Source: Tamaricihabitans halophyticus (lineage in GTDB: Bacteria > Actinomycetota > Actinomycetes > Mycobacteriales > Pseudonocardiaceae). From it: a stretch of 64,000 nucleotides of DNA. The notes under the pieces were generated by a model, which made no database searches, was not told the DNA's origin, and saw nothing but the letters and a program-made list of their open reading frames with translations. Every line of letters starts with the position of its first letter. Positions within the stretch are counted from its first letter, which is position 1. The stretch is from contig NZ_SLXQ01000008.1 in NCBI RefSeq assembly GCF_004340875.1, forward strand, positions 209,173 through 273,172, read 5' to 3'. Position numbers and translations under genes: made by a program. Below are positions 1 through 64,000 of this stretch, piece after piece.

Positions 1-105
1 ATCTACAGCCATAACGATCGCCCCGTCGAAGCCTCGGTCCTCATCAAAGGGGCACACCTGTATGAGCTGCTATACCACCAAACTGTCAGGAACGAGTCGG
101 ACTAG
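1..105 (+). CDS. C-terminal end of a probable GntR-family regulator (UTRA domain), partial
   Basis: The window opens inside an uninterrupted frame that ends with TAG at 103-105 and gives 34 residues. They read like the last strands of a UTRA effector-binding domain: a GRPVE-like turn (NDRPVEAS), then a strand and a YELLYHQ-like end, as in HutC/GntR regulators. UTRA domains bind a small metabolite and control a linked winged-helix DNA-binding domain, which would lie outside the window. The call rests on a short stretch, so the family is tentative. It is convergent with the sigma factor gene, whose stop lies 16 bases further on. Confidence 0.45.
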   Translation: MYSHNDRPVEASVLIKGAHLYELLYHQTVRNESD

Positions 106-107
106 CG

Positions 108-123
108 GTGACCGCGTTCTCTA
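108..123 (-). repeat. 3'-end element, copy 1 (AGAACGCGGTCAC)
   Basis: Read on the minus strand, the sigma factor stop codon TAG (123-121) is followed with no gap by AGAACGCGGTCAC (120-108). The same 13-mer, with at most two changes, occurs at four other gene ends in this window, always in the sense of the gene that has just ended. No hairpin with a U-tract is evident, so I do not call it a terminator. Confidence 0.6.
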
Positions 124-954
124 GGGTTCTTGCGATAGTTCGGCGCGCAACCGCGTGAGCGTGCGGGTCAGTAGTCGCGATACGTGCATTTGCGATATCC
201 CGATTCGCTCGGCGATCTGGGTTTGGCTGAGGTTGCCGAAGAATCGAAGCAGCACGATCGCACGTTCCCGTTCCGGTAGGGCGTTCAGGGCCGGTTCGAG
301 CGCTTCCCGGTTCTCCACCTGGCGTAGCTCGTCGTCGTAGTCACTGATGGCCAGCTCAGGTTGCCCAGTCGGCTGCGCATCGTCGATCGATACGGAGCGG
401 TATACGTTGCTCGCGGCGAGGCCCTGATGCACCTCGTCAGTGCCCAGCCCAAGGTCGGCGGCGAGTTCGCGCGGCGTTGGCGCGCGACCAAGCGTCTGGG
501 CGAGCCGGGCGCTCGCCGAGCTGATTGCCAGATGAAGTTCCTTGAGGCGACGCGGTACGCGCACCGCCCAGCCGGTGTCCCGGAAATGCCGGCGTACCTC
601 GCCCATGACCGTGGGCACGGCGAAGGACAGGAAATCGGTGCCACGATTGGGGTCATACCGATCTACCGCGTTGATCAGCCCAATGGTGGCGACCTGCACG
701 AGGTCGTCCGGGGCCTGGCCACGGTTGGCGAACCGGCGGGCGACATGCTTGGCGATTGGCAGGTGCTCGGTGACGAGCCGGTCTCGCAGGGCGGCGTGCT
801 CGGGTTCGGCCGGATTGAGCGTGCCCAGGTTCCGGAACAGCGGTAGCAGGTGCGCGTACTCGTTCGGTCGCTGGGATGTCGACGTCAGCGTTGTGGATTC
901 ATGGGGCGCCGTCGATTCAGGGCGCACCGATCGCGATTGGGATGCGCTTGTCAC
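121..954 (-). CDS. RNA polymerase sigma factor, SigB/SigF/SigG family
   Basis: A 277-residue group-3 sigma factor of the general-stress/sporulation type, which directs RNA polymerase to stress or developmental promoters. Region 2 is visible around HVARRFANRG and the DLVQVATIGLINAVDRYDP core-binding helix, region 3 around GRAPTPRELAADLG, and the region 4 helix-turn-helix near the C-terminus (QTQIAERIGISQMHVSRLL). A longer frame exists upstream, but I chose GTG at 954: its GTGA overlaps the TGA stop of the anti-sigma gene, AAAGGA precedes it, and the resulting length fits the family. The overlap implies translational coupling to the anti-sigma factor. The N-terminal 40 residues are Ser/Thr-rich and probably disordered. 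Confidence 0.93.
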   Translation of the reverse strand: MTSASQSRSVRPESTAPHESTTLTSTSQRPNEYAHLLPLFRNLGTLNPAEPEHAALRDRLVTEHLPIAKHVARRFANRGQAPDDLVQVATIGLINAVDRYDPNRGTDFLSFAVPTVMGEVRRHFRDTGWAVRVPRRLKELHLAISSASARLAQTLGRAPTPRELAADLGLGTDEVHQGLAASNVYRSVSIDDAQPTGQPELAISDYDDELRQVENREALEPALNALPERERAIVLLRFFGNLSQTQIAERIGISQMHVSRLLTRTLTRLRAELSQEP

Positions 955-1421
955 GGCGGCGCGTCCTTTCGCTTCACGAAACGCACGTTCGCGCGGGGCC
1001 TGTCCTCGTGGGGTTCGCCGTCCACCCGACCGATTCCCTTCCCTTGCGCGTCCAGCCAGGACTCGGTGGCGTCGGTAAGGGCGGCAAGTACCTTCCCATC
1101 GAAACTGTCCGGGCCGGGCAGTTCGGTCGTGGTCACCGGGGCACTGGCGTGTACCGCTACCCAGTCCTGGCCAACGTCGAACCGGCACACCAGGCGTGCC
1201 TGCGGCCAGGACCTGGCGATGAGCACCGAGCAGATCTCGTCCATGGCCAGGGTGAAGTCCGCGATCATGTCCAGATCGAAGTCTTGGTTGACCGCAAGGC
1301 TGTTTGCCAGCGATCGGACCAATGACAGATGCGTCGGATCCGCACGAACCGCCAACTCGAGGTCGCCGGATACTCGATGCTCGGCCGAACCAGTGGACTC
1401 TGGCTGGCGGGGATACACCAC
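951..1421 (-). CDS. Anti-sigma factor, RsbW-like HATPase (serine kinase fold)
   Basis: A 156-residue protein with the GHKL ATPase fold of RsbW/UsfX-type anti-sigma factors. The N-box region reads DFTLAMDEICSVLI, and the upstream helix is HLSLVRSLANSLA. It should hold the adjacent sigma factor inactive, and in this family it also phosphorylates a STAS antagonist. I chose GTG at 1421 because GGGAG lies six bases upstream; GTG at 1418 is also possible. The frame stays open upstream into the STAS sequence, but only because of the apparent frameshift there. The glycine-rich ATP-lid (DAQGKGIGRV) is present but degenerate compared with classical RsbW. Confidence 0.82.
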   Translation of the reverse strand: MVYPRQPESTGSAEHRVSGDLELAVRADPTHLSLVRSLANSLAVNQDFDLDMIADFTLAMDEICSVLIARSWPQARLVCRFDVGQDWVAVHASAPVTTTELPGPDSFDGKVLAALTDATESWLDAQGKGIGRVDGEPHEDRPRANVRFVKRKDAPP

Positions 1422-1491
1422 GACGTTCTCCCAACGTCTACCGACAAGGCATACCGGCCGGCATACCACGGCGCGGAGAACCGTCCGCTGG

Positions 1492-1859
1492 CTACCGGGT
1501 AGCGATCGCATGGAATGCGTCCGGCACATTCGGGTACACGGCAGACTAGTAGCTAGACCGGCGACCCGGAGCGGACGGAGGACCGCGCGGTGCCGGCCGG
1601 CTAGTGCCCAGCGTCGCTGGTTGCGACGTGCCCGCGCGTCGGTTTCGGCAAGTACGGATAGCCCGGCGGAACCGAGGAAGTCGACGCCGCCCAGATCCAC
1701 GATGAGATCACCCTGTGTATCCAGCGTCCGTTCCAGGCAGGCTCGAACGTCCGAGGCGGTGTTCAGGTCGAGGTCGCCGCTGACTCGCGCTACGTGGATG
1801 CCGGGACTGAGCACGTCTACCTGGACATCGCTGGACAGCGTAGCCAGATTCTCTCGCAT
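1492..1859 (-). CDS. STAS-domain anti-anti-sigma factor with an apparent 1-base frameshift near its 3' end
   Basis: The reading frame from ATG 1859 (GGAG six bases upstream) gives a STAS domain: a VARVSGDLDLNTA strand-helix, then VDLGGVDFLGSAGLSVL with the phosphorylatable serine in FLGSAGL. After LATSLP (about 1539) this frame runs on into Cys/Arg-rich residues and then the anti-sigma gene. One base over, the frame gives VYPNVPDAFHAIATR and a TAG at 1492-1494, which is how STAS antagonists normally end. One G is therefore missing around 1539-1540, by a sequencing error or a real mutation. If real, the product would be an STAS-HATPase fusion of about 303 residues. STAS proteins free the sigma factor by binding the anti-sigma factor. 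Confidence 0.7.
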
Positions 1860-1935
1860 GGTCTGCTCCGTTGCTGCGGGTAGTTGTCGCGGAACGGGCC
1901 GGGCGCGAGTCGTCGAGCGCGAGCCCGCGCACCGG

Positions 1936-1941
1936 ATACCC
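1936..1941 (-). promoter_or_regulatory. Possible SigF/SigB-type -10 (GGGTAT) ahead of the STAS gene
   Basis: The 281 bases between the STAS start and the HesB-like start hold no gene I can support. On the minus strand GGGTAT, the usual -10 of SigB/F-type promoters, lies 77 bases before the STAS start. A GTTT-like -35 at 15-17 bases is not clear (GTGAAA is 14 bases upstream). It could mediate autoregulation of the operon. Confidence 0.22.
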
Positions 1942-2140
1942 GGCGCGGCTTGCTCTTTCACCGCTCAACCCCACGGTAGGCGGTGTGCCCCGTATCCCAC
2001 AACTGGGTGAAGGTGGCCGAGAGGGTCGGTGGACCGTCCGATGTGGTCGCTTAGGGCGCGGCGGCGCCCCGCTGAGCGGGTGCGGTAAGCGGTCCGTACG
2101 GTGTGGGGGATCGCGTAGCAGACAACAGGAAGGTCCCACC

Positions 2141-2434
2141 ATGCTCGCCTTGACCGACGCCGCGGCTGACGCGATCACCGCGCTGACGACACAAGAAGGA
2201 CAGCAGGACAACGGTGGTTTGCGGTTCTCCGTGCAGGAGGACGAACAGTCCGGCGCCGCGCTCGCGCTTACCCTTGCGGAGCAACCGGAATCCGGTGACG
2301 AAGTAGTCAAGGCAGAGGACGGCGCTCGCGTCTTTCTCGAAGCACAGGCGGCCGAACTCCTCTCGGACAAGGTGCTCGACGTGCAGCCGGACGACGAGGG
2401 ACAGCTGAACTTCGCTATCCGAGACCAGGACTAG
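2141..2434 (+). CDS. HesB/IscA-like protein lacking the cluster-binding cysteines
   Basis: A 97-residue acidic protein with the size and strand pattern of HesB/IscA A-type Fe-S carriers, starting LALTDAAADAI and containing LRFSVQEDEQSGAAL. No cysteine is present anywhere, whereas classical IscA uses three conserved cysteines to hold iron or a cluster. Actinobacteria commonly carry such short HesB-like proteins of unknown role, so Fe-S carriage should not be assumed. ATG 2141 follows AGGAAGG at good spacing; the frame upstream of it lacks a ribosome-binding site and protein-like composition. Its stop shares the palindrome CTAG (2431-2434) with the stop of the convergent phosphoribosyltransferase gene. 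Confidence 0.75.
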   Translation: MLALTDAAADAITALTTQEGQQDNGGLRFSVQEDEQSGAALALTLAEQPESGDEVVKAEDGARVFLEAQAAELLSDKVLDVQPDDEGQLNFAIRDQD

Positions 2435-3084
2435 CCACCTTCGGGGCGCAACCAGCGGCGCACCTGGTTATCGGACACCTGGTCGAAATCCCGATACCAT
2501 TCGCCAACCGCCCGGAAATTCGCTGGCCTGGCAAGGCAATACACGGCGTCGGCCTCGGTAAGCCGGGCTAGCGCGGCTGGTGCGCCGACCGGTGCGGCCA
2601 CAATGACGTGTGCCGCACCGGTTTTCCGGACAGCCCGGACGGCGACCGCCGCGGTGATGCCGGTAGCCAGCCCGTCATCGACGATCAACACATCGCACCC
2701 GTGCACCTCGGGCGGCCCGTTGCGTCCTTTGTAGACCTGGGCGCGCCGGCGCGCTTCGAGCTGTTCCCGGTCATGGATCGGTCGCAGGTCCTCTTCGGTG
2801 AGACCGAGCGCGCGCAGTGCTGCGGTGTCGTACTGGCAAACACCGTCGGCGGTGACCGCGCCAAGCCCGTATTCCGGTTGCCGCGGCGCGCCGATCTTCC
2901 GAACCACCAGTACGTCAAGCTTGGCGCCCAATGCTTCCGCGATCGGCGCCGCCACCGGCACGCCGCCTCGGGCGAGGCCGAGCACGACGGGGCTCGACCA
3001 GGCGCGGTTCGTGAGTACGACGGCGAGCGCGGCGCCCGCTTCGGTCCGGTTGTCGAACCGGAAATTCTTCCTGTCTCGGCGCAT
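2431..3084 (-). CDS. Phosphoribosyltransferase family protein
   Basis: A 217-residue type I PRTase-fold protein. The PRPP loop reads DVLIVDDGLATGITA (near residues 132-146), and a flexible-loop region lies around ARRRAQVYKGR. These stand-alone PRTase-like proteins often sit near stress genes, but the base they use is unknown, and some act on nucleotides or lack transferase activity. I chose ATG 3084, preceded by GAGG five bases upstream; a GTG two codons earlier at 3090 is the alternative. It is convergent with the HesB-like gene. The product is probably cytoplasmic. Confidence 0.85.
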   Translation of the reverse strand: MRRDRKNFRFDNRTEAGAALAVVLTNRAWSSPVVLGLARGGVPVAAPIAEALGAKLDVLVVRKIGAPRQPEYGLGAVTADGVCQYDTAALRALGLTEEDLRPIHDREQLEARRRAQVYKGRNGPPEVHGCDVLIVDDGLATGITAAVAVRAVRKTGAAHVIVAAPVGAPAALARLTEADAVYCLARPANFRAVGEWYRDFDQVSDNQVRRWLRPEGG

Positions 3085-3220
3085 CGTCACCTCGCGGGAC
3101 GGTAACCCCTACGGCGGAGATTGCTCCCTGCTGCCAAGGATAAGGATATCGGCGCGTGTCGAGCGGGGTCTGGCTACGCTGCGACGAGGATCCGATACTC
3201 GCCGGCGAGGAGGCGTATTC

Positions 3221-4846
3221 GTGTGGACAAGCCCGCCGCGCCCGCCCGCGGTCGAACCGGCCGAGACGGCGGACGCCGTGGTGATCGGGGCCGGCCCCAA
3301 CGGGCTGGTCGCCGCGAACCTGCTGGTCGATGCCGGCTGGGACGTCCTGCTGGTGGAGGCGCAACCGGAACCGGGCGGCGCGGTTCGCACGGTGCGGCCG
3401 TTCGGTCCCGACTACCAGTTCGACCTGGCCAGCGCGTTCTATCCGCTCGCCGCGGTATCGCCGGCCATGCGGGACCTGCGCCTGGCCGAGTACGGCCTGC
3501 GGTGGTGTCACGCGCCAGCCGCGCTCGGCCATGTGTTGCCGGATGATCGCTGTGCGCTGCTGTTCAGGGACATCGAGGCGACCGCGGCTTCGCTGGATAC
3601 CTTCGCGCCGGGTGACGGGGCGCGCTGGCGGACCCAGGCCCGACGCTGGCAAACGGTGCGTGCGGACCTACTGCGCGCGCTGCTCACCCCCTTCCCCCCG
3701 GTGCGTGCCGGGCTCGGCCTTGCCGCCACGCTTGGTGTGGGGGACGGGCTACGGTTCGCGCAGCAGGCGTTGCTGTCCGCCCGCGCGCTCGGGGAACGCG
3801 ATTTCGCGGGCCAAGGGGCGCGATTGCTGCTCGCGGGCAGCGCGTTGCATACCGATCTCGGCCCCGAGCAAGCCGGCAGCGGGCTGTTCGGCTGGCTGCT
3901 GTGCATGCTTGCCCAGGACACCGGATTCCCGGCGCCGTACGGTGGCGCGGGCGCGCTGACGACGGCCCTGGTGCGGCGGTTCACCGCCAAGGGCGGCCGG
4001 CTGAACTGCGGCCGTGCGATCACGGGAGTGCTCACCGCGCGGGGGCGCGCGGTAGGCGTACGGGATGCCGCCGGCCAGCTGGTCCGCGCCCGCCAGGCGG
4101 TACTCGCGGATGTCTCGGCGCCAGCGCTGTATCTGGACCTCGTGGGGCCCGCGGCGTTGCCCCCGGCGTTCGTCGCGGACCTGCACGGGTTTCGCTGGGA
4201 CGACGCGACGGTCAAGGTCAACTGGGCGCTGTCCGGCCCGATTCCCTGGCGAAATCCGGACGCCGCGCTTGCCGGCACCGTGCATCTCGACGGTGACCTC
4301 GATGATCTGTCCGGATTCAGTACCGACCTGGCGTGCGCCAGACAGCCAGCACGCCCGTTCGTCCTGCTCGGGCAGATGAGCACCACGGACCCTTCGCGTT
4401 CGCCGGCCGGTACCGAGACGGTGTGGGCGTATACCCACGTGCCGCGTGGTGTCATCTGGACCACCGATCGGCTGCGGCGGTACGCGGACCGGATCCAGGC
4501 CATCGTCGAGGCACACGCCAGCGGGTTCGGCACGCGCGTGCGTGATCGGTGGATACAGGGACCTGGTGAACTCGAGGCGAGCGACGCGAACCTGGCCGAC
4601 GGCGCGATCAACGGTGGTACCGCGGCGCCGCACCAGCAACTGGTCTTCCGCCCCGTGCCAGGGCTGGGCAGAGCGGACACGCCTATCGACCGGTTGTTCC
4701 TGGCCAGCGCTTCGGCCCATCCGGGCGGTGCGGTACACGGTGCCCCTGGAGCCAATGCGGCGCGTGCGGCGCTGGCCCGCGCCGGGGTAGCCGGACCGGT
4801 CTACGCGGCGATGATGCGCCGGACGCGGCGCGCCCTGTACGGCTGA
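3221..4846 (+). CDS. Phytoene dehydrogenase-like FAD-dependent oxidoreductase (CrtI family)
   Basis: A 541-residue flavoprotein with an N-terminal dinucleotide-binding motif (VVIGAGPNGLVAANLL, about residues 20-35), followed by VLLVEAQPEPGGAVRT, which is typical of the carotenoid desaturase/amine oxidase superfamily. The C-terminal FAD motif region is LFLASASAHPGGAVHGAPG. Family members desaturate or isomerise carotenoids, but many actinobacterial NAD(P)/FAD paralogues of this size have no known substrate, and no crtB or crtE is nearby. GTG 3221 is preceded by GAGGAGG. The gene appears to be monocistronic, with a short gap before hrpA. Confidence 0.82.
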   Translation: MWTSPPRPPAVEPAETADAVVIGAGPNGLVAANLLVDAGWDVLLVEAQPEPGGAVRTVRPFGPDYQFDLASAFYPLAAVSPAMRDLRLAEYGLRWCHAPAALGHVLPDDRCALLFRDIEATAASLDTFAPGDGARWRTQARRWQTVRADLLRALLTPFPPVRAGLGLAATLGVGDGLRFAQQALLSARALGERDFAGQGARLLLAGSALHTDLGPEQAGSGLFGWLLCMLAQDTGFPAPYGGAGALTTALVRRFTAKGGRLNCGRAITGVLTARGRAVGVRDAAGQLVRARQAVLADVSAPALYLDLVGPAALPPAFVADLHGFRWDDATVKVNWALSGPIPWRNPDAALAGTVHLDGDLDDLSGFSTDLACARQPARPFVLLGQMSTTDPSRSPAGTETVWAYTHVPRGVIWTTDRLRRYADRIQAIVEAHASGFGTRVRDRWIQGPGELEASDANLADGAINGGTAAPHQQLVFRPVPGLGRADTPIDRLFLASASAHPGGAVHGAPGANAARAALARAGVAGPVYAAMMRRTRRALYG

Positions 4847-4900
4847 ACGTCCGGTCTGCGGCGAAATGCGTTAGCCGGGTTCACTATCCTGGGACGAAGT

Positions 4901-7900
4901 ATGTCCACCTCCGCCACGCCACCCGCGCCAGCCGAACTCCGCACCCAGCTCGCCGATGTGATGCTGCGCGATCAGCGGCGGCTCCGCCGCCGGCTGGATG
5001 GCATCGCCAAGATCAAGGACGCCGAGCGTCGCTCCGCCGCGCTCGGCGAGATCGCGACCGCGGTGGCCAGCGCACGGGACAGGGTGGCGCAGCGCCGCGC
5101 AGCCATCCCGGCAATCACGTACCCGGAGCAACTGCCGGTCAGCGCCCGTAAGGACGATATCGCCGCGGCCATCCGCGACCACCAGGTCGTCATCGTGGCA
5201 GGGGAGACCGGCTCGGGTAAGACCACCCAGCTGCCCAAGATCTGCCTCGAACAGGGCAGAGGGGTGCTGGGCAGTATCGGGCACACCCAGCCGCGCCGGA
5301 TCGCGGCGCGCACGGTGGCCGAGCGTGTCGCCGAAGAGCTGGACCGGCCACTGGGTTCCACGGTCGGCTGGAAGGTGCGGTTCACCGACAACGTCGGGGC
5401 GGACACGCTGGTCAAGGTGATGACCGATGGCATTCTGCTTGCCGAGATCCAGCACGACCGGATGCTGCGCCAGTACGACACACTGATCATCGATGAGGCA
5501 CACGAACGCAGCCTGAATATCGATTTCATCCTCGGCTACCTGAAGCAGCTGTTGCCCCGGCGGCCGGACCTGAAGGTGATCATCACCTCGGCCACGATTG
5601 ACCCGGAGCGGTTCGCCGAGCATTTCGGCGGGGCGCCGATCGTCGAGGTGTCCGGGCGCACCTATCCCGTCGAGGTTCGCTACCGGCCAGTCATTGACCC
5701 TGCCGATCCGGATGCGGACCCGGACAGGGACCAGCTGCGGGCGATCAACGATGCGGTGGACGAACTCTGCGCGCACGGCCCAGGAGACATCCTGGTGTTC
5801 CTTTCCGGCGAGCGGGAGATCCGGGACGCCACCGAATCGCTGCGCAGCCGGCAGCTGCGCGGGGTGGATGTGCTGCCGCTGTACGGCCGACTGTCCGCGG
5901 CCGAACAGCATCGGGTGTTCCAACCGCACACCGGCCGACATATCGTGCTTGCCACCAACGTGGCCGAAACCTCGTTGACCGTGCCCGGGATCAAATACGT
6001 CATCGACCCTGGCACCGCGCGAATCTCGCGCTACAGCTACCGGACCAAGGTGCAGCGGCTGCCGATCGAACCGATCTCGCAGGCATCGGCGAACCAGCGC
6101 AAGGGACGGTGCGGGCGGGTTTCCGACGGCGTATGCATCCGGCTGTACGCGGAGGACGATTTCCTGGCACGGCCCGAGTTCACCGACCCGGAGATCCTGC
6201 GGACGAATCTGGCCTCCGTCATCTTGCAGATGATCGCGGCCAACCTCGGTGAGATCGGCTCGTTCCCGTTCCTCGACGCGCCCGACAAGCGCAATATCAC
6301 CGCCGGTATGCAGTTGCTGCACGAGCTGCACGCGCTCACCACGGAGAACGCAACCGGACAACAGCAACCGCGACTGACCGAAACCGGCAGGAAACTCGCC
6401 CAGCTCCCGGTCGATCCCCGACTGGGACGGATGGTGCTCGAGGCGGCCAATCACGGCTGCGTCCGGGAAGTCATGGTGATCGCCGCCGCATTGTCCATTC
6501 AGGACCCTCGGGAGCGTCCGGCGGAAGCGAAACAAGCGGCCGATCAACAACACGCGCGCTTCACCGACAAGGGCTCCGACTTCCTGAGCTATCTGAACCT
6601 CTGGGAATACCTGACGGAGCAACAGAAACAACTCTCCGGAAACCAGTTCCGCAAACTGTGCCGCGCGGAGTACCTGAACTACCTGCGGGTCAGGGAATGG
6701 CAGGACGTCTTCGGTCAGTTGCGGCAGCTAGCCAGGGGACTGGACCTCACCGTGCCGCCTGGCCCTCGGGAGACCGCGATCGATCCCCGACATGTGCACA
6801 CCGCCATTCTCGCCGGCCTGCTTTCGCACGTTGGTGTGAAGGATGGCGAGAAGAAGGAGTATCTCGGCGCGCGCGGGACGCGGTTCGCGATCTTTCCCGG
6901 CTCGGCCCTGTTCAAGAACCAGCCACGCTGGGTGGTCGCTGCCGAACTGGTGGAAACGTCCCGGCTGTGGGCGCGAACCAACGCCGCCGTGGAACCGGAT
7001 CAGCTGGAGCGACTGGCCGAACACCTGGTCAAACGTTCCTATTCGGAGCCACACTGGGAGCGCAACCGGGGCGCCGTGGTGGCTTACGAGAAGGTCACGC
7101 TCTACGGTGTGCCGATCGTGCCGCGCCGCAAGGTGAACTACGCGCCGGTCGATCCGGAACTGTGCCGCGAGTTGTTCATCCGGCACGCGCTTGTCGACGG
7201 TGACTGGCGCAGTTCGCACCAGTTCCTGCGAGCGAACCGGGCATTGCTGGACGAGGTCGCCGACCTGGAGCAGCGTGCGCGCCGGCGGGACATTCTGGTC
7301 GACGACGAAACGCTGTTCGCCTTCTATGACGAGCGTATCCCCGCCGAAGTCGTCTCGGCGCGGCATTTCGACAGCTGGTGGAAGAAGGCCAAACGAGACA
7401 AGCCGGAGCTGCTCACCTTCGATCCGGCGATGCTGCGCAACGACGGCGCGGCCGGGGTGGACGGGGCCGAGTATCCCGACCAGTGGTCGTCCGGCGAGCT
7501 GGCCTTGCCGCTTGCCTACGAGTTCGAACCGGGTAGCGCCACCGACGGGGTGACCGTCGATATCCCGCTCGCCGCGCTGAACCAGGTCTCCGCGGCTGAC
7601 TTCTCCTGGCAGGTGCCGGGATTGCGGGAGGAACTCGTGGTCGCGCTGATCAAGTCGCTACCCAAACAGCTGCGTAGACAGTTCGTCCCCGCGCCGGATT
7701 TCGCCAAGGCCGCGATCGCGCGGATGTCCGGTTCGGACGCGTCGCTGCTCGACGAGCTGGCGCGGGCACTCGGTCGGCTGACCGGAGTGACGATCCCGCC
7801 GGAATCCTGGCAGCTGGACCGGGTGCCGGACCATTTGCGACTGACCTACCGGATTCTGGATGAGCAGGGTCGCACGGTGGACCAGGGCAAGGATCTCGCC

Positions 7901-8812
7901 GTTGTCAAGGAACGGATGCGGCCCAAGATGCGCGCCGCGATCGCGGCCACGGCTGGGGATATCGAGCGGACCGGCCTGGTTGCCTGGGAGATCGGTGAGC
8001 TGCCCCGGACCCACGAGCAGCGCGCCGATGGATACCCGGTGACCGCCTTTCCCGCACTGGTCGACGAGGGCACCAGCGTCGCCGTCCGGCTGCAGGAAAC
8101 GCCGGAGCAACAGGAAACGGAGCACTGGCGGGGCACGCGGCGGCTACTCCGTCTGGTGCTACCCAGCCCGAACAAGGCGATCCAGCGCGGTCTGGACAAC
8201 GCGGCGAAACTGACGCTCGCGCATAATCCGCACGGCGGCGTCGGCGCGCTACTCGAAGACTGCATTGATTGTGCGGTGGATGCGCTACTCGCCGATGCCG
8301 GCGGTCCGGTCTGGGACGAACCGAGTTTCACGCGGCTACGCGACAGGGCCGCGCCGAGGCTGAACGCGACGGTGCTCGCGGTGCTTGGCGACGTACGCGA
8401 CGCATTGGCCGCGGCGCGGGAAGTGGAGGCCGCGCTCGCGGATGCGCGGTTCGCGCCGCCGCCGGCGGTCGCCGATATTCGCCGGCAGCTGGCCGGGTTG
8501 ATCTACCCGGGCTTCGTGACCGGCGTCGGGTTCGGACAGCTGCCCGAGTTGCCGCGCTATCTGCGGGCGATGGAACGCAGGTTGGCCAAACTCGCCCAGC
8601 AGCCGGATCGCGATGCCGAACTGATGCGCTCGATCGCCGAGCTCAGCGGCGAGTACGAGGAACTCGCCAAGCGTGGCGATACCGCGCCGGCGGTGCGCGA
8701 GGTTCGCTGGATGATTGAGGAACTGCGGGTGAGTTTCTTCGCGCAGGAGCTCAAAACGGCGTACCCGATTTCGGTGAAGCGGGTGCGCCGCGCACTGGCC
8801 GAACTCGGCTAG
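4901..8812 (+). CDS. hrpA: ATP-dependent RNA helicase HrpA (DEAH box)
   Basis: A 1303-residue protein, full length for bacterial HrpA. It has Walker A GETGSGKTTQ (101-110), the DEAH box IIDEAHERS (198-201), motif III SATID, motif V region ATNVAETSLTVPG and motif VI QRKGRCGRV. These are followed by the HA2/OB region and the long DUF3418 C-terminal domain specific to HrpA. DEAH helicases of this family remodel RNA; in enterobacteria HrpA acts in mRNA processing and rescue of stalled ribosomes. The start at ATG 4901 fits family length. It is convergent with the TrkA-type gene, with eight bases between the stops. Confidence 0.95.
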   Translation: MSTSATPPAPAELRTQLADVMLRDQRRLRRRLDGIAKIKDAERRSAALGEIATAVASARDRVAQRRAAIPAITYPEQLPVSARKDDIAAAIRDHQVVIVAGETGSGKTTQLPKICLEQGRGVLGSIGHTQPRRIAARTVAERVAEELDRPLGSTVGWKVRFTDNVGADTLVKVMTDGILLAEIQHDRMLRQYDTLIIDEAHERSLNIDFILGYLKQLLPRRPDLKVIITSATIDPERFAEHFGGAPIVEVSGRTYPVEVRYRPVIDPADPDADPDRDQLRAINDAVDELCAHGPGDILVFLSGEREIRDATESLRSRQLRGVDVLPLYGRLSAAEQHRVFQPHTGRHIVLATNVAETSLTVPGIKYVIDPGTARISRYSYRTKVQRLPIEPISQASANQRKGRCGRVSDGVCIRLYAEDDFLARPEFTDPEILRTNLASVILQMIAANLGEIGSFPFLDAPDKRNITAGMQLLHELHALTTENATGQQQPRLTETGRKLAQLPVDPRLGRMVLEAANHGCVREVMVIAAALSIQDPRERPAEAKQAADQQHARFTDKGSDFLSYLNLWEYLTEQQKQLSGNQFRKLCRAEYLNYLRVREWQDVFGQLRQLARGLDLTVPPGPRETAIDPRHVHTAILAGLLSHVGVKDGEKKEYLGARGTRFAIFPGSALFKNQPRWVVAAELVETSRLWARTNAAVEPDQLERLAEHLVKRSYSEPHWERNRGAVVAYEKVTLYGVPIVPRRKVNYAPVDPELCRELFIRHALVDGDWRSSHQFLRANRALLDEVADLEQRARRRDILVDDETLFAFYDERIPAEVVSARHFDSWWKKAKRDKPELLTFDPAMLRNDGAAGVDGAEYPDQWSSGELALPLAYEFEPGSATDGVTVDIPLAALNQVSAADFSWQVPGLREELVVALIKSLPKQLRRQFVPAPDFAKAAIARMSGSDASLLDELARALGRLTGVTIPPESWQLDRVPDHLRLTYRILDEQGRTVDQGKDLAVVKERMRPKMRAAIAATAGDIERTGLVAWEIGELPRTHEQRADGYPVTAFPALVDEGTSVAVRLQETPEQQETEHWRGTRRLLRLVLPSPNKAIQRGLDNAAKLTLAHNPHGGVGALLEDCIDCAVDALLADAGGPVWDEPSFTRLRDRAAPRLNATVLAVLGDVRDALAAAREVEAALADARFAPPPAVADIRRQLAGLIYPGFVTGVGFGQLPELPRYLRAMERRLAKLAQQPDRDAELMRSIAELSGEYEELAKRGDTAPAVREVRWMIEELRVSFFAQELKTAYPISVKRVRRALAELG

Positions 8813-8820
8813 CACCGGGT

Positions 8821-9492
8821 TCAGGTCAGATCGGCGAACTTCTCCACGTCTCCGGATCGCCCGGAGACGATCAGGATGTCGTTGCGGTGCAGCACCGTTT
8901 CGGGTGTCGCGTAGGTGAAGCCCTCACCGGGCCGTTTGATACCCACGACGGTGATGCCGTACTTCACCCGGAGGTTGCTCTCCGAAAGCGGCAGGTTCGC
9001 GGCCTCGGCGGGGGCCAGTGTCTTGACGATCGCGTAGTCGTCCTCGAACTCGATGTAGTCCAGCATTCGCCCGGTGACCAGGTGCGCCACCCGCTCGCCC
9101 ATATCGTGCTCGGGCTGTACCACGTGGTGGGCACCAATGCGACGCAGGATCCGCGCGTGCTCGGCGCTCACCGCCTTGGCCCAGATATGTGGTACCTCGA
9201 AGTCCACGAGCAGCGAGGTGGTCAGGATGCTGGCCTCCAGATCGCCGATCGCCACCACCGCGCGGTGGAAATCCGGCACGCCGAGCTGCCGCAGTGTTTC
9301 CACATCCGTGGTGTCCGCGATCGCCGTGTACGTGAGGTCATCGGCGTACTGCTGGACCAGTCGGGAGTCCGCGTCGAGCGCGAGTACTTCGGAGCCGCGT
9401 TCGGCGAGTTCGAGGGCCAGCGCGCCACCGAACCGGCCCAGCCCGATCACCACGACGCGGGATGATTTGGGGGTTGTGTTGTTCTTAGCCAA
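8821..9492 (-). CDS. ktrA: Potassium uptake regulatory subunit, KtrA/TrkA type (RCK domain)
   Basis: A 223-residue cytosolic gating subunit with one RCK_N domain (VVVIGLGRFGGALALELAERG, then acidic residues for the nucleotide ribose) and an RCK_C domain at the end. KtrA rings bind ATP/ADP and open the membrane KtrB channel. TTG 9492 is chosen because GAGGAG lies ten bases upstream and the length matches KtrA; it overlaps the end of the channel gene by eight bases. The upstream extension of the frame has no protein-like character. It forms a two-gene operon with the channel gene. Confidence 0.9.
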   Translation of the reverse strand: MAKNNTTPKSSRVVVIGLGRFGGALALELAERGSEVLALDADSRLVQQYADDLTYTAIADTTDVETLRQLGVPDFHRAVVAIGDLEASILTTSLLVDFEVPHIWAKAVSAEHARILRRIGAHHVVQPEHDMGERVAHLVTGRMLDYIEFEDDYAIVKTLAPAEAANLPLSESNLRVKYGITVVGIKRPGEGFTYATPETVLHRNDILIVSGRSGDVEKFADLT

Positions 9493-10867
9493 CGATCGGT
9501 CGCTCCTCGGGTAGTTCGTACCGGCGTGCCCGCTCACGCAGGGCAAGTGCTGAAGCCAGGGTGATGGGTCCCAGTCTGCCGATAAACATCAGCAGCACGA
9601 TGATGAGTTGTCCCGCTGGCGGCAGATCGGCGGTGATGCCGGTGGACAGCCCGACGGTGCCGAACGCGGATACCGATTCGAACAGCACCTGGTCAAGCGT
9701 GAACGGGGTCAACACCAGCAGGGCCGCGGTCGCCGCCATCACGACCCCGACACCGAGCAGCGCCACGGTCAGTGCCTGCCGCTGCAGTGCACTTGGCAGC
9801 CTGCGGCCCATCACGTGCACGGTCGGCTCACCGCGGATCTCCGCGATGATCACGAAGGCCAGTAGGGCGAACGTGGTGACCTTGATACCGCCCGCGGTGC
9901 CCGCGCTGCCGCCGCCGATGAACATCAGGATGTCGTTGACCAGCAGGGTGGCCGAATTGAACTCGCCGACATCCAGCGCGTTGAACCCGGCGGTACGCGG
10001 GGTGATGCCATGGAACAGTCCGGCGAGGAGCTTGTCGCCGACGCTGAGCGGTCCCAAGGTCGCGGGATTGCGCCACTCCAACATGGTGACCGCGATCGAG
10101 CCAGCTACCAGCAGCGAACCGTAGGTCAGCAGGGTGATCTTCACATGCAGCGACCAGCGGCCAAGCCGGCCACGCAGCCAGCGGCCCACCTGGAACAGCA
10201 CCGGGAAGCCGATCCCGCCAAGTACCACCGCGGTCATGATGGGCACGAGCACGCCCGCGTCGGTCACGAACGGCATCAGATTGTCCGACCACAAGGCGAA
10301 ACCCGCGTTGTTGAACGACGAAATCGCATGGAACACGCCCAGGTAGATCGCGCGTCCCCACTCGTAGCCCAGTCCGATGAACCGGGTGGCCAGCGCTATG
10401 GTGACCACCAGTTCGATCACGAGGGCGAGCAGGATGATGCGCACCACCACCCTGCGGACCTCACCGAACTCGAGGCTCTTCGTCTCGGACTGGGCGGTGC
10501 GTTGCATTCGCAAGCCGAGTGTGCGGGCGACGAGCATGCCGATCAGCGAGGCGAAGGTCATGATGCCGAAGCCGCCGATCTGGATCAGCCCGAGCAGTAC
10601 GACCTCGCCGAAGGCAGACCAGTGCGAGCCGGTGTCCACGACGATATGCCCGGTGACGCACACCGCGGAGGTCGCGGTGAACAGCGCCGTCAGCACCTCG
10701 GTCGGCTGGCCGTTCGCCGAGGAGATCGGCAGGGAAAGCAGCAGCGTGCCGAGGGCGGTCACCCCAGCGAAACCCCAGACCACCATCTGCGGCGGCTTCC
10801 GCGAGTTCGGCAGCAGCCGCCGCAGCGCCTCCTTCGCGGACCGCCATGCCGACACCGGTGCCGTCAC
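9485..10867 (-). CDS. ktrB: Potassium transporter channel subunit, KtrB/TrkH family
   Basis: A 460-residue membrane protein with the four pore repeats of the TrkH/KtrB superfamily. The filter segments are recognisable as TSAVCVTGH, SSFNNAGF, TPRTAGFN and FGTVGLST, separated by paired transmembrane helices. It takes up K+ together with the cytosolic KtrA protein encoded just downstream. GTG 10867 is preceded by GGAGGAG at six bases. Translation of ktrA is probably coupled through the overlap. Confidence 0.92.
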   Translation of the reverse strand: MTAPVSAWRSAKEALRRLLPNSRKPPQMVVWGFAGVTALGTLLLSLPISSANGQPTEVLTALFTATSAVCVTGHIVVDTGSHWSAFGEVVLLGLIQIGGFGIMTFASLIGMLVARTLGLRMQRTAQSETKSLEFGEVRRVVVRIILLALVIELVVTIALATRFIGLGYEWGRAIYLGVFHAISSFNNAGFALWSDNLMPFVTDAGVLVPIMTAVVLGGIGFPVLFQVGRWLRGRLGRWSLHVKITLLTYGSLLVAGSIAVTMLEWRNPATLGPLSVGDKLLAGLFHGITPRTAGFNALDVGEFNSATLLVNDILMFIGGGSAGTAGGIKVTTFALLAFVIIAEIRGEPTVHVMGRRLPSALQRQALTVALLGVGVVMAATAALLVLTPFTLDQVLFESVSAFGTVGLSTGITADLPPAGQLIIVLLMFIGRLGPITLASALALRERARRYELPEERPIVG

Positions 10868-11029
10868 ACCCGTCTCCTCCGCCTGGTCAGGAAGGTCTCG
10901 GTCGACCGTTTCCGCCGAGTCGACCTCGCAGCGATCTCCGCGCTCGAGGCATCAGCACGCCGAACTCTAATCGCCCCTCCGGGTGGTTGCTGGGCACCCC
11001 GCCGAGGGCGCACGGCGGAACCTTGACCA

Positions 11030-11057
11030 GATACATGCAGGCTGACATGTTTGTATC
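11030..11057. promoter_or_regulatory. Imperfect inverted repeat ahead of the acyl-CoA dehydrogenase gene (possible TetR operator)
   Basis: GATACATG (11030-11037) and CATGTTTGTATC (11046-11057) form an imperfect palindrome just downstream of a -35-like TTGACC (11024-11029). A TetR-family gene follows the dehydrogenase, so this is a reasonable operator candidate. No good -10 at 17-18 bases from TTGACC was found. Confidence 0.3.
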
Positions 11058-11104
11058 GTGCCCAGTTCCTACTGGCGGGTCAGGTTCTACCGGAGGGATG
11101 CGCG

Positions 11105-12388
11105 GTGCTCGAGTGGTCCGATACCGAAGCGCTAGTTCAGCGAACGATCAGGGAGTTCGTGGACAAGGAGATTCGTCCGCAGGTCGATGCGCTCGAGCAC
11201 GGTGAGTTGGCGCCCTACGAGGTACTCCGGAAGCTGTTCAGTTCCTTCGGACTCGATGTGGCGGCGCGGGAGGCCACCGAGGCCAGCATCGCCAGCCAGC
11301 GGGAACGCGAAGCCGCCGGAGCCGCGGCTGAGGCCACCTCGGACGCGGGAGCGTCGACGTCGAGCCAGGAGAAGCCCGTCAAAGGCGGCCTGTTCGGTCC
11401 GGCAGGGGCTGGGCAGGAAGCGATGGGTCTGATCGCGGTCACCGAACTGTGCCGGGTATGCCCGGGATTGGTCGCTGCGCTCGGAGTGAGCCTCGGGTTG
11501 GCCGCCGGCACCGTCAACGCGCGGGGCACCGCGGCGCAACGGGCTCGCTGGGGCGCGGAACTGGCCACACTGGACAAGATCGGCGCGTGGGCGATAACCG
11601 AGCCGGACTCGGGGTCGGACGCCTTCGGTGGCATGCAGACCACCGTGCGCAAACAAGGCGATGGATATGTCCTCAATGGACAAAAGACGTTCATCACCAA
11701 CGGGCCTTTTGCGGATATCGTGGTGGTATACGCCAAATTGGATGATGGAACCACCGATCGGCGCAGGCGCCCGGTACTGACCTTCGTGCTTGATTCCGGG
11801 ATGCCTGGCTTCACCCAGTCGCGTCCGTTGCGCAAGATGGGCATTCACTCGTCACCGACCGGTGAGCTCTTCTTCGACGACGTCTATCTCGAGCCCGAAC
11901 GGCTACTGGGCTCGGCAACGGCTGGCGCCGAGGGTAAGGACAGTGCCAGGAGCAATTTCGCGACCGAACGGGTCGGTGTGGCGGCGATGGCCCTGGGCAT
12001 CATCGAGGAGTGCCTGGCGCGCTGCGTGGACTACGCGAACAACCGCAAGCTGTGGGGGCAGCCGATCGCTGATTTCCAGCTGGTTCAGCTCAAACTGGCC
12101 AAAATGGAGGTGGCCAGGATGAACGTGCAGAACCTGGTGTACCGGGTGGTGGAGACGATGCGCGCGGAGCGTACGTCCTCGCTCGCCGAGGCGTCGGCGA
12201 TGAAGCTCTACTCCTCCCAGGCGGCAACGGAAGTGGCGCTCGAGGCGGTGCAGCTGTTCGGAGGAAACGGATACATGGCGGAATACCGGGTGGAGCAGCT
12301 GGCAAGGGACGCCAAATCGCTGGAGATCTACGCCGGTAGCAACGAGATCCAGGTAACCCATATCGCCAGGGGCCTGCTCGCGAACTAG
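11105..12388 (+). CDS. Acyl-CoA dehydrogenase family protein
   Basis: A 427-residue FAD-dependent dehydrogenase that oxidises acyl-CoA thioesters to enoyl-CoA, or a close relative. The flavin/substrate regions WAITEPDSGSDAFG and QKTFITNG are present, then the C-terminal helical domain with the conserved LFGGNGYM region and the end motif AGSNEIQ. A 40-residue Ala/Ser/Glu-rich insertion (about 55-95) separates the first helices from the core. GTG 11105 follows GGAGGG at seven bases. The next gene on the same strand is a TetR regulator, a common pairing in actinobacterial fatty-acid or branched-chain catabolism. Confidence 0.92.
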   Translation: MLEWSDTEALVQRTIREFVDKEIRPQVDALEHGELAPYEVLRKLFSSFGLDVAAREATEASIASQREREAAGAAAEATSDAGASTSSQEKPVKGGLFGPAGAGQEAMGLIAVTELCRVCPGLVAALGVSLGLAAGTVNARGTAAQRARWGAELATLDKIGAWAITEPDSGSDAFGGMQTTVRKQGDGYVLNGQKTFITNGPFADIVVVYAKLDDGTTDRRRRPVLTFVLDSGMPGFTQSRPLRKMGIHSSPTGELFFDDVYLEPERLLGSATAGAEGKDSARSNFATERVGVAAMALGIIEECLARCVDYANNRKLWGQPIADFQLVQLKLAKMEVARMNVQNLVYRVVETMRAERTSSLAEASAMKLYSSQAATEVALEAVQLFGGNGYMAEYRVEQLARDAKSLEIYAGSNEIQVTHIARGLLAN

Positions 12389-12410
12389 CCACGATCCGCT
12401 CGGCGGCGGC

Positions 12411-12416
12411 TAGACT
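12411..12416 (+). promoter_or_regulatory. Probable -10 element (TAGACT) of the TetR gene
   Basis: TAGACT ends nine bases before ATG 12426, and no Shine-Dalgarno sequence lies between. The spacing suggests a leaderless or nearly leaderless transcript, which is common in actinobacteria. Confidence 0.4.
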
Positions 12417-12425
12417 GCCGGCACG

Positions 12426-13079
12426 ATGATCGAACCGCCCGCATTGCTGGACCGGGTACTGGCCAGTGTCGAGCCGGATGACCCCGGCACGCGCGCGATC
12501 CTGGATTGTGCACTGACCGCGTTCACCGCCTCCGGGGTACGCCGTAGCACCATGGGCGAGATCGCCGAGCGGGCTGGGCTCGGCGTGGCCACCCTGTACC
12601 GCCGGTTTCCCCGGAAAGAGCAGCTAGTCGAGGCGGTCGTGCTGCGCGAGGTGCGCCGGTTCATCGAGCATGTGGACGCCCGGATCCAGCGGGTCTCCGG
12701 GATGCCTGCCCAGGTGGTTGAGGGCTTTGTCGCGTTCGCGGTCGGGGTTCGGGAGCATCCGCTGCTTGGCACGCTGCTGAGCAGCGAGCCGGATACCGTG
12801 CTGCCAGCCTGCACTGTTGCGGGTGGTCCGATGTTGGCGCTGGCCAGGACCTATCTGACCGAGCAGATTCAGCGGTTGCAAAACACCGGGGAGCTGCCGA
12901 TGTTCGATCCGGAACCGGCCGCGGAGATCATCGCGCGATTGACGCATTCGCTGATGCTCACCCCAGACGGCCGGATTCCGATCGGTGACGACGAGCGGAC
13001 CAGGGCGTTCGCGCGGGACCACATCATCCCGTTGCTCGCCGGACCGCCCGCGTCTGGCGGATCCGAAACGGCGCGTTAG
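12426..13079 (+). CDS. TetR/AcrR family transcriptional regulator
   Basis: A 217-residue repressor with an N-terminal TetR helix-turn-helix: AILDCALTAFTASGVRRSTM leads into EIAERAGLGVATLYRRFPRK (about residues 25-65). The C-terminal ligand domain is family-typical but not diagnostic. It follows the acyl-CoA dehydrogenase gene by 37 bases and may control it through the palindrome at 11030-11057. ATG 12426 has no ribosome-binding site but a -10-like box close by. Its TAG stop overlaps the TAA stop of the convergent rRNA methylase gene. Confidence 0.92.
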   Translation: MIEPPALLDRVLASVEPDDPGTRAILDCALTAFTASGVRRSTMGEIAERAGLGVATLYRRFPRKEQLVEAVVLREVRRFIEHVDARIQRVSGMPAQVVEGFVAFAVGVREHPLLGTLLSSEPDTVLPACTVAGGPMLALARTYLTEQIQRLQNTGELPMFDPEPAAEIIARLTHSLMLTPDGRIPIGDDERTRAFARDHIIPLLAGPPASGGSETAR

Positions 13080-13936
13080 GCCCACAGCCGGGGTGGCAAC
13101 CTCGGCCATTCGCCCGCCCGTTCGGCGGCGATCCGCTCGGCGAGTTCCGCCCACTGTGCGGGGGTCAACCGCTGGGCCGGCGTGCCTGGGTGGACGATCG
13201 GGCGCAGCGGGCGCAACCAGCGATGGGGCTTATCGCCGGTGATCGCCCGAAGCATGCCACCGATGTGCTGACTGGGCGTCCGGTAGGCGGTGGACAGCAG
13301 TAGCCAGAGCACTCGCTGGTTGCCTGGTCGCGTGCCCGCTCTGGGGCGGATCAGCAGATGCGCCGCGTTGACCCGTGGCTGTGGCGAGAAGGCGGCAGCT
13401 GGTACCTGGTTGACCAGGGTGAGCTCGAAGCGCGCTCGCCACCAGGCGGTCGTCAGATCACGCGGTCGAGCGGCCGTGAGTCGTTTGGCGAATCCCCATT
13501 CGACAAGCAGGCTGGCGCCGCGCAACCCGCTGTTCGGCGGGTCGAGCAACCGGCGCAGCAGTACCGTGGACAGTCCGAACGGGATGTTCGCTACCGCGGT
13601 GAATCCCTTGCGTGGCAACGTGAATTCCCGAATGTCGGCCTGCCGTAGGCGTAGCCCGGGGGAGTTGGCGAAGCGGTGGCGGAGTTGGCGTACGAATCGC
13701 TCGTCTCGTTCGATGGCGAGTACGGTCGCGCCGGTGCGCAGCAGTGGTGCGGTGATGGCGCCGCTGCCGGGGCCGAACTCGACCACCAGATCGCCGGCGC
13801 CAACTCGAGCGGCGCGCACGAGCGCGGTCGCCGTCCGCGGCGAGGTGAGAAAGTGCACGCCGGCGGAGTCGGACTCGCGCATGGCCGACGTGGTTGTGCG
13901 TAGGTTGGGTTTCTTGCGGTGCGGGGTATGCGGCAT
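13076..13936 (-). CDS. rRNA adenine N6-methyltransferase, Erm/KsgA family (probable 23S rRNA methylase)
   Basis: A 286-residue SAM-dependent methylase. Motif I is VVEFGPGSGAITAPLL (from about residue 50), the acidic ribose-binding residue is in LAIERDERF, and the catalytic motif IV is NIPFGLST (117-124). The NIPF form is typical of Erm enzymes, which dimethylate A2058 of 23S rRNA and give MLS antibiotic resistance; KsgA usually has NLPY. The extra C-terminal Arg-rich helices are also Erm-like. ATG 13936 has GGAG six bases upstream; earlier in-frame starts would add unusual sequence. Resistance is inferred from family, not shown. Confidence 0.85.
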   Translation of the reverse strand: MPHTPHRKKPNLRTTTSAMRESDSAGVHFLTSPRTATALVRAARVGAGDLVVEFGPGSGAITAPLLRTGATVLAIERDERFVRQLRHRFANSPGLRLRQADIREFTLPRKGFTAVANIPFGLSTVLLRRLLDPPNSGLRGASLLVEWGFAKRLTAARPRDLTTAWWRARFELTLVNQVPAAAFSPQPRVNAAHLLIRPRAGTRPGNQRVLWLLLSTAYRTPSQHIGGMLRAITGDKPHRWLRPLRPIVHPGTPAQRLTPAQWAELAERIAAERAGEWPRLPPRLWA

Positions 13937-14248
13937 TGCCTGCTCCGAGAATCGCTGCGGATCGGGACATGCGCGGCTACAACCGAGTGGAAATCGGGAG
14001 CCTGCGCCTCTGTCACGCAGCGGTAAGCGGTCGTGCGTCACCGCTTCTTGGAGTGAATAGCTACCCAGCCGGGAGGTTCACCCCGGGAAACTGACGTCAG
14101 GAAGTTCCGGAACCGCCGCGTTCAGCGCTGACGGGTCCGGATCATGAAAAATGCGCACATGCGTTCCATGATAGGGGACGGGTGGTGTCAACGCGCGGCC
14201 AGGTGCGGGGCTACGCCGAGCACACCGCCGATGTGATGATCTGGCGCC
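13937..14248. other. Intergenic region between the erm-like and M50 genes, with a possible leader peptide
   Basis: These 312 bases hold divergent upstream regions. On the minus strand a 15-codon frame (14169-14122) starts ATG-GAA-CGC-ATG and ends with Arg-Thr-Arg-Gln-Arg, about 185 bases ahead of the methylase start. Arg-rich short peptides are one class of macrolide-sensing erm leader, but there is no clear ribosome-binding site and I could not show alternative hairpins. No other gene is evident. Confidence 0.3.
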
Positions 14249-14995
14249 GTGGAACAGGTCACGAATCTGTGGTCGCGGATCATCGAGGGGCAGGCGCCGC
14301 CGCCGAGCTGGGTCGTCATCGGCACCGGTGTGCTGGCCCTGCTGATCGTGCTCACCGGCGGGCCATGGCGGCTGGCGCGTGGGGTGGTCACGATCGTGCA
14401 CGAGGCCGGCCACGCGCTGGTCGCGGTGCTCGTCGGACGGAAACTGAGCGGTATCCGACTGCACTCGGACACCTCGGGCGTGACGGTCTCCAAGGGCAAG
14501 CCGACGGGGCCGGGCATGGTGGCCACCGCCTTCGCCGGGTACCCGGCGCCATCCTTGCTTGGCCTGCTGTTCGCGGTCCTGCTTGGCAACGGCCGGATCG
14601 CCGCGCTGCTGACGGTCGCGGCGCTCTTGCTGCTCGGCGTGCTGGTGATGGTGCGCAACGCCTACGGCGTGCTATCCGTACTCGGCGCTGGCGCGGTCCT
14701 GGTGGGCATCGCCTGGCTCGCGCCGACGGCGGTGCAGGCCGCGTTCGCCTACCTGATCACCTGGCTGCTGCTGATCGCCGGCCTGCGGCCGCTGGTCGAG
14801 CTGCAGAGAAAACGACGCCGTGGCCGCGCGCCCGACTCCGATGCCGACCAGCTCGCGCGGTTGACCGGAGTGCCCGGCGCGCTCTGGTTGCTGATCTTCG
14901 CTGTCATGGCATTGACCTGCGTTGTGGTCGGCGGCACCACCCTGCTCGCCGAAGTGCTGCCGAACGGGCTCCTGCCCACCGGTTCGGCCAGCTGA
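14249..14995 (+). CDS. M50 family metallopeptidase (membrane-embedded)
   Basis: A 248-residue membrane protein with the zinc motif HEAGH at residues 51-55 inside a hydrophobic helix, and a further five to six transmembrane stretches. This fits the short M50B-like peptidases of actinobacteria, which lack the PDZ domain of RseP-type site-2 proteases. Substrate unknown. A polar Arg/Lys-rich loop (about 188-208) is probably cytoplasmic. GTG 14249 is the first start that leaves the first helix whole; no strong ribosome-binding site is seen. The stop codon lies inside a 13-base tandem repeat. Confidence 0.82.
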   Translation: MEQVTNLWSRIIEGQAPPPSWVVIGTGVLALLIVLTGGPWRLARGVVTIVHEAGHALVAVLVGRKLSGIRLHSDTSGVTVSKGKPTGPGMVATAFAGYPAPSLLGLLFAVLLGNGRIAALLTVAALLLLGVLVMVRNAYGVLSVLGAGAVLVGIAWLAPTAVQAAFAYLITWLLLIAGLRPLVELQRKRRRGRAPDSDADQLARLTGVPGALWLLIFAVMALTCVVVGGTTLLAEVLPNGLLPTGSAS

Positions 14996-15008
14996 TTCGG
15001 CCAGCTGA
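14983..15008. repeat. Perfect 13-base tandem repeat spanning the M50 stop codon
   Basis: TTCGGCCAGCTGA occurs twice head to tail (14983-14995 and 14996-15008). The first copy contains the last codons and TGA stop of the M50 gene, so the second copy duplicates the end and stop. Confidence 0.85.
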
Positions 15009-15104
15009 GCAGCACCGCCCTGCGCGGCTCCACGGATGGGCGTGCGGCACACTGAGGCCCGCGAGGCTCGCTCGACAAGGTGCGGTAGAAGGGATTGAGT
15101 ACTG

Positions 15105-16352
15105 GTGGCGCAGCAGGTGTACGACGTGGTCGCGCGGTGTGCGGCGGAAGCCAAACGGGCGGCGCCGAGCCTGGCCACAGCCAGCGCGGCCGCGGTGGAC
15201 GCGGCACTGGTGGCGATGGCCGACCGGCTGACCGTCGCTCGAGACCGGGTACTCGCCGCGAACGCCGAGGACATCCGGGCGGCCGAACAGGACGGCATGA
15301 GTGCTGGACTCCTGGACCGCCTGCGGATCACCGAAGAGCGGCTGTCCGGGATGGCTGAGCAACTGCGCCTGCTCGCCGCGGCCGATCACCCGGAGCGGGA
15401 GGTCCCGGTCGCCGAACTCGATGGCGGGTTGCGCCTGGTTGAGCGGCGGCGTCCGGTCGGGGTGCTCGGCGCGAACTACGAGGCACGGCCGAACGTGACC
15501 GTGGACGTCGCCTCCCAGCTGGTGAAATCCCGCAACGCGGGAGTACTGCGCACCGGTTCCGCCGCCCTGGGCTCGGCCACGGCGCTGCTCGACGAGGTGA
15601 TCGCGCCAGGGCTGCGGGCCGCGGGGCTCGACCCGGCGTTGATCCAGCTGGTGCCCAGTGCCGATCGCCAGGCGGCCAGCGCACTGGTCGCGCTCCCGGA
15701 CCTGGTGCCGCTGGTGATTCTGCGTGGCAGCGGGGAGAGCACCAGGGAGCTGAGCCGGCTCGCCGCTGGACACGGGGTGCGCACTTTGGCGCATGCCGAC
15801 GGTGGTGGCGTGCTGTACATCGACCCGGCCGCGGACCAGGACAAGGCGTACGAGCTGATCGCGGCCGGCCTTGACCGGCTCGGCGTGTGCAACCGGCTGA
15901 ACCTGCTGTTGCTGCCCGAGTCGAGCTTCGCCGAATGGCTTCCTGGGGTGCGTGCGGTGCTGGACAAGGCGGGCGTAACAGCCTCGCTTCCGCCGCATGA
16001 CCACCCGATCGGTTACGAGTGGGCGCTGGACGCCGACCAGGAAGCGACCGTGACGATCGCCCCGGTGGAGAACGCGGCGCGGGCGGCCGAGCTGGCCAAC
16101 GAGGAGACCTCGGGGCTGGCCGCGGGCATCGTCACCGAGGACGCCGAGGCTGCCGAGGCCTTCCTGGCCGGCTACACCGGCACGGGGGTCTTCTGGAACG
16201 CGACCACGCGGTTGCTTGACGGCTTCAAGCTGCTCGGAGTGCCGGAGACGGGAATCAATATCGACCGAGTGCCGGGACCACGCGGTCCGGTCACCTACGG
16301 CGACCTCTGCCTGCGGCAATACGCGGTGCTGCCGGCCGACCGGCTCGACTGA
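15105..16352 (+). CDS. proA: Gamma-glutamyl phosphate reductase (glutamate-5-semialdehyde dehydrogenase)
   Basis: A 415-residue enzyme of the aldehyde dehydrogenase superfamily, full length for ProA. It reduces gamma-glutamyl phosphate to glutamate-5-semialdehyde with NADPH in proline synthesis. Landmarks are GVLGANYEARPNVTVDVASQ, the RTGSAALGSA loop, the catalytic cysteine in VCNRLNLLLL, and the C-terminal TGTGVFWNATTR segment that is characteristic of ProA. GTG 15105 is preceded by AAGGGA. proB is not adjacent in this window. Cytoplasmic. Confidence 0.95.
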   Translation: MAQQVYDVVARCAAEAKRAAPSLATASAAAVDAALVAMADRLTVARDRVLAANAEDIRAAEQDGMSAGLLDRLRITEERLSGMAEQLRLLAAADHPEREVPVAELDGGLRLVERRRPVGVLGANYEARPNVTVDVASQLVKSRNAGVLRTGSAALGSATALLDEVIAPGLRAAGLDPALIQLVPSADRQAASALVALPDLVPLVILRGSGESTRELSRLAAGHGVRTLAHADGGGVLYIDPAADQDKAYELIAAGLDRLGVCNRLNLLLLPESSFAEWLPGVRAVLDKAGVTASLPPHDHPIGYEWALDADQEATVTIAPVENAARAAELANEETSGLAAGIVTEDAEAAEAFLAGYTGTGVFWNATTRLLDGFKLLGVPETGINIDRVPGPRGPVTYGDLCLRQYAVLPADRLD

Positions 16353-16432
16353 CGTGGTTGCGCGCGGCAGCAGTGCGATGTGATCTTGCCAACCCGCCGT
16401 GCCCGCGTAGGCGTTATGGACAAAGTGCGCTT

Positions 16433-16461
16433 TTGTGACACTGTTCAGTTAGCGGTATGCG
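16433..16461 (+). promoter_or_regulatory. Candidate sigma-A-type promoter for ctaD
   Basis: TTGTGA (16433-16438) and TATGCG (16456-16461) are 17 bases apart in the 314-base gap between proA and ctaD, about 200 bases before the ctaD start. I see no gene in the gap. Confidence 0.4.
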
Positions 16462-16666
16462 GGCACAATGGCTGGTTGGGCGGTAGCCACGCCGAAGGAG
16501 GCCCTGGCGGGGCCGAACTTCGGCGGGCGGTTTACGATCCAGGACAACGGCCACCGTTGTGTGACCGTCCCGAACGACAAAGAATCTGATTCGGAAACCG
16601 ACCTCGATCGAGGTTCGACCTGGTCGACCGACCAGCATCCGGGTCTGAAGAGTGCAGGAGGCAGGA

Positions 16667-20448
<3,782 letters not shown>

Positions 20449-20456
<8 letters not shown>

Positions 20457-20501
20457 TCGCGTTCTTTAGGGTTAGCGAGCTTACGCGGTTAGGCGGGCAG
20501 G
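20449..20501 (-). repeat. 3'-end element, copy 2, and left boundary of the XRE island
   Basis: On the minus strand the hypothetical gene's TAA (20483-20481) is followed by 15 bases and then AGAACGCGATCAC (20465-20453). The longer sequence matches copy 3 (22518-22562) over about 44 bases with few mismatches, apart from eight extra bases GAGCTTAC. Confidence 0.7.
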
Positions 20502-20774
20502 AGACGGGGCTGGTTGTCGGCTGAAGTGCCCGCCTTGGGCGATGGCCCATTCAGCCTTGTGAAGTGCGGCCGGAACGGTGGGGGCGCCGATCTCGGTAAC
20601 GGGCTTTGCGTCCCGGTAGAGAATCCACGGGTACACCTTGTCGAAGGTTCTTGGTGGAAGCTGAAGTTGTTCCGTGTTTGGCCTCAGCACCCAGCCCGAA
20701 CCGGGGAGTATCCAAGATTCTCTGTCGAGCTTTCGCCATCTCTGTTGTTGGCTCGACTTCTCGCATTCGCACAC
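20481..20774 (-). CDS. Hypothetical protein of the XRE island
   Basis: A 97-residue frame from GTG 20774 with no family I recognise. It has a Trp-rich segment (RWRKLDRESWILPGSGWVL) and an alpha-helical end (VPAALHKAEWAIAQGG). There is no ribosome-binding site. A second frame starts at GTG 20829, overlaps the regulator's TGA as GTGA, and covers the same DNA up to 20551. That start looks better and this C-terminus looks more protein-like, so one original gene with a frameshift between the two frames is possible. The stop lies in the left repeat copy. Confidence 0.4.
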   Translation of the reverse strand: MCECEKSSQQQRWRKLDRESWILPGSGWVLRPNTEQLQLPPRTFDKVYPWILYRDAKPVTEIGAPTVPAALHKAEWAIAQGGHFSRQPAPSPARLTA

Positions 20775-20825
20775 AACACGATTGTGGGTAGGCGGTGCCG
20801 CTGATCTCCAGTTTTACCCAAGCAC

Positions 20826-21668
20826 TCACATAAACTCGTCACGCGCGGCGAGCAAGAAAGCCGTAGCGCGGGAACCTCCGAGAGAGTGTTTCAGGTAGTA
20901 GTCGAAAACCGATCGGTGATGGTCAATATCTTTCGGGTCGTACAGAGCGACTTCACCGGAAATCAACTCGGCTACCACTAGCCGATTGTCGTATATCATG
21001 TACGTACACAGTGTGGCGGCCGGAACACCTGCGCTAATCGGAAGTATGTGAAGGTCGACATTCGGCCGTTGCGCCACGTTCGCCAAGTGCTCGCACTGAC
21101 GCGCCATTACCGGCCGTTCTACGTGCCGCCAGTAGACCGCTTGCTCAGCTAGCAGAAAGATGAACGTACGGGATTCGTCTTCCAAAACCTTCTGACGCTC
21201 CAGGCGCACTTCTAGAGCCCGATCGATGTTACGGTCAGGGTCGGTATCGACCATCGGCGAAAGTGCTACTCGAGCGTACTCAGGCACCTGTAGTAGGCCG
21301 CATAGCATCGATGGTAAGAATTGGCGTTGAACCTGGCACGATTCCGCGAGGGCGGTCAGCTCAGCTTGTTTCCGCCATATTCCTATCTCGGCTACGGCGC
21401 GCCACGAGGTGTGTTCGACATTTGCCTTCCGGGTCAGAGCTAGCAATTCCGCTGCTGATTCCGCCGGTACTTCCAGCGCTTTGAGAATCCGGTCAACATC
21501 GACGACCGTAGGCAACTGTCGCCCGGACTCGATACGACTGATCCGGCTCTGGCTCATCGCACAGCGAGCGGCTAGTCTCTCGCCTGAGAGGCCAGCCGCT
21601 CTGCGGAGTTTCCGTAGCGTATCTGCAAGGTCGCTGCTGCTGTTTCGTTCGTCAGGGCCGATAGTCAC
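20826..21668 (-). CDS. XRE-family regulator, Scr1/DUF5753 type
   Basis: A 280-residue protein with an N-terminal helix-turn-helix (LRKLRRAAGLSGERLAARCA, then MSQSRISRIESGRQLPT, about residues 17-55). It is followed by the long DUF5753 domain found in Scr1-type regulators of actinomycetes: FLPSMLCGLLQVPEYARVAL, then RLERQKVLE and FLLAEQAVYWR. These regulators pair with small DUF397 or other partners in toxin-antitoxin-like or developmental switches. GTG 21668 overlaps the end of the DUF6879-like gene by 17 bases. It probably binds the inverted repeat ahead of the operon. Confidence 0.88.
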   Translation of the reverse strand: MTIGPDERNSSSDLADTLRKLRRAAGLSGERLAARCAMSQSRISRIESGRQLPTVVDVDRILKALEVPAESAAELLALTRKANVEHTSWRAVAEIGIWRKQAELTALAESCQVQRQFLPSMLCGLLQVPEYARVALSPMVDTDPDRNIDRALEVRLERQKVLEDESRTFIFLLAEQAVYWRHVERPVMARQCEHLANVAQRPNVDLHILPISAGVPAATLCTYMIYDNRLVVAELISGEVALYDPKDIDHHRSVFDYYLKHSLGGSRATAFLLAARDEFM

Positions 21669-22155
21669 CGAAGGGCACCGACTCCCGTAGTGCGATGTCG
21701 CGCCATTCGAGGTACGGCGCGACTTCTTGGGCTAGTTCCCGGCTCTGCAAAGTGCCATCTTCGTTGAAGTTGAGGAGCGCTACCGTTTCGTCATCGAAGA
21801 GCCAGAAGTCTTGATTCGGAATGGCTAGTTCTGAGTCGGTTAGGTCAAGTATCCGGTAGTCCTCACCAGCTTCGACGTTTCCGGGTATCGCCCATCCGAA
21901 GAGAAACCGCGTGTAGTCGGTGAAAGGGCGCCGTACGACTTTGAGCCGAGTCATGGTCTTACCTGCTGCGAGGTTTCCCCGTACTTCGTTATGCCAACCG
22001 GCGTTGAAGCCCTGGGGTATCGGTTCGCCTGCGAGGAACTGTCGTAGCTCGTCTTGCTCGGCTTCCATCGTGTAGACCGGCTGTGTCTCCATGCGGAACG
22101 CCGAACGCTGGAAATTGTCGAACAGCTTTCCGATCCCATCGTCGGAGAGCAGCAC
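21652..22155 (-). CDS. DUF6879-like protein
   Basis: A 167-residue acidic protein matching the pattern of the DUF6879 family, which is common next to XRE regulators in actinomycetes: FDNFQRSAFRMETQPVYTM at the N-terminus and FLFGWAIPGNVEAGEDYRIL with DFWLFDDETVALLNF later. Function unknown; a role in the same regulatory pair as the XRE protein is inferred from gene order only. GTG 22155 begins directly after the TAA of the preceding small gene, with GAGGTG seven bases upstream. Confidence 0.82.
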   Translation of the reverse strand: MLLSDDGIGKLFDNFQRSAFRMETQPVYTMEAEQDELRQFLAGEPIPQGFNAGWHNEVRGNLAAGKTMTRLKVVRRPFTDYTRFLFGWAIPGNVEAGEDYRILDLTDSELAIPNQDFWLFDDETVALLNFNEDGTLQSRELAQEVAPYLEWRDIALRESVPFGDYRP

Positions 22156-22359
22156 TTACGACACCTCACGAAGGAGAGTCCGGAGCGCACTTATCACCAC
22201 ATCGAGAGGCAGTTCTACGGCCTGCTCGCCGGGGCCGAGTCGCATCCCGTCCGCACCATCGACAGGATCACCTTGGAAGACTACGGTTCCCCGGTCGGTG
22301 ATATAGACCGTAGGGCAGTCACGTTCCTTGCAGTGGTCGGACACCTGACGAACCTTCAT
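22156..22359 (-). CDS. Small conserved protein, first gene of the XRE/DUF6879 operon
   Basis: A 67-residue protein with a paired-cysteine start (SDHCKERDCPTVYITDRGT) and a short helix at the end (VISALRTLLREV). Similar small proteins precede DUF6879-like genes in actinomycetes; no function is known. The Cys-x5-Cys spacing could bind a metal or form a disulfide. ATG 22359 follows GGGAGG eight bases upstream. A promoter and an inverted repeat lie 40-90 bases further upstream, so this is the operon's first gene. Confidence 0.75.
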   Translation of the reverse strand: MKVRQVSDHCKERDCPTVYITDRGTVVFQGDPVDGADGMRLGPGEQAVELPLDVVISALRTLLREVS

Positions 22360-22396
22360 AGCCGAGACCTCCCTAGCCCTGGGTGTATGCAGCCCT

Positions 22397-22426
22397 ACGC
22401 TATGTGTGTCCTAGCTGGACATGCAA
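22397..22426 (-). promoter_or_regulatory. Promoter of the XRE/DUF6879 operon
   Basis: On the minus strand TTGCAT (22426-22421) and TAGCGT (22402-22397) are 18 bases apart and lie ahead of the first gene. The -35 falls inside the inverted repeat 22421-22447. Confidence 0.5.
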
Positions 22427-22447
22427 GGTTAAGTCATGCACTTGCAT
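22421..22447. promoter_or_regulatory. Inverted repeat, likely operator of the XRE island
   Basis: ATGCAAG (22421-22427) and CTTGCAT (22441-22447) are a perfect seven-base inverted repeat with a 13-base gap, and one arm covers the -35 of the operon promoter. It suits autorepression by the dimeric XRE regulator encoded two genes downstream. Confidence 0.45.
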
Positions 22448-22517
22448 AGAGTTCGACCTGCCGACGCAGCCCTCAGACGACGCCTTTCGGTCACTGTTTG
22501 TGTCGTATTTGCTGACG

Positions 22518-22562
22518 CCCCGTGATCGCGCTCTTTAAGGTTAGCGCGGTTAGGTGAGCAGG
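22518..22562 (-). repeat. 3'-end element, copy 3, and right boundary of the XRE island
   Basis: The DJ-1-like gene's TAA (22552-22550) is followed on the minus strand by CCGCGCTAACCTTAA and then AGAGCGCGATCAC (22534-22522). This is the same 15-base spacing as copies 2 and 5. Confidence 0.7.
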
Positions 22563-23185
22563 TGGCGGCTGTTCGCGCGCAGTCGTTCGACGATCTCGGC
22601 GGGTGCCGTCGCGGCCGAGCCGGCGTCGTGCGGCGGTCGTGGGTCGTATTCGATGCCGAGCTGGATCGTCTTCGCCAGATCCTCGCCGGCGATCTCGCCG
22701 ACGAGGCGCAACGCCATATCGATGCCCGCGGACACCCCGGCGCCGGTCACATACTTGCCGTCCAGCACGAAGCGTTCCGCGGTGGGGATCGCACCGAGGG
22801 CCCCGAGCTGGTCCATGGCCAGCCAATGCGTCGTCGCGCGCCGGCCGTTGAGCAACCCAGCCGCGGCGAGGACCAGCGAGCCGGTGCACACCGAGGTGGT
22901 CCAGCTGCTCGTCTGGTCGACCGCGCGGAGCCATTCGTGCAGCGGCCCATCCGTCATCTGGTCGCTTTGCCCAGGGCCACCAGGGACGAGCACGATATCC
23001 GGCTCGGACACCTCGGCGAGCTCGGCGTCCGCGACCGTCGCCAGGCTGCCGACATCGGTACGGACCGGGCCGCGTCTGGTACTGACGAACACCACCTCGC
23101 TGCCAGGCAGGCGGCTGAGGACCTCGTAGGGCCCCACGGCATCCAGTGCGGTGAAACGTTCGAAGAGCACGATCGCGACGCGCAT
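22550..23185 (-). CDS. DJ-1/PfpI family protein
   Basis: A 211-residue class I glutamine amidotransferase-like protein. The nucleophile elbow is SVCTGSLVLAAAGLL with its cysteine near residue 100, preceded by the strand DIVLVPGGPG. Members include isonitrile hydratase, chaperones and deglycase-like enzymes; the activity here cannot be told. It starts at ATG 23185, just 42 bases after the GlxA-like regulator gene on the same strand, so the two are probably one operon, and both carry a DJ-1 domain. The 3' end contains one copy of the repeat element. Confidence 0.9.
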   Translation of the reverse strand: MRVAIVLFERFTALDAVGPYEVLSRLPGSEVVFVSTRRGPVRTDVGSLATVADAELAEVSEPDIVLVPGGPGQSDQMTDGPLHEWLRAVDQTSSWTTSVCTGSLVLAAAGLLNGRRATTHWLAMDQLGALGAIPTAERFVLDGKYVTGAGVSAGIDMALRLVGEIAGEDLAKTIQLGIEYDPRPPHDAGSAATAPAEIVERLRANSRHLLT

Positions 23186-23227
23186 GAGCTAGTCCTTATC
23201 CGTCGTAGTAGTTGGTCAGTATCGTGG

Positions 23228-24187
23228 TCAGAACCGTTGCCGGTACTCGGAAGGGCTGACCCGCAGTTCGCGCAGGAATGCCCGGCGCATTGCCTCCGGC
23301 GTGCCGTACCCGCTGGCTCGGGCGACCTGCGCGATTCCCGTCGAGCTGTCCTCGAGCAGTCGGCGAGCGGTTTCGATCCGGATCGTGTCCACGAACTTGC
23401 CAGGCGGCATGCCGGCCTCGGCGGTGAACGCTCGGCTGAACTGACGTGGCGAGAGCTGGGTGCGTTCGGCCAGTGCCGCCACGGACAGATCCTCCGCCGG
23501 ATGTTCGGTGATCCACTGCTGCACATCTCTGAGCGGTTCGCGGTTCGCGAACTGCGCGCGCAGTGGTGCGCTGAACTGGCGCTGGTTGCCCGGCCTGCGC
23601 AGGAACATCACCAGATGTCGGGCGATAGTCAGCGCCGCATCCCTGCCGAGGTCGTCCTCGACCAACGCGAGCGCGAGATCGATGCCCGCGGTGACGCCCG
23701 CCGACGTGGCCAGATCGTCCTCGCGCAGGAAGATGGGCTCGGGATCGACCCGTACGGCGGGAAAGCGTTCGGCGAGGTGCTGGCAGATCCGCCAGTGCGT
23801 GGTCACCGTGCGCCCATCGAGCAAGCCGGCCTCGGCGAGCGGCAGGGCACCGGAGCAGACCGACACGATCAGGTCGGCCACCGGCGCGTACTGGCGTAGC
23901 CAACCGACCACGCCTGGATCGGGTTCGTGCGCGCCTTCACCGCCGGGCACCACCAGGGTGTCGAGGTGATCCGGCGTGCCGAGTGGCCGATCTGGCGTCA
24001 GCCGCAGCCCGCTCGAGCTGGTGACCGGCGCACCGTCCAGGCTGGCCAGTTGGAGCTGGTACGGCGCGGTCGAATCGGCCGAGTATCCGAGGTAGCGGTT
24101 CGCTCCGGAGAAGACCTCCAGCGGTCCGGTGACGTCCAGGCTTTGCACGCCGTCGAAGACCAGGAACCAGACGGTACGAATGGGCAC
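23228..24187 (-). CDS. GlxA-family AraC-type regulator with DJ-1/PfpI domain
   Basis: A 319-residue protein: an N-terminal DJ-1/PfpI-like domain (VWFLVFDGVQSLDVTGPLEV at the start, cysteine in SVCSGALPLAEAGLL) and a C-terminal double helix-turn-helix AraC domain (LSVAALAERTQLSPRQFSRAF, then QVARASGYGTPEAMRRAF). GlxA-type regulators usually sense a small metabolite with the first domain and activate neighbouring genes, here probably the DJ-1 gene downstream. GTG 24187 is the start that begins the first strand correctly; its ribosome-binding site is weak. The 161 bases upstream hold no convincing gene. Confidence 0.92.
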   Translation of the reverse strand: MPIRTVWFLVFDGVQSLDVTGPLEVFSGANRYLGYSADSTAPYQLQLASLDGAPVTSSSGLRLTPDRPLGTPDHLDTLVVPGGEGAHEPDPGVVGWLRQYAPVADLIVSVCSGALPLAEAGLLDGRTVTTHWRICQHLAERFPAVRVDPEPIFLREDDLATSAGVTAGIDLALALVEDDLGRDAALTIARHLVMFLRRPGNQRQFSAPLRAQFANREPLRDVQQWITEHPAEDLSVAALAERTQLSPRQFSRAFTAEAGMPPGKFVDTIRIETARRLLEDSSTGIAQVARASGYGTPEAMRRAFLRELRVSPSEYRQRF

Positions 24188-24348
24188 ATCGTGATGTTCA
24201 TCCGGCTACCGGATGTCCGCAAGGACGAGTTCCCCACCTTTTCGGACACGCCCCTAGCTGAGCTATTAGCTCGGTCTCACCAGACGGCACAGGCATTGAC
24301 CGAGCTCACGAATCCCATCCGGCCGCAGCAGCGACCAGCCCTCTTAGC

Positions 24349-25284
24349 TCAACCCGGAACGAGCTGATCGGCACGCACACGACGCCGATACCGAAGGGGA
24401 GATTGTCCGACCACGCGCCTGAACGCCGCGCTGAAGGCGCTCTCAGACGCATAGCCCAGATCTGCGGCAAGAGACGCGACCCGGGCGTCGCCGTCTCGCA
24501 GTGCACGCTGGGCGAGCACCATGCGCCAGTGGTTGAGGTAGGTCAGCGGTGGGATACCCGCCGCCTGACGGAAGCGCTGAGCGAACGATGTGCGCGACAT
24601 GGCCGTGGCGAGGGCGAGGTCGTGCAGGCCCCATGGCTTCTCCGGGTGGTCATGCATGAGATCGAGGGCGGGCCGCAGTCGCTCGTCCTTGAGAACGCTG
24701 AGCCATCCCGGGGGCAGATCGGCCCGGCCTGCGTAGGCGCGCAGCACCTCGAGCAGCAGTAGTTGACCGTGCTGTCGGATCGCGAACGCTGAACCGAACC
24801 TCCGTCCAGTCACCTCATCGAGAAGACTGTGAAGGCTGTCGCGCAGGGACGTCACATCCACCGTCGATGCTTCAATGTGCGTCACTGGTGGCAGGACGTT
24901 CAGCAGCATTGCTCTACCAGCAGGAGTGAGGTCGATACGACCGCCCACCACGACATCGTCCGTCTCACGATCCGCCGCGGCGAGCCGGGCGGAGGAGAAA
25001 TCCTCCTCGGGCAGGATCTCGTGCCGCGGTCCGTCGCCGGTGCCGCCTTCGAGTTCCAGCCATGATCTGTCGTTCAGGATGGCAACGTCTCCAGACCCCA
25101 TCGGGATCGGGGCGGCAACGCCGTCTGTGGTGAGCCTGGCCTGACCGCACACCACAGCGATGAACTTCAGCGGGATGTGGACCTCACCGCGGGTGAACCA
25201 CCGGCCGCGCGCAGCAAAACCGCCGGAGAGCACGCCACGGACCTCCACGATGTCAAGCACCTCGGACAGACGATCCACAGTCAT
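24349..25284 (-). CDS. AraC-family transcriptional regulator with cupin domain
   Basis: A 311-residue regulator: an N-terminal cupin-like ligand domain (about 1-190) and a C-terminal AraC DNA-binding domain (LHDLALATAMSRTSFAQRFR, then LAADLGYASESAFSAAFRR). It starts at ATG 25284 and is divergent from the SDR gene with 73 bases between them, the usual layout for a regulator controlling its neighbour. In this family such pairs respond to aldehydes or aromatic compounds, but the effector is unknown here. Confidence 0.92.
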   Translation of the reverse strand: MTVDRLSEVLDIVEVRGVLSGGFAARGRWFTRGEVHIPLKFIAVVCGQARLTTDGVAAPIPMGSGDVAILNDRSWLELEGGTGDGPRHEILPEEDFSSARLAAADRETDDVVVGGRIDLTPAGRAMLLNVLPPVTHIEASTVDVTSLRDSLHSLLDEVTGRRFGSAFAIRQHGQLLLLEVLRAYAGRADLPPGWLSVLKDERLRPALDLMHDHPEKPWGLHDLALATAMSRTSFAQRFRQAAGIPPLTYLNHWRMVLAQRALRDGDARVASLAADLGYASESAFSAAFRRVVGQSPLRYRRRVRADQLVPG

Positions 25285-25357
25285 ATTCGTACTCTCGCAC
25301 AAGAAAATGGGACGCACAATCATTCACAGTACGGACCGGACCGCCGAGGATGGTGGT

Positions 25358-26365
25358 ATGACAAAGAACATCGCGCACAAGCAACACCCCATCAGCTCGG
25401 GCTTCACCGCTTCCTCGACAGCGGAGGACGTCCTGGCTGGCATCGACCTCTCGGGCAGGAACGTTCTCATCACCGGCGGCCATGCCGGGCTCGGTCTGGA
25501 GACCACGCGCACGCTGAGCCGGGCCGGCGCCTCGGTGACCGTCGGCTCACGAAATCCGGAACGCGCAGCAGCCGCGCTGGCGGGGATCGAGCGCGTTGAG
25601 ATCGGTCGGCTGGATCTCCTCGATCCGGCCTCGATCGACGCCTTCGCTACTCGATTCGTCGATTCCGGACGACCACTGCACATTCTGATCAACAACGCCG
25701 GCATGCCACCTCGGGAACTGGTCCGGGACGCCCGCGGATACGAGGCGCAGTTCGCGACCAACCACCTCGGTCACTTCCAGCTCACCCTGGCCCTGCTCCC
25801 ATCGCTACGCACGGCTCACGGCGCCCGGGTGGTCAATGTGACCTCTGGAGCACAGCGGTTCTCCGACATCCTGTGGGATGACCCGAACTTCCAGATCACC
25901 GAGTACTCGCCCCGTCTCGCCTACGCCCAGTCCAAGACCGCCAACGTCCTGTTCGCAGTCGAACTCGACCGCCGATGGGCCGCCGATGGCATCCGCGGTT
26001 ACGCCGCTCATCCGGGTGTCGTCATCGGCACCGGCCTGAACAGCGCAGCGGGCGAGGAGGCCCATCGCGCCGAAGGCCTGATCGATGAATCCGGCCGACC
26101 GGTCATCGACCCCGAACACGGAAAGAAGACACCGCAACAAGGAGCCAGCACCATCGTGTTCGCCGCGACCAGCCCGCTGCTCACCGAGATCGGTGGCGTC
26201 TACCTCAAAGACAACGACATCTCGCCGCTGGACGACGAGCCACGACCGATGTCCGCCATCGAGCCCCCCTCCGAGGTCATGTCACACTCCATCGATCCAC
26301 GATCAGCGCAACGCTTTTGGGAACTGAGCGAACAACTTCTCAGTGCCCCGATGAGATTCAGCTAA
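25358..26365 (+). CDS. Short-chain dehydrogenase/reductase (SDR) family oxidoreductase
   Basis: A 335-residue classical SDR. The coenzyme motif is LITGGHAGLGLET (about residues 40-52), then NNAG, the catalytic serine region VVNVTSGA and the catalytic YAQSK. It resembles retinol-dehydrogenase/WWOX-like bacterial SDRs; the substrate is unknown. ATG 25358 follows GAGG nine bases upstream; the frame continues upstream but only as an antisense shadow of the AraC gene. Control by the divergent AraC regulator is likely. Confidence 0.93.
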   Translation: MTKNIAHKQHPISSGFTASSTAEDVLAGIDLSGRNVLITGGHAGLGLETTRTLSRAGASVTVGSRNPERAAAALAGIERVEIGRLDLLDPASIDAFATRFVDSGRPLHILINNAGMPPRELVRDARGYEAQFATNHLGHFQLTLALLPSLRTAHGARVVNVTSGAQRFSDILWDDPNFQITEYSPRLAYAQSKTANVLFAVELDRRWAADGIRGYAAHPGVVIGTGLNSAAGEEAHRAEGLIDESGRPVIDPEHGKKTPQQGASTIVFAATSPLLTEIGGVYLKDNDISPLDDEPRPMSAIEPPSEVMSHSIDPRSAQRFWELSEQLLSAPMRFS

Positions 26366-26415
26366 GTGTCATCGCCTTCTGCAAGCCCCACACGCTGCCG
26401 CGCCGAGGACGGCAC

Positions 26416-26742
26416 CTAGGTGCGCTGCCAGCAAATGAACAGGGCGTCGTCGGTCGTCGTCATCGCTTCGACGAAGACGTCATTGTCGAAGCCGGGCAAC
26501 ACTTGCAGTTTGGACATCAGCGCGTTGGCCGACGGGTGCCCGCTCGGTACGGCGCAACCCGTCCCGTTTTCCCCTTCGAGTAGGAAGAACACATCCTCGT
26601 CCCACGGTCCATCCGGGATAGTACGAATACCTACCCGGCGCAGATCATCCCAGGAAACCGATTCCTGCGAGCCATCCGCTAGTTCTCGGCGTACCCCGGC
26701 GTCGTCAACGACGATCTCGGTTCGCCTGCCACCACTGGACAC
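26416..26742 (-). CDS. Small conserved hypothetical protein
   Basis: A 108-residue acidic protein of unknown function. It reads as a beta-rich fold with the segments EIVVDDAGVRRELADG, SVSWDDLRRVGIRTI and VFFLLEGENGTGCAVPSG, ending in a helix and strand (DDALFICWQ). GTG 26742 has GGAGGG just upstream; GTG 26754 is an alternative that adds four residues. Its TAG stop lies inside the palindrome GCACCTAGGTGC (26412-26423). It starts just after the DinG-like gene on the same strand and may be cotranscribed. Confidence 0.65.
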   Translation of the reverse strand: MSSGGRRTEIVVDDAGVRRELADGSQESVSWDDLRRVGIRTIPDGPWDEDVFFLLEGENGTGCAVPSGHPSANALMSKLQVLPGFDNDVFVEAMTTTDDALFICWQRT

Positions 26743-26779
26743 GGAACCCTCCACTGTCGATCTTACTTCTTCGGGTCGG

Positions 26780-28915
26780 TTACTTGCTCGGTCCGGCGTT
26801 CGCCGACCCGCTTGGTGCTTCCGGTTTTGCGGACGCCGCGGCATCCGCCAACCGACGCAGCGCGCCACGCACCACGTCCGGATCGGTTGTCTCCCAAAAA
26901 GGCGGTAACGAGGCACGCAGGAACGATCCGTACCGCGCGGTCGCCAAGCGTGGATCCAGCACCGCGACCACGCCCCGGTCGGTACTCGAGCGCAGTAGTC
27001 GCCCCGCGCCCTGCGCGAGCAGCAGCGCCGCGTGCGTGGCGGCAACGGTGAGAAAACCGTTGCCGCCACGGGCTTCCACGGCACGCTGGCGCGCCGAGGC
27101 GAGCGGATCGTCCGGCCGGGGAAACGGTATGCGGTCCATCACCACGAGCTGCAGCGCCGAGCCCGGCACATCCACGCCCTGCCACAGCGACAAGGTGCCG
27201 AACAGGCAACTGGTCTGCTCGTCCGCGAACTGCCGGACGAGCAGACCAGTTGCGTCATCGCCCTGGCAGAGCACCGGATAGCTCAGCCGATCGCGGAGTG
27301 CCTCGGTGGCCTGCTTGGCGGCTCGCATCGAGGAGAACAGGCCGAGCGTGCGGCCCCTTGCGGCCTCCACAAGCGAAGCCAATTCGTCCAGATAGGACTC
27401 GGGAAGGCCGTCCCTGCCCGGCGGCGGCAGCTGCCTTGCCACGTAGAGGATCGCGCTTCGGCCATGGTCGAACGGTGATCCGACGTCAATGCCGGTCCAC
27501 TGTGGAACTGACTGATCGGAGGGTGGTGCTTTGGCGGTCGCGGTCCCTTCCGGGGGGCGTGGCTCGGCAGGCGAGGTGGGGGGCAGCCCCCATTGCCGGG
27601 CAAGTACGTCGAAGGAGCCGCCGAGGGCCAGTGTCGCGGAGGTGAGCACCGTGGTCCGCTGGGCGAACAGCCGCTCGCGCAACAGACCGGACACGCTCAA
27701 CGGCGCGACCCGGAGTGCCGGCAGGCGCGGTGCTGGCTCGCCGGAACGCCACACCACGTCGTAGCGCTGACTGGTGTCCGCATCGAAGGCGTCGAGTAGC
27801 CGCACCGCGGTGTCATGCACCTCGTCCAGCAGGGCGAGGGCGAGCTTGCGCCGGCTAGCATCCTCGGCTTCCTGGCGTCGCTCGGGCCCGATCGCGGTGA
27901 TACAGGCATGTGCGGCATCCCGCACCGCGCGCAGCGCGCCCTCGACCGGTTGATCAAGCGCGTCCATCCGGCCAGCCGGGACCTCGTCGAGTACCAGCCC
28001 GAATCCCTCGGCGGATTCCGCGAGCTGATCGGTGATCGCCTGGTCGATCAACCTGCCGCAGCGGCGTACCGCCGCCGTCACCATGGTGCTGGTCAGTTCG
28101 GCAGTGGCCGCCGAGGTCACCCGGTCTACGAGGTCATGCGCCTCGTCGATGACGACGAGATCGTGCTCGGGCAGCACCTGGTACTCCTGCAGCGCGTCGA
28201 TCGCCAGCAGGGCATGGTTGGTGACCACGATGTCCGCGCGTCCAGCCTCCGCTCTGGCCAGTTCCGCGAAACAGTCATTGCCCACCGGGCAACGGGTCGC
28301 GCCGAGACATTCTTTCGCGGATACCGACACCTGTCGCCAGGCCAGCTCGGTGACCCCGGGCACCAGCTCATCGCGGTCACCGGTACTCGTCTGCTCGGCC
28401 CATTCGTGGAGCCGGCGCACCTGCTTCCCGAGCGCCGAGACGGCGAACGGATCGAAAAGCGACTGATCGTCAGGCTCCTCGGGAGCGCCGGTGTCCAGCC
28501 GGTGCAGGCACAGGTAGTTGCGCCGCCCTTTCAGGATCGCGAAGGTCGGTGTGCGCCCGAGGGTGGAGCGCAGCGTCGTGGCCAGCCGAGGGAGGTCACG
28601 GTCCACGAGCTGACGCTGCAGGGCGATGGTTGCGGTGGAGACCACCACCGTGGCCTCGCGTTCCACCGCGTGCCGGATGGCAGGTACCAGGTATCCGAGT
28701 GACTTACCCGTTCCGGTGCCTGCCTGCACCGCGAGGTGCTGACCAGTACGGATGGCGTTGCTGACCGCCTCGGCCATCTCGATCTGACCGGTGCGTTCGG
28801 TGCCGCCGAGGCCCTCGACCGCCGTGCCCAACAGCTCACGCACGCTCGGCAGTCCAGGGCGTGCCGCTGGTTTCGCCCGCTCCGCGGGAGCGGGTGGGGT
28901 GTCGGTTTCGGGCAC
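26780..28915 (-). CDS. ATP-dependent DNA helicase, DinG/XPD-like (Fe-S)
   Basis: A 711-residue superfamily 2 helicase. Walker A is QAGTGTGKS (64-72), the Walker B/DEAH box is VIDEAHDL, and the cysteines of the Fe-S domain lie between them (RNYLCLHRL, KECLGATRCPVGNDCF), giving the expected four. The C-terminal motifs include LWQGVDVPG and QGAGRLLRSSTDRG. DinG helicases resolve R-loops and other structures during replication and repair. GTG 28915 fits family length but has no strong ribosome-binding site. A Gly/Pro-rich insert (about 465-490) is unusual but common in actinobacteria. Confidence 0.93.
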   Translation of the reverse strand: MPETDTPPAPAERAKPAARPGLPSVRELLGTAVEGLGGTERTGQIEMAEAVSNAIRTGQHLAVQAGTGTGKSLGYLVPAIRHAVEREATVVVSTATIALQRQLVDRDLPRLATTLRSTLGRTPTFAILKGRRNYLCLHRLDTGAPEEPDDQSLFDPFAVSALGKQVRRLHEWAEQTSTGDRDELVPGVTELAWRQVSVSAKECLGATRCPVGNDCFAELARAEAGRADIVVTNHALLAIDALQEYQVLPEHDLVVIDEAHDLVDRVTSAATAELTSTMVTAAVRRCGRLIDQAITDQLAESAEGFGLVLDEVPAGRMDALDQPVEGALRAVRDAAHACITAIGPERRQEAEDASRRKLALALLDEVHDTAVRLLDAFDADTSQRYDVVWRSGEPAPRLPALRVAPLSVSGLLRERLFAQRTTVLTSATLALGGSFDVLARQWGLPPTSPAEPRPPEGTATAKAPPSDQSVPQWTGIDVGSPFDHGRSAILYVARQLPPPGRDGLPESYLDELASLVEAARGRTLGLFSSMRAAKQATEALRDRLSYPVLCQGDDATGLLVRQFADEQTSCLFGTLSLWQGVDVPGSALQLVVMDRIPFPRPDDPLASARQRAVEARGGNGFLTVAATHAALLLAQGAGRLLRSSTDRGVVAVLDPRLATARYGSFLRASLPPFWETTDPDVVRGALRRLADAAASAKPEAPSGSANAGPSK

Positions 28916-28969
28916 GGGCAGACCGTACCGGCTACCGGCGACGGCTCGTCCGCGGACCGCGTGGATACC

Positions 28970-28988
28970 GCGTGGCGGCTAGCCACGC
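28970..28988 (-). terminator. Hairpin downstream of bioY, possible terminator
   Basis: GCGTGGC and GCCACGC pair perfectly around GGCTA, 22 bases past the bioY stop. No U-tract follows, so it may act only as a GC-rich hairpin. Confidence 0.4.
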
Positions 28989-29009
28989 CGGGTCCAGCGT
29001 GGCGGTGCC

Positions 29010-29609
29010 TTAGCGTTCGCCGCGCCGCGTCAGTGCCCACGCCGCGGGCAACAACCCAGCCGCGAGTAGCACCTTCACCGCGTCCCCGAGTAGGAACGGG
29101 ACGACCCCCATGGCCAGCCCACCAGCGAGCCCGACCCCGGCCGAGGCCATCAGCCAGGGCACACCGACCGCGTAGATGGCCAGGTTGCCGAGCACCATGG
29201 TGCCCGCCGTGCGCAGCGGCGTACGGTCGCCGCCACGGGCGGCCAGCGCGCCAACCAGAGCACCGGCGAGCACGAAACCGACGATGTAGCCCGCGCTCGC
29301 CCCAGTCAGGCCAGCGCTGCCCTCGTTGAACCAGGGCACCCCAGCCGCGCCGACGAGCAAGTACAGCAGCATGGCGGCGGCACCACGGCGCCAGCCGAGG
29401 GCGGCGCCGACGAGCAGCGCGGCGAAAGTCTGTCCGGTGATCGGGACCGGGCTGCCCGGAACCGGCAGGACTACCTGGGCAGCCACCCCGGTCAGCGCCG
29501 CACCACCAGCGACCAGCGCGATATTCCGCACGGCGGTACTGGGCAGGGCTCGGCTTGGCAGAGCGTCGGCGAGTACGGCGCCACGGGACGCGAGCGGAAG
29601 AGCGGACAC
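29010..29609 (-). CDS. bioY: Biotin transporter BioY
   Basis: A 199-residue membrane protein with six hydrophobic segments, the substrate-binding S component of an ECF vitamin transporter. Characteristic segments are VVLPVPGSPVPITGQTFAAL near the start and the GVPWFNEGSAGLTGASAGY loop that lines the biotin site. Without BioM/BioN nearby it may work alone or share an ECF module elsewhere. GTG 29609 follows GAGG six bases upstream. The 282 bases between it and the divergent secreted-protein gene hold no gene, and I found no clear BirA-type operator. Confidence 0.93.
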   Translation of the reverse strand: MSALPLASRGAVLADALPSRALPSTAVRNIALVAGGAALTGVAAQVVLPVPGSPVPITGQTFAALLVGAALGWRRGAAAMLLYLLVGAAGVPWFNEGSAGLTGASAGYIVGFVLAGALVGALAARGGDRTPLRTAGTMVLGNLAIYAVGVPWLMASAGVGLAGGLAMGVVPFLLGDAVKVLLAAGLLPAAWALTRRGER

Positions 29610-29891
29610 GGTTACCTCGACCTCCTGGGCAAGACTCGGCTGCGTGGTGGCCGCCGGCTAGCGAGTGCGGATGGGGGCAGGTTAATCGGCGCGAGATGGT
29701 CGTGGAACCGGACGTAGCAGGACTCACTATCGGAGTCGAGCCAACGGACTGGTAGTGACGATCCGTGGTCAGTGACGGTGTGTCCAGACTCGACCGGGTG
29801 GCATCGCGTCTGATCGGTTCAGCTGGCCGTGTCCAGTGGTCGATGCTCGGACCGAGGTACTGGACGGCGATTGCGCGAAATGGAGTGACCG

Positions 29892-30602
29892 ATGCGGGCG
29901 AGCAGTGTGGCGACAGTGGTGGTGGGAGCGGTAGCGGCGTTGGTGATCGCGCCCGCGGCGCAGGCCACGGCCCTGGGCTCGACGGCGCCGGACCCGACGG
30001 CACCTGATTCGACCGACGCGCGAGCCGCCCGCGCGGCCGACCCCGACGCCACTGCCGCGATCGGCAGGGTCAATCTCGTGGTGGACGGGGAACAGGTGAC
30101 CGAACCGCCGATCGCACCCTGCGCGGTGAGCGGGGAGCAGGCGAACGACACCCGTGGCGTCCAGGTCGGCGATCTGGTCAGCTACGGAAGCGCGCGCACC
30201 GGGTGCGCGCCGAACGAGGACGGCACGGTTACCGCGTGGACCGAGGGTCGGCGGTTCACGCTGGACGCGCTCACCGAATATGGCGGCCCGGAGCTGGGCG
30301 TGCGCACCTATTCATCGAGCTGCTCAACCGTCGAAAACGGCAGCACGGCACGGATGACCGTCGGCGGTGTCCGCGGTTTCCAGGTGCCCGAGGAGATCCC
30401 GCCCAACCACACGGTGCTGGTGCCCGGCGCGAACGAAGGCGACCCGCCGATGGCCAAGATCGTGCTCAACGAGTCCATCGTGCCGGAGCCGCCGACCGGT
30501 GAGCTGACCGTGAACACCGTGCGGATCGAACTGTTCCCGGAAGGCGGGCCGGTCACCGGCGAGGTCGAACTGGGCAGTGTGACCTGCCAGCCAGTCGGGT
30601 GA
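29892..30602 (+). CDS. Secreted protein with signal peptide (choice-of-anchor P-like)
   Basis: A 236-residue protein with a cleavable signal: a short charged start, the hydrophobic core VATVVVGAVAALVIA and the cleavage-like AQATA (about residues 22-26). The mature part is Ala/Asp-rich, then beta-rich with pairs of cysteines (APCAVSG, TGCAPNE, SSCSTVE, VTCQPVG) that could form disulfides. The overall pattern is like actinobacterial choice-of-anchor P exported proteins. ATG 29892 follows GGAG six bases upstream. Extracellular; function unknown. Confidence 0.75.
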   Translation: MRASSVATVVVGAVAALVIAPAAQATALGSTAPDPTAPDSTDARAARAADPDATAAIGRVNLVVDGEQVTEPPIAPCAVSGEQANDTRGVQVGDLVSYGSARTGCAPNEDGTVTAWTEGRRFTLDALTEYGGPELGVRTYSSSCSTVENGSTARMTVGGVRGFQVPEEIPPNHTVLVPGANEGDPPMAKIVLNESIVPEPPTGELTVNTVRIELFPEGGPVTGEVELGSVTCQPVG

Positions 30603-30817
30603 GAAATGCGGCAAAAGGCAGGCATAGTACCTGGCCACGTCCAGGTGTGTTCGGGCTAACGCCCAGATCCGGAATCATTTCGTAACCTGCTGGCGATAAA
30701 CCATGCGAACGAGTTGCCAGTTTGCATCGTGCTGTTACTGATCCGGGTTTCCGTCTCACGACACGAACGGATACCAACGATTCTGGTCGCGGCATGCGTT
30801 GAGTGGGGAGGACGGAC

Positions 30818-32173
30818 GTGTCGTCGGCCGAGGGCAGCAATCGCCGGGCGCTGACAATCTGGGGGATCGCGGCAACGGTCTATTTCCTCGCCGTGTTCCA
30901 TCGAACGTCGTTCGGCGTGGCCGGACTGGAGGCACAGGAGCGGTTTGGCGTCGGCGCGGCCGCGCTCGGCAGCTTCACCGTGCTACAGGTCGGCGTCTAC
31001 GCGGCCATGCAGATCCCGACCGGAATCCTGGTGGACCGGTTCGGCCCACGAAAGATCATCACGCTTGCCGCCACCCTGCTCGGTATTGGCCAGCTGCTTT
31101 TCGCCATCGCCGACTCCTACCCGCTCGGCCTGCTGGCAAGGGGAGTGCTCGGTCTCGGCGACGCGATGACCTTCGTCAGCGTGCTGCGACTGGTGGCCGC
31201 GCACTTCTCGGCCCGGCGCTATCCCGTACTGATGTCGGTGACCGGCGCGCTTGGTTTCGTCGGCAACCTGGTCGCGACCGCGCCGCTGGCCGCGCTGCTC
31301 GCCGGCCCCGGCTGGACGGCGGTCTTCGTGGTGGCTGGCGCGGTCACCACCGGTTTCGCGATGGTTGTCGCGCTGCGGCTGCGCGATCGGCCGGCCGGGG
31401 TGCCGCCGACGCCAGTGGAACGTATCTCGCCGGGCTCGATCCTGCGACAGCTGCGCCAAGCGTGGCGGATACCCGGTACGCGGCTTGGCTTCTGGGTGCA
31501 TTTCGCGACGATGTTCGGGCCGAACGTGCTCACCCTCGTCTGGGGTGTGCCGTACCTGGTTCGCGCGCAGGGGATGGACGCGCAGGCGGCGAGCGGGATG
31601 CTGATCGTGTTCGTGTTCGGCTCCATGCTGGGCGGCCCGATTCTGGGCACGGCGATCGGCCGGCGCCCCGGCCTGCGGGTTCCGCTGGTATCGCTGTACC
31701 TTTCCGGCGCGCTGGTGGCATGGGCCGTGCTGCTCAGCTGGCCAGGCACGTTGCCGACCGCCGCGCTGGCCGTGCTTTTCGCGTTCCTCTCGCTCGGCGG
31801 CCCCGTTTCCATGATCGGATTCGCGCTGGCCAAGGACTACAACCCGGTCCGCAGGGTGGGTCTGGCCAGCGGAGTGGTCAATTCCGGCGGCTTCCTCGCC
31901 ACCACGGTGACCACCCTGCTCGTCGGCGTGCTGGTGCAGCTCACCGGCCCGCTCGGTGCCCCGGCTGGCTTTCGGATCGCGCTGCTGTCCGTTGTGGTCG
32001 CGCTGCTATTCGGTAGCTGGCGGGTGGCGGTCTGGTGGCGCAGGTGCCGGGCGGTGGTGCTGGCCGCGCAGGAACGCGGCGAACTGGTTCCGGTGCAGCT
32101 ACGCCGGCGACGCTGGGACAGCGAGGCAACGCCGGTTCCGGCGACCCGGGAGCGAGTCGCCGCTTCGGGCTGA
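30818..32173 (+). CDS. MFS transporter
   Basis: A 451-residue membrane protein with twelve predicted helices. It has the MFS signature after helix 2 (GILVDRFGPRKIITLAA, matching the D-x-x-G-R-R/K pattern) and a second, weaker copy in the C-terminal half. The N-terminus is cytoplasmic. Substrate unknown; its opening FLAVFHRTSFGVAG is common in actinobacterial MFS proteins annotated as nitrate/nitrite or sugar transporters, so no assignment is made. GTG 30818 has GGGAGG six bases upstream. No regulator is adjacent. Confidence 0.9.
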   Translation: MSSAEGSNRRALTIWGIAATVYFLAVFHRTSFGVAGLEAQERFGVGAAALGSFTVLQVGVYAAMQIPTGILVDRFGPRKIITLAATLLGIGQLLFAIADSYPLGLLARGVLGLGDAMTFVSVLRLVAAHFSARRYPVLMSVTGALGFVGNLVATAPLAALLAGPGWTAVFVVAGAVTTGFAMVVALRLRDRPAGVPPTPVERISPGSILRQLRQAWRIPGTRLGFWVHFATMFGPNVLTLVWGVPYLVRAQGMDAQAASGMLIVFVFGSMLGGPILGTAIGRRPGLRVPLVSLYLSGALVAWAVLLSWPGTLPTAALAVLFAFLSLGGPVSMIGFALAKDYNPVRRVGLASGVVNSGGFLATTVTTLLVGVLVQLTGPLGAPAGFRIALLSVVVALLFGSWRVAVWWRRCRAVVLAAQERGELVPVQLRRRRWDSEATPVPATRERVAASG

Positions 32174-32227
32174 GCCGAAACGACGCGATCCGGGGATGGC
32201 CGGCGGGCGGTGGCAAGATATGCGCCC

Positions 32228-33139
32228 GTGGCTCGTCAGCAATCCTCCCGACCCGCTCCCTCGCCTGGCCTGCTCATTGTGGCCAAGCCAGCGGGGATGA
32301 CCTCGCATGATGTGGTGGCCAAGGTTCGTAAGATCATCGGCACGCGGAAGGTGGGGCACGCCGGCACGCTCGATCCGATGGCCACCGGCGTGCTGGTGCT
32401 TGGCATCGAGCGCGCGACCAAACTGCTCGGGCACCTGACGCTGGACCGCAAGACCTATCTGGCGACCATCCGGCTCGGCGCGAGTACCGATACCGATGAT
32501 GCCGAGGGCGACGTCACGCGCACCGCGTCGGCAGCGGAACTGGATGAGGTGACCGACGCGTCGATCGTGAGCGGTATCGGCGCGCTGACCGGGTCGATCG
32601 AGCAGGTGCCGAGCGCGGTGAGCGCGGTCAAGGTCGCGGGGAAACGCGCCTATGCCCGAGTACGCGACGGTGAAGTGGTCGACCTGCCGGCTCGCCCGGT
32701 CGAGGTGTATCGGTTCGATCTGCTCGGGCAACGCCGCGAAGCGGGGACGCTCGAGCTGGACGCCGCCGTGGAATGTTCCTCCGGCACCTACGTCCGGGCA
32801 CTGGCCAGAGACCTCGGCGCGCGGCTCGGCGTCGGTGGCCACCTCGCCGCGTTGTGTCGAACCAAGGTTGGTCCATTCGAACTGCGCTCGGCTCGCACGC
32901 TTGAGCAGTTGGCCGAGCAACCCGAGCTGACCCACGACCTCAGTGCCGCGGTCGCGGCGGCCTTCGGTCGCAGGGACGTTTCGGCGGCCGAAGCCGAGGC
33001 CGTCGGCCATGGGAAGTGGCTGCCGGCAAGCGGGCTCGCGGGTACCTACGGGATCTTCGGTCCGGACGGGTCAGCGCTCGCGCTGGCGCGCGATGTCGAG
33101 GGCCTGGCGAAACCCCTGGTTGTGCTGGCGCCACGGTGA
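32228..33139 (+). CDS. truB: tRNA pseudouridine(55) synthase TruB
   Basis: A 303-residue enzyme that converts U55 to pseudouridine in the T-arm of most tRNAs. The catalytic aspartate is in the GHAGTLDPMATGVL motif, preceded by the family start GLLIVAKPAGMTSHDVVAKV. The later SGTYVRALARDLG motif and the C-terminal PUA-like region are present. GTG 32228 is chosen because the -10-like AAGATA stands about seven bases upstream (leaderless); GTG 32210 is the other candidate. It heads the truB-ribF pair, as in other actinobacteria. Confidence 0.95.
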   Translation: MARQQSSRPAPSPGLLIVAKPAGMTSHDVVAKVRKIIGTRKVGHAGTLDPMATGVLVLGIERATKLLGHLTLDRKTYLATIRLGASTDTDDAEGDVTRTASAAELDEVTDASIVSGIGALTGSIEQVPSAVSAVKVAGKRAYARVRDGEVVDLPARPVEVYRFDLLGQRREAGTLELDAAVECSSGTYVRALARDLGARLGVGGHLAALCRTKVGPFELRSARTLEQLAEQPELTHDLSAAVAAAFGRRDVSAAEAEAVGHGKWLPASGLAGTYGIFGPDGSALALARDVEGLAKPLVVLAPR

Positions 33140-33176
33140 ATACGCCACCGGCGGTGCCGCCAGCCGGCGGTGGTCG

Positions 33177-33182
33177 TACGCT
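33177..33182 (+). promoter_or_regulatory. -10 element (TACGCT) of a leaderless ribF promoter
   Basis: TACGCT ends exactly seven bases before GTG 33190, so transcription should start at or next to the start codon. No ribosome-binding site is present. Confidence 0.5.
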
Positions 33183-33189
33183 GAACGCC

Positions 33190-34173
33190 GTGCAACGCTG
33201 GCGTGGACTGGAGCAATTGCCCGGTAGCTGGGGCCGCTGCGTGGTCACCATCGGGGTGTTCGACGGAGTGCATCGCGGTCACCAGACCCTGATCAACCGT
33301 GCGGTGGAGATCGCTCGACGGCAAGGCCTGCCGAGTGTGGTCCTCACCTTCGACCCGCATCCGGCCGAGGTCGTGCGTCCGGGAAGTCATCCGGCGCAAC
33401 TGACGACGCTGCGCCGCAAGGCCGAGTTACTCGAACAGCTCGGGGTGGACGTGCTCTGCGTACTCCCGTTCACTCTCGAACTTTCCCGTCTGTCGGCGGA
33501 TGAATTCGTCCACGAGATCCTGGTTGAACACTTGCATGTGGACACCGTGGTGGTCGGCGAGAACTTTCGCTTCGGTGCGGGGGCCAAGGGCAATGTGGAG
33601 CTGTTGCGGCGGCTCGGCCAGCGGTTCGGGTTCGTGGTGGAGGGCGCCGAACTGGTGCATGCTCCGCTGCCCGCGCGCGACGGTGTGGCTGCCCCCGCCG
33701 CCGAGGCGATGATTACCTACTCGTCCACCTACGTCCGCTCGTGTATCGACGCGGGCGATGTCGCGGCGGCCGCGGTGGCGCTTGGCCGCCCGCACCGGGT
33801 CGAGGGGATCGTGGTGCGCGGTGATGGCCGTGGCCACGAATTGGGGTACCCGACGGCGAACCTGAGCCCGCCGCGTCATTCGGCCATTCCTTCGGATGGC
33901 GTGTACGCCTGCCGATTCCTGCCGCTCGCCGAAGACCGGGCGGCACTGACCGCCGCCGTGTCGGTTGGTACGAACCCGACGTTTTCCGGGCGGGAGCGCC
34001 GGGTTGAGGCCTATGTGTTGGATGTGGACGCGGACTTCTACGGCCAGCACGTGGCGCTCGACTTCATCGCCAGGCTGCGTGATCAGGAGCGGTTCGACTC
34101 ACCGGATGCGCTGATCGAGCGGATGGACGATGATGTCCGGCGTACTCGGGAATTGGTTTCCCCGCCCGAGTGA
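33190..34173 (+). CDS. ribF: Bifunctional riboflavin kinase/FAD synthetase RibF
   Basis: A 327-residue enzyme making FMN and then FAD from riboflavin. The N-terminal FAD synthetase (nucleotidyltransferase) domain has VVTIGVFDGVHRGHQTLI with the HxGH-type motif; the C-terminal riboflavin kinase has GRGHELGYPTANL and SVGTNPTF. Full length for the family. GTG 33190 starts the domain correctly and fits a leaderless promoter. It follows truB by about 50 bases. Cytoplasmic. Confidence 0.95.
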   Translation: MQRWRGLEQLPGSWGRCVVTIGVFDGVHRGHQTLINRAVEIARRQGLPSVVLTFDPHPAEVVRPGSHPAQLTTLRRKAELLEQLGVDVLCVLPFTLELSRLSADEFVHEILVEHLHVDTVVVGENFRFGAGAKGNVELLRRLGQRFGFVVEGAELVHAPLPARDGVAAPAAEAMITYSSTYVRSCIDAGDVAAAAVALGRPHRVEGIVVRGDGRGHELGYPTANLSPPRHSAIPSDGVYACRFLPLAEDRAALTAAVSVGTNPTFSGRERRVEAYVLDVDADFYGQHVALDFIARLRDQERFDSPDALIERMDDDVRRTRELVSPPE

Positions 34174-34302
34174 CGGCGGAGCCGGTGCCACCGATTGGGG
34201 GATGCGGGTGAATGTCCGGCCAGGAACTCTAGGAATTCGGCGTGGTGAGCGGCGTCCCCTGGCAAGATGCCCGGTGTGTCCGCACCGAGGGGAGAGGACA
34301 AC

Positions 34303-34785
34303 GTGGAGGAGCAAAAGGTCGTCCAGCGCAATCTGGCTCTGCAGCGGGAGTGGTACGGCGAGCCGCTAGGGGATCGGGTGCGTCGCCTGGTCGTGGCATT
34401 CGACGTGTCCCAGGCGAACCTCGCCGAGGTTCTTGGTATCAGCGCGCCGATGCTCAGCCAGGTCATGAGCGGTCGTCGCGCCAAGATCGGCAACCCCGCC
34501 GTGCTGGCCAGGATGATCATGCTCGAGCGCAAGGTGCTGACGCCGGAGGTGGTCTCCGGGGAGCGCGAGGCGCTGCATGGGGTGTTGGAAGAGGTGCGGC
34601 AGTCGCGGCCGACCGTGGGGCGGGACAGCGTGCCGGTGGGGTCGAGCCCGGATGATGCGGTCGTGCTGACGGTGCTCAAGGAAGCCATTGAGGAGGACGG
34701 GGATCTGGACAAGGCTGCTCGGCTGCTTGACGATGACTTTCCGGCACTCGCCGATCTGGTGCGCAGGGCCGGGGAGGATTTCTGA
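34303..34785 (+). CDS. Helix-turn-helix DNA-binding protein
   Basis: A 160-residue protein with a lambda-repressor/XRE-like helix-turn-helix: VRRLVVAFDVSQANLAEVLG then ISAPMLSQVMSGRRAKIGNP (about residues 25-65). The C-terminal half is acidic and helical and is not recognised. Proteins of this type occur near rpsO in Pseudonocardiaceae-like genomes. GTG 34303 has GGGGAGAGG upstream; the longer frame to 34267 is less likely. Its targets are unknown; proximity to ribF and rpsO is the only clue. Confidence 0.8.
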   Translation: MEEQKVVQRNLALQREWYGEPLGDRVRRLVVAFDVSQANLAEVLGISAPMLSQVMSGRRAKIGNPAVLARMIMLERKVLTPEVVSGEREALHGVLEEVRQSRPTVGRDSVPVGSSPDDAVVLTVLKEAIEEDGDLDKAARLLDDDFPALADLVRRAGEDF

Positions 34786-35032
34786 CCATCCGTGGCGCGG
34801 CGATGACGCTGGGCGATATCTGGGGTGCTTCAGGCGAACGCGGGGATGGTCGGGAGCATCGCCGCGTCGACGTGCCGAGGTGCGCTGACGAACTGGGCCA
34901 TGCGCAGCCAAAACAACCTGGCCTGCTACCCTGCGATCTGGGTCTGGCTGCGGTCCGTGGCGGCCGGTACCGACTTGCCCCGTGGCAACACCGCGCGGGG
35001 CCCGCACGGCACTGATACTGAGGAGATCACGA

Positions 35033-35302
35033 GTGGCACTGTCCACCGAAGAGAAGCAGGCTGTCCTGAGCGAGTACGGGCTCAAGGATGGCGACACCGG
35101 TTCGCCGGAGGCCCAGGTCGCGCTGCTGACCAAGCGCATTACCGGGCTCACTGAGCACCTGAAGGTGCACAAACAGGACCACCACTCGCGGCGGGGCCTG
35201 TTGCTACTGGTCGGCCGTCGCCGCCGGTTGCTCAACTACGTGCGAAAGCTGGACGTGAACCGCTATCGCTCGCTGATTCAGCGCCTCGGTTTGCGCCGGT
35301 GA
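35033..35302 (+). CDS. rpsO: 30S ribosomal protein S15
   Basis: An 89-residue S15 protein, standard length. It has the conserved [16 protein letters not shown] and [19 protein letters not shown] segments and the C-terminal NVRKLDV-like RNA-binding helix. It binds 16S rRNA helices 20-22 early in 30S assembly. GTG 35033 has GAGGAG seven bases upstream. The 250-base gap upstream probably holds its promoter and leader. pnp follows after a strong hairpin, the conserved rpsO-pnp order. Confidence 0.98.
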
Positions 35303-35310
35303 GACACTGA

Positions 35311-35345
35311 CGAAGGGGGATCCTCGCGACGAGGTTCCCCCTTCG
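35311..35345 (+). terminator. Strong GC-rich hairpin between rpsO and pnp
   Basis: A perfect ten-base stem (CGAAGGGGGA with TCCCCCTTCG) encloses an inner stem CCTCG/CGAGG around CGA. There is no U-tract. It can be a terminator or attenuator, or an RNase III-type processing site as in the rpsO-pnp leader of enterobacteria; the comparison is inference. Confidence 0.65.
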
Positions 35346-35532
35346 CGGTAATTGAACAAGACAAGAGGGCCACGCGCCGTTCGGGACGTTTGTTCGCCGG
35401 TCCTCGGTAGTGGTTTTCGGGCTTGATATCCCGAGAACTTCGATCGAAGGCCGGCCTCGTTCCCCGCGATACGCGCCGCTCCGGCGTTGTTGTCGTATCC
35501 AGCGTGCGGTCCTCGTGAGACGAGGAGAAAAC

Positions 35533-37790
35533 ATGACCGACTCGGGCGTCTACGAGACGACCGCCGTGATCGACAACGGTCGGTTCGGCTCGCGCACCGT
35601 GCGCTTCGAGACTGGCCGGCTCGCCAAGCAGGCGGCCGGCAGCGTCGTCGCTTATCTGGACGACGAAACCATGCTGCTGTCCGCGACCACCGCGTCCCAG
35701 CAGCCCAAGGAGCATTTCGACTTCTTCCCGCTGACCGTGGACGTGGAAGAGCGGATGTATGCCATCGGCAAGATCCCCGGCGCGTTCTTCCGCAGGGAGG
35801 GGCGGCCGTCCACCGACGCGATCCTGACCTGCCGGCTGATTGACCGGCCGTTGCGCCCATCGTTCGCGGACGGCCTGCGCAACGAGATCCAGGTCGTGGT
35901 GACCGTACAGAGCCTGAACCCGCAGGATCCGTACGACGTGCTCGCGATCAACGCGGCCTCCGCGTCGACGCAGATCGCCGGCCTGCCGTTCTCCGGTCCC
36001 GTCGGCGGCGTCCGGATGGCGCTGCTGCACGACAACGCGGGCGATGACCAGTGGGTCGCCTTCCCGACCTGGGAGCAGCTGGAGAAGGCAACCTTCAACA
36101 TGGTGGTCGCCGGCCGGGTCGTCGGCGACGATGTCGCGATCATGATGGTGGAGGCCGAAGGTACCGAGCACACCCTCGATCTGATCGCCGACGGCGCGAA
36201 GGCGCCGGACGAGCGGGTGGTAGCCGAGGGACTGGACGCGGCCAAGCCGTACATCCGGGTGCTCTGCGCCGCGCAGGAGGAACTTGCCGGGCATGCCAGC
36301 AAGCCAGCCGGCCAGTACCCGCTGTTCCACGCCTACGAGCAGGACGCCTACGACGCCGTTGCCGCGATGGCCTCCGCGAAGCTGACGACCGCGCTCGCCG
36401 TCGCGGGTAAGCAGGAGCGGGACAACGCCACCGACGAGGTGAAGGCCGAGGTCCTGGACCAGATCGGCGTCGGCGAGGGCGAGGCCTTCGCCGGCAGGGA
36501 GAAGGAGATCGGCGCCGCGTTCCGGGCGCTGACCAAGAAACTGATCCGGCAGCGCATCCTGCGCGACAAGGTGCGCATCGACGGTCGCGGCGTCACCGAC
36601 ATCCGGCAGCTCTCCGCCGAGGTCGCGGTGGTTCCGCGGGCGCACGGCTCGGCGCTGTTCGAGCGCGGCGAGACCCAGATCCTGGGCATCACCACGCTGA
36701 ACATGCTGCGCATGGAGCAGTCGCTGGACACGCTCTCGCCGGAAACCAGCAAGCGCTACCTGCACCACTACAACTTCCCGCCGTTCTCCACCGGGGAGAC
36801 CGGCCGAGTTGGCACGCCGAAGCGGCGCGAGATCGGCCACGGCATGCTCGCCGAGCGCGCGCTCGTGCCGGTACTGCCGAAGCGCGATGAGTTCCCCTAC
36901 GCGATTCGCCAGGTCTCCGAGGCGCTTGGCTCGAACGGTTCCACCTCGATGGGTTCGGTCTGCGCATCCACGATGGGGCTGTTCAACGCCGGTGTTCCGC
37001 TGAAGGCCGCGGTCGCCGGGATCGCCATGGGTCTGGTGTCGGACGAGCTGGAGAACGCGGCCGGCGAGACCGAGCGGCACTACGTCGCGCTGACCGACAT
37101 CCTCGGCGCTGAGGATGCCTTTGGCGATATGGACTTCAAGGTAGCCGGTACCAAGGACGTGGTGACCGCGCTGCAGCTGGACACCAAACTGGACGGTATT
37201 CCCTCCGAGGTGCTGGCGCAGGCGCTGGCTCAGGCCAAGGACGCCCGGCTGACCATTTTGGACGTTATCGCCGAGGCGATCGAGGGCCCGGACGAGATGA
37301 GCCCGTACGCGCCGCGGGTGACCAGCGTGAAGATCCCGGTGGACAAGATCGGTGAGGTGATCGGCCCGAAGGGCAAGATGATCAACTCGATCACCGAGGA
37401 GACCGGCGCCGATGTGTCCATTGAGGACGACGGCACGATCTACGTTGGTGCCGAAGACGGCCCGTCCGCCGAGGCCGCGATCGACAAGATCAATGCGATC
37501 GCCAACCCGCAGCTGCCCAAGGTGGGCGAGCGGTTCCTCGGCACCGTGGTGAAGACCGCTGCCTTCGGTGCCTTCGTATCGCTGCTACCCGGCAAGGATG
37601 GCCTCGTGCACATCTCCAAGCTGGGCAACGGCAAGCGCATCGGCAAGGTCGAGGATGTGGTCAACGTCGGCGACAAGCTGCGCGTGGAGATCGCTGATAT
37701 CGACCAGCGGGGCAAGATCAGCCTGATCGTCGTGAACGAAGAGGACGAGGGTGCCGCCGCTGCCGACGCCGACAAGGAGACGGCCGCACA

Positions 37791-37794
<4 letters not shown>
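35533..37794 (+). CDS. pnp: Polynucleotide phosphorylase / guanosine pentaphosphate synthetase I
   Basis: A 753-residue exoribonuclease that degrades RNA from the 3' end with phosphate. It has two RNase PH domains (the second with the [18 protein letters not shown] active-site region), an alpha-helical linker, then KH ([13 protein letters not shown]) and S1 domains at the end. Actinobacterial forms are called GPSI and may also make pppGpp. ATG 35533 with GAGGAG upstream gives the family N-terminus; the frame extends upstream without homology. It is followed, with a GTGA overlap, by an M16 peptidase gene. Confidence 0.97.
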
Positions 37795-39913
<2,119 letters not shown>

Positions 39914-39925
39914 GGTGGCGCTCCG

Positions 39926-40390
39926 GTGAGGAACAAGGCGCTGGCCATGGTGCTCCTGCTGAGCGCGGCCACCGCGCTGTACATCCTGTTGCTCGCCGGT
40001 AGGGCGATCGCGTTGTTGCGGGACGGCAGTGCACCGGCCGTCGCGCTTGGCATCGGGGTACTGCTGTTGCCGCTGCTCGGGGTCTGGATGCTGGTGACCA
40101 CGCTGCGGTTCGGGCTGCGCACCGATCGACTGGCGAAACGGTTGGCCGCTGAGGGCGGGTTGCCGGATACCTCGGAGCTACCCCGCCGGCCGTCTGGGCG
40201 AGTGGACCGGGACGCGGCCGATATCTGGTTCGAGGAGCGTCGTGCCGAGGTCAACGCGTCTCCGGACGACTGGCGAGCGTGGTTCCGGCTGGCGCACGGT
40301 TACGACATCGCGGGGGATCGTGGACGCGCCCGCGAGGCCATGCGCAAAGCCCTGGACCTTTCCGAGGCCCCGCAACCGCAAGATCCCTGA
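39926..40390 (+). CDS. Conserved membrane protein with TPR-like C-terminus
   Basis: A 154-residue protein with two N-terminal transmembrane helices (ALAMVLLLSAATALYILLL and AVALGIGVLLLPLLGVWML) and a soluble C-terminal part: an ARG-rich helix followed by a TPR-like pair (DDWRAWFRLAHGYDIAGDRGRA). A similar conserved membrane protein follows dapB in other actinobacteria. Function unknown. GTG 39926 is 12 bases after dapB, probably cotranscribed. Its TGA is directly followed by a copy of the 3'-end element. Confidence 0.8.
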   Translation: MRNKALAMVLLLSAATALYILLLAGRAIALLRDGSAPAVALGIGVLLLPLLGVWMLVTTLRFGLRTDRLAKRLAAEGGLPDTSELPRRPSGRVDRDAADIWFEERRAEVNASPDDWRAWFRLAHGYDIAGDRGRAREAMRKALDLSEAPQPQDP

Positions 40391-40403
40391 AGAACGCGGT
40401 CAC
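40388..40403 (+). repeat. 3'-end element, copy 4
   Basis: TGA (40388-40390) is followed with no gap by AGAACGCGGTCAC (40391-40403), identical in core and spacing to copy 1 at the sigma factor gene. Confidence 0.65.
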
Positions 40404-40428
40404 GGAGCGCGCCGGGGTGCCGTGATGG

Positions 40429-40929
40429 TTAGGCGATCAGCAGACCAGGGCAGGCGGCAAGGGCGCAGAACCGGATAGCTCGGCCGACGTAGCCGGTGGT
40501 CAGGAACGTGCTCAGGCGCATCCCCACATAGCCGGCCAAGATGGTCGTCGCCATGAACGGCGGGAGCCCGCTGACCGAGCTGAATCCCATCGTTGTCACC
40601 ATCCACGCCGGCTGCCGATGGCACCGCTCGCGGATCGCCTCCAACCGGGCGCGCACCCGTTTGAACCGTAACTGCCAGCGAATGCGTCGCGCGGACAGTG
40701 GCCGTGGCCCGCGCCGTAGCCACGCGGGCAGCCGGATCGTGCCGCGCCCCGCGTAGTAATACGGCACCTTGCCGGCCAACTGCCCGCCGGCGACCACGAG
40801 TCCAATCGCCAGCCATGGGATATCCGGGCGTTGCGAGGCCAGGCCGATGACGAACAGTTCCACACTGACCAGTGGCAGTAGTGCCGAGCCGATCGCGACG
40901 CCGAACGCCACGAACAACCAGGTCACCAT
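40429..40929 (-). CDS. Small membrane protein (VTT/DedA-like)
   Basis: A 166-residue membrane protein with four hydrophobic stretches, the last two around TMGFSSVSGLPPFMATTILAGY and FLTTGYVGRAIRF. The re-entrant SSVSGLPP loop and the G-R-AIRF end resemble VTT-domain (DedA/TVP38-like) proteins of the YqaA type. Function unknown; that family influences membrane lipid scrambling or undecaprenyl-phosphate recycling. ATG 40929 with GGGG upstream; a TTG at 40944 is an alternative. Convergent with the preceding gene. Confidence 0.7.
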   Translation of the reverse strand: MVTWLFVAFGVAIGSALLPLVSVELFVIGLASQRPDIPWLAIGLVVAGGQLAGKVPYYYAGRGTIRLPAWLRRGPRPLSARRIRWQLRFKRVRARLEAIRERCHRQPAWMVTTMGFSSVSGLPPFMATTILAGYVGMRLSTFLTTGYVGRAIRFCALAACPGLLIA

Positions 40930-41196
40930 GCGAGTAGCCCCCAATAGGCGCGCGGGTAGGTCGGGGTGGGTAGCCGGTCAGTCGAGGAACGGGAGTCGGT
41001 TGGCGTTGGCGACGCTAACAAGGTGACAGTATGGCATCGGTAAGGCATCGGCTGAATTGTCGATCGTTGCGCTCCTTTCCCTGCGGTTGTTCCGTTTTGC
41101 CGCCTCCAGTGTTGATCTGGCCGCCATCGCGGAAACATTCCTGACCGCGGGTTGGTTGCACGATGCGTGGCGAATGACGAAGCGGAAACAGAAAAT

Positions 41197-42228
41197 GTGA
41201 TCGCCGGCACTCGGAAGGGACGTGCGCCCGTCCCACTCTCGGTGCTGGATCTGGCCCCCATCGGGGTGGACAGCACCCCAACCGAAGCCCTGCGCACCAG
41301 TACCAAACTGGCACAGTTGTGCGAACGGCTCGGTTACCACCGGTACTGGGTCGCCGAGCACCACGGGATGCCGGGTATCGCGAGTTCGTCACCCGCGGTG
41401 TTGATCGCGCATCTGGCCGCGCACACCAGCACGCTGCGGATCGGTTCCGGTGGGGTGATGCTGCCCAACCACGCGCCGCTCGTCGCCGCCGAACAGTTCG
41501 GCATGCTGGAGGCGCTGCACCCAGGCCGGATCGACCTCGGCGTGGGGCGTGCGCCGGGAACCGATCAGGCCACCGCACGCGCGCTGCGGCGCAGCAGCGG
41601 GCCGGCCGGCGCGGACGACTTCCCCGAGCAACTCGCCGAACTCGAGGCGTTTCTCGGCGCGGACTTTCCCGCCGGGCATCCCTACGCGGACGTTCAGGCG
41701 GTACCGGCCGCTGGGATGCCGGCGGTATGGCTGCTCGGTTCGAGTGGGTTCAGCGCGCAGCTGGCCGCGTTGCTTGGTCGGCCGTTCTCCTTCGCGCACC
41801 ACTTCAGCGCGCAGAACACGATGCCCGCGCTGGCGCTGTATCGCGAGCGGTTCCAGCCATCCGCGGTTCTCGATCGACCGTATGCCTCGATCGGCGTGCA
41901 CGCGATCGCGGCCGATACCGAAGAGCTGGCCTATCGGCTTTCGCGCACGGTCGGGCTGAACATGCTGCGGTTGCGCCGGGGCAGCCCCGGCCGGGTGCCA
42001 AGCCTGCGCGAGGCGGACGAGTACCCGTACACCGAGGCCGAGGAGGAGTTCCTGGCCAACTGGTTGTCCACCGCCGTGTACGGCACGCCGGAATCGGTCC
42101 GTACCCAACTCGACGAACTGGCCGAGCGAACCGGTGCCGATGAGCTGATGATCACCGCGAATATCTATGCCGAGGACGTTCGACTGCGCTCCTTCGAACT
42201 CATCGCCAAGGCCTACGAGATGAGTTAG
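41197..42228 (+). CDS. LLM class flavin-dependent oxidoreductase
   Basis: A protein of about 343 residues of the luciferase-like monooxygenase superfamily (MsnO8-like group), using FMNH2 or F420. Typical landmarks are [13 protein letters not shown] at the start, [20 protein letters not shown] with the conserved histidines, and [13 protein letters not shown]. Substrate unknown. The start is uncertain: GTG 41197 is chosen, GTG 41167 and a later GTG are possible, and none has a strong ribosome-binding site. The upstream intergenic DNA has a short GGCATCGG duplication (about 41034-41050). Confidence 0.88.
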
Positions 42229-42353
42229 CCCTACGAGATGAGTTGGGCGCCTTCCTGACAAGTGTCATCCGAGCCGGTGACAGATCGGACTACGTTGGGC
42301 CGAGCAGCCTCGGCAGGATTGGTCTCCGCACGTCCCGAACCCGCGAGGAGATC

Positions 42354-43973
42354 ATGGGCCCGACACCCCGCCAGCTGTCCGTACTGCTCACTGTCCTTTT
42401 TGGCCTGTCGTGGCTGGGTGGGCTGGTTGCGCCGGCCGCGTCTTCGGCGCAACCAGCGCCGCCCGGCGGCGTACCGGATGTCGCGATTCCAGAACTCGAC
42501 TGGGCTTCCTGCGCCGATGCGCCCGAACTGGACTGCGCGCATGCCTCGGTACCGCTTGACTACGCGAAACCCGAGGGAGAGACGATAACCCTGGGTCTGG
42601 TGCGGGCCCCCGCGACCGAACCGGAGCGGCGGATCGGCGCGCTGGTGATCAACCGGGGCGGCCCGGGCTACTCTGCCGTGGACTACCTGCGTCAGGTACA
42701 CGATGGCATCGTCGCCTCGCCGGTGGACGACCGAGTCCGAGCACGCTATGACCTGATCGGCGTGGACGGCAGGGGCAGCGGCCACGCTGACCCGGTGGTG
42801 CGGTGTTTCGACTCGGAGCCCGAGGCGATCCAGCTCGCCGGTTCAGTGCCGGCGATACCGGACGACGCGGCACAGCGGGCGGCACGGATGCGCGCGGATC
42901 GAACGTACGCGCAGGGGTGCCACACGCGTAGCCGGGAACTGCTTGCGCAACTGCACAGTACCGCGATGGCAAGGGATCTGGACGTGCTCCGCGCCGCGTT
43001 GGGGCAGACACGGTTGAACTATCTGGGCCAGTCCTACGGCACCTATCTGGGCGCCGGATACGCCAAGCTGTTTCCGGAGCGGGTCGGCCGGTTTGTCTTC
43101 GACAGCGTGCTCGATCCGGTGCGCAGGGACCAGGGCGCGCCAGGAACCACGATCTCCAGCCGGATCGGCACGGATATCGCGACCGAGCAGACGCTGGCCG
43201 AGTTCTTCCGGCTCTGCGCGGCTGCCGGATCGAGGTGTTCCTTCGGCGATGGTGACCCTGCCGGGCAGTTCCGCGAGCTGACTGAGCGACTGCGCGCGGC
43301 GCCGTTGCCATTGACCGCCTCGGACGGTGCGCGGGTCTGGCTCGACTATTCCTATGTGGTCAGCTGGACCGGTGGCTGGTTGTATCAGCCGGAACTGTGG
43401 TCGCAGGTGGGTGCCACCTTCCTGCGATCGGCGTGGGACGCGCTCGCTGACCCGGCGGCGCCGGCTGCGGTGCGGCTGGCTGATGAGATCCAGCAGCTGC
43501 GCCAGGCCGGGATGTTCGCGGGTCCGTACACCGGGCTCAACCCGGTTTTCCACGCGGTGACCTGTGCCGAGGCACAGGCGCCGCGCACCACGGCGGGTTT
43601 GCACGCGCTGGTACGCGAGCGCGAACGGCGGGCGCCGCGGTTCGGCGCGCTGCGCGCCTACGCGGCCAGTCCCTGCGTCGGCTGGCCGGTCGTGGCGAAG
43701 CCACTCGGCGTGGGCGGCTGGCCGGTACACACCAAGCACCCCGTGCTGATCATGAACAGCCGGTTCGACCCAGCTACGCCGGTGTGGTCGGCCGAGCGGA
43801 TGGGCAGGCTGCTGCCGAACAGCCGGCTGGTGGTCAACGAGGGTTGGGGACACGTCACCACCCAGCAATCCCAGTGCGCGGTGCGGACCGCCTCGGAGTA
43901 CCTGGTGCACAACCGGTTGCCGGACCAGGGCGCATCCTGCGTACCGGACTCGGTGCCCTTCAGCGCGGGTTGA
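42354..43973 (+). CDS. Secreted alpha/beta hydrolase, TAP-like (tripeptidyl aminopeptidase family)
   Basis: A 539-residue exported hydrolase. A signal peptide (hydrophobic LSVLLTVLFGLSWLGGLVA, then AASSAQP) is followed by an alpha/beta hydrolase core with the nucleophile GQSYGTYLG and the oxyanion strand NRGGPGYSA. The C-terminal TAP-like domain has NSRFDPATPVW (aspartate) and WGHVTT (histidine). Streptomyces tripeptidyl aminopeptidases of this type trim extracellular peptides. ATG 42354 follows GAGGAG. Its stop is followed, at 15 bases, by the 3'-end element. Confidence 0.93.
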   Translation: MGPTPRQLSVLLTVLFGLSWLGGLVAPAASSAQPAPPGGVPDVAIPELDWASCADAPELDCAHASVPLDYAKPEGETITLGLVRAPATEPERRIGALVINRGGPGYSAVDYLRQVHDGIVASPVDDRVRARYDLIGVDGRGSGHADPVVRCFDSEPEAIQLAGSVPAIPDDAAQRAARMRADRTYAQGCHTRSRELLAQLHSTAMARDLDVLRAALGQTRLNYLGQSYGTYLGAGYAKLFPERVGRFVFDSVLDPVRRDQGAPGTTISSRIGTDIATEQTLAEFFRLCAAAGSRCSFGDGDPAGQFRELTERLRAAPLPLTASDGARVWLDYSYVVSWTGGWLYQPELWSQVGATFLRSAWDALADPAAPAAVRLADEIQQLRQAGMFAGPYTGLNPVFHAVTCAEAQAPRTTAGLHALVRERERRAPRFGALRAYAASPCVGWPVVAKPLGVGGWPVHTKHPVLIMNSRFDPATPVWSAERMGRLLPNSRLVVNEGWGHVTTQQSQCAVRTASEYLVHNRLPDQGASCVPDSVPFSAG

Positions 43974-44001
43974 CCGCGCTGACCGTCAAGAACGCGGTCA
44001 C
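43971..44001 (+). repeat. 3'-end element, copy 5
   Basis: TGA (43971-43973) is followed by CCGCGCTGACCGTCA and then AGAACGCGGTCAC (43989-44001). The 15-base spacer matches copy 3 at most positions. Confidence 0.65.
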
Positions 44002-44078
44002 TCACGGTCGCCGCGAGATCCCTCAAGATTGCGGGGTCGTACCCGGCGGCCCGGCCGAACACGCAGCGTGGTCCGACT

Positions 44079-44084
44079 TATAGT
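44079..44084 (+). promoter_or_regulatory. -10 element (TATAGT) ahead of the glycosyltransferase fusion gene
   Basis: TATAGT lies 61 bases before the TTG start; the -35 region is weak. The best sigma-A-like -10 in this stretch. Confidence 0.4.
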
Positions 44085-44144
44085 GTGCCCCTCGATACCG
44101 GGAAACTCTCGCGTGGTTCGGAGAACGAGCGAAGGGGGTGCCAG

Positions 44145-47100
44145 TTGGCTCCGCCCGTCGCGTGCACGCTGGTCGCACGCAACTACCTACCCGCGGCACG
44201 GGTGCTCGCGCGGTCGTATCTGGCGCGGCATCCGGAGCACCGGTTCGTGGTGGGCGTGATCGACGGGCCGCCGGAGGCACGGTACGCGGGTTTTCCCGAA
44301 CGGGGCTGTTCGGTGGTCGGTCCGGAGGCGTTCGGCATCGACGAGGCCGAGTACCTCCGGATGGCGACCGCGTACACCGTGCTGGAGCTGGCCACCGCGG
44401 TGAAGCCGTACCTGTTGCGGGCACTGCGCCGCGAGCACGAGGTGGCGATCTATCTGGACCCGGATATCCAGGTGTTCGCGCCAATGCCGGAGCTCGTGGA
44501 GCTGGCCAGGGCTCACCAACTCGTGCTGACCCCGCATTTCCTGCGGCCGTTGCCCAGGGACGGCAAGGAGCCCGGGGAAGCGGTGATCATGGGCACCGGA
44601 TTGTTCAATCTCGGATTCCTCGCCACCGGCCCCGGTTGCGAGGAGTTCCTGGACTTCTGGGCGGACCGGTTGCGGATGGACGCCGTGGTCGCGCCGGACG
44701 AACAACTGTTCACCGATCAGCGCTGGGTGGATCAGGTGCCCTCGCTGTTCGGGCATCACGTGCTGCGCGATCCCGGCTACAACGTCGCGTACTGGAACAC
44801 CCACGAACGTCCCATTGAGCGCGCCGAATCCGGCGAGTACACCGCGGCCGGGGTACCGTTGCGATTCTTCCACTTCAGCGGCTATCGCCCGGAAAAGCCG
44901 TGGCTGCTCAGTTTTCACTGCTCGCGCCGGCCGCGCACACTGCTTTCTGAACACCCGGTGCTTGGCGAACTCTGTGCCGGATACGGCACCGCCCTGGCCG
45001 AGGCCGGGTACGCGGATCCGGGTGAGGAGAGCGGGTACGGGTTCGGCGCGCTCGCGGATGGCACCCGGCTGACCCCGCTGATCCGGCGGCTGTTCCGCAC
45101 CGCGTGGCTCGATTACGAACGCGGCGAGCGAGGAGCGCATGGGACACCACAGCGGCCGCCGATGCATGGCTTCGGTGCCGATGGTGGTGCCGCGCTCGTT
45201 CGCTGGCTGGCCGAACCACCCACGGCGGCGCACGCGGCGGCCGGAATCAGCAGGCTCGCCATGGCGATCTGGGGGAGCCGGGCCGATCTGCGTGCCGCGT
45301 TCGGGGACCCGACGGGTGTGGATGCCGCGAACTTCCGGCAGTGGTGTCGCGATTCCGGGCCGAAGGAAGTCGCGCTGCCGCCTTGGGCCTGCCCCGCCGA
45401 ACCCGCGAGTCTGGCCCCGCCCGACGATGAGTTCGGCGTGAACGTGGTTGGTTACCTGACCGCCGAACTCGGACTTGGCGAGATGGGTCGCATCGTGCAC
45501 GACGCGCTCACCGCCGCCGAGGTACCGGTCGTATCGGTGGTGGAAGACCGCGCGGTGCACAACCGGACTGGCCTGCCCGCGCCGGAAACCGTTGGAGAAC
45601 CACGGTTTCCGGTGAGCCTGTTGTGTGTCAACGCCGACCAGACCGGCGTCGTACTGGACAACCATCCGACCGCGGGGTATCGGCGATACCGGATCGGGCT
45701 GTGGGCTTGGGAGCTCGACAAGTTCCCCGGATGGCTACACGACGCGTTCGCCGCCGTCGATGAAGTGTGGACAGTCAGTGAGTTCTGCCGGCAGGCAATC
45801 GCGCGACACAGCAGCGTCGATGTGCATACGATCCCGGTGCCCGTGCCGGATGTGGGCAAAACCGCGCCGCACCGCCGGCGGCAGGACCCGATCCAGTTCC
45901 TGTTCGCCTTCGATTTCAACAGCGTGGGCGAGCGGAAGAACCCCTGGGGCACGGTGGAGGCCTTCCGCCGCGCGTTCCCCGATCCGCACGCGAATCCGCC
46001 CGCCCGGCTGGTTCTCAAGGCGATCAACGGTGAGCGGAATCCGCATGCGGCCGAACGGTTGCGGATGGCCGTCGCCACGGATCCCCGGATCGAGCTGATC
46101 GATCGGTACCTGGACACCGCGGAGCTGCATCAGCTGTACGCGAACAGCCACTGCTATGTCTCCTTGCACCGCAGCGAGGGATTCGGGCTGACCATCGCCG
46201 AAGCCATGATGCGCGGTATGCCAGTCATCGCAACCGACTACTCGGGCAGCGCCGAGTTCCTCGACGAGCGAACCGGCTGGCCGATTCCCTACACGATGGT
46301 CGAGGTCGGCCACGGATGCTTTCCCTACCAGGCAGACGCGCACTGGGCACAGCCCGATGTGGACACCGCCGCACGCGCGATGCGACAGATTGCCGAGTAT
46401 CCCGAGGAAGCCGCCAAACGTGGCTGGGCGGCTCGGGAGAAGCTGCTGCGCGCCCGATCGACGGAGGAGGCGGCACGCTGGTTCGGCCAGCGGTTGGCCG
46501 CGGCGTACGAGTCCTGGCAGGGCGGCGCGGCATCAACCGCGGCCGAGCAGGAGGTCGCCGAACCGTTGGAGTCTGCCGAACTGACCGAGCACACCGATAG
46601 CCCAGATAGCGCCGAGCAGGGCAAGGCGGATGGGGTGGAAGGAGTCAGCGTCTTGGTCGAGGATGCCGAACCGGCGCCGGCCGACGAACCAGCCGCGGAA
46701 GTACCCGACGACGGCGCTGAGGCAGGCCCGGCGCTGCGGGAACCGCTTGATCCGCTGCGCGCGGCGAGGGAGCGGCTACACCAGCGGCCAACGGCGGACG
46801 ATCCCGCCCGCAATCCACTCGCCCCCGCTCTGCGCAAGCTGGTGCTGCGCAGCTTGGACCACTACGACGCGCACCAGCGTGGCCTGCTCGACGCGCTCGC
46901 GGACGGCACCGAGGACACCGCGGTTCGGCTGCGGGAGCGGATCGAAGCGCTGGAACGCCGGTTGGATGCCCTCGAGGCAAGCACCCGGGTGGACGAACTG
47001 GCCACCGAACTGACCGCGGCCGCCACACGGGCATCCCGTACCGAGGACTCGGTGCGCGAGCTGGCCGAGCACACCGACACCGAACTCGCCGCGCTGGGCC

Positions 47101-48032
47101 AGCGGTTCGACAAGGGCCAGCACGACGCCAACGTGCGCCAGCAGCACACCATCGAGATGTTCGCCGAACGCGATCGGCGAACCGACGCCATGCACACCCA
47201 GCTGGACCGGGTTCAGCTGGATCTCGATCCGTTGTATCGGGCGGCACCGTTGCGCCATGCGCCCGTTCCCGCCGGGACCGAGGTCGTCCTGTGCGATGCC
47301 GGAGCCCTGCTGGTGCCGCGCGACGACGTGTTCCTGCCCTGGCTGCGGCACCACCGCGGCTGGGAGGAGGACGAGGCCAGCCTGATGGCGACGCTCGCCG
47401 GCGATGGTTTCGTCCTCGATATCGGCGCGCACGTCGGCTACCACACGATCCGGCTGGTCCGGGACTGCCCGGAGATCGCCGGGGTACTCGCGGTCGAAGC
47501 GAACGAACACACCGCACTGCTGCTCGAGCGCAATCTGCGGGTGAACCTGCCGGAGCAGGCCGCGCGCGGTGTGTCGGTGCTACCGGTCGCGGCCTGGGAC
47601 CAGGACGCGACGGTGCGGCTAGCCCAGCAGGAAGCGCATAACAGCGGTGACTACCGAGTGTGGCAGGACGGCGAGCCTGGCGCGGGCGTACGCGGGATCC
47701 GGCTGGACGGCTTGCCCGAACTCGGCGAGGTCCGGGTCGGACTGGTCAAGGTGGATCTGCAGGGTCGTGATCATCGTGCGCTCGCCGGCCTGGTCGGCGT
47801 CCTGCGGCGGGATCACCCGCAGGTCGTCTGCGAGTTCGCGCCGGAGCAGATCCGTGGCCTTGGCGATGATCCGGAGCTGGTGCTGCGCGGTTACCGGGAC
47901 TTGGGCTATCAACCCGGTCCGATCGGAGCGGCCGAACGGGAGTACACCGATGCGGAACTGATCGCCGAGGCCGAAGCCTCGGTGGCCGGATTCAGCACGC
48001 TCTGGCTGCGGCCGTCGTCCGTAACGCCGTAA
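44145..48032 (+). CDS. Multidomain glycosyltransferase: GT-A-like + GT4 + coiled coil + FkbM-type methyltransferase
   Basis: A 1295-residue cytosolic-looking protein with four parts. (1) Residues about 5-330: a GT-A nucleotide-sugar transferase with the metal-binding IYLDPDIQVF (DPD near 105) and FNLGFLA. (2) About 430-790: a GT4/GT-B domain with VNVVGYLTAELGLGEMGR, VWTVSEFCRQAI and the donor-site HRSEGFGLTIAEAMMRGMP. (3) An acidic linker and a coiled coil (about 900-1030) rich in Arg/Glu heptads. (4) About 1085-1240: an FkbM-type methyltransferase with VLDIGAHVGYHT and VEANEHTA. The start is TTG 44145 with AAGGGGG six bases upstream. It probably builds and O-methylates a surface glycan; substrates are unknown. 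An acyltransferase gene follows. Confidence 0.9.
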   Translation: MAPPVACTLVARNYLPAARVLARSYLARHPEHRFVVGVIDGPPEARYAGFPERGCSVVGPEAFGIDEAEYLRMATAYTVLELATAVKPYLLRALRREHEVAIYLDPDIQVFAPMPELVELARAHQLVLTPHFLRPLPRDGKEPGEAVIMGTGLFNLGFLATGPGCEEFLDFWADRLRMDAVVAPDEQLFTDQRWVDQVPSLFGHHVLRDPGYNVAYWNTHERPIERAESGEYTAAGVPLRFFHFSGYRPEKPWLLSFHCSRRPRTLLSEHPVLGELCAGYGTALAEAGYADPGEESGYGFGALADGTRLTPLIRRLFRTAWLDYERGERGAHGTPQRPPMHGFGADGGAALVRWLAEPPTAAHAAAGISRLAMAIWGSRADLRAAFGDPTGVDAANFRQWCRDSGPKEVALPPWACPAEPASLAPPDDEFGVNVVGYLTAELGLGEMGRIVHDALTAAEVPVVSVVEDRAVHNRTGLPAPETVGEPRFPVSLLCVNADQTGVVLDNHPTAGYRRYRIGLWAWELDKFPGWLHDAFAAVDEVWTVSEFCRQAIARHSSVDVHTIPVPVPDVGKTAPHRRRQDPIQFLFAFDFNSVGERKNPWGTVEAFRRAFPDPHANPPARLVLKAINGERNPHAAERLRMAVATDPRIELIDRYLDTAELHQLYANSHCYVSLHRSEGFGLTIAEAMMRGMPVIATDYSGSAEFLDERTGWPIPYTMVEVGHGCFPYQADAHWAQPDVDTAARAMRQIAEYPEEAAKRGWAAREKLLRARSTEEAARWFGQRLAAAYESWQGGAASTAAEQEVAEPLESAELTEHTDSPDSAEQGKADGVEGVSVLVEDAEPAPADEPAAEVPDDGAEAGPALREPLDPLRAARERLHQRPTADDPARNPLAPALRKLVLRSLDHYDAHQRGLLDALADGTEDTAVRLRERIEALERRLDALEASTRVDELATELTAAATRASRTEDSVRELAEHTDTELAALGQRFDKGQHDANVRQQHTIEMFAERDRRTDAMHTQLDRVQLDLDPLYRAAPLRHAPVPAGTEVVLCDAGALLVPRDDVFLPWLRHHRGWEEDEASLMATLAGDGFVLDIGAHVGYHTIRLVRDCPEIAGVLAVEANEHTALLLERNLRVNLPEQAARGVSVLPVAAWDQDATVRLAQQEAHNSGDYRVWQDGEPGAGVRGIRLDGLPELGEVRVGLVKVDLQGRDHRALAGLVGVLRRDHPQVVCEFAPEQIRGLGDDPELVLRGYRDLGYQPGPIGAAEREYTDAELIAEAEASVAGFSTLWLRPSSVTP

Positions 48033-48078
48033 CTATGGCGAATTCGTCAACCGTGTCCGATGGCGTGCGTCGGCCGGT

Positions 48079-48084
48079 TACCCT
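48079..48084 (+). promoter_or_regulatory. -10-like element (TACCCT) of the acyltransferase gene
   Basis: TACCCT ends nine bases before GTG 48094, and no ribosome-binding site intervenes, which suggests a leaderless transcript separate from the preceding gene. Confidence 0.35.
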
Positions 48085-48093
48085 GCTTGGGGT

Positions 48094-50466
48094 GTGACAC
48101 GCGTGGGTGCCCGCCGTGTCCCCACGCGCCGTTGGGGCGATCCTCGAGAAGGGGGGTCGGTAGCGCTGGCTGGCCACAGCGCGGAAGACGACCGGGACGC
48201 CGCGGTTCGGCGCGCCCGCGGACGCTCGCGCGCGCAACTCCCCGACAGTGACGCGGACCGCCCTACGTCGGGCAAGCGCCGGCGTGCCGCTGACGATACC
48301 CAGACGACTAGGGCGCCGAAGGTAACGATGCGGCGAAATGGCGAAGAACCGTCAACTGGTCGCCGGGCCACGGGCAGGAACGGGAAAAGCCGGGACGCAA
48401 ACCCCGGGGCCGCAAAGACTGGGGCCGCGAAAACTGGTGCCGCAAAGACTGGAGAGTCCAAGCCCCAGGAGGCCAAGTCCCAGGAGGGCAGGCCCGAGGA
48501 GACCGAACCAGCGACGTCGAAGCCAGCGAAATCGCCTACCGCGAAATCGGCCACCGCGAAGTCGTCGGCGGGGAAATCCCCGGCGGGCAAGACGAACGGC
48601 GCGGAGACCGCGACGGGCGGGGCCGCGACCAGCGGCGCGGACCAGGGTGGCAAGCGGCGGATCGCGTTCATCGACATCGGCCGCGCGATCGGCGCGCTAC
48701 TGGTCGTGTACACGCATTTCGACATGCTGTTCCTGCGCGAGAACAAGGATGTGCAGCTCTGGGTGACCCAGGCGCTGGATACCGCGTTCGTCTCGCCCAT
48801 GCGGTTCACCGACCAGGGCATCGGCGCCGTCGCGATCCCGTTCTTCTTCCTCGCCAGCGGTTTTGTCATCACGCCGATCGCCTTACGGCTTGGGGCGAGC
48901 AGATTCGCGGTCAACCGCGTGTTCCGGGTCTATCCGCTGCTGATTTTCGTTGTCGCGGTCAGCGCCGGATTCTTTGCGCTCGGCCTGCGGCCGCTCACCA
49001 CCGGCACGGTGACCGAGCTGGACGCCGGCATGCTGCTGAGCAACATCTCGCTGGTGAACTTCCTACAGAAGCCACTGCTCGCCCTGGTGGGTGTGGCCTG
49101 GACGCTTGCCGTCGAGGTGTTGTTCTATCTGCTGGTCGTCGCACTGTTACCGCTGTTGCGGCGCAATATGTGGCTGGCCATCGCGGTCGAGTTGGAGATC
49201 GTCCTGCTGGTGCTCGCCACGCACGCGCAGTTCGGCGAGAACTACCGCGCCATTGCCGTGAACGTGGCCTACCTGGTGATGCCGATCGCGGGGCAGGTGC
49301 TCTGGGCGGTCTGGGCCCGGCACATCAAACTCTGGCTGGCCAGCTGCTATCTGCTGATCGCCTGGGGGCTGTTCGTCTGGGCCGGCGAGCTGAACATCGA
49401 CCCGGACTACATTCCGCGAGCCTTCCCGTTCGTGGCGGCGCTGTTGCTGTTCCTGCTCGGCCTGTTCGCCGAGGAGCGGATGCGGGAACGTAAGGCCTGG
49501 ACCGCGTTGTCCGAGCGCACCTATTCGATCTACCTGCTACATGGCGCGATCGGCTTCCCGGTGATGTTCCTGGTCTATGACCACCTGCCGGTCTGGCTGA
49601 CACTCGGCGTTGGGGTACTGGCCACCGCGATAGGCGTGGAGATCGCCTACCGCCTGGTCGAGCGGCCAAGTCACAACCTCGGACGACGGCTATCCCGACG
49701 CGGCGGGAACGGCAGGGCGGCCAGCAAGGAGACCACACCAGTGGACCCGGAGGATGCTGGGACTCCCGAGCGTTCCGGGACGTCCGAGGACACTGGTATC
49801 TCCGCGGACCGTGCGGATACCGCCGATGCCGAGGTCTCCGGAGACGAGCCTGCCGTCAGGCCGGAGTCGCCGGCCGAACGCACCGACGTGCTGCCGCGCC
49901 GCACCGACCGGGAACCCGGCGACACCAGGGTCGGCGAGCAACTGCCGCGTTCCTCGGGAGAGCTCTTCGGGCAGAACCCAGCTCCACCGCGCCGCGATCC
50001 GGGTATCCGACGCCCGGTCGGACACCCCGGCCGGGGAAACGGCGAGCCGGGCAAGCGGTCGGTGGAACGGCGGGCGTGGGTGGAGCCGGACCAGGGGACC
50101 GCGATCCGGCAACGGCTGAACGGTCACACCTCAGATTCCGGTCCACCCCATCCCGGTGTGGTCCCGTCCGATCAGCAGCCGTCGGGCGTGCCCGCTCGGC
50201 CCGCGCCGCGACCACCGAGGTCCGATCCGGCTGGCCCTGCTCGGGCTGGACCGGTCGGTCCAGCACCGCCGCCGCGCCCGAGCGCGCCCCGGCGGAATGC
50301 GGCCTATCGGGACCAGCCACGGCCAGGAACCAATCCGACTGGACAGGTCCAGCGGGGGGATCCACCGCCGCCGGAGTTCCCACCCGGCCAACCCCGGCCA
50401 GGCCGGCACCAGCAGCGACCGCCGATCCGGCAACAGCCACCGCGCGAGGAGGACGGGCAGGACTAG
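48094..50466 (+). CDS. Acyltransferase 3 (OafA/YrhL-type) with long disordered tails
   Basis: A 790-residue protein. Residues 1-187 are a charged, disordered tail with a tripled GAAKT repeat (about 105-119). The membrane acyltransferase-3 domain (about 188-548) has RIAFIDIGRAIGALLVVYTH at the start, the conserved arginine in VNRVFRVYPLL, and about ten helices. Residues 549-790 are Pro/Arg/Gly-rich and disordered. Such enzymes O-acetylate or O-acylate polysaccharides or glycolipids, which fits the adjacent glycosyltransferase fusion. The start is GTG 48094, with no ribosome-binding site. Its stop shares CTAG (50463-50466) with the convergent GNAT gene. Confidence 0.88.
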   Translation: MTRVGARRVPTRRWGDPREGGSVALAGHSAEDDRDAAVRRARGRSRAQLPDSDADRPTSGKRRRAADDTQTTRAPKVTMRRNGEEPSTGRRATGRNGKSRDANPGAAKTGAAKTGAAKTGESKPQEAKSQEGRPEETEPATSKPAKSPTAKSATAKSSAGKSPAGKTNGAETATGGAATSGADQGGKRRIAFIDIGRAIGALLVVYTHFDMLFLRENKDVQLWVTQALDTAFVSPMRFTDQGIGAVAIPFFFLASGFVITPIALRLGASRFAVNRVFRVYPLLIFVVAVSAGFFALGLRPLTTGTVTELDAGMLLSNISLVNFLQKPLLALVGVAWTLAVEVLFYLLVVALLPLLRRNMWLAIAVELEIVLLVLATHAQFGENYRAIAVNVAYLVMPIAGQVLWAVWARHIKLWLASCYLLIAWGLFVWAGELNIDPDYIPRAFPFVAALLLFLLGLFAEERMRERKAWTALSERTYSIYLLHGAIGFPVMFLVYDHLPVWLTLGVGVLATAIGVEIAYRLVERPSHNLGRRLSRRGGNGRAASKETTPVDPEDAGTPERSGTSEDTGISADRADTADAEVSGDEPAVRPESPAERTDVLPRRTDREPGDTRVGEQLPRSSGELFGQNPAPPRRDPGIRRPVGHPGRGNGEPGKRSVERRAWVEPDQGTAIRQRLNGHTSDSGPPHPGVVPSDQQPSGVPARPAPRPPRSDPAGPARAGPVGPAPPPRPSAPRRNAAYRDQPRPGTNPTGQVQRGDPPPPEFPPGQPRPGRHQQRPPIRQQPPREEDGQD

Positions 50467-51035
50467 CTCGCCGGCTCTACGAGGGTGAGTTCAAGCGGGC
50501 CGGCAACGCGGATCTCGCGCAGCGGCTGACCGGCCGCGTCCAGCGTGCGGACGGTGCCATCCGGCTGCCAGCCGGCGCGGTCTCGGTACAACCCGAGAGA
50601 AGCCTCATCGGCCTCCGGGATCCAGGTGATGCCGCGCCGTGCCCCGCGCTCCCTTAACGCTTCGGCCGCGGCGGCCAGCAATCGTCCGCCATGCCCCCGG
50701 CGGCCCCAGCGCGGTTCCACGAGCAGGCTCGAGATCAACCCGGTGTGCGCGGAGTCCTCGGGCAGCGAGCCGTCCGCGTTCGCGGCGTCGGCTTCCGGGG
50801 ATGGCCCTGCCACGCAGAAACCGACCGCCGTACCGCCTTCCGTGGCGAGGAACACGGTGCTCGCTGGATGTTCGATCGCATCGAGCCATGCCGAGCGGGT
50901 CTGCTCGATGTCGAGTTCGGCTAGTACCTGTTCCGGTAGTAGGGCGGCATAAGCCGTCTGCCAGGTGCGCAGGTGGATATCCGCGACACTACCGGCATCG
51001 GCTGGACTGGCTGTTCGGACGGCTACGTCGGCCAT
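50463..51035 (-). CDS. GNAT family N-acetyltransferase
   Basis: A 190-residue GNAT protein. The acetyl-CoA loop is in LLVEPRWGRRGHGGRLLAAA (Q/R-x-x-G-x-G/A type), and the core strand before it is GLISSLLVE. The substrate is not predictable. ATG 51035 fits the fold start (VAVRTASPADAGSVADIH) though its ribosome-binding site is weak. The stop overlaps the stop of the acyltransferase gene. Confidence 0.9.
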   Translation of the reverse strand: MADVAVRTASPADAGSVADIHLRTWQTAYAALLPEQVLAELDIEQTRSAWLDAIEHPASTVFLATEGGTAVGFCVAGPSPEADAANADGSLPEDSAHTGLISSLLVEPRWGRRGHGGRLLAAAAEALRERGARRGITWIPEADEASLGLYRDRAGWQPDGTVRTLDAAGQPLREIRVAGPLELTLVEPAS

Positions 51036-51143
51036 ATTCGGAAGATACCGGGCTGGTTCTGGCTGGCTGAGGGCCGGCGCCCCACACCGCCAGCTACAAA
51101 TAACCAGTGTCTTTTTGTCAGTGGTTCTGCAAAGGTGTTCGCC

Positions 51144-52076
51144 GTGGCTAGAGCTTGGATTGCGTGGGCCGCGCTCGGCGTGGTCTATGTGGTGTGGGGG
51201 TCGACGTACCTGGCGATTCGGTATCTGGTCGGTTCGCTACCGCCGGTACTGGGTACCGGCATCCGATTCGGGTTTGCTGGCCCGATCCTGGTGTTGCTCG
51301 TCGTGCTGTTCGCCGGACGCTCAGCGTTCCGGATGACCAGAGCCCAGTTCGGTTCGGCGGCTCTGGTGGGGCTGCTGCTCGCGGGTGGTGGGCAGGGCAT
51401 GCTCGCCGTGTCCGAGACGCAGGTCTCCTCTGGGTTGGCCGCGCTGCTCGTCGCCTGCGTACCGCTGTACGTGATCGTGCTCCGGCGGCTGTTCGGTGAG
51501 CGCCCGCCGATGATCACCTTGCTCGGAGTGGGTATCGGCCTGCTCGGGCTGGTCGTTTTGCTGTCCGGGGAGACCGGCGGTGGGGCACACGGCTCGGCCT
51601 GGTGGGGCCCGTGGCTCGTGTTGCTCGGTGCGCTCAGCTGGGCCGTCGGTTCGGTGGCAAGCACGAAACTCCCGCTGCCCGCGAACACCTTCGCGACCTC
51701 GGCGGTGCAGCTGTGCGCCGCTGGTGTAGCACTGAGCGGATTTGGCCTGCTGCGCGGTGAGCGGATCGACTTCGCCGCCGTGCAAGCGGAGTCCTGGCTC
51801 GGTCTCGGCTACCTGATCGTGTTCGGCTCGCTGGTGGCCTACAGCGCCTATGTGTACGTACTCGGCAAGCTGCCGGTGTCTACTGTGGCCACCTACGCCT
51901 ACGTGAATCCGATGATCGCCGTGTTGCTCGGCGTGGTGATCGCGGACGAGCGGTTCGGCCTCACCCAGCTGGCCGGTGGCGGTCTGGTACTGGTGGCCGT
52001 GCTCGTCGTGCTGCGCGCCGAACAGCGCGCCAAGGCGCGGGCCGCCGTCCGGGACACCGCCCCGGTAGGCCGATAA
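51144..52076 (+). CDS. EamA family transporter (DMT superfamily)
   Basis: A 310-residue membrane protein with ten hydrophobic segments in two EamA repeats. The first is marked by YVVWGSTYLAIRYLV with the Pro-rich SLPPVLGTGIRF loop, the second by AYSAYVYVLGKLPVSTVATYAYVNP. Members export amino acids, purines or other metabolites; substrate unknown. GTG 51144 follows AAAGGTG. A second EamA gene is at 62232-63203. Confidence 0.92.
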   Translation: MARAWIAWAALGVVYVVWGSTYLAIRYLVGSLPPVLGTGIRFGFAGPILVLLVVLFAGRSAFRMTRAQFGSAALVGLLLAGGGQGMLAVSETQVSSGLAALLVACVPLYVIVLRRLFGERPPMITLLGVGIGLLGLVVLLSGETGGGAHGSAWWGPWLVLLGALSWAVGSVASTKLPLPANTFATSAVQLCAAGVALSGFGLLRGERIDFAAVQAESWLGLGYLIVFGSLVAYSAYVYVLGKLPVSTVATYAYVNPMIAVLLGVVIADERFGLTQLAGGGLVLVAVLVVLRAEQRAKARAAVRDTAPVGR

Positions 52077-52111
52077 GGGACTGTCGTACCCGCCTGGCAA
52101 GGTGTGCCAGC

Positions 52112-53323
52112 GTGCAGACGATCAGCCTTCCGACGGCACGCCGGATCGCGCTCGCCGCGCAGGGGTTCGCCGATCGGCGGCCAGCAGGGCCGGTGAACCG
52201 GCAGCAGCTGCGGCGGGTGCTGAACCGCATCCAGCTGCTCCAGCTCGATTCGGTGAACGTCGCGGTCCGCGCGCATTACGCGCCGCTGTTCAGCCGGCTA
52301 GGGGCATATCCCCGGCAGGTGGTGGATGACGCGGCGTGGACGCACAGCGCCCGCCGGCCCCGAATGCTGGTGGAGTACTGGGCACACGAGGCGAGCCTGG
52401 TACCGGTGCAGGACTGGCCGCTGCTGCGGTCCGGCGCGAAACGGCCGGGCTGGTGGCGGGGTTACGGCGCGCTCGCCGAGCGCAGTCCCACGCTGGTGGA
52501 CGAGGTGCGCGCCGCGGTAGCCGAACTCGGGCCGGTCGGCGCTGGCGCGCTGGAGCGCGAGTTGGGCGGCGATCGCGGCGGCGGGCCCGGCGCCTGGTGG
52601 GAACGCAGCGATATCAAGAAGATCTGCGAATGGCTGTTCGGGATCGGCGAGCTCACCACTGGCGAGCGCCAGGGTTTCGAACGGCGCTACGACCTGACCG
52701 AGCGGGTGATCCCGCCCGATATTCGGCACCGTGCGGTGAGTCCGGAGCAGGGTGCCCGCGAACTGATCAGCAAGGCCGCGGCGGCACTGGGGGTGGCCAC
52801 CGAGCCGGATCTACGGGACTACTACCGGCTGAGTCCGGAGCTCAGTCAGCGCGCGGTGGCCGAGCTCGTCGAAGACGGCGCGCTGGAACCGGTGCAGGTG
52901 GCCGGCTGGCGGCAACCCGCGTACCGCGACCCGCGGGTCCGCGCCCCACGGCGGGTGCCGGCCCGCGCGCTGCTGTGCCCGTTCGACCCACTGATCTGGG
53001 AGCGTGCCCGTACCGAGCGGCTGTTCGACTTCCGGTATCGCATCGAGATCTACGTTCCCGAGGCCAAGCGGGTGTACGGCTACTACGTGTTCCCGTTTCT
53101 GCTCGACGAACGCCTGGTGGCGCGGGTCGATCTGAAAGCGGACCGGGAGCGCGGCGTGCTGTGGGTACGTTCCGCTTTCGCCGAGCCAGCGGTCGAGCAC
53201 CAGCGGGTCGCCGCGGAACTGGCTGCCGAACTGGCCGAGATGGCCCGCTGGCTCGAACTGGACGGCCTGGTGGTCGACGACCGCGGAGACCTGGCCCGGG
53301 CGCTGCGAGCGGCCGTCGGTTGA
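52112..53323 (+). CDS. Winged-helix DNA glycosylase family protein (YcaQ/AlkX-like)
   Basis: A 403-residue protein of the HTH_42/YcaQ family: LLQLDSVNVAVRAHYAPLFSRLG near the N-terminus, EYWAHEASLVP, and the C-terminal CPFDPLIWERARTERLFDFRYRIEIYVPEAKRVYGYYV segment read in short pieces. Family members include AlkZ/AlkX, which unhook interstrand crosslinks and alkylated bases; many actinobacterial members are untested. GTG 52112 is 35 bases after the EamA gene, so cotranscription is possible. Confidence 0.85.
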   Translation: MQTISLPTARRIALAAQGFADRRPAGPVNRQQLRRVLNRIQLLQLDSVNVAVRAHYAPLFSRLGAYPRQVVDDAAWTHSARRPRMLVEYWAHEASLVPVQDWPLLRSGAKRPGWWRGYGALAERSPTLVDEVRAAVAELGPVGAGALERELGGDRGGGPGAWWERSDIKKICEWLFGIGELTTGERQGFERRYDLTERVIPPDIRHRAVSPEQGARELISKAAAALGVATEPDLRDYYRLSPELSQRAVAELVEDGALEPVQVAGWRQPAYRDPRVRAPRRVPARALLCPFDPLIWERARTERLFDFRYRIEIYVPEAKRVYGYYVFPFLLDERLVARVDLKADRERGVLWVRSAFAEPAVEHQRVAAELAAELAEMARWLELDGLVVDDRGDLARALRAAVG

Positions 53324-53339
53324 CCGCCCGCCGCGGTCG

Positions 53340-54269
53340 TCAGCTGCCAGCGCTGGTGATCAGTACGTTGCCGGAGCCGCTGCGCGCCCGGACGCGCAGT
53401 GTCGGTCGTTCATTCGCCGGTTGTTCGGCGACCTCCAAGTCGCTACGTACCGTTCCACCGGTCGACGCCAGATCCACTTCGGCTTCCACGCCGGAGCGGA
53501 TGGCGACCTGGATCTCGCCGGAGCCGGTGCCGATCTCGAGGTAGTCGTGCATCGCGTCGGTTACGGTCACATCGCCGTTTCCGGTGCGCACTCTGGTAGG
53601 CGCCGAGACACTACCCAGCCGGACATCTCCACTGCCACTGGTGATCGTCGCGGGCCCCTCGCAGGCTCCGGTGTCGACGTCACCACTACCGGTGCGGATC
53701 CGCAGATGTTCGGCACAGGTGCCCAACCGCACGTAGCCCGCGCCGGTGCGCACCGAGGTCGCGGATTCGGTATCGCCGGCGGTCAGGTTGCCCGAACCGC
53801 TCGCGGTGTCCACTTTGCCCGCGGTACCGCTGATCGTCACATCGGCATCCCCGCTGCGCACGGTGAGATCGCTGCCGCGCGGCGCGTGCACGGTTATCGC
53901 GAGCGGAATCCCACGTAGCGGCATGGACTTCGCCGGAGCGCGGACGAGCAGACGGCCGCCGGTCATATCGATCCGCGTCTCGCGCACGGCCGCCGCCGGA
54001 TCGGCGCGGCCAGCCTGCACCGTGTCGGCCACCTGTGGGAACTGCTCGCCGACCCAGTTGAGGATGCTGGAGATGCCATCCGCCCAGGATCCCTCCGGGC
54101 CGGGCACGTGTCGTACGTCGACCCGCGCCGCGTCCTCCTCCGTCAGCACGACCTCGACTCGGCCGGATCCAGTGCTGATGTCCAGCTCGATCGGACCGTC
54201 CACTGTGAACTCTTGGCTGCGCACCGTGGCTGGCTGCTCGCCGGCGGCTTCAGCCGTCTCTTCGGTCAT
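53340..54269 (-). CDS. DUF4097 family beta-strand repeat protein
   Basis: A 309-residue protein whose C-terminal two-thirds are repeats of about 18 residues with the pattern TGSGDV or SGSGDV (VDTASGSGN, RIRTGSGDVDTG, TITSGSGDVRLG, RVRTGNGDVTV, EIGTGSGEIQV), which form a right-handed beta-solenoid (DUF4097/adhesin-like). No signal peptide or membrane anchor. Function unknown. The start is ATG 54269 with AGGAG nine bases upstream. It follows the RHH regulator by 45 bases on the same strand and probably belongs to that autoregulated operon. Confidence 0.85.
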   Translation of the reverse strand: MTEETAEAAGEQPATVRSQEFTVDGPIELDISTGSGRVEVVLTEEDAARVDVRHVPGPEGSWADGISSILNWVGEQFPQVADTVQAGRADPAAAVRETRIDMTGGRLLVRAPAKSMPLRGIPLAITVHAPRGSDLTVRSGDADVTISGTAGKVDTASGSGNLTAGDTESATSVRTGAGYVRLGTCAEHLRIRTGSGDVDTGACEGPATITSGSGDVRLGSVSAPTRVRTGNGDVTVTDAMHDYLEIGTGSGEIQVAIRSGVEAEVDLASTGGTVRSDLEVAEQPANERPTLRVRARSGSGNVLITSAGS

Positions 54270-54314
54270 CAGGGCGCACTCCTTTCTATTCGTACCTGCT
54301 CGTCCGTTGCGACC

Positions 54315-54914
54315 TCAGCCACGTACGTAGCCGTGTAGTCGGGAACCGCCGCCCGGCCAGTCGCCCCACGGGCCACCGCGATCCCCGTCGCGCCTCCCGC
54401 GGGCCCGCCCGCGACCGCGCCCGTGCTGCCCATGGCCGCGCTCGTGCATCCAGCGCAGCTGTTCCTTGCCATGCAACGCGCCTTGTACGGCCTGCGTCAC
54501 ATAGCTGTTCAGTGACATGCCCTGGGCCGCGGCGGCCTCTTCGGCCTTGCCCTTGAGTTCGTCGAACAGGCGCAGGGTGATCCTGCTGATATCGCCGCCA
54601 TCGATCGGCGGGGTCACCGGCGGCTCGGTGTCCTCGGGGAATTCGTCCGCTCGCGGTTCATGCGCCTCGGTGTCCGAACGGGTGACCACGACGCGCACAT
54701 CGCGGCCGTCCAGTCGGACATCCACGATGTGGTCTTCCAGGGAGGCGGTCACTTCGGCGGCGAGATCGGACAGCGCGTTCATGATGGCCAGTCGAGCGGA
54801 CGGCTCGAGCGCCGCGGACAGCATCGCGGCTGCCCGCCGGGTTTGTTCGTCACCCGCCGCCGCGGCGGCGGTGAGGTCCTCGCGAAGCGAGGCGACATAT
54901 GCTGAAACGTCCAT
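54315..54914 (-). CDS. Ribbon-helix-helix regulator (HicB/Arc-like) with an RG-rich tail
   Basis: A 199-residue protein. Residues about 108-150 form a ribbon-helix-helix domain (ISRITLRLFDELKGKAEEAA, then QGMSLNSYVTQAVQGAL). The N-terminal part is helical and acidic with a beta strand (HIVDVRLDGRDVRVVV), and the C-terminal tail is rich in Arg, Gly and His. HicB-type RHH proteins repress their own operons; no HicA toxin is nearby, and the partner is a DUF4097 gene. ATG 54914 lies just after a perfect 10-base inverted repeat. Confidence 0.85.
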   Translation of the reverse strand: MDVSAYVASLREDLTAAAAAGDEQTRRAAAMLSAALEPSARLAIMNALSDLAAEVTASLEDHIVDVRLDGRDVRVVVTRSDTEAHEPRADEFPEDTEPPVTPPIDGGDISRITLRLFDELKGKAEEAAAAQGMSLNSYVTQAVQGALHGKEQLRWMHERGHGQHGRGRGRARGRRDGDRGGPWGDWPGGGSRLHGYVRG

Positions 54915-54922
54915 GACGTCAT

Positions 54923-54946
54923 CATGACACCACTTATGGTGTCATG
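54923..54946. promoter_or_regulatory. Perfect palindromic operator/promoter of the RHH operon
   Basis: CATGACACCA and TGGTGTCATG are perfect ten-base arms around CTTA. On the minus strand TTGCAT (54948-54943 side) and CATGAT are about 17 bases apart, so the palindrome fills the promoter spacer and the message would be nearly leaderless. It fits autorepression by the RHH protein. A second palindrome, ATGACGTCAT, covers the start codon. Confidence 0.6.
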
Positions 54947-55063
54947 CAAGTTTGATCTGACGTCGTAAGTTCGTGTTCGCGACGTCGGTGCGGCGTCTGT
55001 CGGTTCACGACTCAGTAACGGATAGGCTCTGCGGGCGGTATCGAAACGGGGCAGAAAGCGAGC

Positions 55064-55822
55064 ATGGTCATGGTCGAGTCGGTGTCACCGCGGGTGCGGC
55101 TGATTGCCAAAACGGAGTTCTTCCCGCCGGATGACGTCGCCTGGGAGACCGATGCCGACGGTGGCCAGGCGCTGGCGGAATTCGCCGGTCGGGCCTGCTA
55201 TCAGTCTTGGCGCAAGCCGAATCCGGTTACCGCGACCAACGCCGGGTACCTGCGGCACATCCTCGAGGTTGGTCATCTGTCCGTGCTCGAGCACGGCACC
55301 GTCACCTTCTACCTCACCGGTATCTCCCGTTCGCTCACCCATGAGCTGATCCGGCACCGGCATTTCTCCTACTCGCAACTGTCGCAGCGCTATGTGCCGG
55401 AGAAGGACGCCGCGATGGTGGAGCCGGACGTCATCGCCGACGATCCCGAGTTGCACGCGAAGTTCGTCGCGGCCTCGGACGCGGCCGTGGCTGCCTACAC
55501 CGACCTGCTTGCCGGGCTGCAGGAGCGGTTCGCCGACGAGTCGAACGCGACGTTGCGTCGCAAGCAGGCGCGGCAGGCGGCTCGGGCAATCCTGCCGAAT
55601 GCCACCGAGACCCGGATCGTGGTCACGGGAAACTACCGGGCATGGCGGCATTTCATCGCGATGCGCGCTACCGAGCAGGCCGATGTGGAGATCCGCGCGC
55701 TCGCGGTGGAATGTCTGCGGCAGCTGCAGAAGACCGCGGAGAACGTGTTCGCCGATTTCACCATCGCCGCGCTGCCGGACGGGACCGAGGTCGCGTCCAG
55801 CCCGCTGGTCACCGAAGGCTGA
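55064..55822 (+). CDS. thyX: Flavin-dependent thymidylate synthase ThyX
   Basis: A 252-residue enzyme making dTMP from dUMP with FAD and methylene-tetrahydrofolate. The signature [14 protein letters not shown] (97-110) is the ThyX motif, and the [25 protein letters not shown] segment in the C-terminal half binds dUMP/FAD; both are quoted in short pieces. Full length for the family. ATG 55064; an in-frame ATG two codons later is possible. thyX lies upstream of dapA and rnj as in mycobacteria, here with an ACT protein and two kinases between. Confidence 0.96.
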
Positions 55823-55828
55823 CCTGGC

Positions 55829-56227
55829 ATGAACCGTCTCGTGCTCGACGTGTTGCCTGGCGAGTACGCGGTGTTTCGCCGCGCTCCGGACGCCGAGGCG
55901 CCGACCGAGTTGTTCCGCTCGGCCGCCGATGGCCTGGTGGTGATCAGCCGGACGCCTCGGGAGATCTCCGTGGTCTGCCCCGCGGAGTTCGCCGATCGCG
56001 GCGCCGATTGTGAGCGGGGCTGGCGGGTGCTGACCGTGCGCGGACCGCTGGCGTTCACGCTGACCGGGATTCTCGCCGCGCTCACCGGGGAGCTGGCCGC
56101 CGCGGGCGTAGCGCTGTTCAGCGTGTCGAGTTTCGACACTGATCACATCCTGGTGAAAGCCGCGGACCTGGCGCGCGCGGTCGCCGCCCTGCGGGACGCG
56201 GGGCATGAGATCGCCGGAACGGTCTGA
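55829..56227 (+). CDS. ACT domain-containing protein (CASTOR/ACT_7 type)
   Basis: A 132-residue protein with two short ACT-like halves: LVLDVLPGEYAVFRRAPDA and DGLVVISRTPREISVVCP in the first, WRVLTVRGPLAFTLTGILAALT and ALFSVSSFDTDHILVKAAD in the second. This layout is that of CASTOR/ACT_7 amino-acid-binding proteins. Role unknown; it may sense an amino acid. ATG 55829 is six bases after thyX, probably cotranscribed. Confidence 0.85.
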   Translation: MNRLVLDVLPGEYAVFRRAPDAEAPTELFRSAADGLVVISRTPREISVVCPAEFADRGADCERGWRVLTVRGPLAFTLTGILAALTGELAAAGVALFSVSSFDTDHILVKAADLARAVAALRDAGHEIAGTV

Positions 56228-56289
56228 CTCGCCGGGAACCAGCAAGTCATCGCAGGCAGTCGTAAAGGGGGGACGACAGGAGGAATACG

Positions 56290-57852
56290 GTGAACCAACC
56301 CTCACCGCGGGACGGTATGGCCACGCAACAGTCAACCCAACCGGTGCAGCGAGTGATCGCCGGCAGATACGGTCTCGTTGGCGAGATCGGCCGCGGCGGA
56401 ATGGGCGTGGTGTGGCGCGCGGAGGACCGGGTGATCGGTCGCCAGGTGGCGATCAAGGAACTGCGCGTTCAGGGGACCGATTCGGCCGATGAGGTCGCGG
56501 TGTTCACCGAGCGGGTGCTTCGCGAGGTCCGGACCGGCGGTCGGCTGAACGATCCCGCGGTGGTCACCGTGTACGACGTGATCTCCGAGGGCGGGGCCAC
56601 ATACATCGTGATGGAGCTGGTCGCCGCGCCGACGCTGGCCGATCTGGTCCGTGACCACGGACCGATGCCGGCCGAGCAGGTCGCGGCGATCGGCGAGCAG
56701 GTGCTTTCCGCACTGCAGGCCGCGCACCAGTCCGGCGTGGTGCACCGGGACGTCAAACCGGGAAACGTGCTGGTGCTGCCGAACGGTCGGGTCAAACTCA
56801 CCGACTTCGGGATCGCCCAGGCGGTCGACGACCCTCGGCTGACCACCTCCGGGATGCTGGTCGGGTCGCCGGCTTTCATGGCGCCGGAGCGAATCGACGG
56901 TGCGGAGGCGACTCCGGCTGCCGACCTCTGGGCGCTCGGTGCGACCCTGTTCTTCGCGGTGGAGGGCACCGTTGCCTTCGAACGCAGCTCCACCGCCGCG
57001 ACCCTGCACGCGATCATGCACGAGGTTCCCTATCTCACCCGCTGCGGTGGCCCGCTCGCCTCGGTGATCACCGGTCTGTTGATCACCGCGCCGGACGCGC
57101 GGTTGACCGCCGACCAGGCGCGCGGGTTGCTGCAACTCGCCGCCAACCAGCAGGCCACGCCGCCGGCCGGCGCTCCGCCACAGACCGCGATGTACCAGGC
57201 GGCGCCTGGGAATCCGCAGACCATGCTGGCCACCGGGCCGAATGGCGCGCCGCGCCGGCGCACGCGCAAACCGTTGATCATCACCGGCGCGATCGTCGGG
57301 GTCGCCCTGTTGGTCGCCGGCGGGTTTCTTGGCAACTGGTTGTTCGGGCCGAGCGTGCCGAGCGCGATGCAGGAAACGATGACGTTCGGCGATGGCGGGC
57401 AGATCGAGGTGTTCGATGCGGACATCGACTACGCCGCCTGTTTCACCAATCAGCTACAGGAAGGTAGGGAGTACGGCGACAGCAACTCCACCGACTGCGA
57501 GGAGTTGCACGACATCGAGGTGATTGGCGGCGCGACCGTCATCGGCGGACCGACCAGAACGGAGATCGCCGATTCCAGCGACGGCGCCGAACTGCGGTCG
57601 CCGAATTATCCGGGTATCGACGAGCTGACCGACTACGCGCAGAGCTACTGCACGATGCTGTTCGATTCGAATCAGGTGGACTGGCCGGACAAGGCAAACA
57701 CGCTGTCGTACTACCCGCTGGTGCCCTCCCAGCAGGAATGGGACCAGAAGTTCAGCACTGACGAGGAATCTGGCAGCAACTCCGTGTACTGCGTCGTAGC
57801 GCAGCAGGACGGCAGCCAGTTCGAAGGCTCGGTGCGTCGCCCAACGAGCTAA
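56290..57852 (+). CDS. Receptor-type serine/threonine protein kinase
   Basis: A 520-residue PknB-like kinase. The N-terminal kinase domain has GEIGRGGMGVV, lysine 56 (VAIKELR), the catalytic HRDVKPGN (152-159), DFGIA (173-177) and APE. A Pro/Ala linker, a single transmembrane helix (about 327-350), and an extracellular domain of about 165 residues with four cysteines follow. The extracellular part (TDCEELHDIEV, NQVDWPDKANTL) resembles the septum-formation family domain and has no PASTA repeats. The start is GTG 56290 with AGGAGG upstream. A paralogue follows immediately. Confidence 0.92.
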   Translation: MNQPSPRDGMATQQSTQPVQRVIAGRYGLVGEIGRGGMGVVWRAEDRVIGRQVAIKELRVQGTDSADEVAVFTERVLREVRTGGRLNDPAVVTVYDVISEGGATYIVMELVAAPTLADLVRDHGPMPAEQVAAIGEQVLSALQAAHQSGVVHRDVKPGNVLVLPNGRVKLTDFGIAQAVDDPRLTTSGMLVGSPAFMAPERIDGAEATPAADLWALGATLFFAVEGTVAFERSSTAATLHAIMHEVPYLTRCGGPLASVITGLLITAPDARLTADQARGLLQLAANQQATPPAGAPPQTAMYQAAPGNPQTMLATGPNGAPRRRTRKPLIITGAIVGVALLVAGGFLGNWLFGPSVPSAMQETMTFGDGGQIEVFDADIDYAACFTNQLQEGREYGDSNSTDCEELHDIEVIGGATVIGGPTRTEIADSSDGAELRSPNYPGIDELTDYAQSYCTMLFDSNQVDWPDKANTLSYYPLVPSQQEWDQKFSTDEESGSNSVYCVVAQQDGSQFEGSVRRPTS

Positions 57853-57942
57853 CCCGGGCGGGGGAGTGCTGGGTATGATCCGGCCCTGCCCATGCCGCGT
57901 GCTGGGCATCGGCCGGTGGATCGCGAGCCTGTGAGGTAAAGC

Positions 57943-59514
57943 ATGTCCGATCATCCCACCCAGCCCGTGCCTCCCCGGATCATCGCCGATCGCTACACGT
58001 TGCTCGCCGAGCTCGGCAGGGGCGGCACCGGAGTGGTCTGGCGAGCCCTGGACCAGGTGATCGACCGCGAGGTGGCGATCAAGGAGCTGCGGTCGGTGGA
58101 CCGGTACGGTGCCGAACGGGACGGCATGGTGTTCGCCGAACGGGTGCTGCGTGAGGTGCGCACCGGCGGGCGGCTGAACGATCCGGCCGTGGTGGCGGTA
58201 CACGACGTGGTGGTCGAGACGGACGCGACGTACATCGTGATGGAGTTGGTCGCCGCGCCCACCCTGTCCGAGCTGGTCGCGCAACGCGGCCCGCTGCCTG
58301 GTGATCGGGCGGCCGAGATCGGCGAACAGCTGCTCGCCGCGTTGGACGCCGCGCACCAGGCGGGAATCGTGCACCGGGACGTGAAACCCGGCAATGTGCT
58401 GGTTCTCGACGACTGGCGGGTGAAGCTCACCGATTTCGGCATCGCCAGGGCGGTCGACGATCCACAACTGACGACCTCGGGCATGTTGGTCGGCTCGCCG
58501 GCCTTCATCGCGCCGGAACGCCTCGAAGGCGCCGAGGCCAGTCCAGCTTCGGATCTGTGGTCGCTTGGCGCGACGCTGTATTTCGCCGTGGAGGGGTTGC
58601 CGGCTTTCGAGCGCAGTACGGCGGCGGCCACATTGCACGCGGTGCTGCATGAGGTCCCATATCTGAGTCGCGCCAGTGGTCCGCTGGCCTCGGTGATCAG
58701 TGGTCTACTCGTCACCTCCGCGACGGCGCGAATGTCCACGGAACAGGCGCGCGGGCTGCTGCGGACGGCCGCGGCCGAACGGGTCGCGCCGGTAGCCGCG
58801 GAGCCACGGCCGATGCCGGAACAGTCGCCGATGCCGCTGGCCACCGGGCCGCACCCGGTGCGGCCAGAGCCGGGAAGGCATCCGGGCAGGCATCGATGGC
58901 GTTACGCCACGGCCGCGACGGTGGCGGCGATTGCGTTGGTGTTCGCCGGCGGCCTGCTTGACCGGATCCTGTTCGCGCCAACCACGGATCCGCGGTCCGG
59001 CGCGGTGGCACCGGGCGGCCAGGCCCAGGAACCGGACTCGCCCGCGCTGGCGGAGGTGTGGACCTACGGTGAAGGTGGCGATATCCCGTTCTTCTACTAT
59101 CCGGACCTGGATAGCGGCAGCTGTATCCGCGAGGTGCGCCGATACGGGAACATCGAACCCGAGGATGCCGTGGACTGCGCCGAACCGCATGCCGCGGAGG
59201 TGTTCACCACGATGGGCACCTTGGACAATCCGCTTGCCGGCGACACGTTCCCTACCCCGGACTACCCGGGTACGCAGACCCTCGCGGCGGCCGCGGAAGG
59301 CTGGTGCACGTTGTATTTCACATCAAACCAAGTGCGGTACAAGGATAAGCAGGAGACGCTGCGCTACCGCGCGGTTGTTCCATCCAGACAGCACTGGCTC
59401 GAAAAATCCTCCGGCGGCGCGAGTCCGGACGATGTTGATCGGCGCGTGTTCTGCTTCGTGGACCGCGCCGATGGTGGTCAACTCGACGGATCGGTGCTGG
59501 CGGAACGGAACTGA
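57943..59514 (+). CDS. Receptor-type serine/threonine protein kinase, tandem paralogue
   Basis: A 523-residue kinase built like its neighbour: GRGGTGVV loop, lysine 47 (VAIKELR), HRDVKPGN (144-151), DFGIA, APE, transmembrane helix (about 325-343), then a four-cysteine extracellular domain with VDCAEPHAAEVF and SNQVRYKDKQETL. The domains align throughout, so the pair arose by tandem duplication; the extracellular parts have diverged most, which suggests different signals. ATG 57943. No PASTA or other known sensor repeats. Confidence 0.92.
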   Translation: MSDHPTQPVPPRIIADRYTLLAELGRGGTGVVWRALDQVIDREVAIKELRSVDRYGAERDGMVFAERVLREVRTGGRLNDPAVVAVHDVVVETDATYIVMELVAAPTLSELVAQRGPLPGDRAAEIGEQLLAALDAAHQAGIVHRDVKPGNVLVLDDWRVKLTDFGIARAVDDPQLTTSGMLVGSPAFIAPERLEGAEASPASDLWSLGATLYFAVEGLPAFERSTAAATLHAVLHEVPYLSRASGPLASVISGLLVTSATARMSTEQARGLLRTAAAERVAPVAAEPRPMPEQSPMPLATGPHPVRPEPGRHPGRHRWRYATAATVAAIALVFAGGLLDRILFAPTTDPRSGAVAPGGQAQEPDSPALAEVWTYGEGGDIPFFYYPDLDSGSCIREVRRYGNIEPEDAVDCAEPHAAEVFTTMGTLDNPLAGDTFPTPDYPGTQTLAAAAEGWCTLYFTSNQVRYKDKQETLRYRAVVPSRQHWLEKSSGGASPDDVDRRVFCFVDRADGGQLDGSVLAERN

Positions 59515-59519
59515 CGCGG

Positions 59520-59525
59520 TAGCGT
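59520..59525 (+). promoter_or_regulatory. -10 element (TAGCGT) of a leaderless dapA promoter
   Basis: TAGCGT ends exactly seven bases before ATG 59533, as in the ribF case, with no ribosome-binding site. Confidence 0.5.
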
Positions 59526-59532
59526 CGGCACC

Positions 59533-60549
59533 ATGACACCACCTTGCCCCAGTGCTGCGCCCGGTCGGCCATTCGGGCGCGTGTTGACCGCGATGGCCAC
59601 GCCCTTCGACTCCGCGGGAACGCTCGATCTGGACAAAGCCGCCGCGCTGGCCAACCAGCTGGTCGAGCTGGGCTGTGACGGTCTGGTCCTTGGCGGGACC
59701 ACCGGGGAATCACCGACGACCACCGATGCGGAGAAGACCGAGCTGATTCGCGCGGTCCGTGGCGCCGTTGGCGACCAGGTCACGCTGGTCGCCGGCGCGG
59801 GCACCTACGACACCGCGCACAGCGTGCGGCAAGCCAAGGACGCCGAGCGGGCCGGTGCGAATGGTCTGCTCGTCGTGACCCCGTATTACTCGCGGCCACC
59901 GCAGGCGGGGGTGCTCGCGCATTTCACCACGGTCGCCGACGCCACCGAGTTGCCGGTGATGCTCTACGACATCCCGCCGAGGTCGGTCGTGCCGATCGCG
60001 GTGGATACGCTGCGCCGGCTCGCCGAGCATCCGCGCATCCTTGCGGTCAAGGACGCCAAGGGCGACCTGATCGCCGGCAGTGAGGTGCTTGCCAGCACCG
60101 ACCTCGCGTACTACTCCGGCGATGACGGGCTGAACCTGCCGTGGCTGTCCATTGGCGCCGTCGGCATGGTGAGCGTGATCGGCCATGTGGTCGCCAACCG
60201 GCTACGGTCGATGTTGGACAGCTACGAGGGTGGCGACGTCAGCGCGGCCAAGACGGTCCACACCGGACTTATTCCGGTACTCAGGGCGTTCAGTAGGGTG
60301 GGCGGCGTGATCTTCGTGAAAACGGCGCTGCGGCTGCGCGGCAACGATATCGGCGACCCCCGGTTGCCGCTGCCGCCGGCGACCGAGGAGCAGGTACAGG
60401 CGATCGCTGGAGACCTGGCCGAGGCGGGAGTGCCGCTGGCCGAGTCGCCCAGTTCGGATCTGGCCGCGGCACGAGTGGCCCGGCACGACGCGGCGGCCGC
60501 CTACGTCACGCCGACCACGCATACCAGTACCGGGGCGGTGCATCCGTGA
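59533..60549 (+). CDS. dapA: 4-hydroxy-tetrahydrodipicolinate synthase DapA
   Basis: A 338-residue TIM-barrel enzyme condensing pyruvate with aspartate semialdehyde, the first step of the diaminopimelate/lysine branch. It has GGTTGESPT, the tyrosine in LYDIPPRS (144-151), and the Schiff-base lysine 173 in AVKDAKGDL. Slightly longer than most at the C-terminus. A leaderless start is likely at ATG 59533. rnj follows with a GTGA overlap, the conserved dapA-rnj pair. Confidence 0.96.
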   Translation: MTPPCPSAAPGRPFGRVLTAMATPFDSAGTLDLDKAAALANQLVELGCDGLVLGGTTGESPTTTDAEKTELIRAVRGAVGDQVTLVAGAGTYDTAHSVRQAKDAERAGANGLLVVTPYYSRPPQAGVLAHFTTVADATELPVMLYDIPPRSVVPIAVDTLRRLAEHPRILAVKDAKGDLIAGSEVLASTDLAYYSGDDGLNLPWLSIGAVGMVSVIGHVVANRLRSMLDSYEGGDVSAAKTVHTGLIPVLRAFSRVGGVIFVKTALRLRGNDIGDPRLPLPPATEEQVQAIAGDLAEAGVPLAESPSSDLAAARVARHDAAAAYVTPTTHTSTGAVHP

Positions 60550-62231
60550 CGGTACCCGGCCCGCAGGACCCGCCACCGGCGTTGCCGGACGGCGGGCTGC
60601 GCATCGTCGCGCTTGGCGGGATCGGCGAGGTCGGTCGAAACATGACCGTGTTCGAACACGGCGGCCGGCTGCTGATCGTCGATTGTGGAGTGCTGTTTCC
60701 TGAGGACGAGCAACCCGGGGTGGACCTGATCCTGCCGGATTTCCGGCCGATCGAGAATCGGCTGGACGATATCGAGGCGCTCGTCCTCACCCACGGCCAC
60801 GAGGACCACATCGGCGCGGTGCCCTTCCTGCTCCGGATGCGCCCGGACCTGCCGATCGTCGGATCGCGGTTCACCCTGGCCCTGGTGGCGGCGAAATGCA
60901 AGGAACACCGGCAGGACCCGGTGCTGGTGGAGGTCGCCGAGGGGCAACGCAGCGCGCACGGGGCGTTCGACTGCGAGTTCTTCGCGGTCAACCACTCCAT
61001 TCCGGACGCGCTGGCCGTCGCGATCCGTACTCCTGCCGGCCTGGTGCTGCACACCGGGGACATCAAGCTGGACCAGCTGCCGCTGGACGGTCGGCTGACC
61101 GACCTCGCCGGCTTTTCCCGGCTCGGTGACGAGGGTGTCGATCTGTTCTGTGTGGACTCAACGAACGCCGAAGTGCCGGGATTCGTTGTCCCTGAGCGAG
61201 AAATCGGACCAGTACTGGACGGCGTGATCGCCGGTGCCACTCAGCGAGTGATCGTCGCCTGCTTCGCCAGTCATGTGCACCGGGTCCAGCAGGTGCTGGA
61301 CGTGGCCGTGCGGCACGAGCGTCGAGTCGCCTTCGTGGGGCGCTCGATGGTGCGCAATATGGCCATCGCGGCGGATCTCGGGCTGCTCAACGTCCCGGAT
61401 GGCCTGCTGATCGATATGGACTCGGCCAGCTCGTTGCCGGAGAACGAGGTGCTGTTCGTGTCCACCGGTTCGCAGGGTGAACCGCTGTCCGCGCTGTCCA
61501 GGATGGCACGTGGGGAACACCGGCAGATCGATATCCGGCAGGGCGACACCGTGGTATTGGCGAGTTCGCTGATCCCGGGCAATGAGACCGCGGTATTCGC
61601 GGTAGTCAATGGGCTGGTCCGGCTCGGCGCGCAGGTGGTGCACCAGAGCAACGCGAAGGTGCATGTCTCCGGCCATGCGCCCGCCGGTGAGCTGCTCTTC
61701 CTGTACAACGCGGTGCGGCCGAGTAACGTCCTGCCGGTACACGGAGAGTGGCGCCATCTGCGGGCGAACGCCGAGCTGGCCAGGCAGACCGGCGTACCGG
61801 CCGATCGGGTGGTCATCGCCGAGGACGGGGTGGTGGTCGATCTCGTCGACGGCAAAGCCGAGACGGTTGGCCGCGTCGAGGTTGGACACGTCTATGTGGA
61901 TGGGCTGTCGGTCGGCGATGTCGGGGAATCCACCCTCTCGGACCGGCTGATCCTTGGCGAGGGCGGGTTCATCGCGATCAATGTGGCGGTGGACCACACA
62001 TCGGGCAGGGCGGTAGCGCCGCCGACGGTGTCCGGGCGTGGCTTCTCGGATGACCCGAAAGCACTCGAGTCCGTGGTGCCGCTGGTCGAAATGGAGCTGG
62101 CCCGTACCGAGGCCGAGGGGATCGTGGACACTCACCGCATTGCCCAGGCCGTTCGCCGGGTCGTCGGTCGCTGGGTCGCGGAAACCTACCGGCGCCGACC
62201 GATGATCGTGCCCACCGTGATCGCCGTCTGA
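60546..62231 (+). CDS. rnj: Ribonuclease J
   Basis: A 561-residue metallo-beta-lactamase/beta-CASP nuclease. The metal motif is LTHGHEDHIGA (HGHEDH at 83-88), with a CDG-like DCGVLFPE and the beta-CASP motifs around VIVACFASHVHRVQQV and STGSQGEP, then a C-terminal dimerisation domain. It has 5'-3' exo- and endonuclease activity in rRNA processing and mRNA decay and cooperates with PNPase in actinobacteria. GTG 60546 overlaps the dapA TGA. Its TGA is directly followed by the TCA (stop) of the convergent EamA gene. Confidence 0.95.
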   Translation: MTVPGPQDPPPALPDGGLRIVALGGIGEVGRNMTVFEHGGRLLIVDCGVLFPEDEQPGVDLILPDFRPIENRLDDIEALVLTHGHEDHIGAVPFLLRMRPDLPIVGSRFTLALVAAKCKEHRQDPVLVEVAEGQRSAHGAFDCEFFAVNHSIPDALAVAIRTPAGLVLHTGDIKLDQLPLDGRLTDLAGFSRLGDEGVDLFCVDSTNAEVPGFVVPEREIGPVLDGVIAGATQRVIVACFASHVHRVQQVLDVAVRHERRVAFVGRSMVRNMAIAADLGLLNVPDGLLIDMDSASSLPENEVLFVSTGSQGEPLSALSRMARGEHRQIDIRQGDTVVLASSLIPGNETAVFAVVNGLVRLGAQVVHQSNAKVHVSGHAPAGELLFLYNAVRPSNVLPVHGEWRHLRANAELARQTGVPADRVVIAEDGVVVDLVDGKAETVGRVEVGHVYVDGLSVGDVGESTLSDRLILGEGGFIAINVAVDHTSGRAVAPPTVSGRGFSDDPKALESVVPLVEMELARTEAEGIVDTHRIAQAVRRVVGRWVAETYRRRPMIVPTVIAV

Positions 62232-63203
62232 TCATTCCCGGGGATCGCTGGGCAGCGGTTCGGCGACGGTGGTCGGTCGACTTGTCGCCCGCTGCACGAT
62301 CGCGGCGCCGCTGAGCAGGACAGCGGCGCCGACGAGCTGGATCGGGGTGAGTGTTTCGCCGAGCAGCAGCCACGCCGCGACCGTGGCCACCACGGGTTCG
62401 GCCAGCGCGAGGACACTGGCCACATTCGGCGGAAGGTGTCGCAGTGCGGCGATGCCGCTGAGGTAGGCAAGCACTGTCGCCAGCAGCGCGACCGCGAGCA
62501 GCAGTGCCCACACCGGTGGTTGCCATGGGCCGAACTCGGCGCGCGCGTCGAAGACCTCGAACGGCATCCGCCACGGCGGGCTGACGACGGCGACCGCCAC
62601 GGCGCCGAGCAGCATTCCCCAGGTAACCAACCCCAGCGGGTTCATGGTGTGCGCCCCGCGCTCGCCGATCAGAAAATAGGCGGCCGAACAGCATGCGGCG
62701 GCGACCCCGGCGAGCAGGCCCAGCGCGTCCAGGCGCAGGCCGTGCCATACCTGAACCATCGTCGCGAGGCCGAGTACGGCAAGGCCGGTGCCCAGCCACA
62801 TGAGCTGGGGCAGCACGGTACGGCGGATCAGCCGTACCCACAGCGCGACCAGCACCGGCGAGAGGTACTCGAGTAGCAGCGCGATCCCGACCGGTAGCCG
62901 GGAGACCGCGAAGAAGTAGCAGAGCTGGATACCACTGACACCGAGCAGCCCATAGCCGGCTACCAGGCGCCACTGTGTCCGACGGATCCGTAGCGCGCTC
63001 GGCTGGCTGAGGCCGACGCCGATGAGCAGCACGAGCGCGGCGATAGCGATTCGCGCGGCGGTGACCTGCTCCGCGGTCATCCCGGCCTGCATTGCTGGCT
63101 TCGCGATCGGCCCGGATACACCGAAACACAGCGATGAGGCCAGGATGAGCACGGTGCCGCGGGTGGGATGCGAGGTCGGCGGGGTGTGCACGGTGGTTGC
63201 CAC
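62232..63203 (-). CDS. EamA family transporter (DMT superfamily), second copy
   Basis: A 323-residue membrane protein with ten helices in two EamA repeats (SSLCFGVSGPIAKPAMQAG in the first; AYLSGIAALRHLPPNVASVL in the second). Typical of drug/metabolite exporters; substrate unknown. GTG 63203 starts before the first helix; a longer frame to 63248 adds a polar leader and is less likely. Convergent with rnj with no gap. Confidence 0.92.
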   Translation of the reverse strand: MATTVHTPPTSHPTRGTVLILASSLCFGVSGPIAKPAMQAGMTAEQVTAARIAIAALVLLIGVGLSQPSALRIRRTQWRLVAGYGLLGVSGIQLCYFFAVSRLPVGIALLLEYLSPVLVALWVRLIRRTVLPQLMWLGTGLAVLGLATMVQVWHGLRLDALGLLAGVAAACCSAAYFLIGERGAHTMNPLGLVTWGMLLGAVAVAVVSPPWRMPFEVFDARAEFGPWQPPVWALLLAVALLATVLAYLSGIAALRHLPPNVASVLALAEPVVATVAAWLLLGETLTPIQLVGAAVLLSGAAIVQRATSRPTTVAEPLPSDPRE

Positions 63204-63283
63204 CCGCTCAGTATCCCCGGCGGCGGAAAGTCTGGTACGCCCGTGCACTAATGCGCGGCGGCAAGCTGATCGCCTACCCGCGG

Positions 63284-63565
63284 TTACCGGTGTCGATGCG
63301 GTCGGTGTTGGCCGGCGGCCAGCCGCCAGATCGTGTCTGACTGGTCATGATCGGTGGGTAGCGCGCTGCCGTGGTCCTGGCTGGTTGGCTCGTCCTTGCT
63401 GCGTGCCCAGCGCGCGGCGCGGCCCTTCGGGGTATACCGCGGATAGGCGGGTTGTTCGCGTGCCTTGCGCTGGCGAACGGTGAGGACAACGGCGATCACC
63501 AGCAGACCGAGCCCAAAGAGTGATCCGGCCGTTACCCCGATCGCGAGAAGTATGGTCTGGGACAT
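63284..63565 (-). CDS. Small single-span membrane protein
   Basis: A 93-residue protein with one N-terminal helix (ILLAIGVTAGSLFGLGLLVIAVVL, about residues 5-28) and a basic then polar tail with the pattern RYTPKGRAARWARSKDE. Unknown function. ATG 63565 has GGAC/GGA-like bases upstream. Antisense frames are less convincing. Confidence 0.55.
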   Translation of the reverse strand: MSQTILLAIGVTAGSLFGLGLLVIAVVLTVRQRKAREQPAYPRYTPKGRAARWARSKDEPTSQDHGSALPTDHDQSDTIWRLAAGQHRPHRHR

Positions 63566-63852
63566 TTCCGTCCAGTGTTCCAGCGTACGGCGCTGCTGAC
63601 CAGCGAATGTCGGGATAGTTCTGGTTACTCACCGACGCTGAGGTCGGTGCGGGGCGATCGAGTGTCACCTGGTTAGCTGAGGCGATACCCGCCTGTTCGG
63701 ACGAGTCTGCTCCCGGCAGGCGACGATCTGTGACGGTACGCCGCGAGACGGCGATATCCACACAGGTGGTAAACCAGCCGACCCAGTAGGGCGTCTACCG
63801 GGTACGGACACGCGGCACGCGACCAGCATGGGGAGAAGGGGAGGACGCCGCC
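63566..63852. other. Intergenic region without a recognised gene
   Basis: These 287 bases separate the small membrane protein from the last gene. They include the latter's ribosome-binding site (GGGGAGG at about 63837-63843). I see no other gene or structured RNA. Confidence 0.5.
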
Positions 63853-64000
63853 ATGGGCGGTCAGGCACAGGCCACGCGCAGTGATACCGCGGCGCCACCG
63901 CGGCACTCGGGTGGGGTGGCGCGGAAGTATCGCCCGGAGGTTCAGGGGTTGCGGGCGTTGGCTGTGTTGTTGGTGGTGGCGTATCACGTGTGGCTGGATC
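63853..64000 (+). CDS. Acyltransferase 3 (OafA/YrhL-type), N-terminal part, cut by the window edge
   Basis: The first 49 residues: a 20-residue polar leader, then RKYRPEVQGLRALAVLLVVAYHVWLD, quoted in pieces. RPEVQGLRALAVL with the following helix and YH is the characteristic start of OafA/YrhL acyltransferases, which O-acetylate lipopolysaccharide-like or peptidoglycan-linked sugars. ATG 63853 has GGGGAGG eight to nine bases upstream. It is the second acyltransferase-3 gene in the window, 15 kb from the first. Confidence 0.9.
   Translation, partial: MGGQAQATRSDTAAPPRHSGGVARKYRPEVQGLRALAVLLVVAYHVWLD

What the first reader, a model, noticed from the sequence alone, without database searches (positions are those of the whole stretch)
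44145..50466. Three-enzyme fusion (GT-A + GT4 + FkbM methyltransferase) next to a long-tailed acyltransferase
One 1295-residue protein carries two unrelated glycosyltransferase domains, an acidic linker, a coiled coil and an FkbM methyltransferase. FkbM enzymes usually O-methylate sugars. The next gene is a membrane acyltransferase. Together they could extend, methylate and acylate one surface glycan with very few genes. The coiled coil before the methyltransferase resembles length-control modules of chain-terminating methyltransferases (WbdD-like), so glycan length could be set here; this is inference.
Basis: partly seen in the sequence, partly recalled or inferred. Interest (0 to 1): 0.78.

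Follow-up and report, generated by a model that had tools for sequence, protein, structure and literature searches.

The report
Glycan builder fused to methyl-capping enzyme
One bacterial gene encodes two sugar-transferase domains joined by a predicted coiled coil to a methyltransferase domain, beside a membrane acyltransferase gene; together they would likely extend, methylate and acylate a cell-surface sugar chain, and most sampled relatives that lack the methyltransferase domain also lack the acidic motif expected in the active site of one of the two sugar transferases.

Summary
In detail: a 1295-residue ORF (44145-48032) carries GT-A (GT8-like), GT4, a predicted coiled coil and an FkbM methyltransferase, followed after 61 bp by an AT3 acyltransferase ORF. 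It is not unique: 119 of the 120 listed database hits (one is the window's own protein) have GT4 plus FkbM, and an acyltransferase lies downstream in 20 of 21 close-orthologue loci. Catalytic motifs are conserved. The acidic linker is a lineage oddity (71 residues; median 10).

The new result is a coupling. Of 222 proteins, 150 of 157 with FkbM keep the GT-A DxD, while 61 of 65 without FkbM lack it and keep GT4 intact; 14 of 16 loci without FkbM encode another likely methyltransferase, two of the three types with a coil. I infer that GT4 extends the chain, GT-A adds the residue that FkbM methylates, and the coil spaces them. Each trait changes only four times on the tree, so independent support is thin (2 pairs agree, 0 oppose, 2 uninformative). 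WbdD-like length control is possible but untested; no Wzt carbohydrate-binding domain was found. New variant of a known kind.

The parts
44145..48032 (+). GT-A / GT4 / coiled-coil / FkbM fusion protein, 1295 aa (TTG start; alternative GTG 44085, 1315 aa)
44145..45179 (+). GT-A (GT8-like) domain, residues 1-345
   Evidence: no PDB sequence match
44457..44465 (+). DxD (D105-P-D107) of the GT-A domain; D105 120/120, D107 119/120 in alignment A1
45432..46514 (+). GT4 (GT-B fold) domain, residues 430-790
46176..46202 (+). E-x7-E (E678, E686) of the GT4 domain; E678 120/120, E686 115/120 (4 Q, 1 D)
46530..46742 (+). acidic linker, residues 796-866, long only in this genus (one other protein has 28 residues)
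46821..46979 (+). helix 893-945, with the family signature L-A-P-A-L-R-K...D-H-Y-D-x-H-Q-R
46989..47255 (+). long helix 949-1037 running into FkbM; the coil spans both helices
47256..48014 (+). FkbM methyltransferase domain, residues 1038-1290
47418..47438 (+). SAM-binding motif D-I-G-A-H-V-G (1092-1098); D1092 and G1094 in 119 of the 119 rows that have the domain
48094..50466 (+). AT3 (OafA-type) membrane acyltransferase, 790 aa, domain at 48664-49638, 8 hydrophobic segments by my scan

Best explanation
This is a fused enzyme in which the GT4 domain is predicted to extend a cytosolic sugar chain, the GT-A domain likely adds a residue that the FkbM domain would then O-methylate at the far end of a predicted coiled coil, and the acyltransferase encoded next door would acylate the glycan at the membrane. 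Shown by calls: the domain order, the conserved catalytic motifs, the recurrence of both genes as neighbours, and the joint absence of FkbM and of the GT-A DxD in relatives. Inferred: that GT-A and FkbM work on one residue, that this residue is the chain end, that the product is a surface polysaccharide, and that the acyltransferase acts on the same product. The coil may also set chain length, as in the WbdD and WbbB systems, but nothing here tests that.
For: (1) GT-A DxD, GT4 E-x7-E and the SAM motif are conserved: D105 120 and D107 119 of 120, E678 120 and E686 115 of 120, D1092 and G1094 119 of 119 rows. (2) In 222 non-redundant proteins: FkbM with DxD 150, no FkbM with broken DxD 61, FkbM with broken DxD 7 (6 from the divergent clade C; one D-H-E), no FkbM with intact DxD 4. 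Of the 61, 18 have no acid at either place and 5 keep D or E at both. (3) Without FkbM the GT-A domain is relaxed as a whole: GT-A/GT4 column-entropy ratio 1.54 against 0.99-1.07 in 50 same-size FkbM subsets; D105 kept in 20%, N155 in 18%, N13 in 25%, the GT4 motif positions checked in 94-100%. (4) 14 of 16 loci without FkbM encode a separate likely methyltransferase within 5 kb on the same strand (misses L006 and L060), against 3 of 29 loci with FkbM, in three forms: MT-coil-GT2 (5 loci), coil-MT beside a double GT4 (3 loci; its Pfam match is below the cut-off), and MT with a C-terminal extension (6 loci). (5) Acyltransferase downstream in 20 of 21 close-orthologue loci. (6) A 914-aa GT-A-GT4 homologue in Azospirillum lies in a dTDP-rhamnose/galE cluster with a second large GT4 protein and a class I methyltransferase gene.
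Against: On the GT4 tree each trait changes only 4 times; of 4 independent pairs about 2 go the same way, 0 the other way and 2 do not differ, which is not significant. Four proteins without FkbM keep the DxD, as does the Azospirillum homologue. Clade C keeps FkbM with GT motifs degraded. Two loci without FkbM show no other methyltransferase. GT-A lies on the polymerase side of the coil, not at the distal end. No exporter was identified: Wzt_C is absent from the genome, and the three best ABC-2 loci do not look like glycan loci by eye. No call shows the product, donor or acceptor.
Confidence: 0.45

Rival explanations
1. GT-A and GT4 alternate to make a disaccharide repeat and FkbM methylates every repeat; the coil is only a flexible spacer and there is no cap or length control.
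For: Two GT modules in one chain serve a repeat in O-antigen polymerases (PMC11231755 passages); coil length varies widely (19-116 residues), as expected of a spacer.
Against: Lineages without FkbM lose the GT-A motif while GT4 stays intact, so the chain made by GT4 does not seem to need GT-A; the replacement methyltransferase proteins carry coils in 7 of 7 cases of two types, though in 0 of 11 of the third.
Confidence: 0.25
2. WbdD/WbbB-type polymerase-terminator: FkbM caps the chain, the coil is a molecular ruler that sets the chain length, and capped chains are exported.
For: Order polymerase GTs - coil - terminator fits the rule stated in PMC11231755 (passages); E. coli O8 WbdD is a methyltransferase without kinase (PMC3482155 passages); coil called in 153 of 157 FkbM proteins, against 24 of 157 with a call inside the GT part.
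Against: No Wzt_C domain in the genome, no evident membrane helix, no kinase; length control not testable here.
Confidence: 0.2
3. The enzyme makes a short glycolipid or a secondary-metabolite glycan rather than a polymer.
Against: Of the 21 window ORFs given to Pfam, none besides this pair is a glycan or natural-product enzyme by name (about 28 other called ORFs were not scanned); membrane acyltransferase and AlgX-like neighbours suggest action outside the cytosol.
Confidence: 0.08
4. Flagellin glycosylation enzyme.
For: FkbM methyltransferases, and GTs with methyltransferase domains, occur in flagellin glycosylation islands (PMC5109656, PMC4875605 passages).
Against: No flagellin N-domain in this genome, 98.67% complete, while 4 of 14 control genomes ring.
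Confidence: 0.02

Closest known systems
WbdD (E. coli O8/O9a) with WbdA polymerase
   Same: terminating methyltransferase on a long coiled coil that keeps it away from the polymerising GTs (PMC3482155, PMC11231755 passages)
   Different: here GTs and methyltransferase are one chain, order GT-coil-MT, FkbM type, no kinase, no Wzt_C in the genome
WbbB (K. pneumoniae O12) and ORF6 of K. pneumoniae O7
   Same: single proteins joining two GT modules, a coil and a terminator (PMC11231755 passages)
   Different: their terminator is N-terminal and the polymerising GTs C-terminal; O7 ORF6 caps with methyl-phosphate, WbbB adds a terminal Kdo (abstract of PMC9587256 in the listing); here GT-A and GT4 are N-terminal and FkbM C-terminal
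FkbM methyltransferase of Methylobacillus flagellatus (2py6)
   Different: the entry is named as a methyltransferase alone; substrate not given
MT-coil-GT2 protein of the same genome (L059:14877-18425)
   Same: methyltransferase, coil and GT in one protein beside a GT-A-GT4 paralogue and two acyltransferases
   Different: another methyltransferase type (Methyltransf_23) and a GT2; its GT-A-GT4 partner has a broken DxD

Membership tests
FkbM methyltransferases (PF05050 / TIGR01444) | profile score over the curated cut-off and SAM motif | tested here: met
   28.9 vs 22.7 and 59.3 vs 37.7 bits; D1092/G1094 119 of 119
GT4 glycosyltransferases | profile over cut-off, GT-B fold, E-x7-E | tested here: met
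GT8 / GT-A glycosyltransferases | profile over cut-off | tested here: inconclusive
   PF01501 17 bits vs 24.3 for the domain alone; no PDB sequence hit; the structure search was filled by GT4 rows
GT8 / GT-A glycosyltransferases | DxD after a beta strand | tested here: met
   D105 120/120, D107 119/120; strand 101-104
AT3 acyltransferases | PF01757 over cut-off, multiple membrane segments | tested here: met
   90.3 vs 31 bits; 8 hydrophobic segments
WbdD-type coiled-coil chain terminators | extended coil between polymerase GTs and terminator | tested here: met
   by prediction only:
WbdD-type coiled-coil chain terminators | export ABC transporter with Wzt carbohydrate-binding domain | tested here: not met
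   PF14524 0 matches in own genome; 2 of 14 controls ring. Exporters without this domain are not excluded
WbdD-type coiled-coil chain terminators | membrane-associated amphipathic helix and polymerase docking site | tested here: inconclusive
   the conserved helix near 890-912 has a low hydrophobic moment, 0.25-0.41
WbdD-type coiled-coil chain terminators | coil length sets glycan length | not testable with these tools
   needs coil mutants and glycan sizing

The most novel reading that the evidence does not exclude
Pseudonocardiaceae carry a Gram-positive class of single-chain polymerase-terminators in which a GT-A/FkbM pair writes a methylated cap at the end of a coiled-coil ruler, and this pair is swapped as a unit for other GT-methyltransferase-coil proteins, so that cap chemistry changes while the GT4 polymerase stays constant.
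Probability: 0.22. Interest if true: 0.8.

Novelty: new variant of a known kind. Interest (0 to 1): 0.55.

Why it matters
If true, chain capping and perhaps length control by coiled-coil terminators, described in the papers I read for Gram-negative O antigens, would also operate in a large actinobacterial family known for antibiotics (recalled), with unrelated parts. The coupled loss of FkbM and of the GT-A motif gives a direct prediction: which sugar is methylated, and by which domain it is added, can be tested with two point mutants in one protein.

Tried and rejected
Rejected: a chance or one-off fusion; flagellin glycosylation in this strain; the acidic linker as a family feature; the conserved helix as a clear membrane anchor. 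Led nowhere: the GT-A profile against PDB sequences (0 hits up to E 10); the structure searches of the N half, filled by GT4 rows, so the GT-A fold was not compared; ABC-2 proteins (25 matches; the three best loci, judged by eye from ORF starts, lie among other genes); Wzy_C (one match just over the cut-off, 35.1 vs 31.7 bits, not followed); promoter and terminator scan (nothing above shuffles); plasmid records (63 records match, none over 80% of the query). Paper searches for the fusion or for FkbM as a chain terminator showed no title or abstract on it in this library; one search returned 0 papers. Four papers were seen as passages, the rest as listings.

Limits of my counts: the 45 loci were chosen by me (20 close FkbM orthologues, 20 others, 4, the window), not at random; L007 and L061 carry the identical protein, so 16 loci without FkbM are 15 distinct. 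The other methyltransferase families were recognised in these same loci, so unknown types would be missed in both groups. In one search large negative distances are small overlaps printed wrongly by my script. One search scored only the top 2 candidates per genome. The 222 proteins come from the 120 best of 1530, 532 and 926 hits and from the 45 loci. Dropped before that census: P0003 and P0123 (database copies of two proteins of the window's genome) and identical or nested sequences (244 to 222). The tree left out the 6 clade C rows. 'Broken' DxD is strict: D-to-E changes count as broken (5 of 61 keep an acid at both places).

Full report

Where it lives. The congener's copy is on a 26,080-base contig, the same length as the contig that the database gives for P0004, named as from a Pseudonocardiaceae bacterium. 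Of the 120 listed of 1530 database hits, 119 carry FkbM with GT4 (one of them the window's own protein), and the named genera all lie in Pseudonocardiaceae. In 150 genomes of the family 114 have some match, and 30 carry a copy at least 59% identical over GT-A and GT4 in an open frame of 1226 residues or more. In 296 genomes of the class only 8 match at E 1e-60, two of them from this family, and the six others match only in part.

Neighbourhood. Of the 21 window ORFs given to Pfam the flanking ones are mostly housekeeping (pnp, an M16 peptidase, dapB, thyX, two Ser/Thr kinases, an RNase J), so this looks like an isolated two-gene unit here. In 21 close-orthologue loci an AT3 acyltransferase lies downstream on the same strand within 5 kb in 20 (19 by gene call, the congener by tblastn at 59% identity; one miss, L058), and a single-pass membrane protein with a charged cytosolic N-terminus lies directly upstream in 19, the two exceptions being this genus. 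AlgX-like proteins (PF16822), which in alginate systems acetylate outside the membrane (recalled), lie on the same strand within 5 kb in 9 of 16 loci without FkbM and 4 of 23 with it, clade C aside.

The coupling. The window's own genome holds a paralogue (L059, 885 residues) with GT-A and GT4 but no FkbM. Its GT-A has D-Q-R in place of D-P-D, and it sits beside a 1182-residue methyltransferase-coil-GT2 protein and two acyltransferases. This is general. Among 45 loci, 23 of 23 FkbM-bearing copies of clades A and B keep the DxD and 0 of 16 copies without FkbM do (one keeps D-A-E), while GT4 keeps E678 in 39 of 39 and E686 in 37 of 39 (one Q, one D). In 222 proteins the counts are 150, 61, 7 and 4 (Fisher p about 1e-47 without clade C, not corrected for descent). 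The GT-A domain as a whole is relaxed where FkbM is gone, and the 61 broken motifs take 40 different forms, as in decay and unlike one new specificity. In 14 of 16 such loci another likely methyltransferase is encoded nearby; L006 and L060 show none, and in the three loci of the coil-MT type the Pfam match is below the cut-off (16.0 and 24.5 against 27 bits in the two tested; the third found by tblastn).

How strong is it? On the GT4 tree FkbM and DxD each change 4 times; of 4 independent pairs about 2 agree, none oppose and 2 show no difference. So the coupling is clear across proteins but rests on few independent events. Four proteins without FkbM keep the DxD, and the Azospirillum homologue does too, with a separate methyltransferase gene in its dTDP-rhamnose cluster. 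The divergent clade C keeps FkbM with degraded GT motifs; because it too carries helix and FkbM, I infer that the full fusion is old and that FkbM was lost later.

Mechanism. I commit to: GT4 extends the chain; GT-A adds one kind of residue; FkbM methylates that residue, most likely at the chain end, at the far side of a coil; the acyltransferase then acylates the product at the membrane. Only the anatomy, the conservation and the co-occurrence are shown. The alternative with one methyl per repeat is the main rival.

Against known systems. In the O-antigen systems discussed in PMC11231755 (passages), a terminator at the distal end of a coil separated from polymerising GTs is the mark of the strategy; WbbB of serotype O12 does everything in one chain, and E. 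coli O8 WbdD is a plain methyltransferase (PMC3482155 passages). This protein has the same logic with other parts and the reverse order. It cannot be filed there: the Wzt carbohydrate-binding domain is absent, a membrane helix is not evident and length control is untested. My searches showed no paper on the fusion in this library.

Noticed in passing
L073-L078 (e.g. L074:9127-12846): A divergent paralogue (clade C) with FkbM but degraded GT motifs. All 6 loci have a member of one glutamine-synthetase-like gene cluster just upstream (Pfam run on one), and the two loci long enough have an rRNA operon just downstream. A scaffold role for the GT parts was not pursued.
   Followed up: partly
L059:14877-18425, L068:2280-5696, L070:4158-7559: Large methyltransferase-coil-GT2 proteins, an independent MT-coil-GT fusion in the same loci; the congener's homologue (L060:13243-15054, 603 aa) lacks the methyltransferase part.
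   Followed up: partly
L044:7800-9047 and homologues in 37 of 45 loci: Single-pass membrane protein with a short charged N-terminus, proline-rich linker and a roughly 130-residue C-terminal domain without a Pfam match above cut-off, directly beside the fusion gene in most loci.
   Followed up: partly
L105:5944-8688 (Azospirillum sp. B510 plasmid pAB510f): GT-A-GT4 homologue with intact motifs in an rfbABCD/galE cluster, followed by a 1698-aa GT4 protein and a methyltransferase gene.
   Followed up: partly
L065:6268-7419, L067:6239-7441: Coil proteins with a methyltransferase-like C-terminal part beside a double-GT4 protein, seemingly replacing FkbM in a third way.
   Followed up: partly
L005 (JOAA01000035.1, titled Rhodococcus rhodnii NRRL B-16535): A GT-A-GT4 copy without FkbM in a record named outside the family; its gene order is that of the Kibdelosporangium loci L006 and L007, so the strain name may be wrong.
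   Followed up: no
window 48094-50466: The acyltransferase has about 190 residues of low complexity (Lys/Ala-rich) before and about 275 (Pro/Arg-rich) after its membrane domain; total lengths in that gene cluster range from 373 to 883 aa.
   Followed up: no
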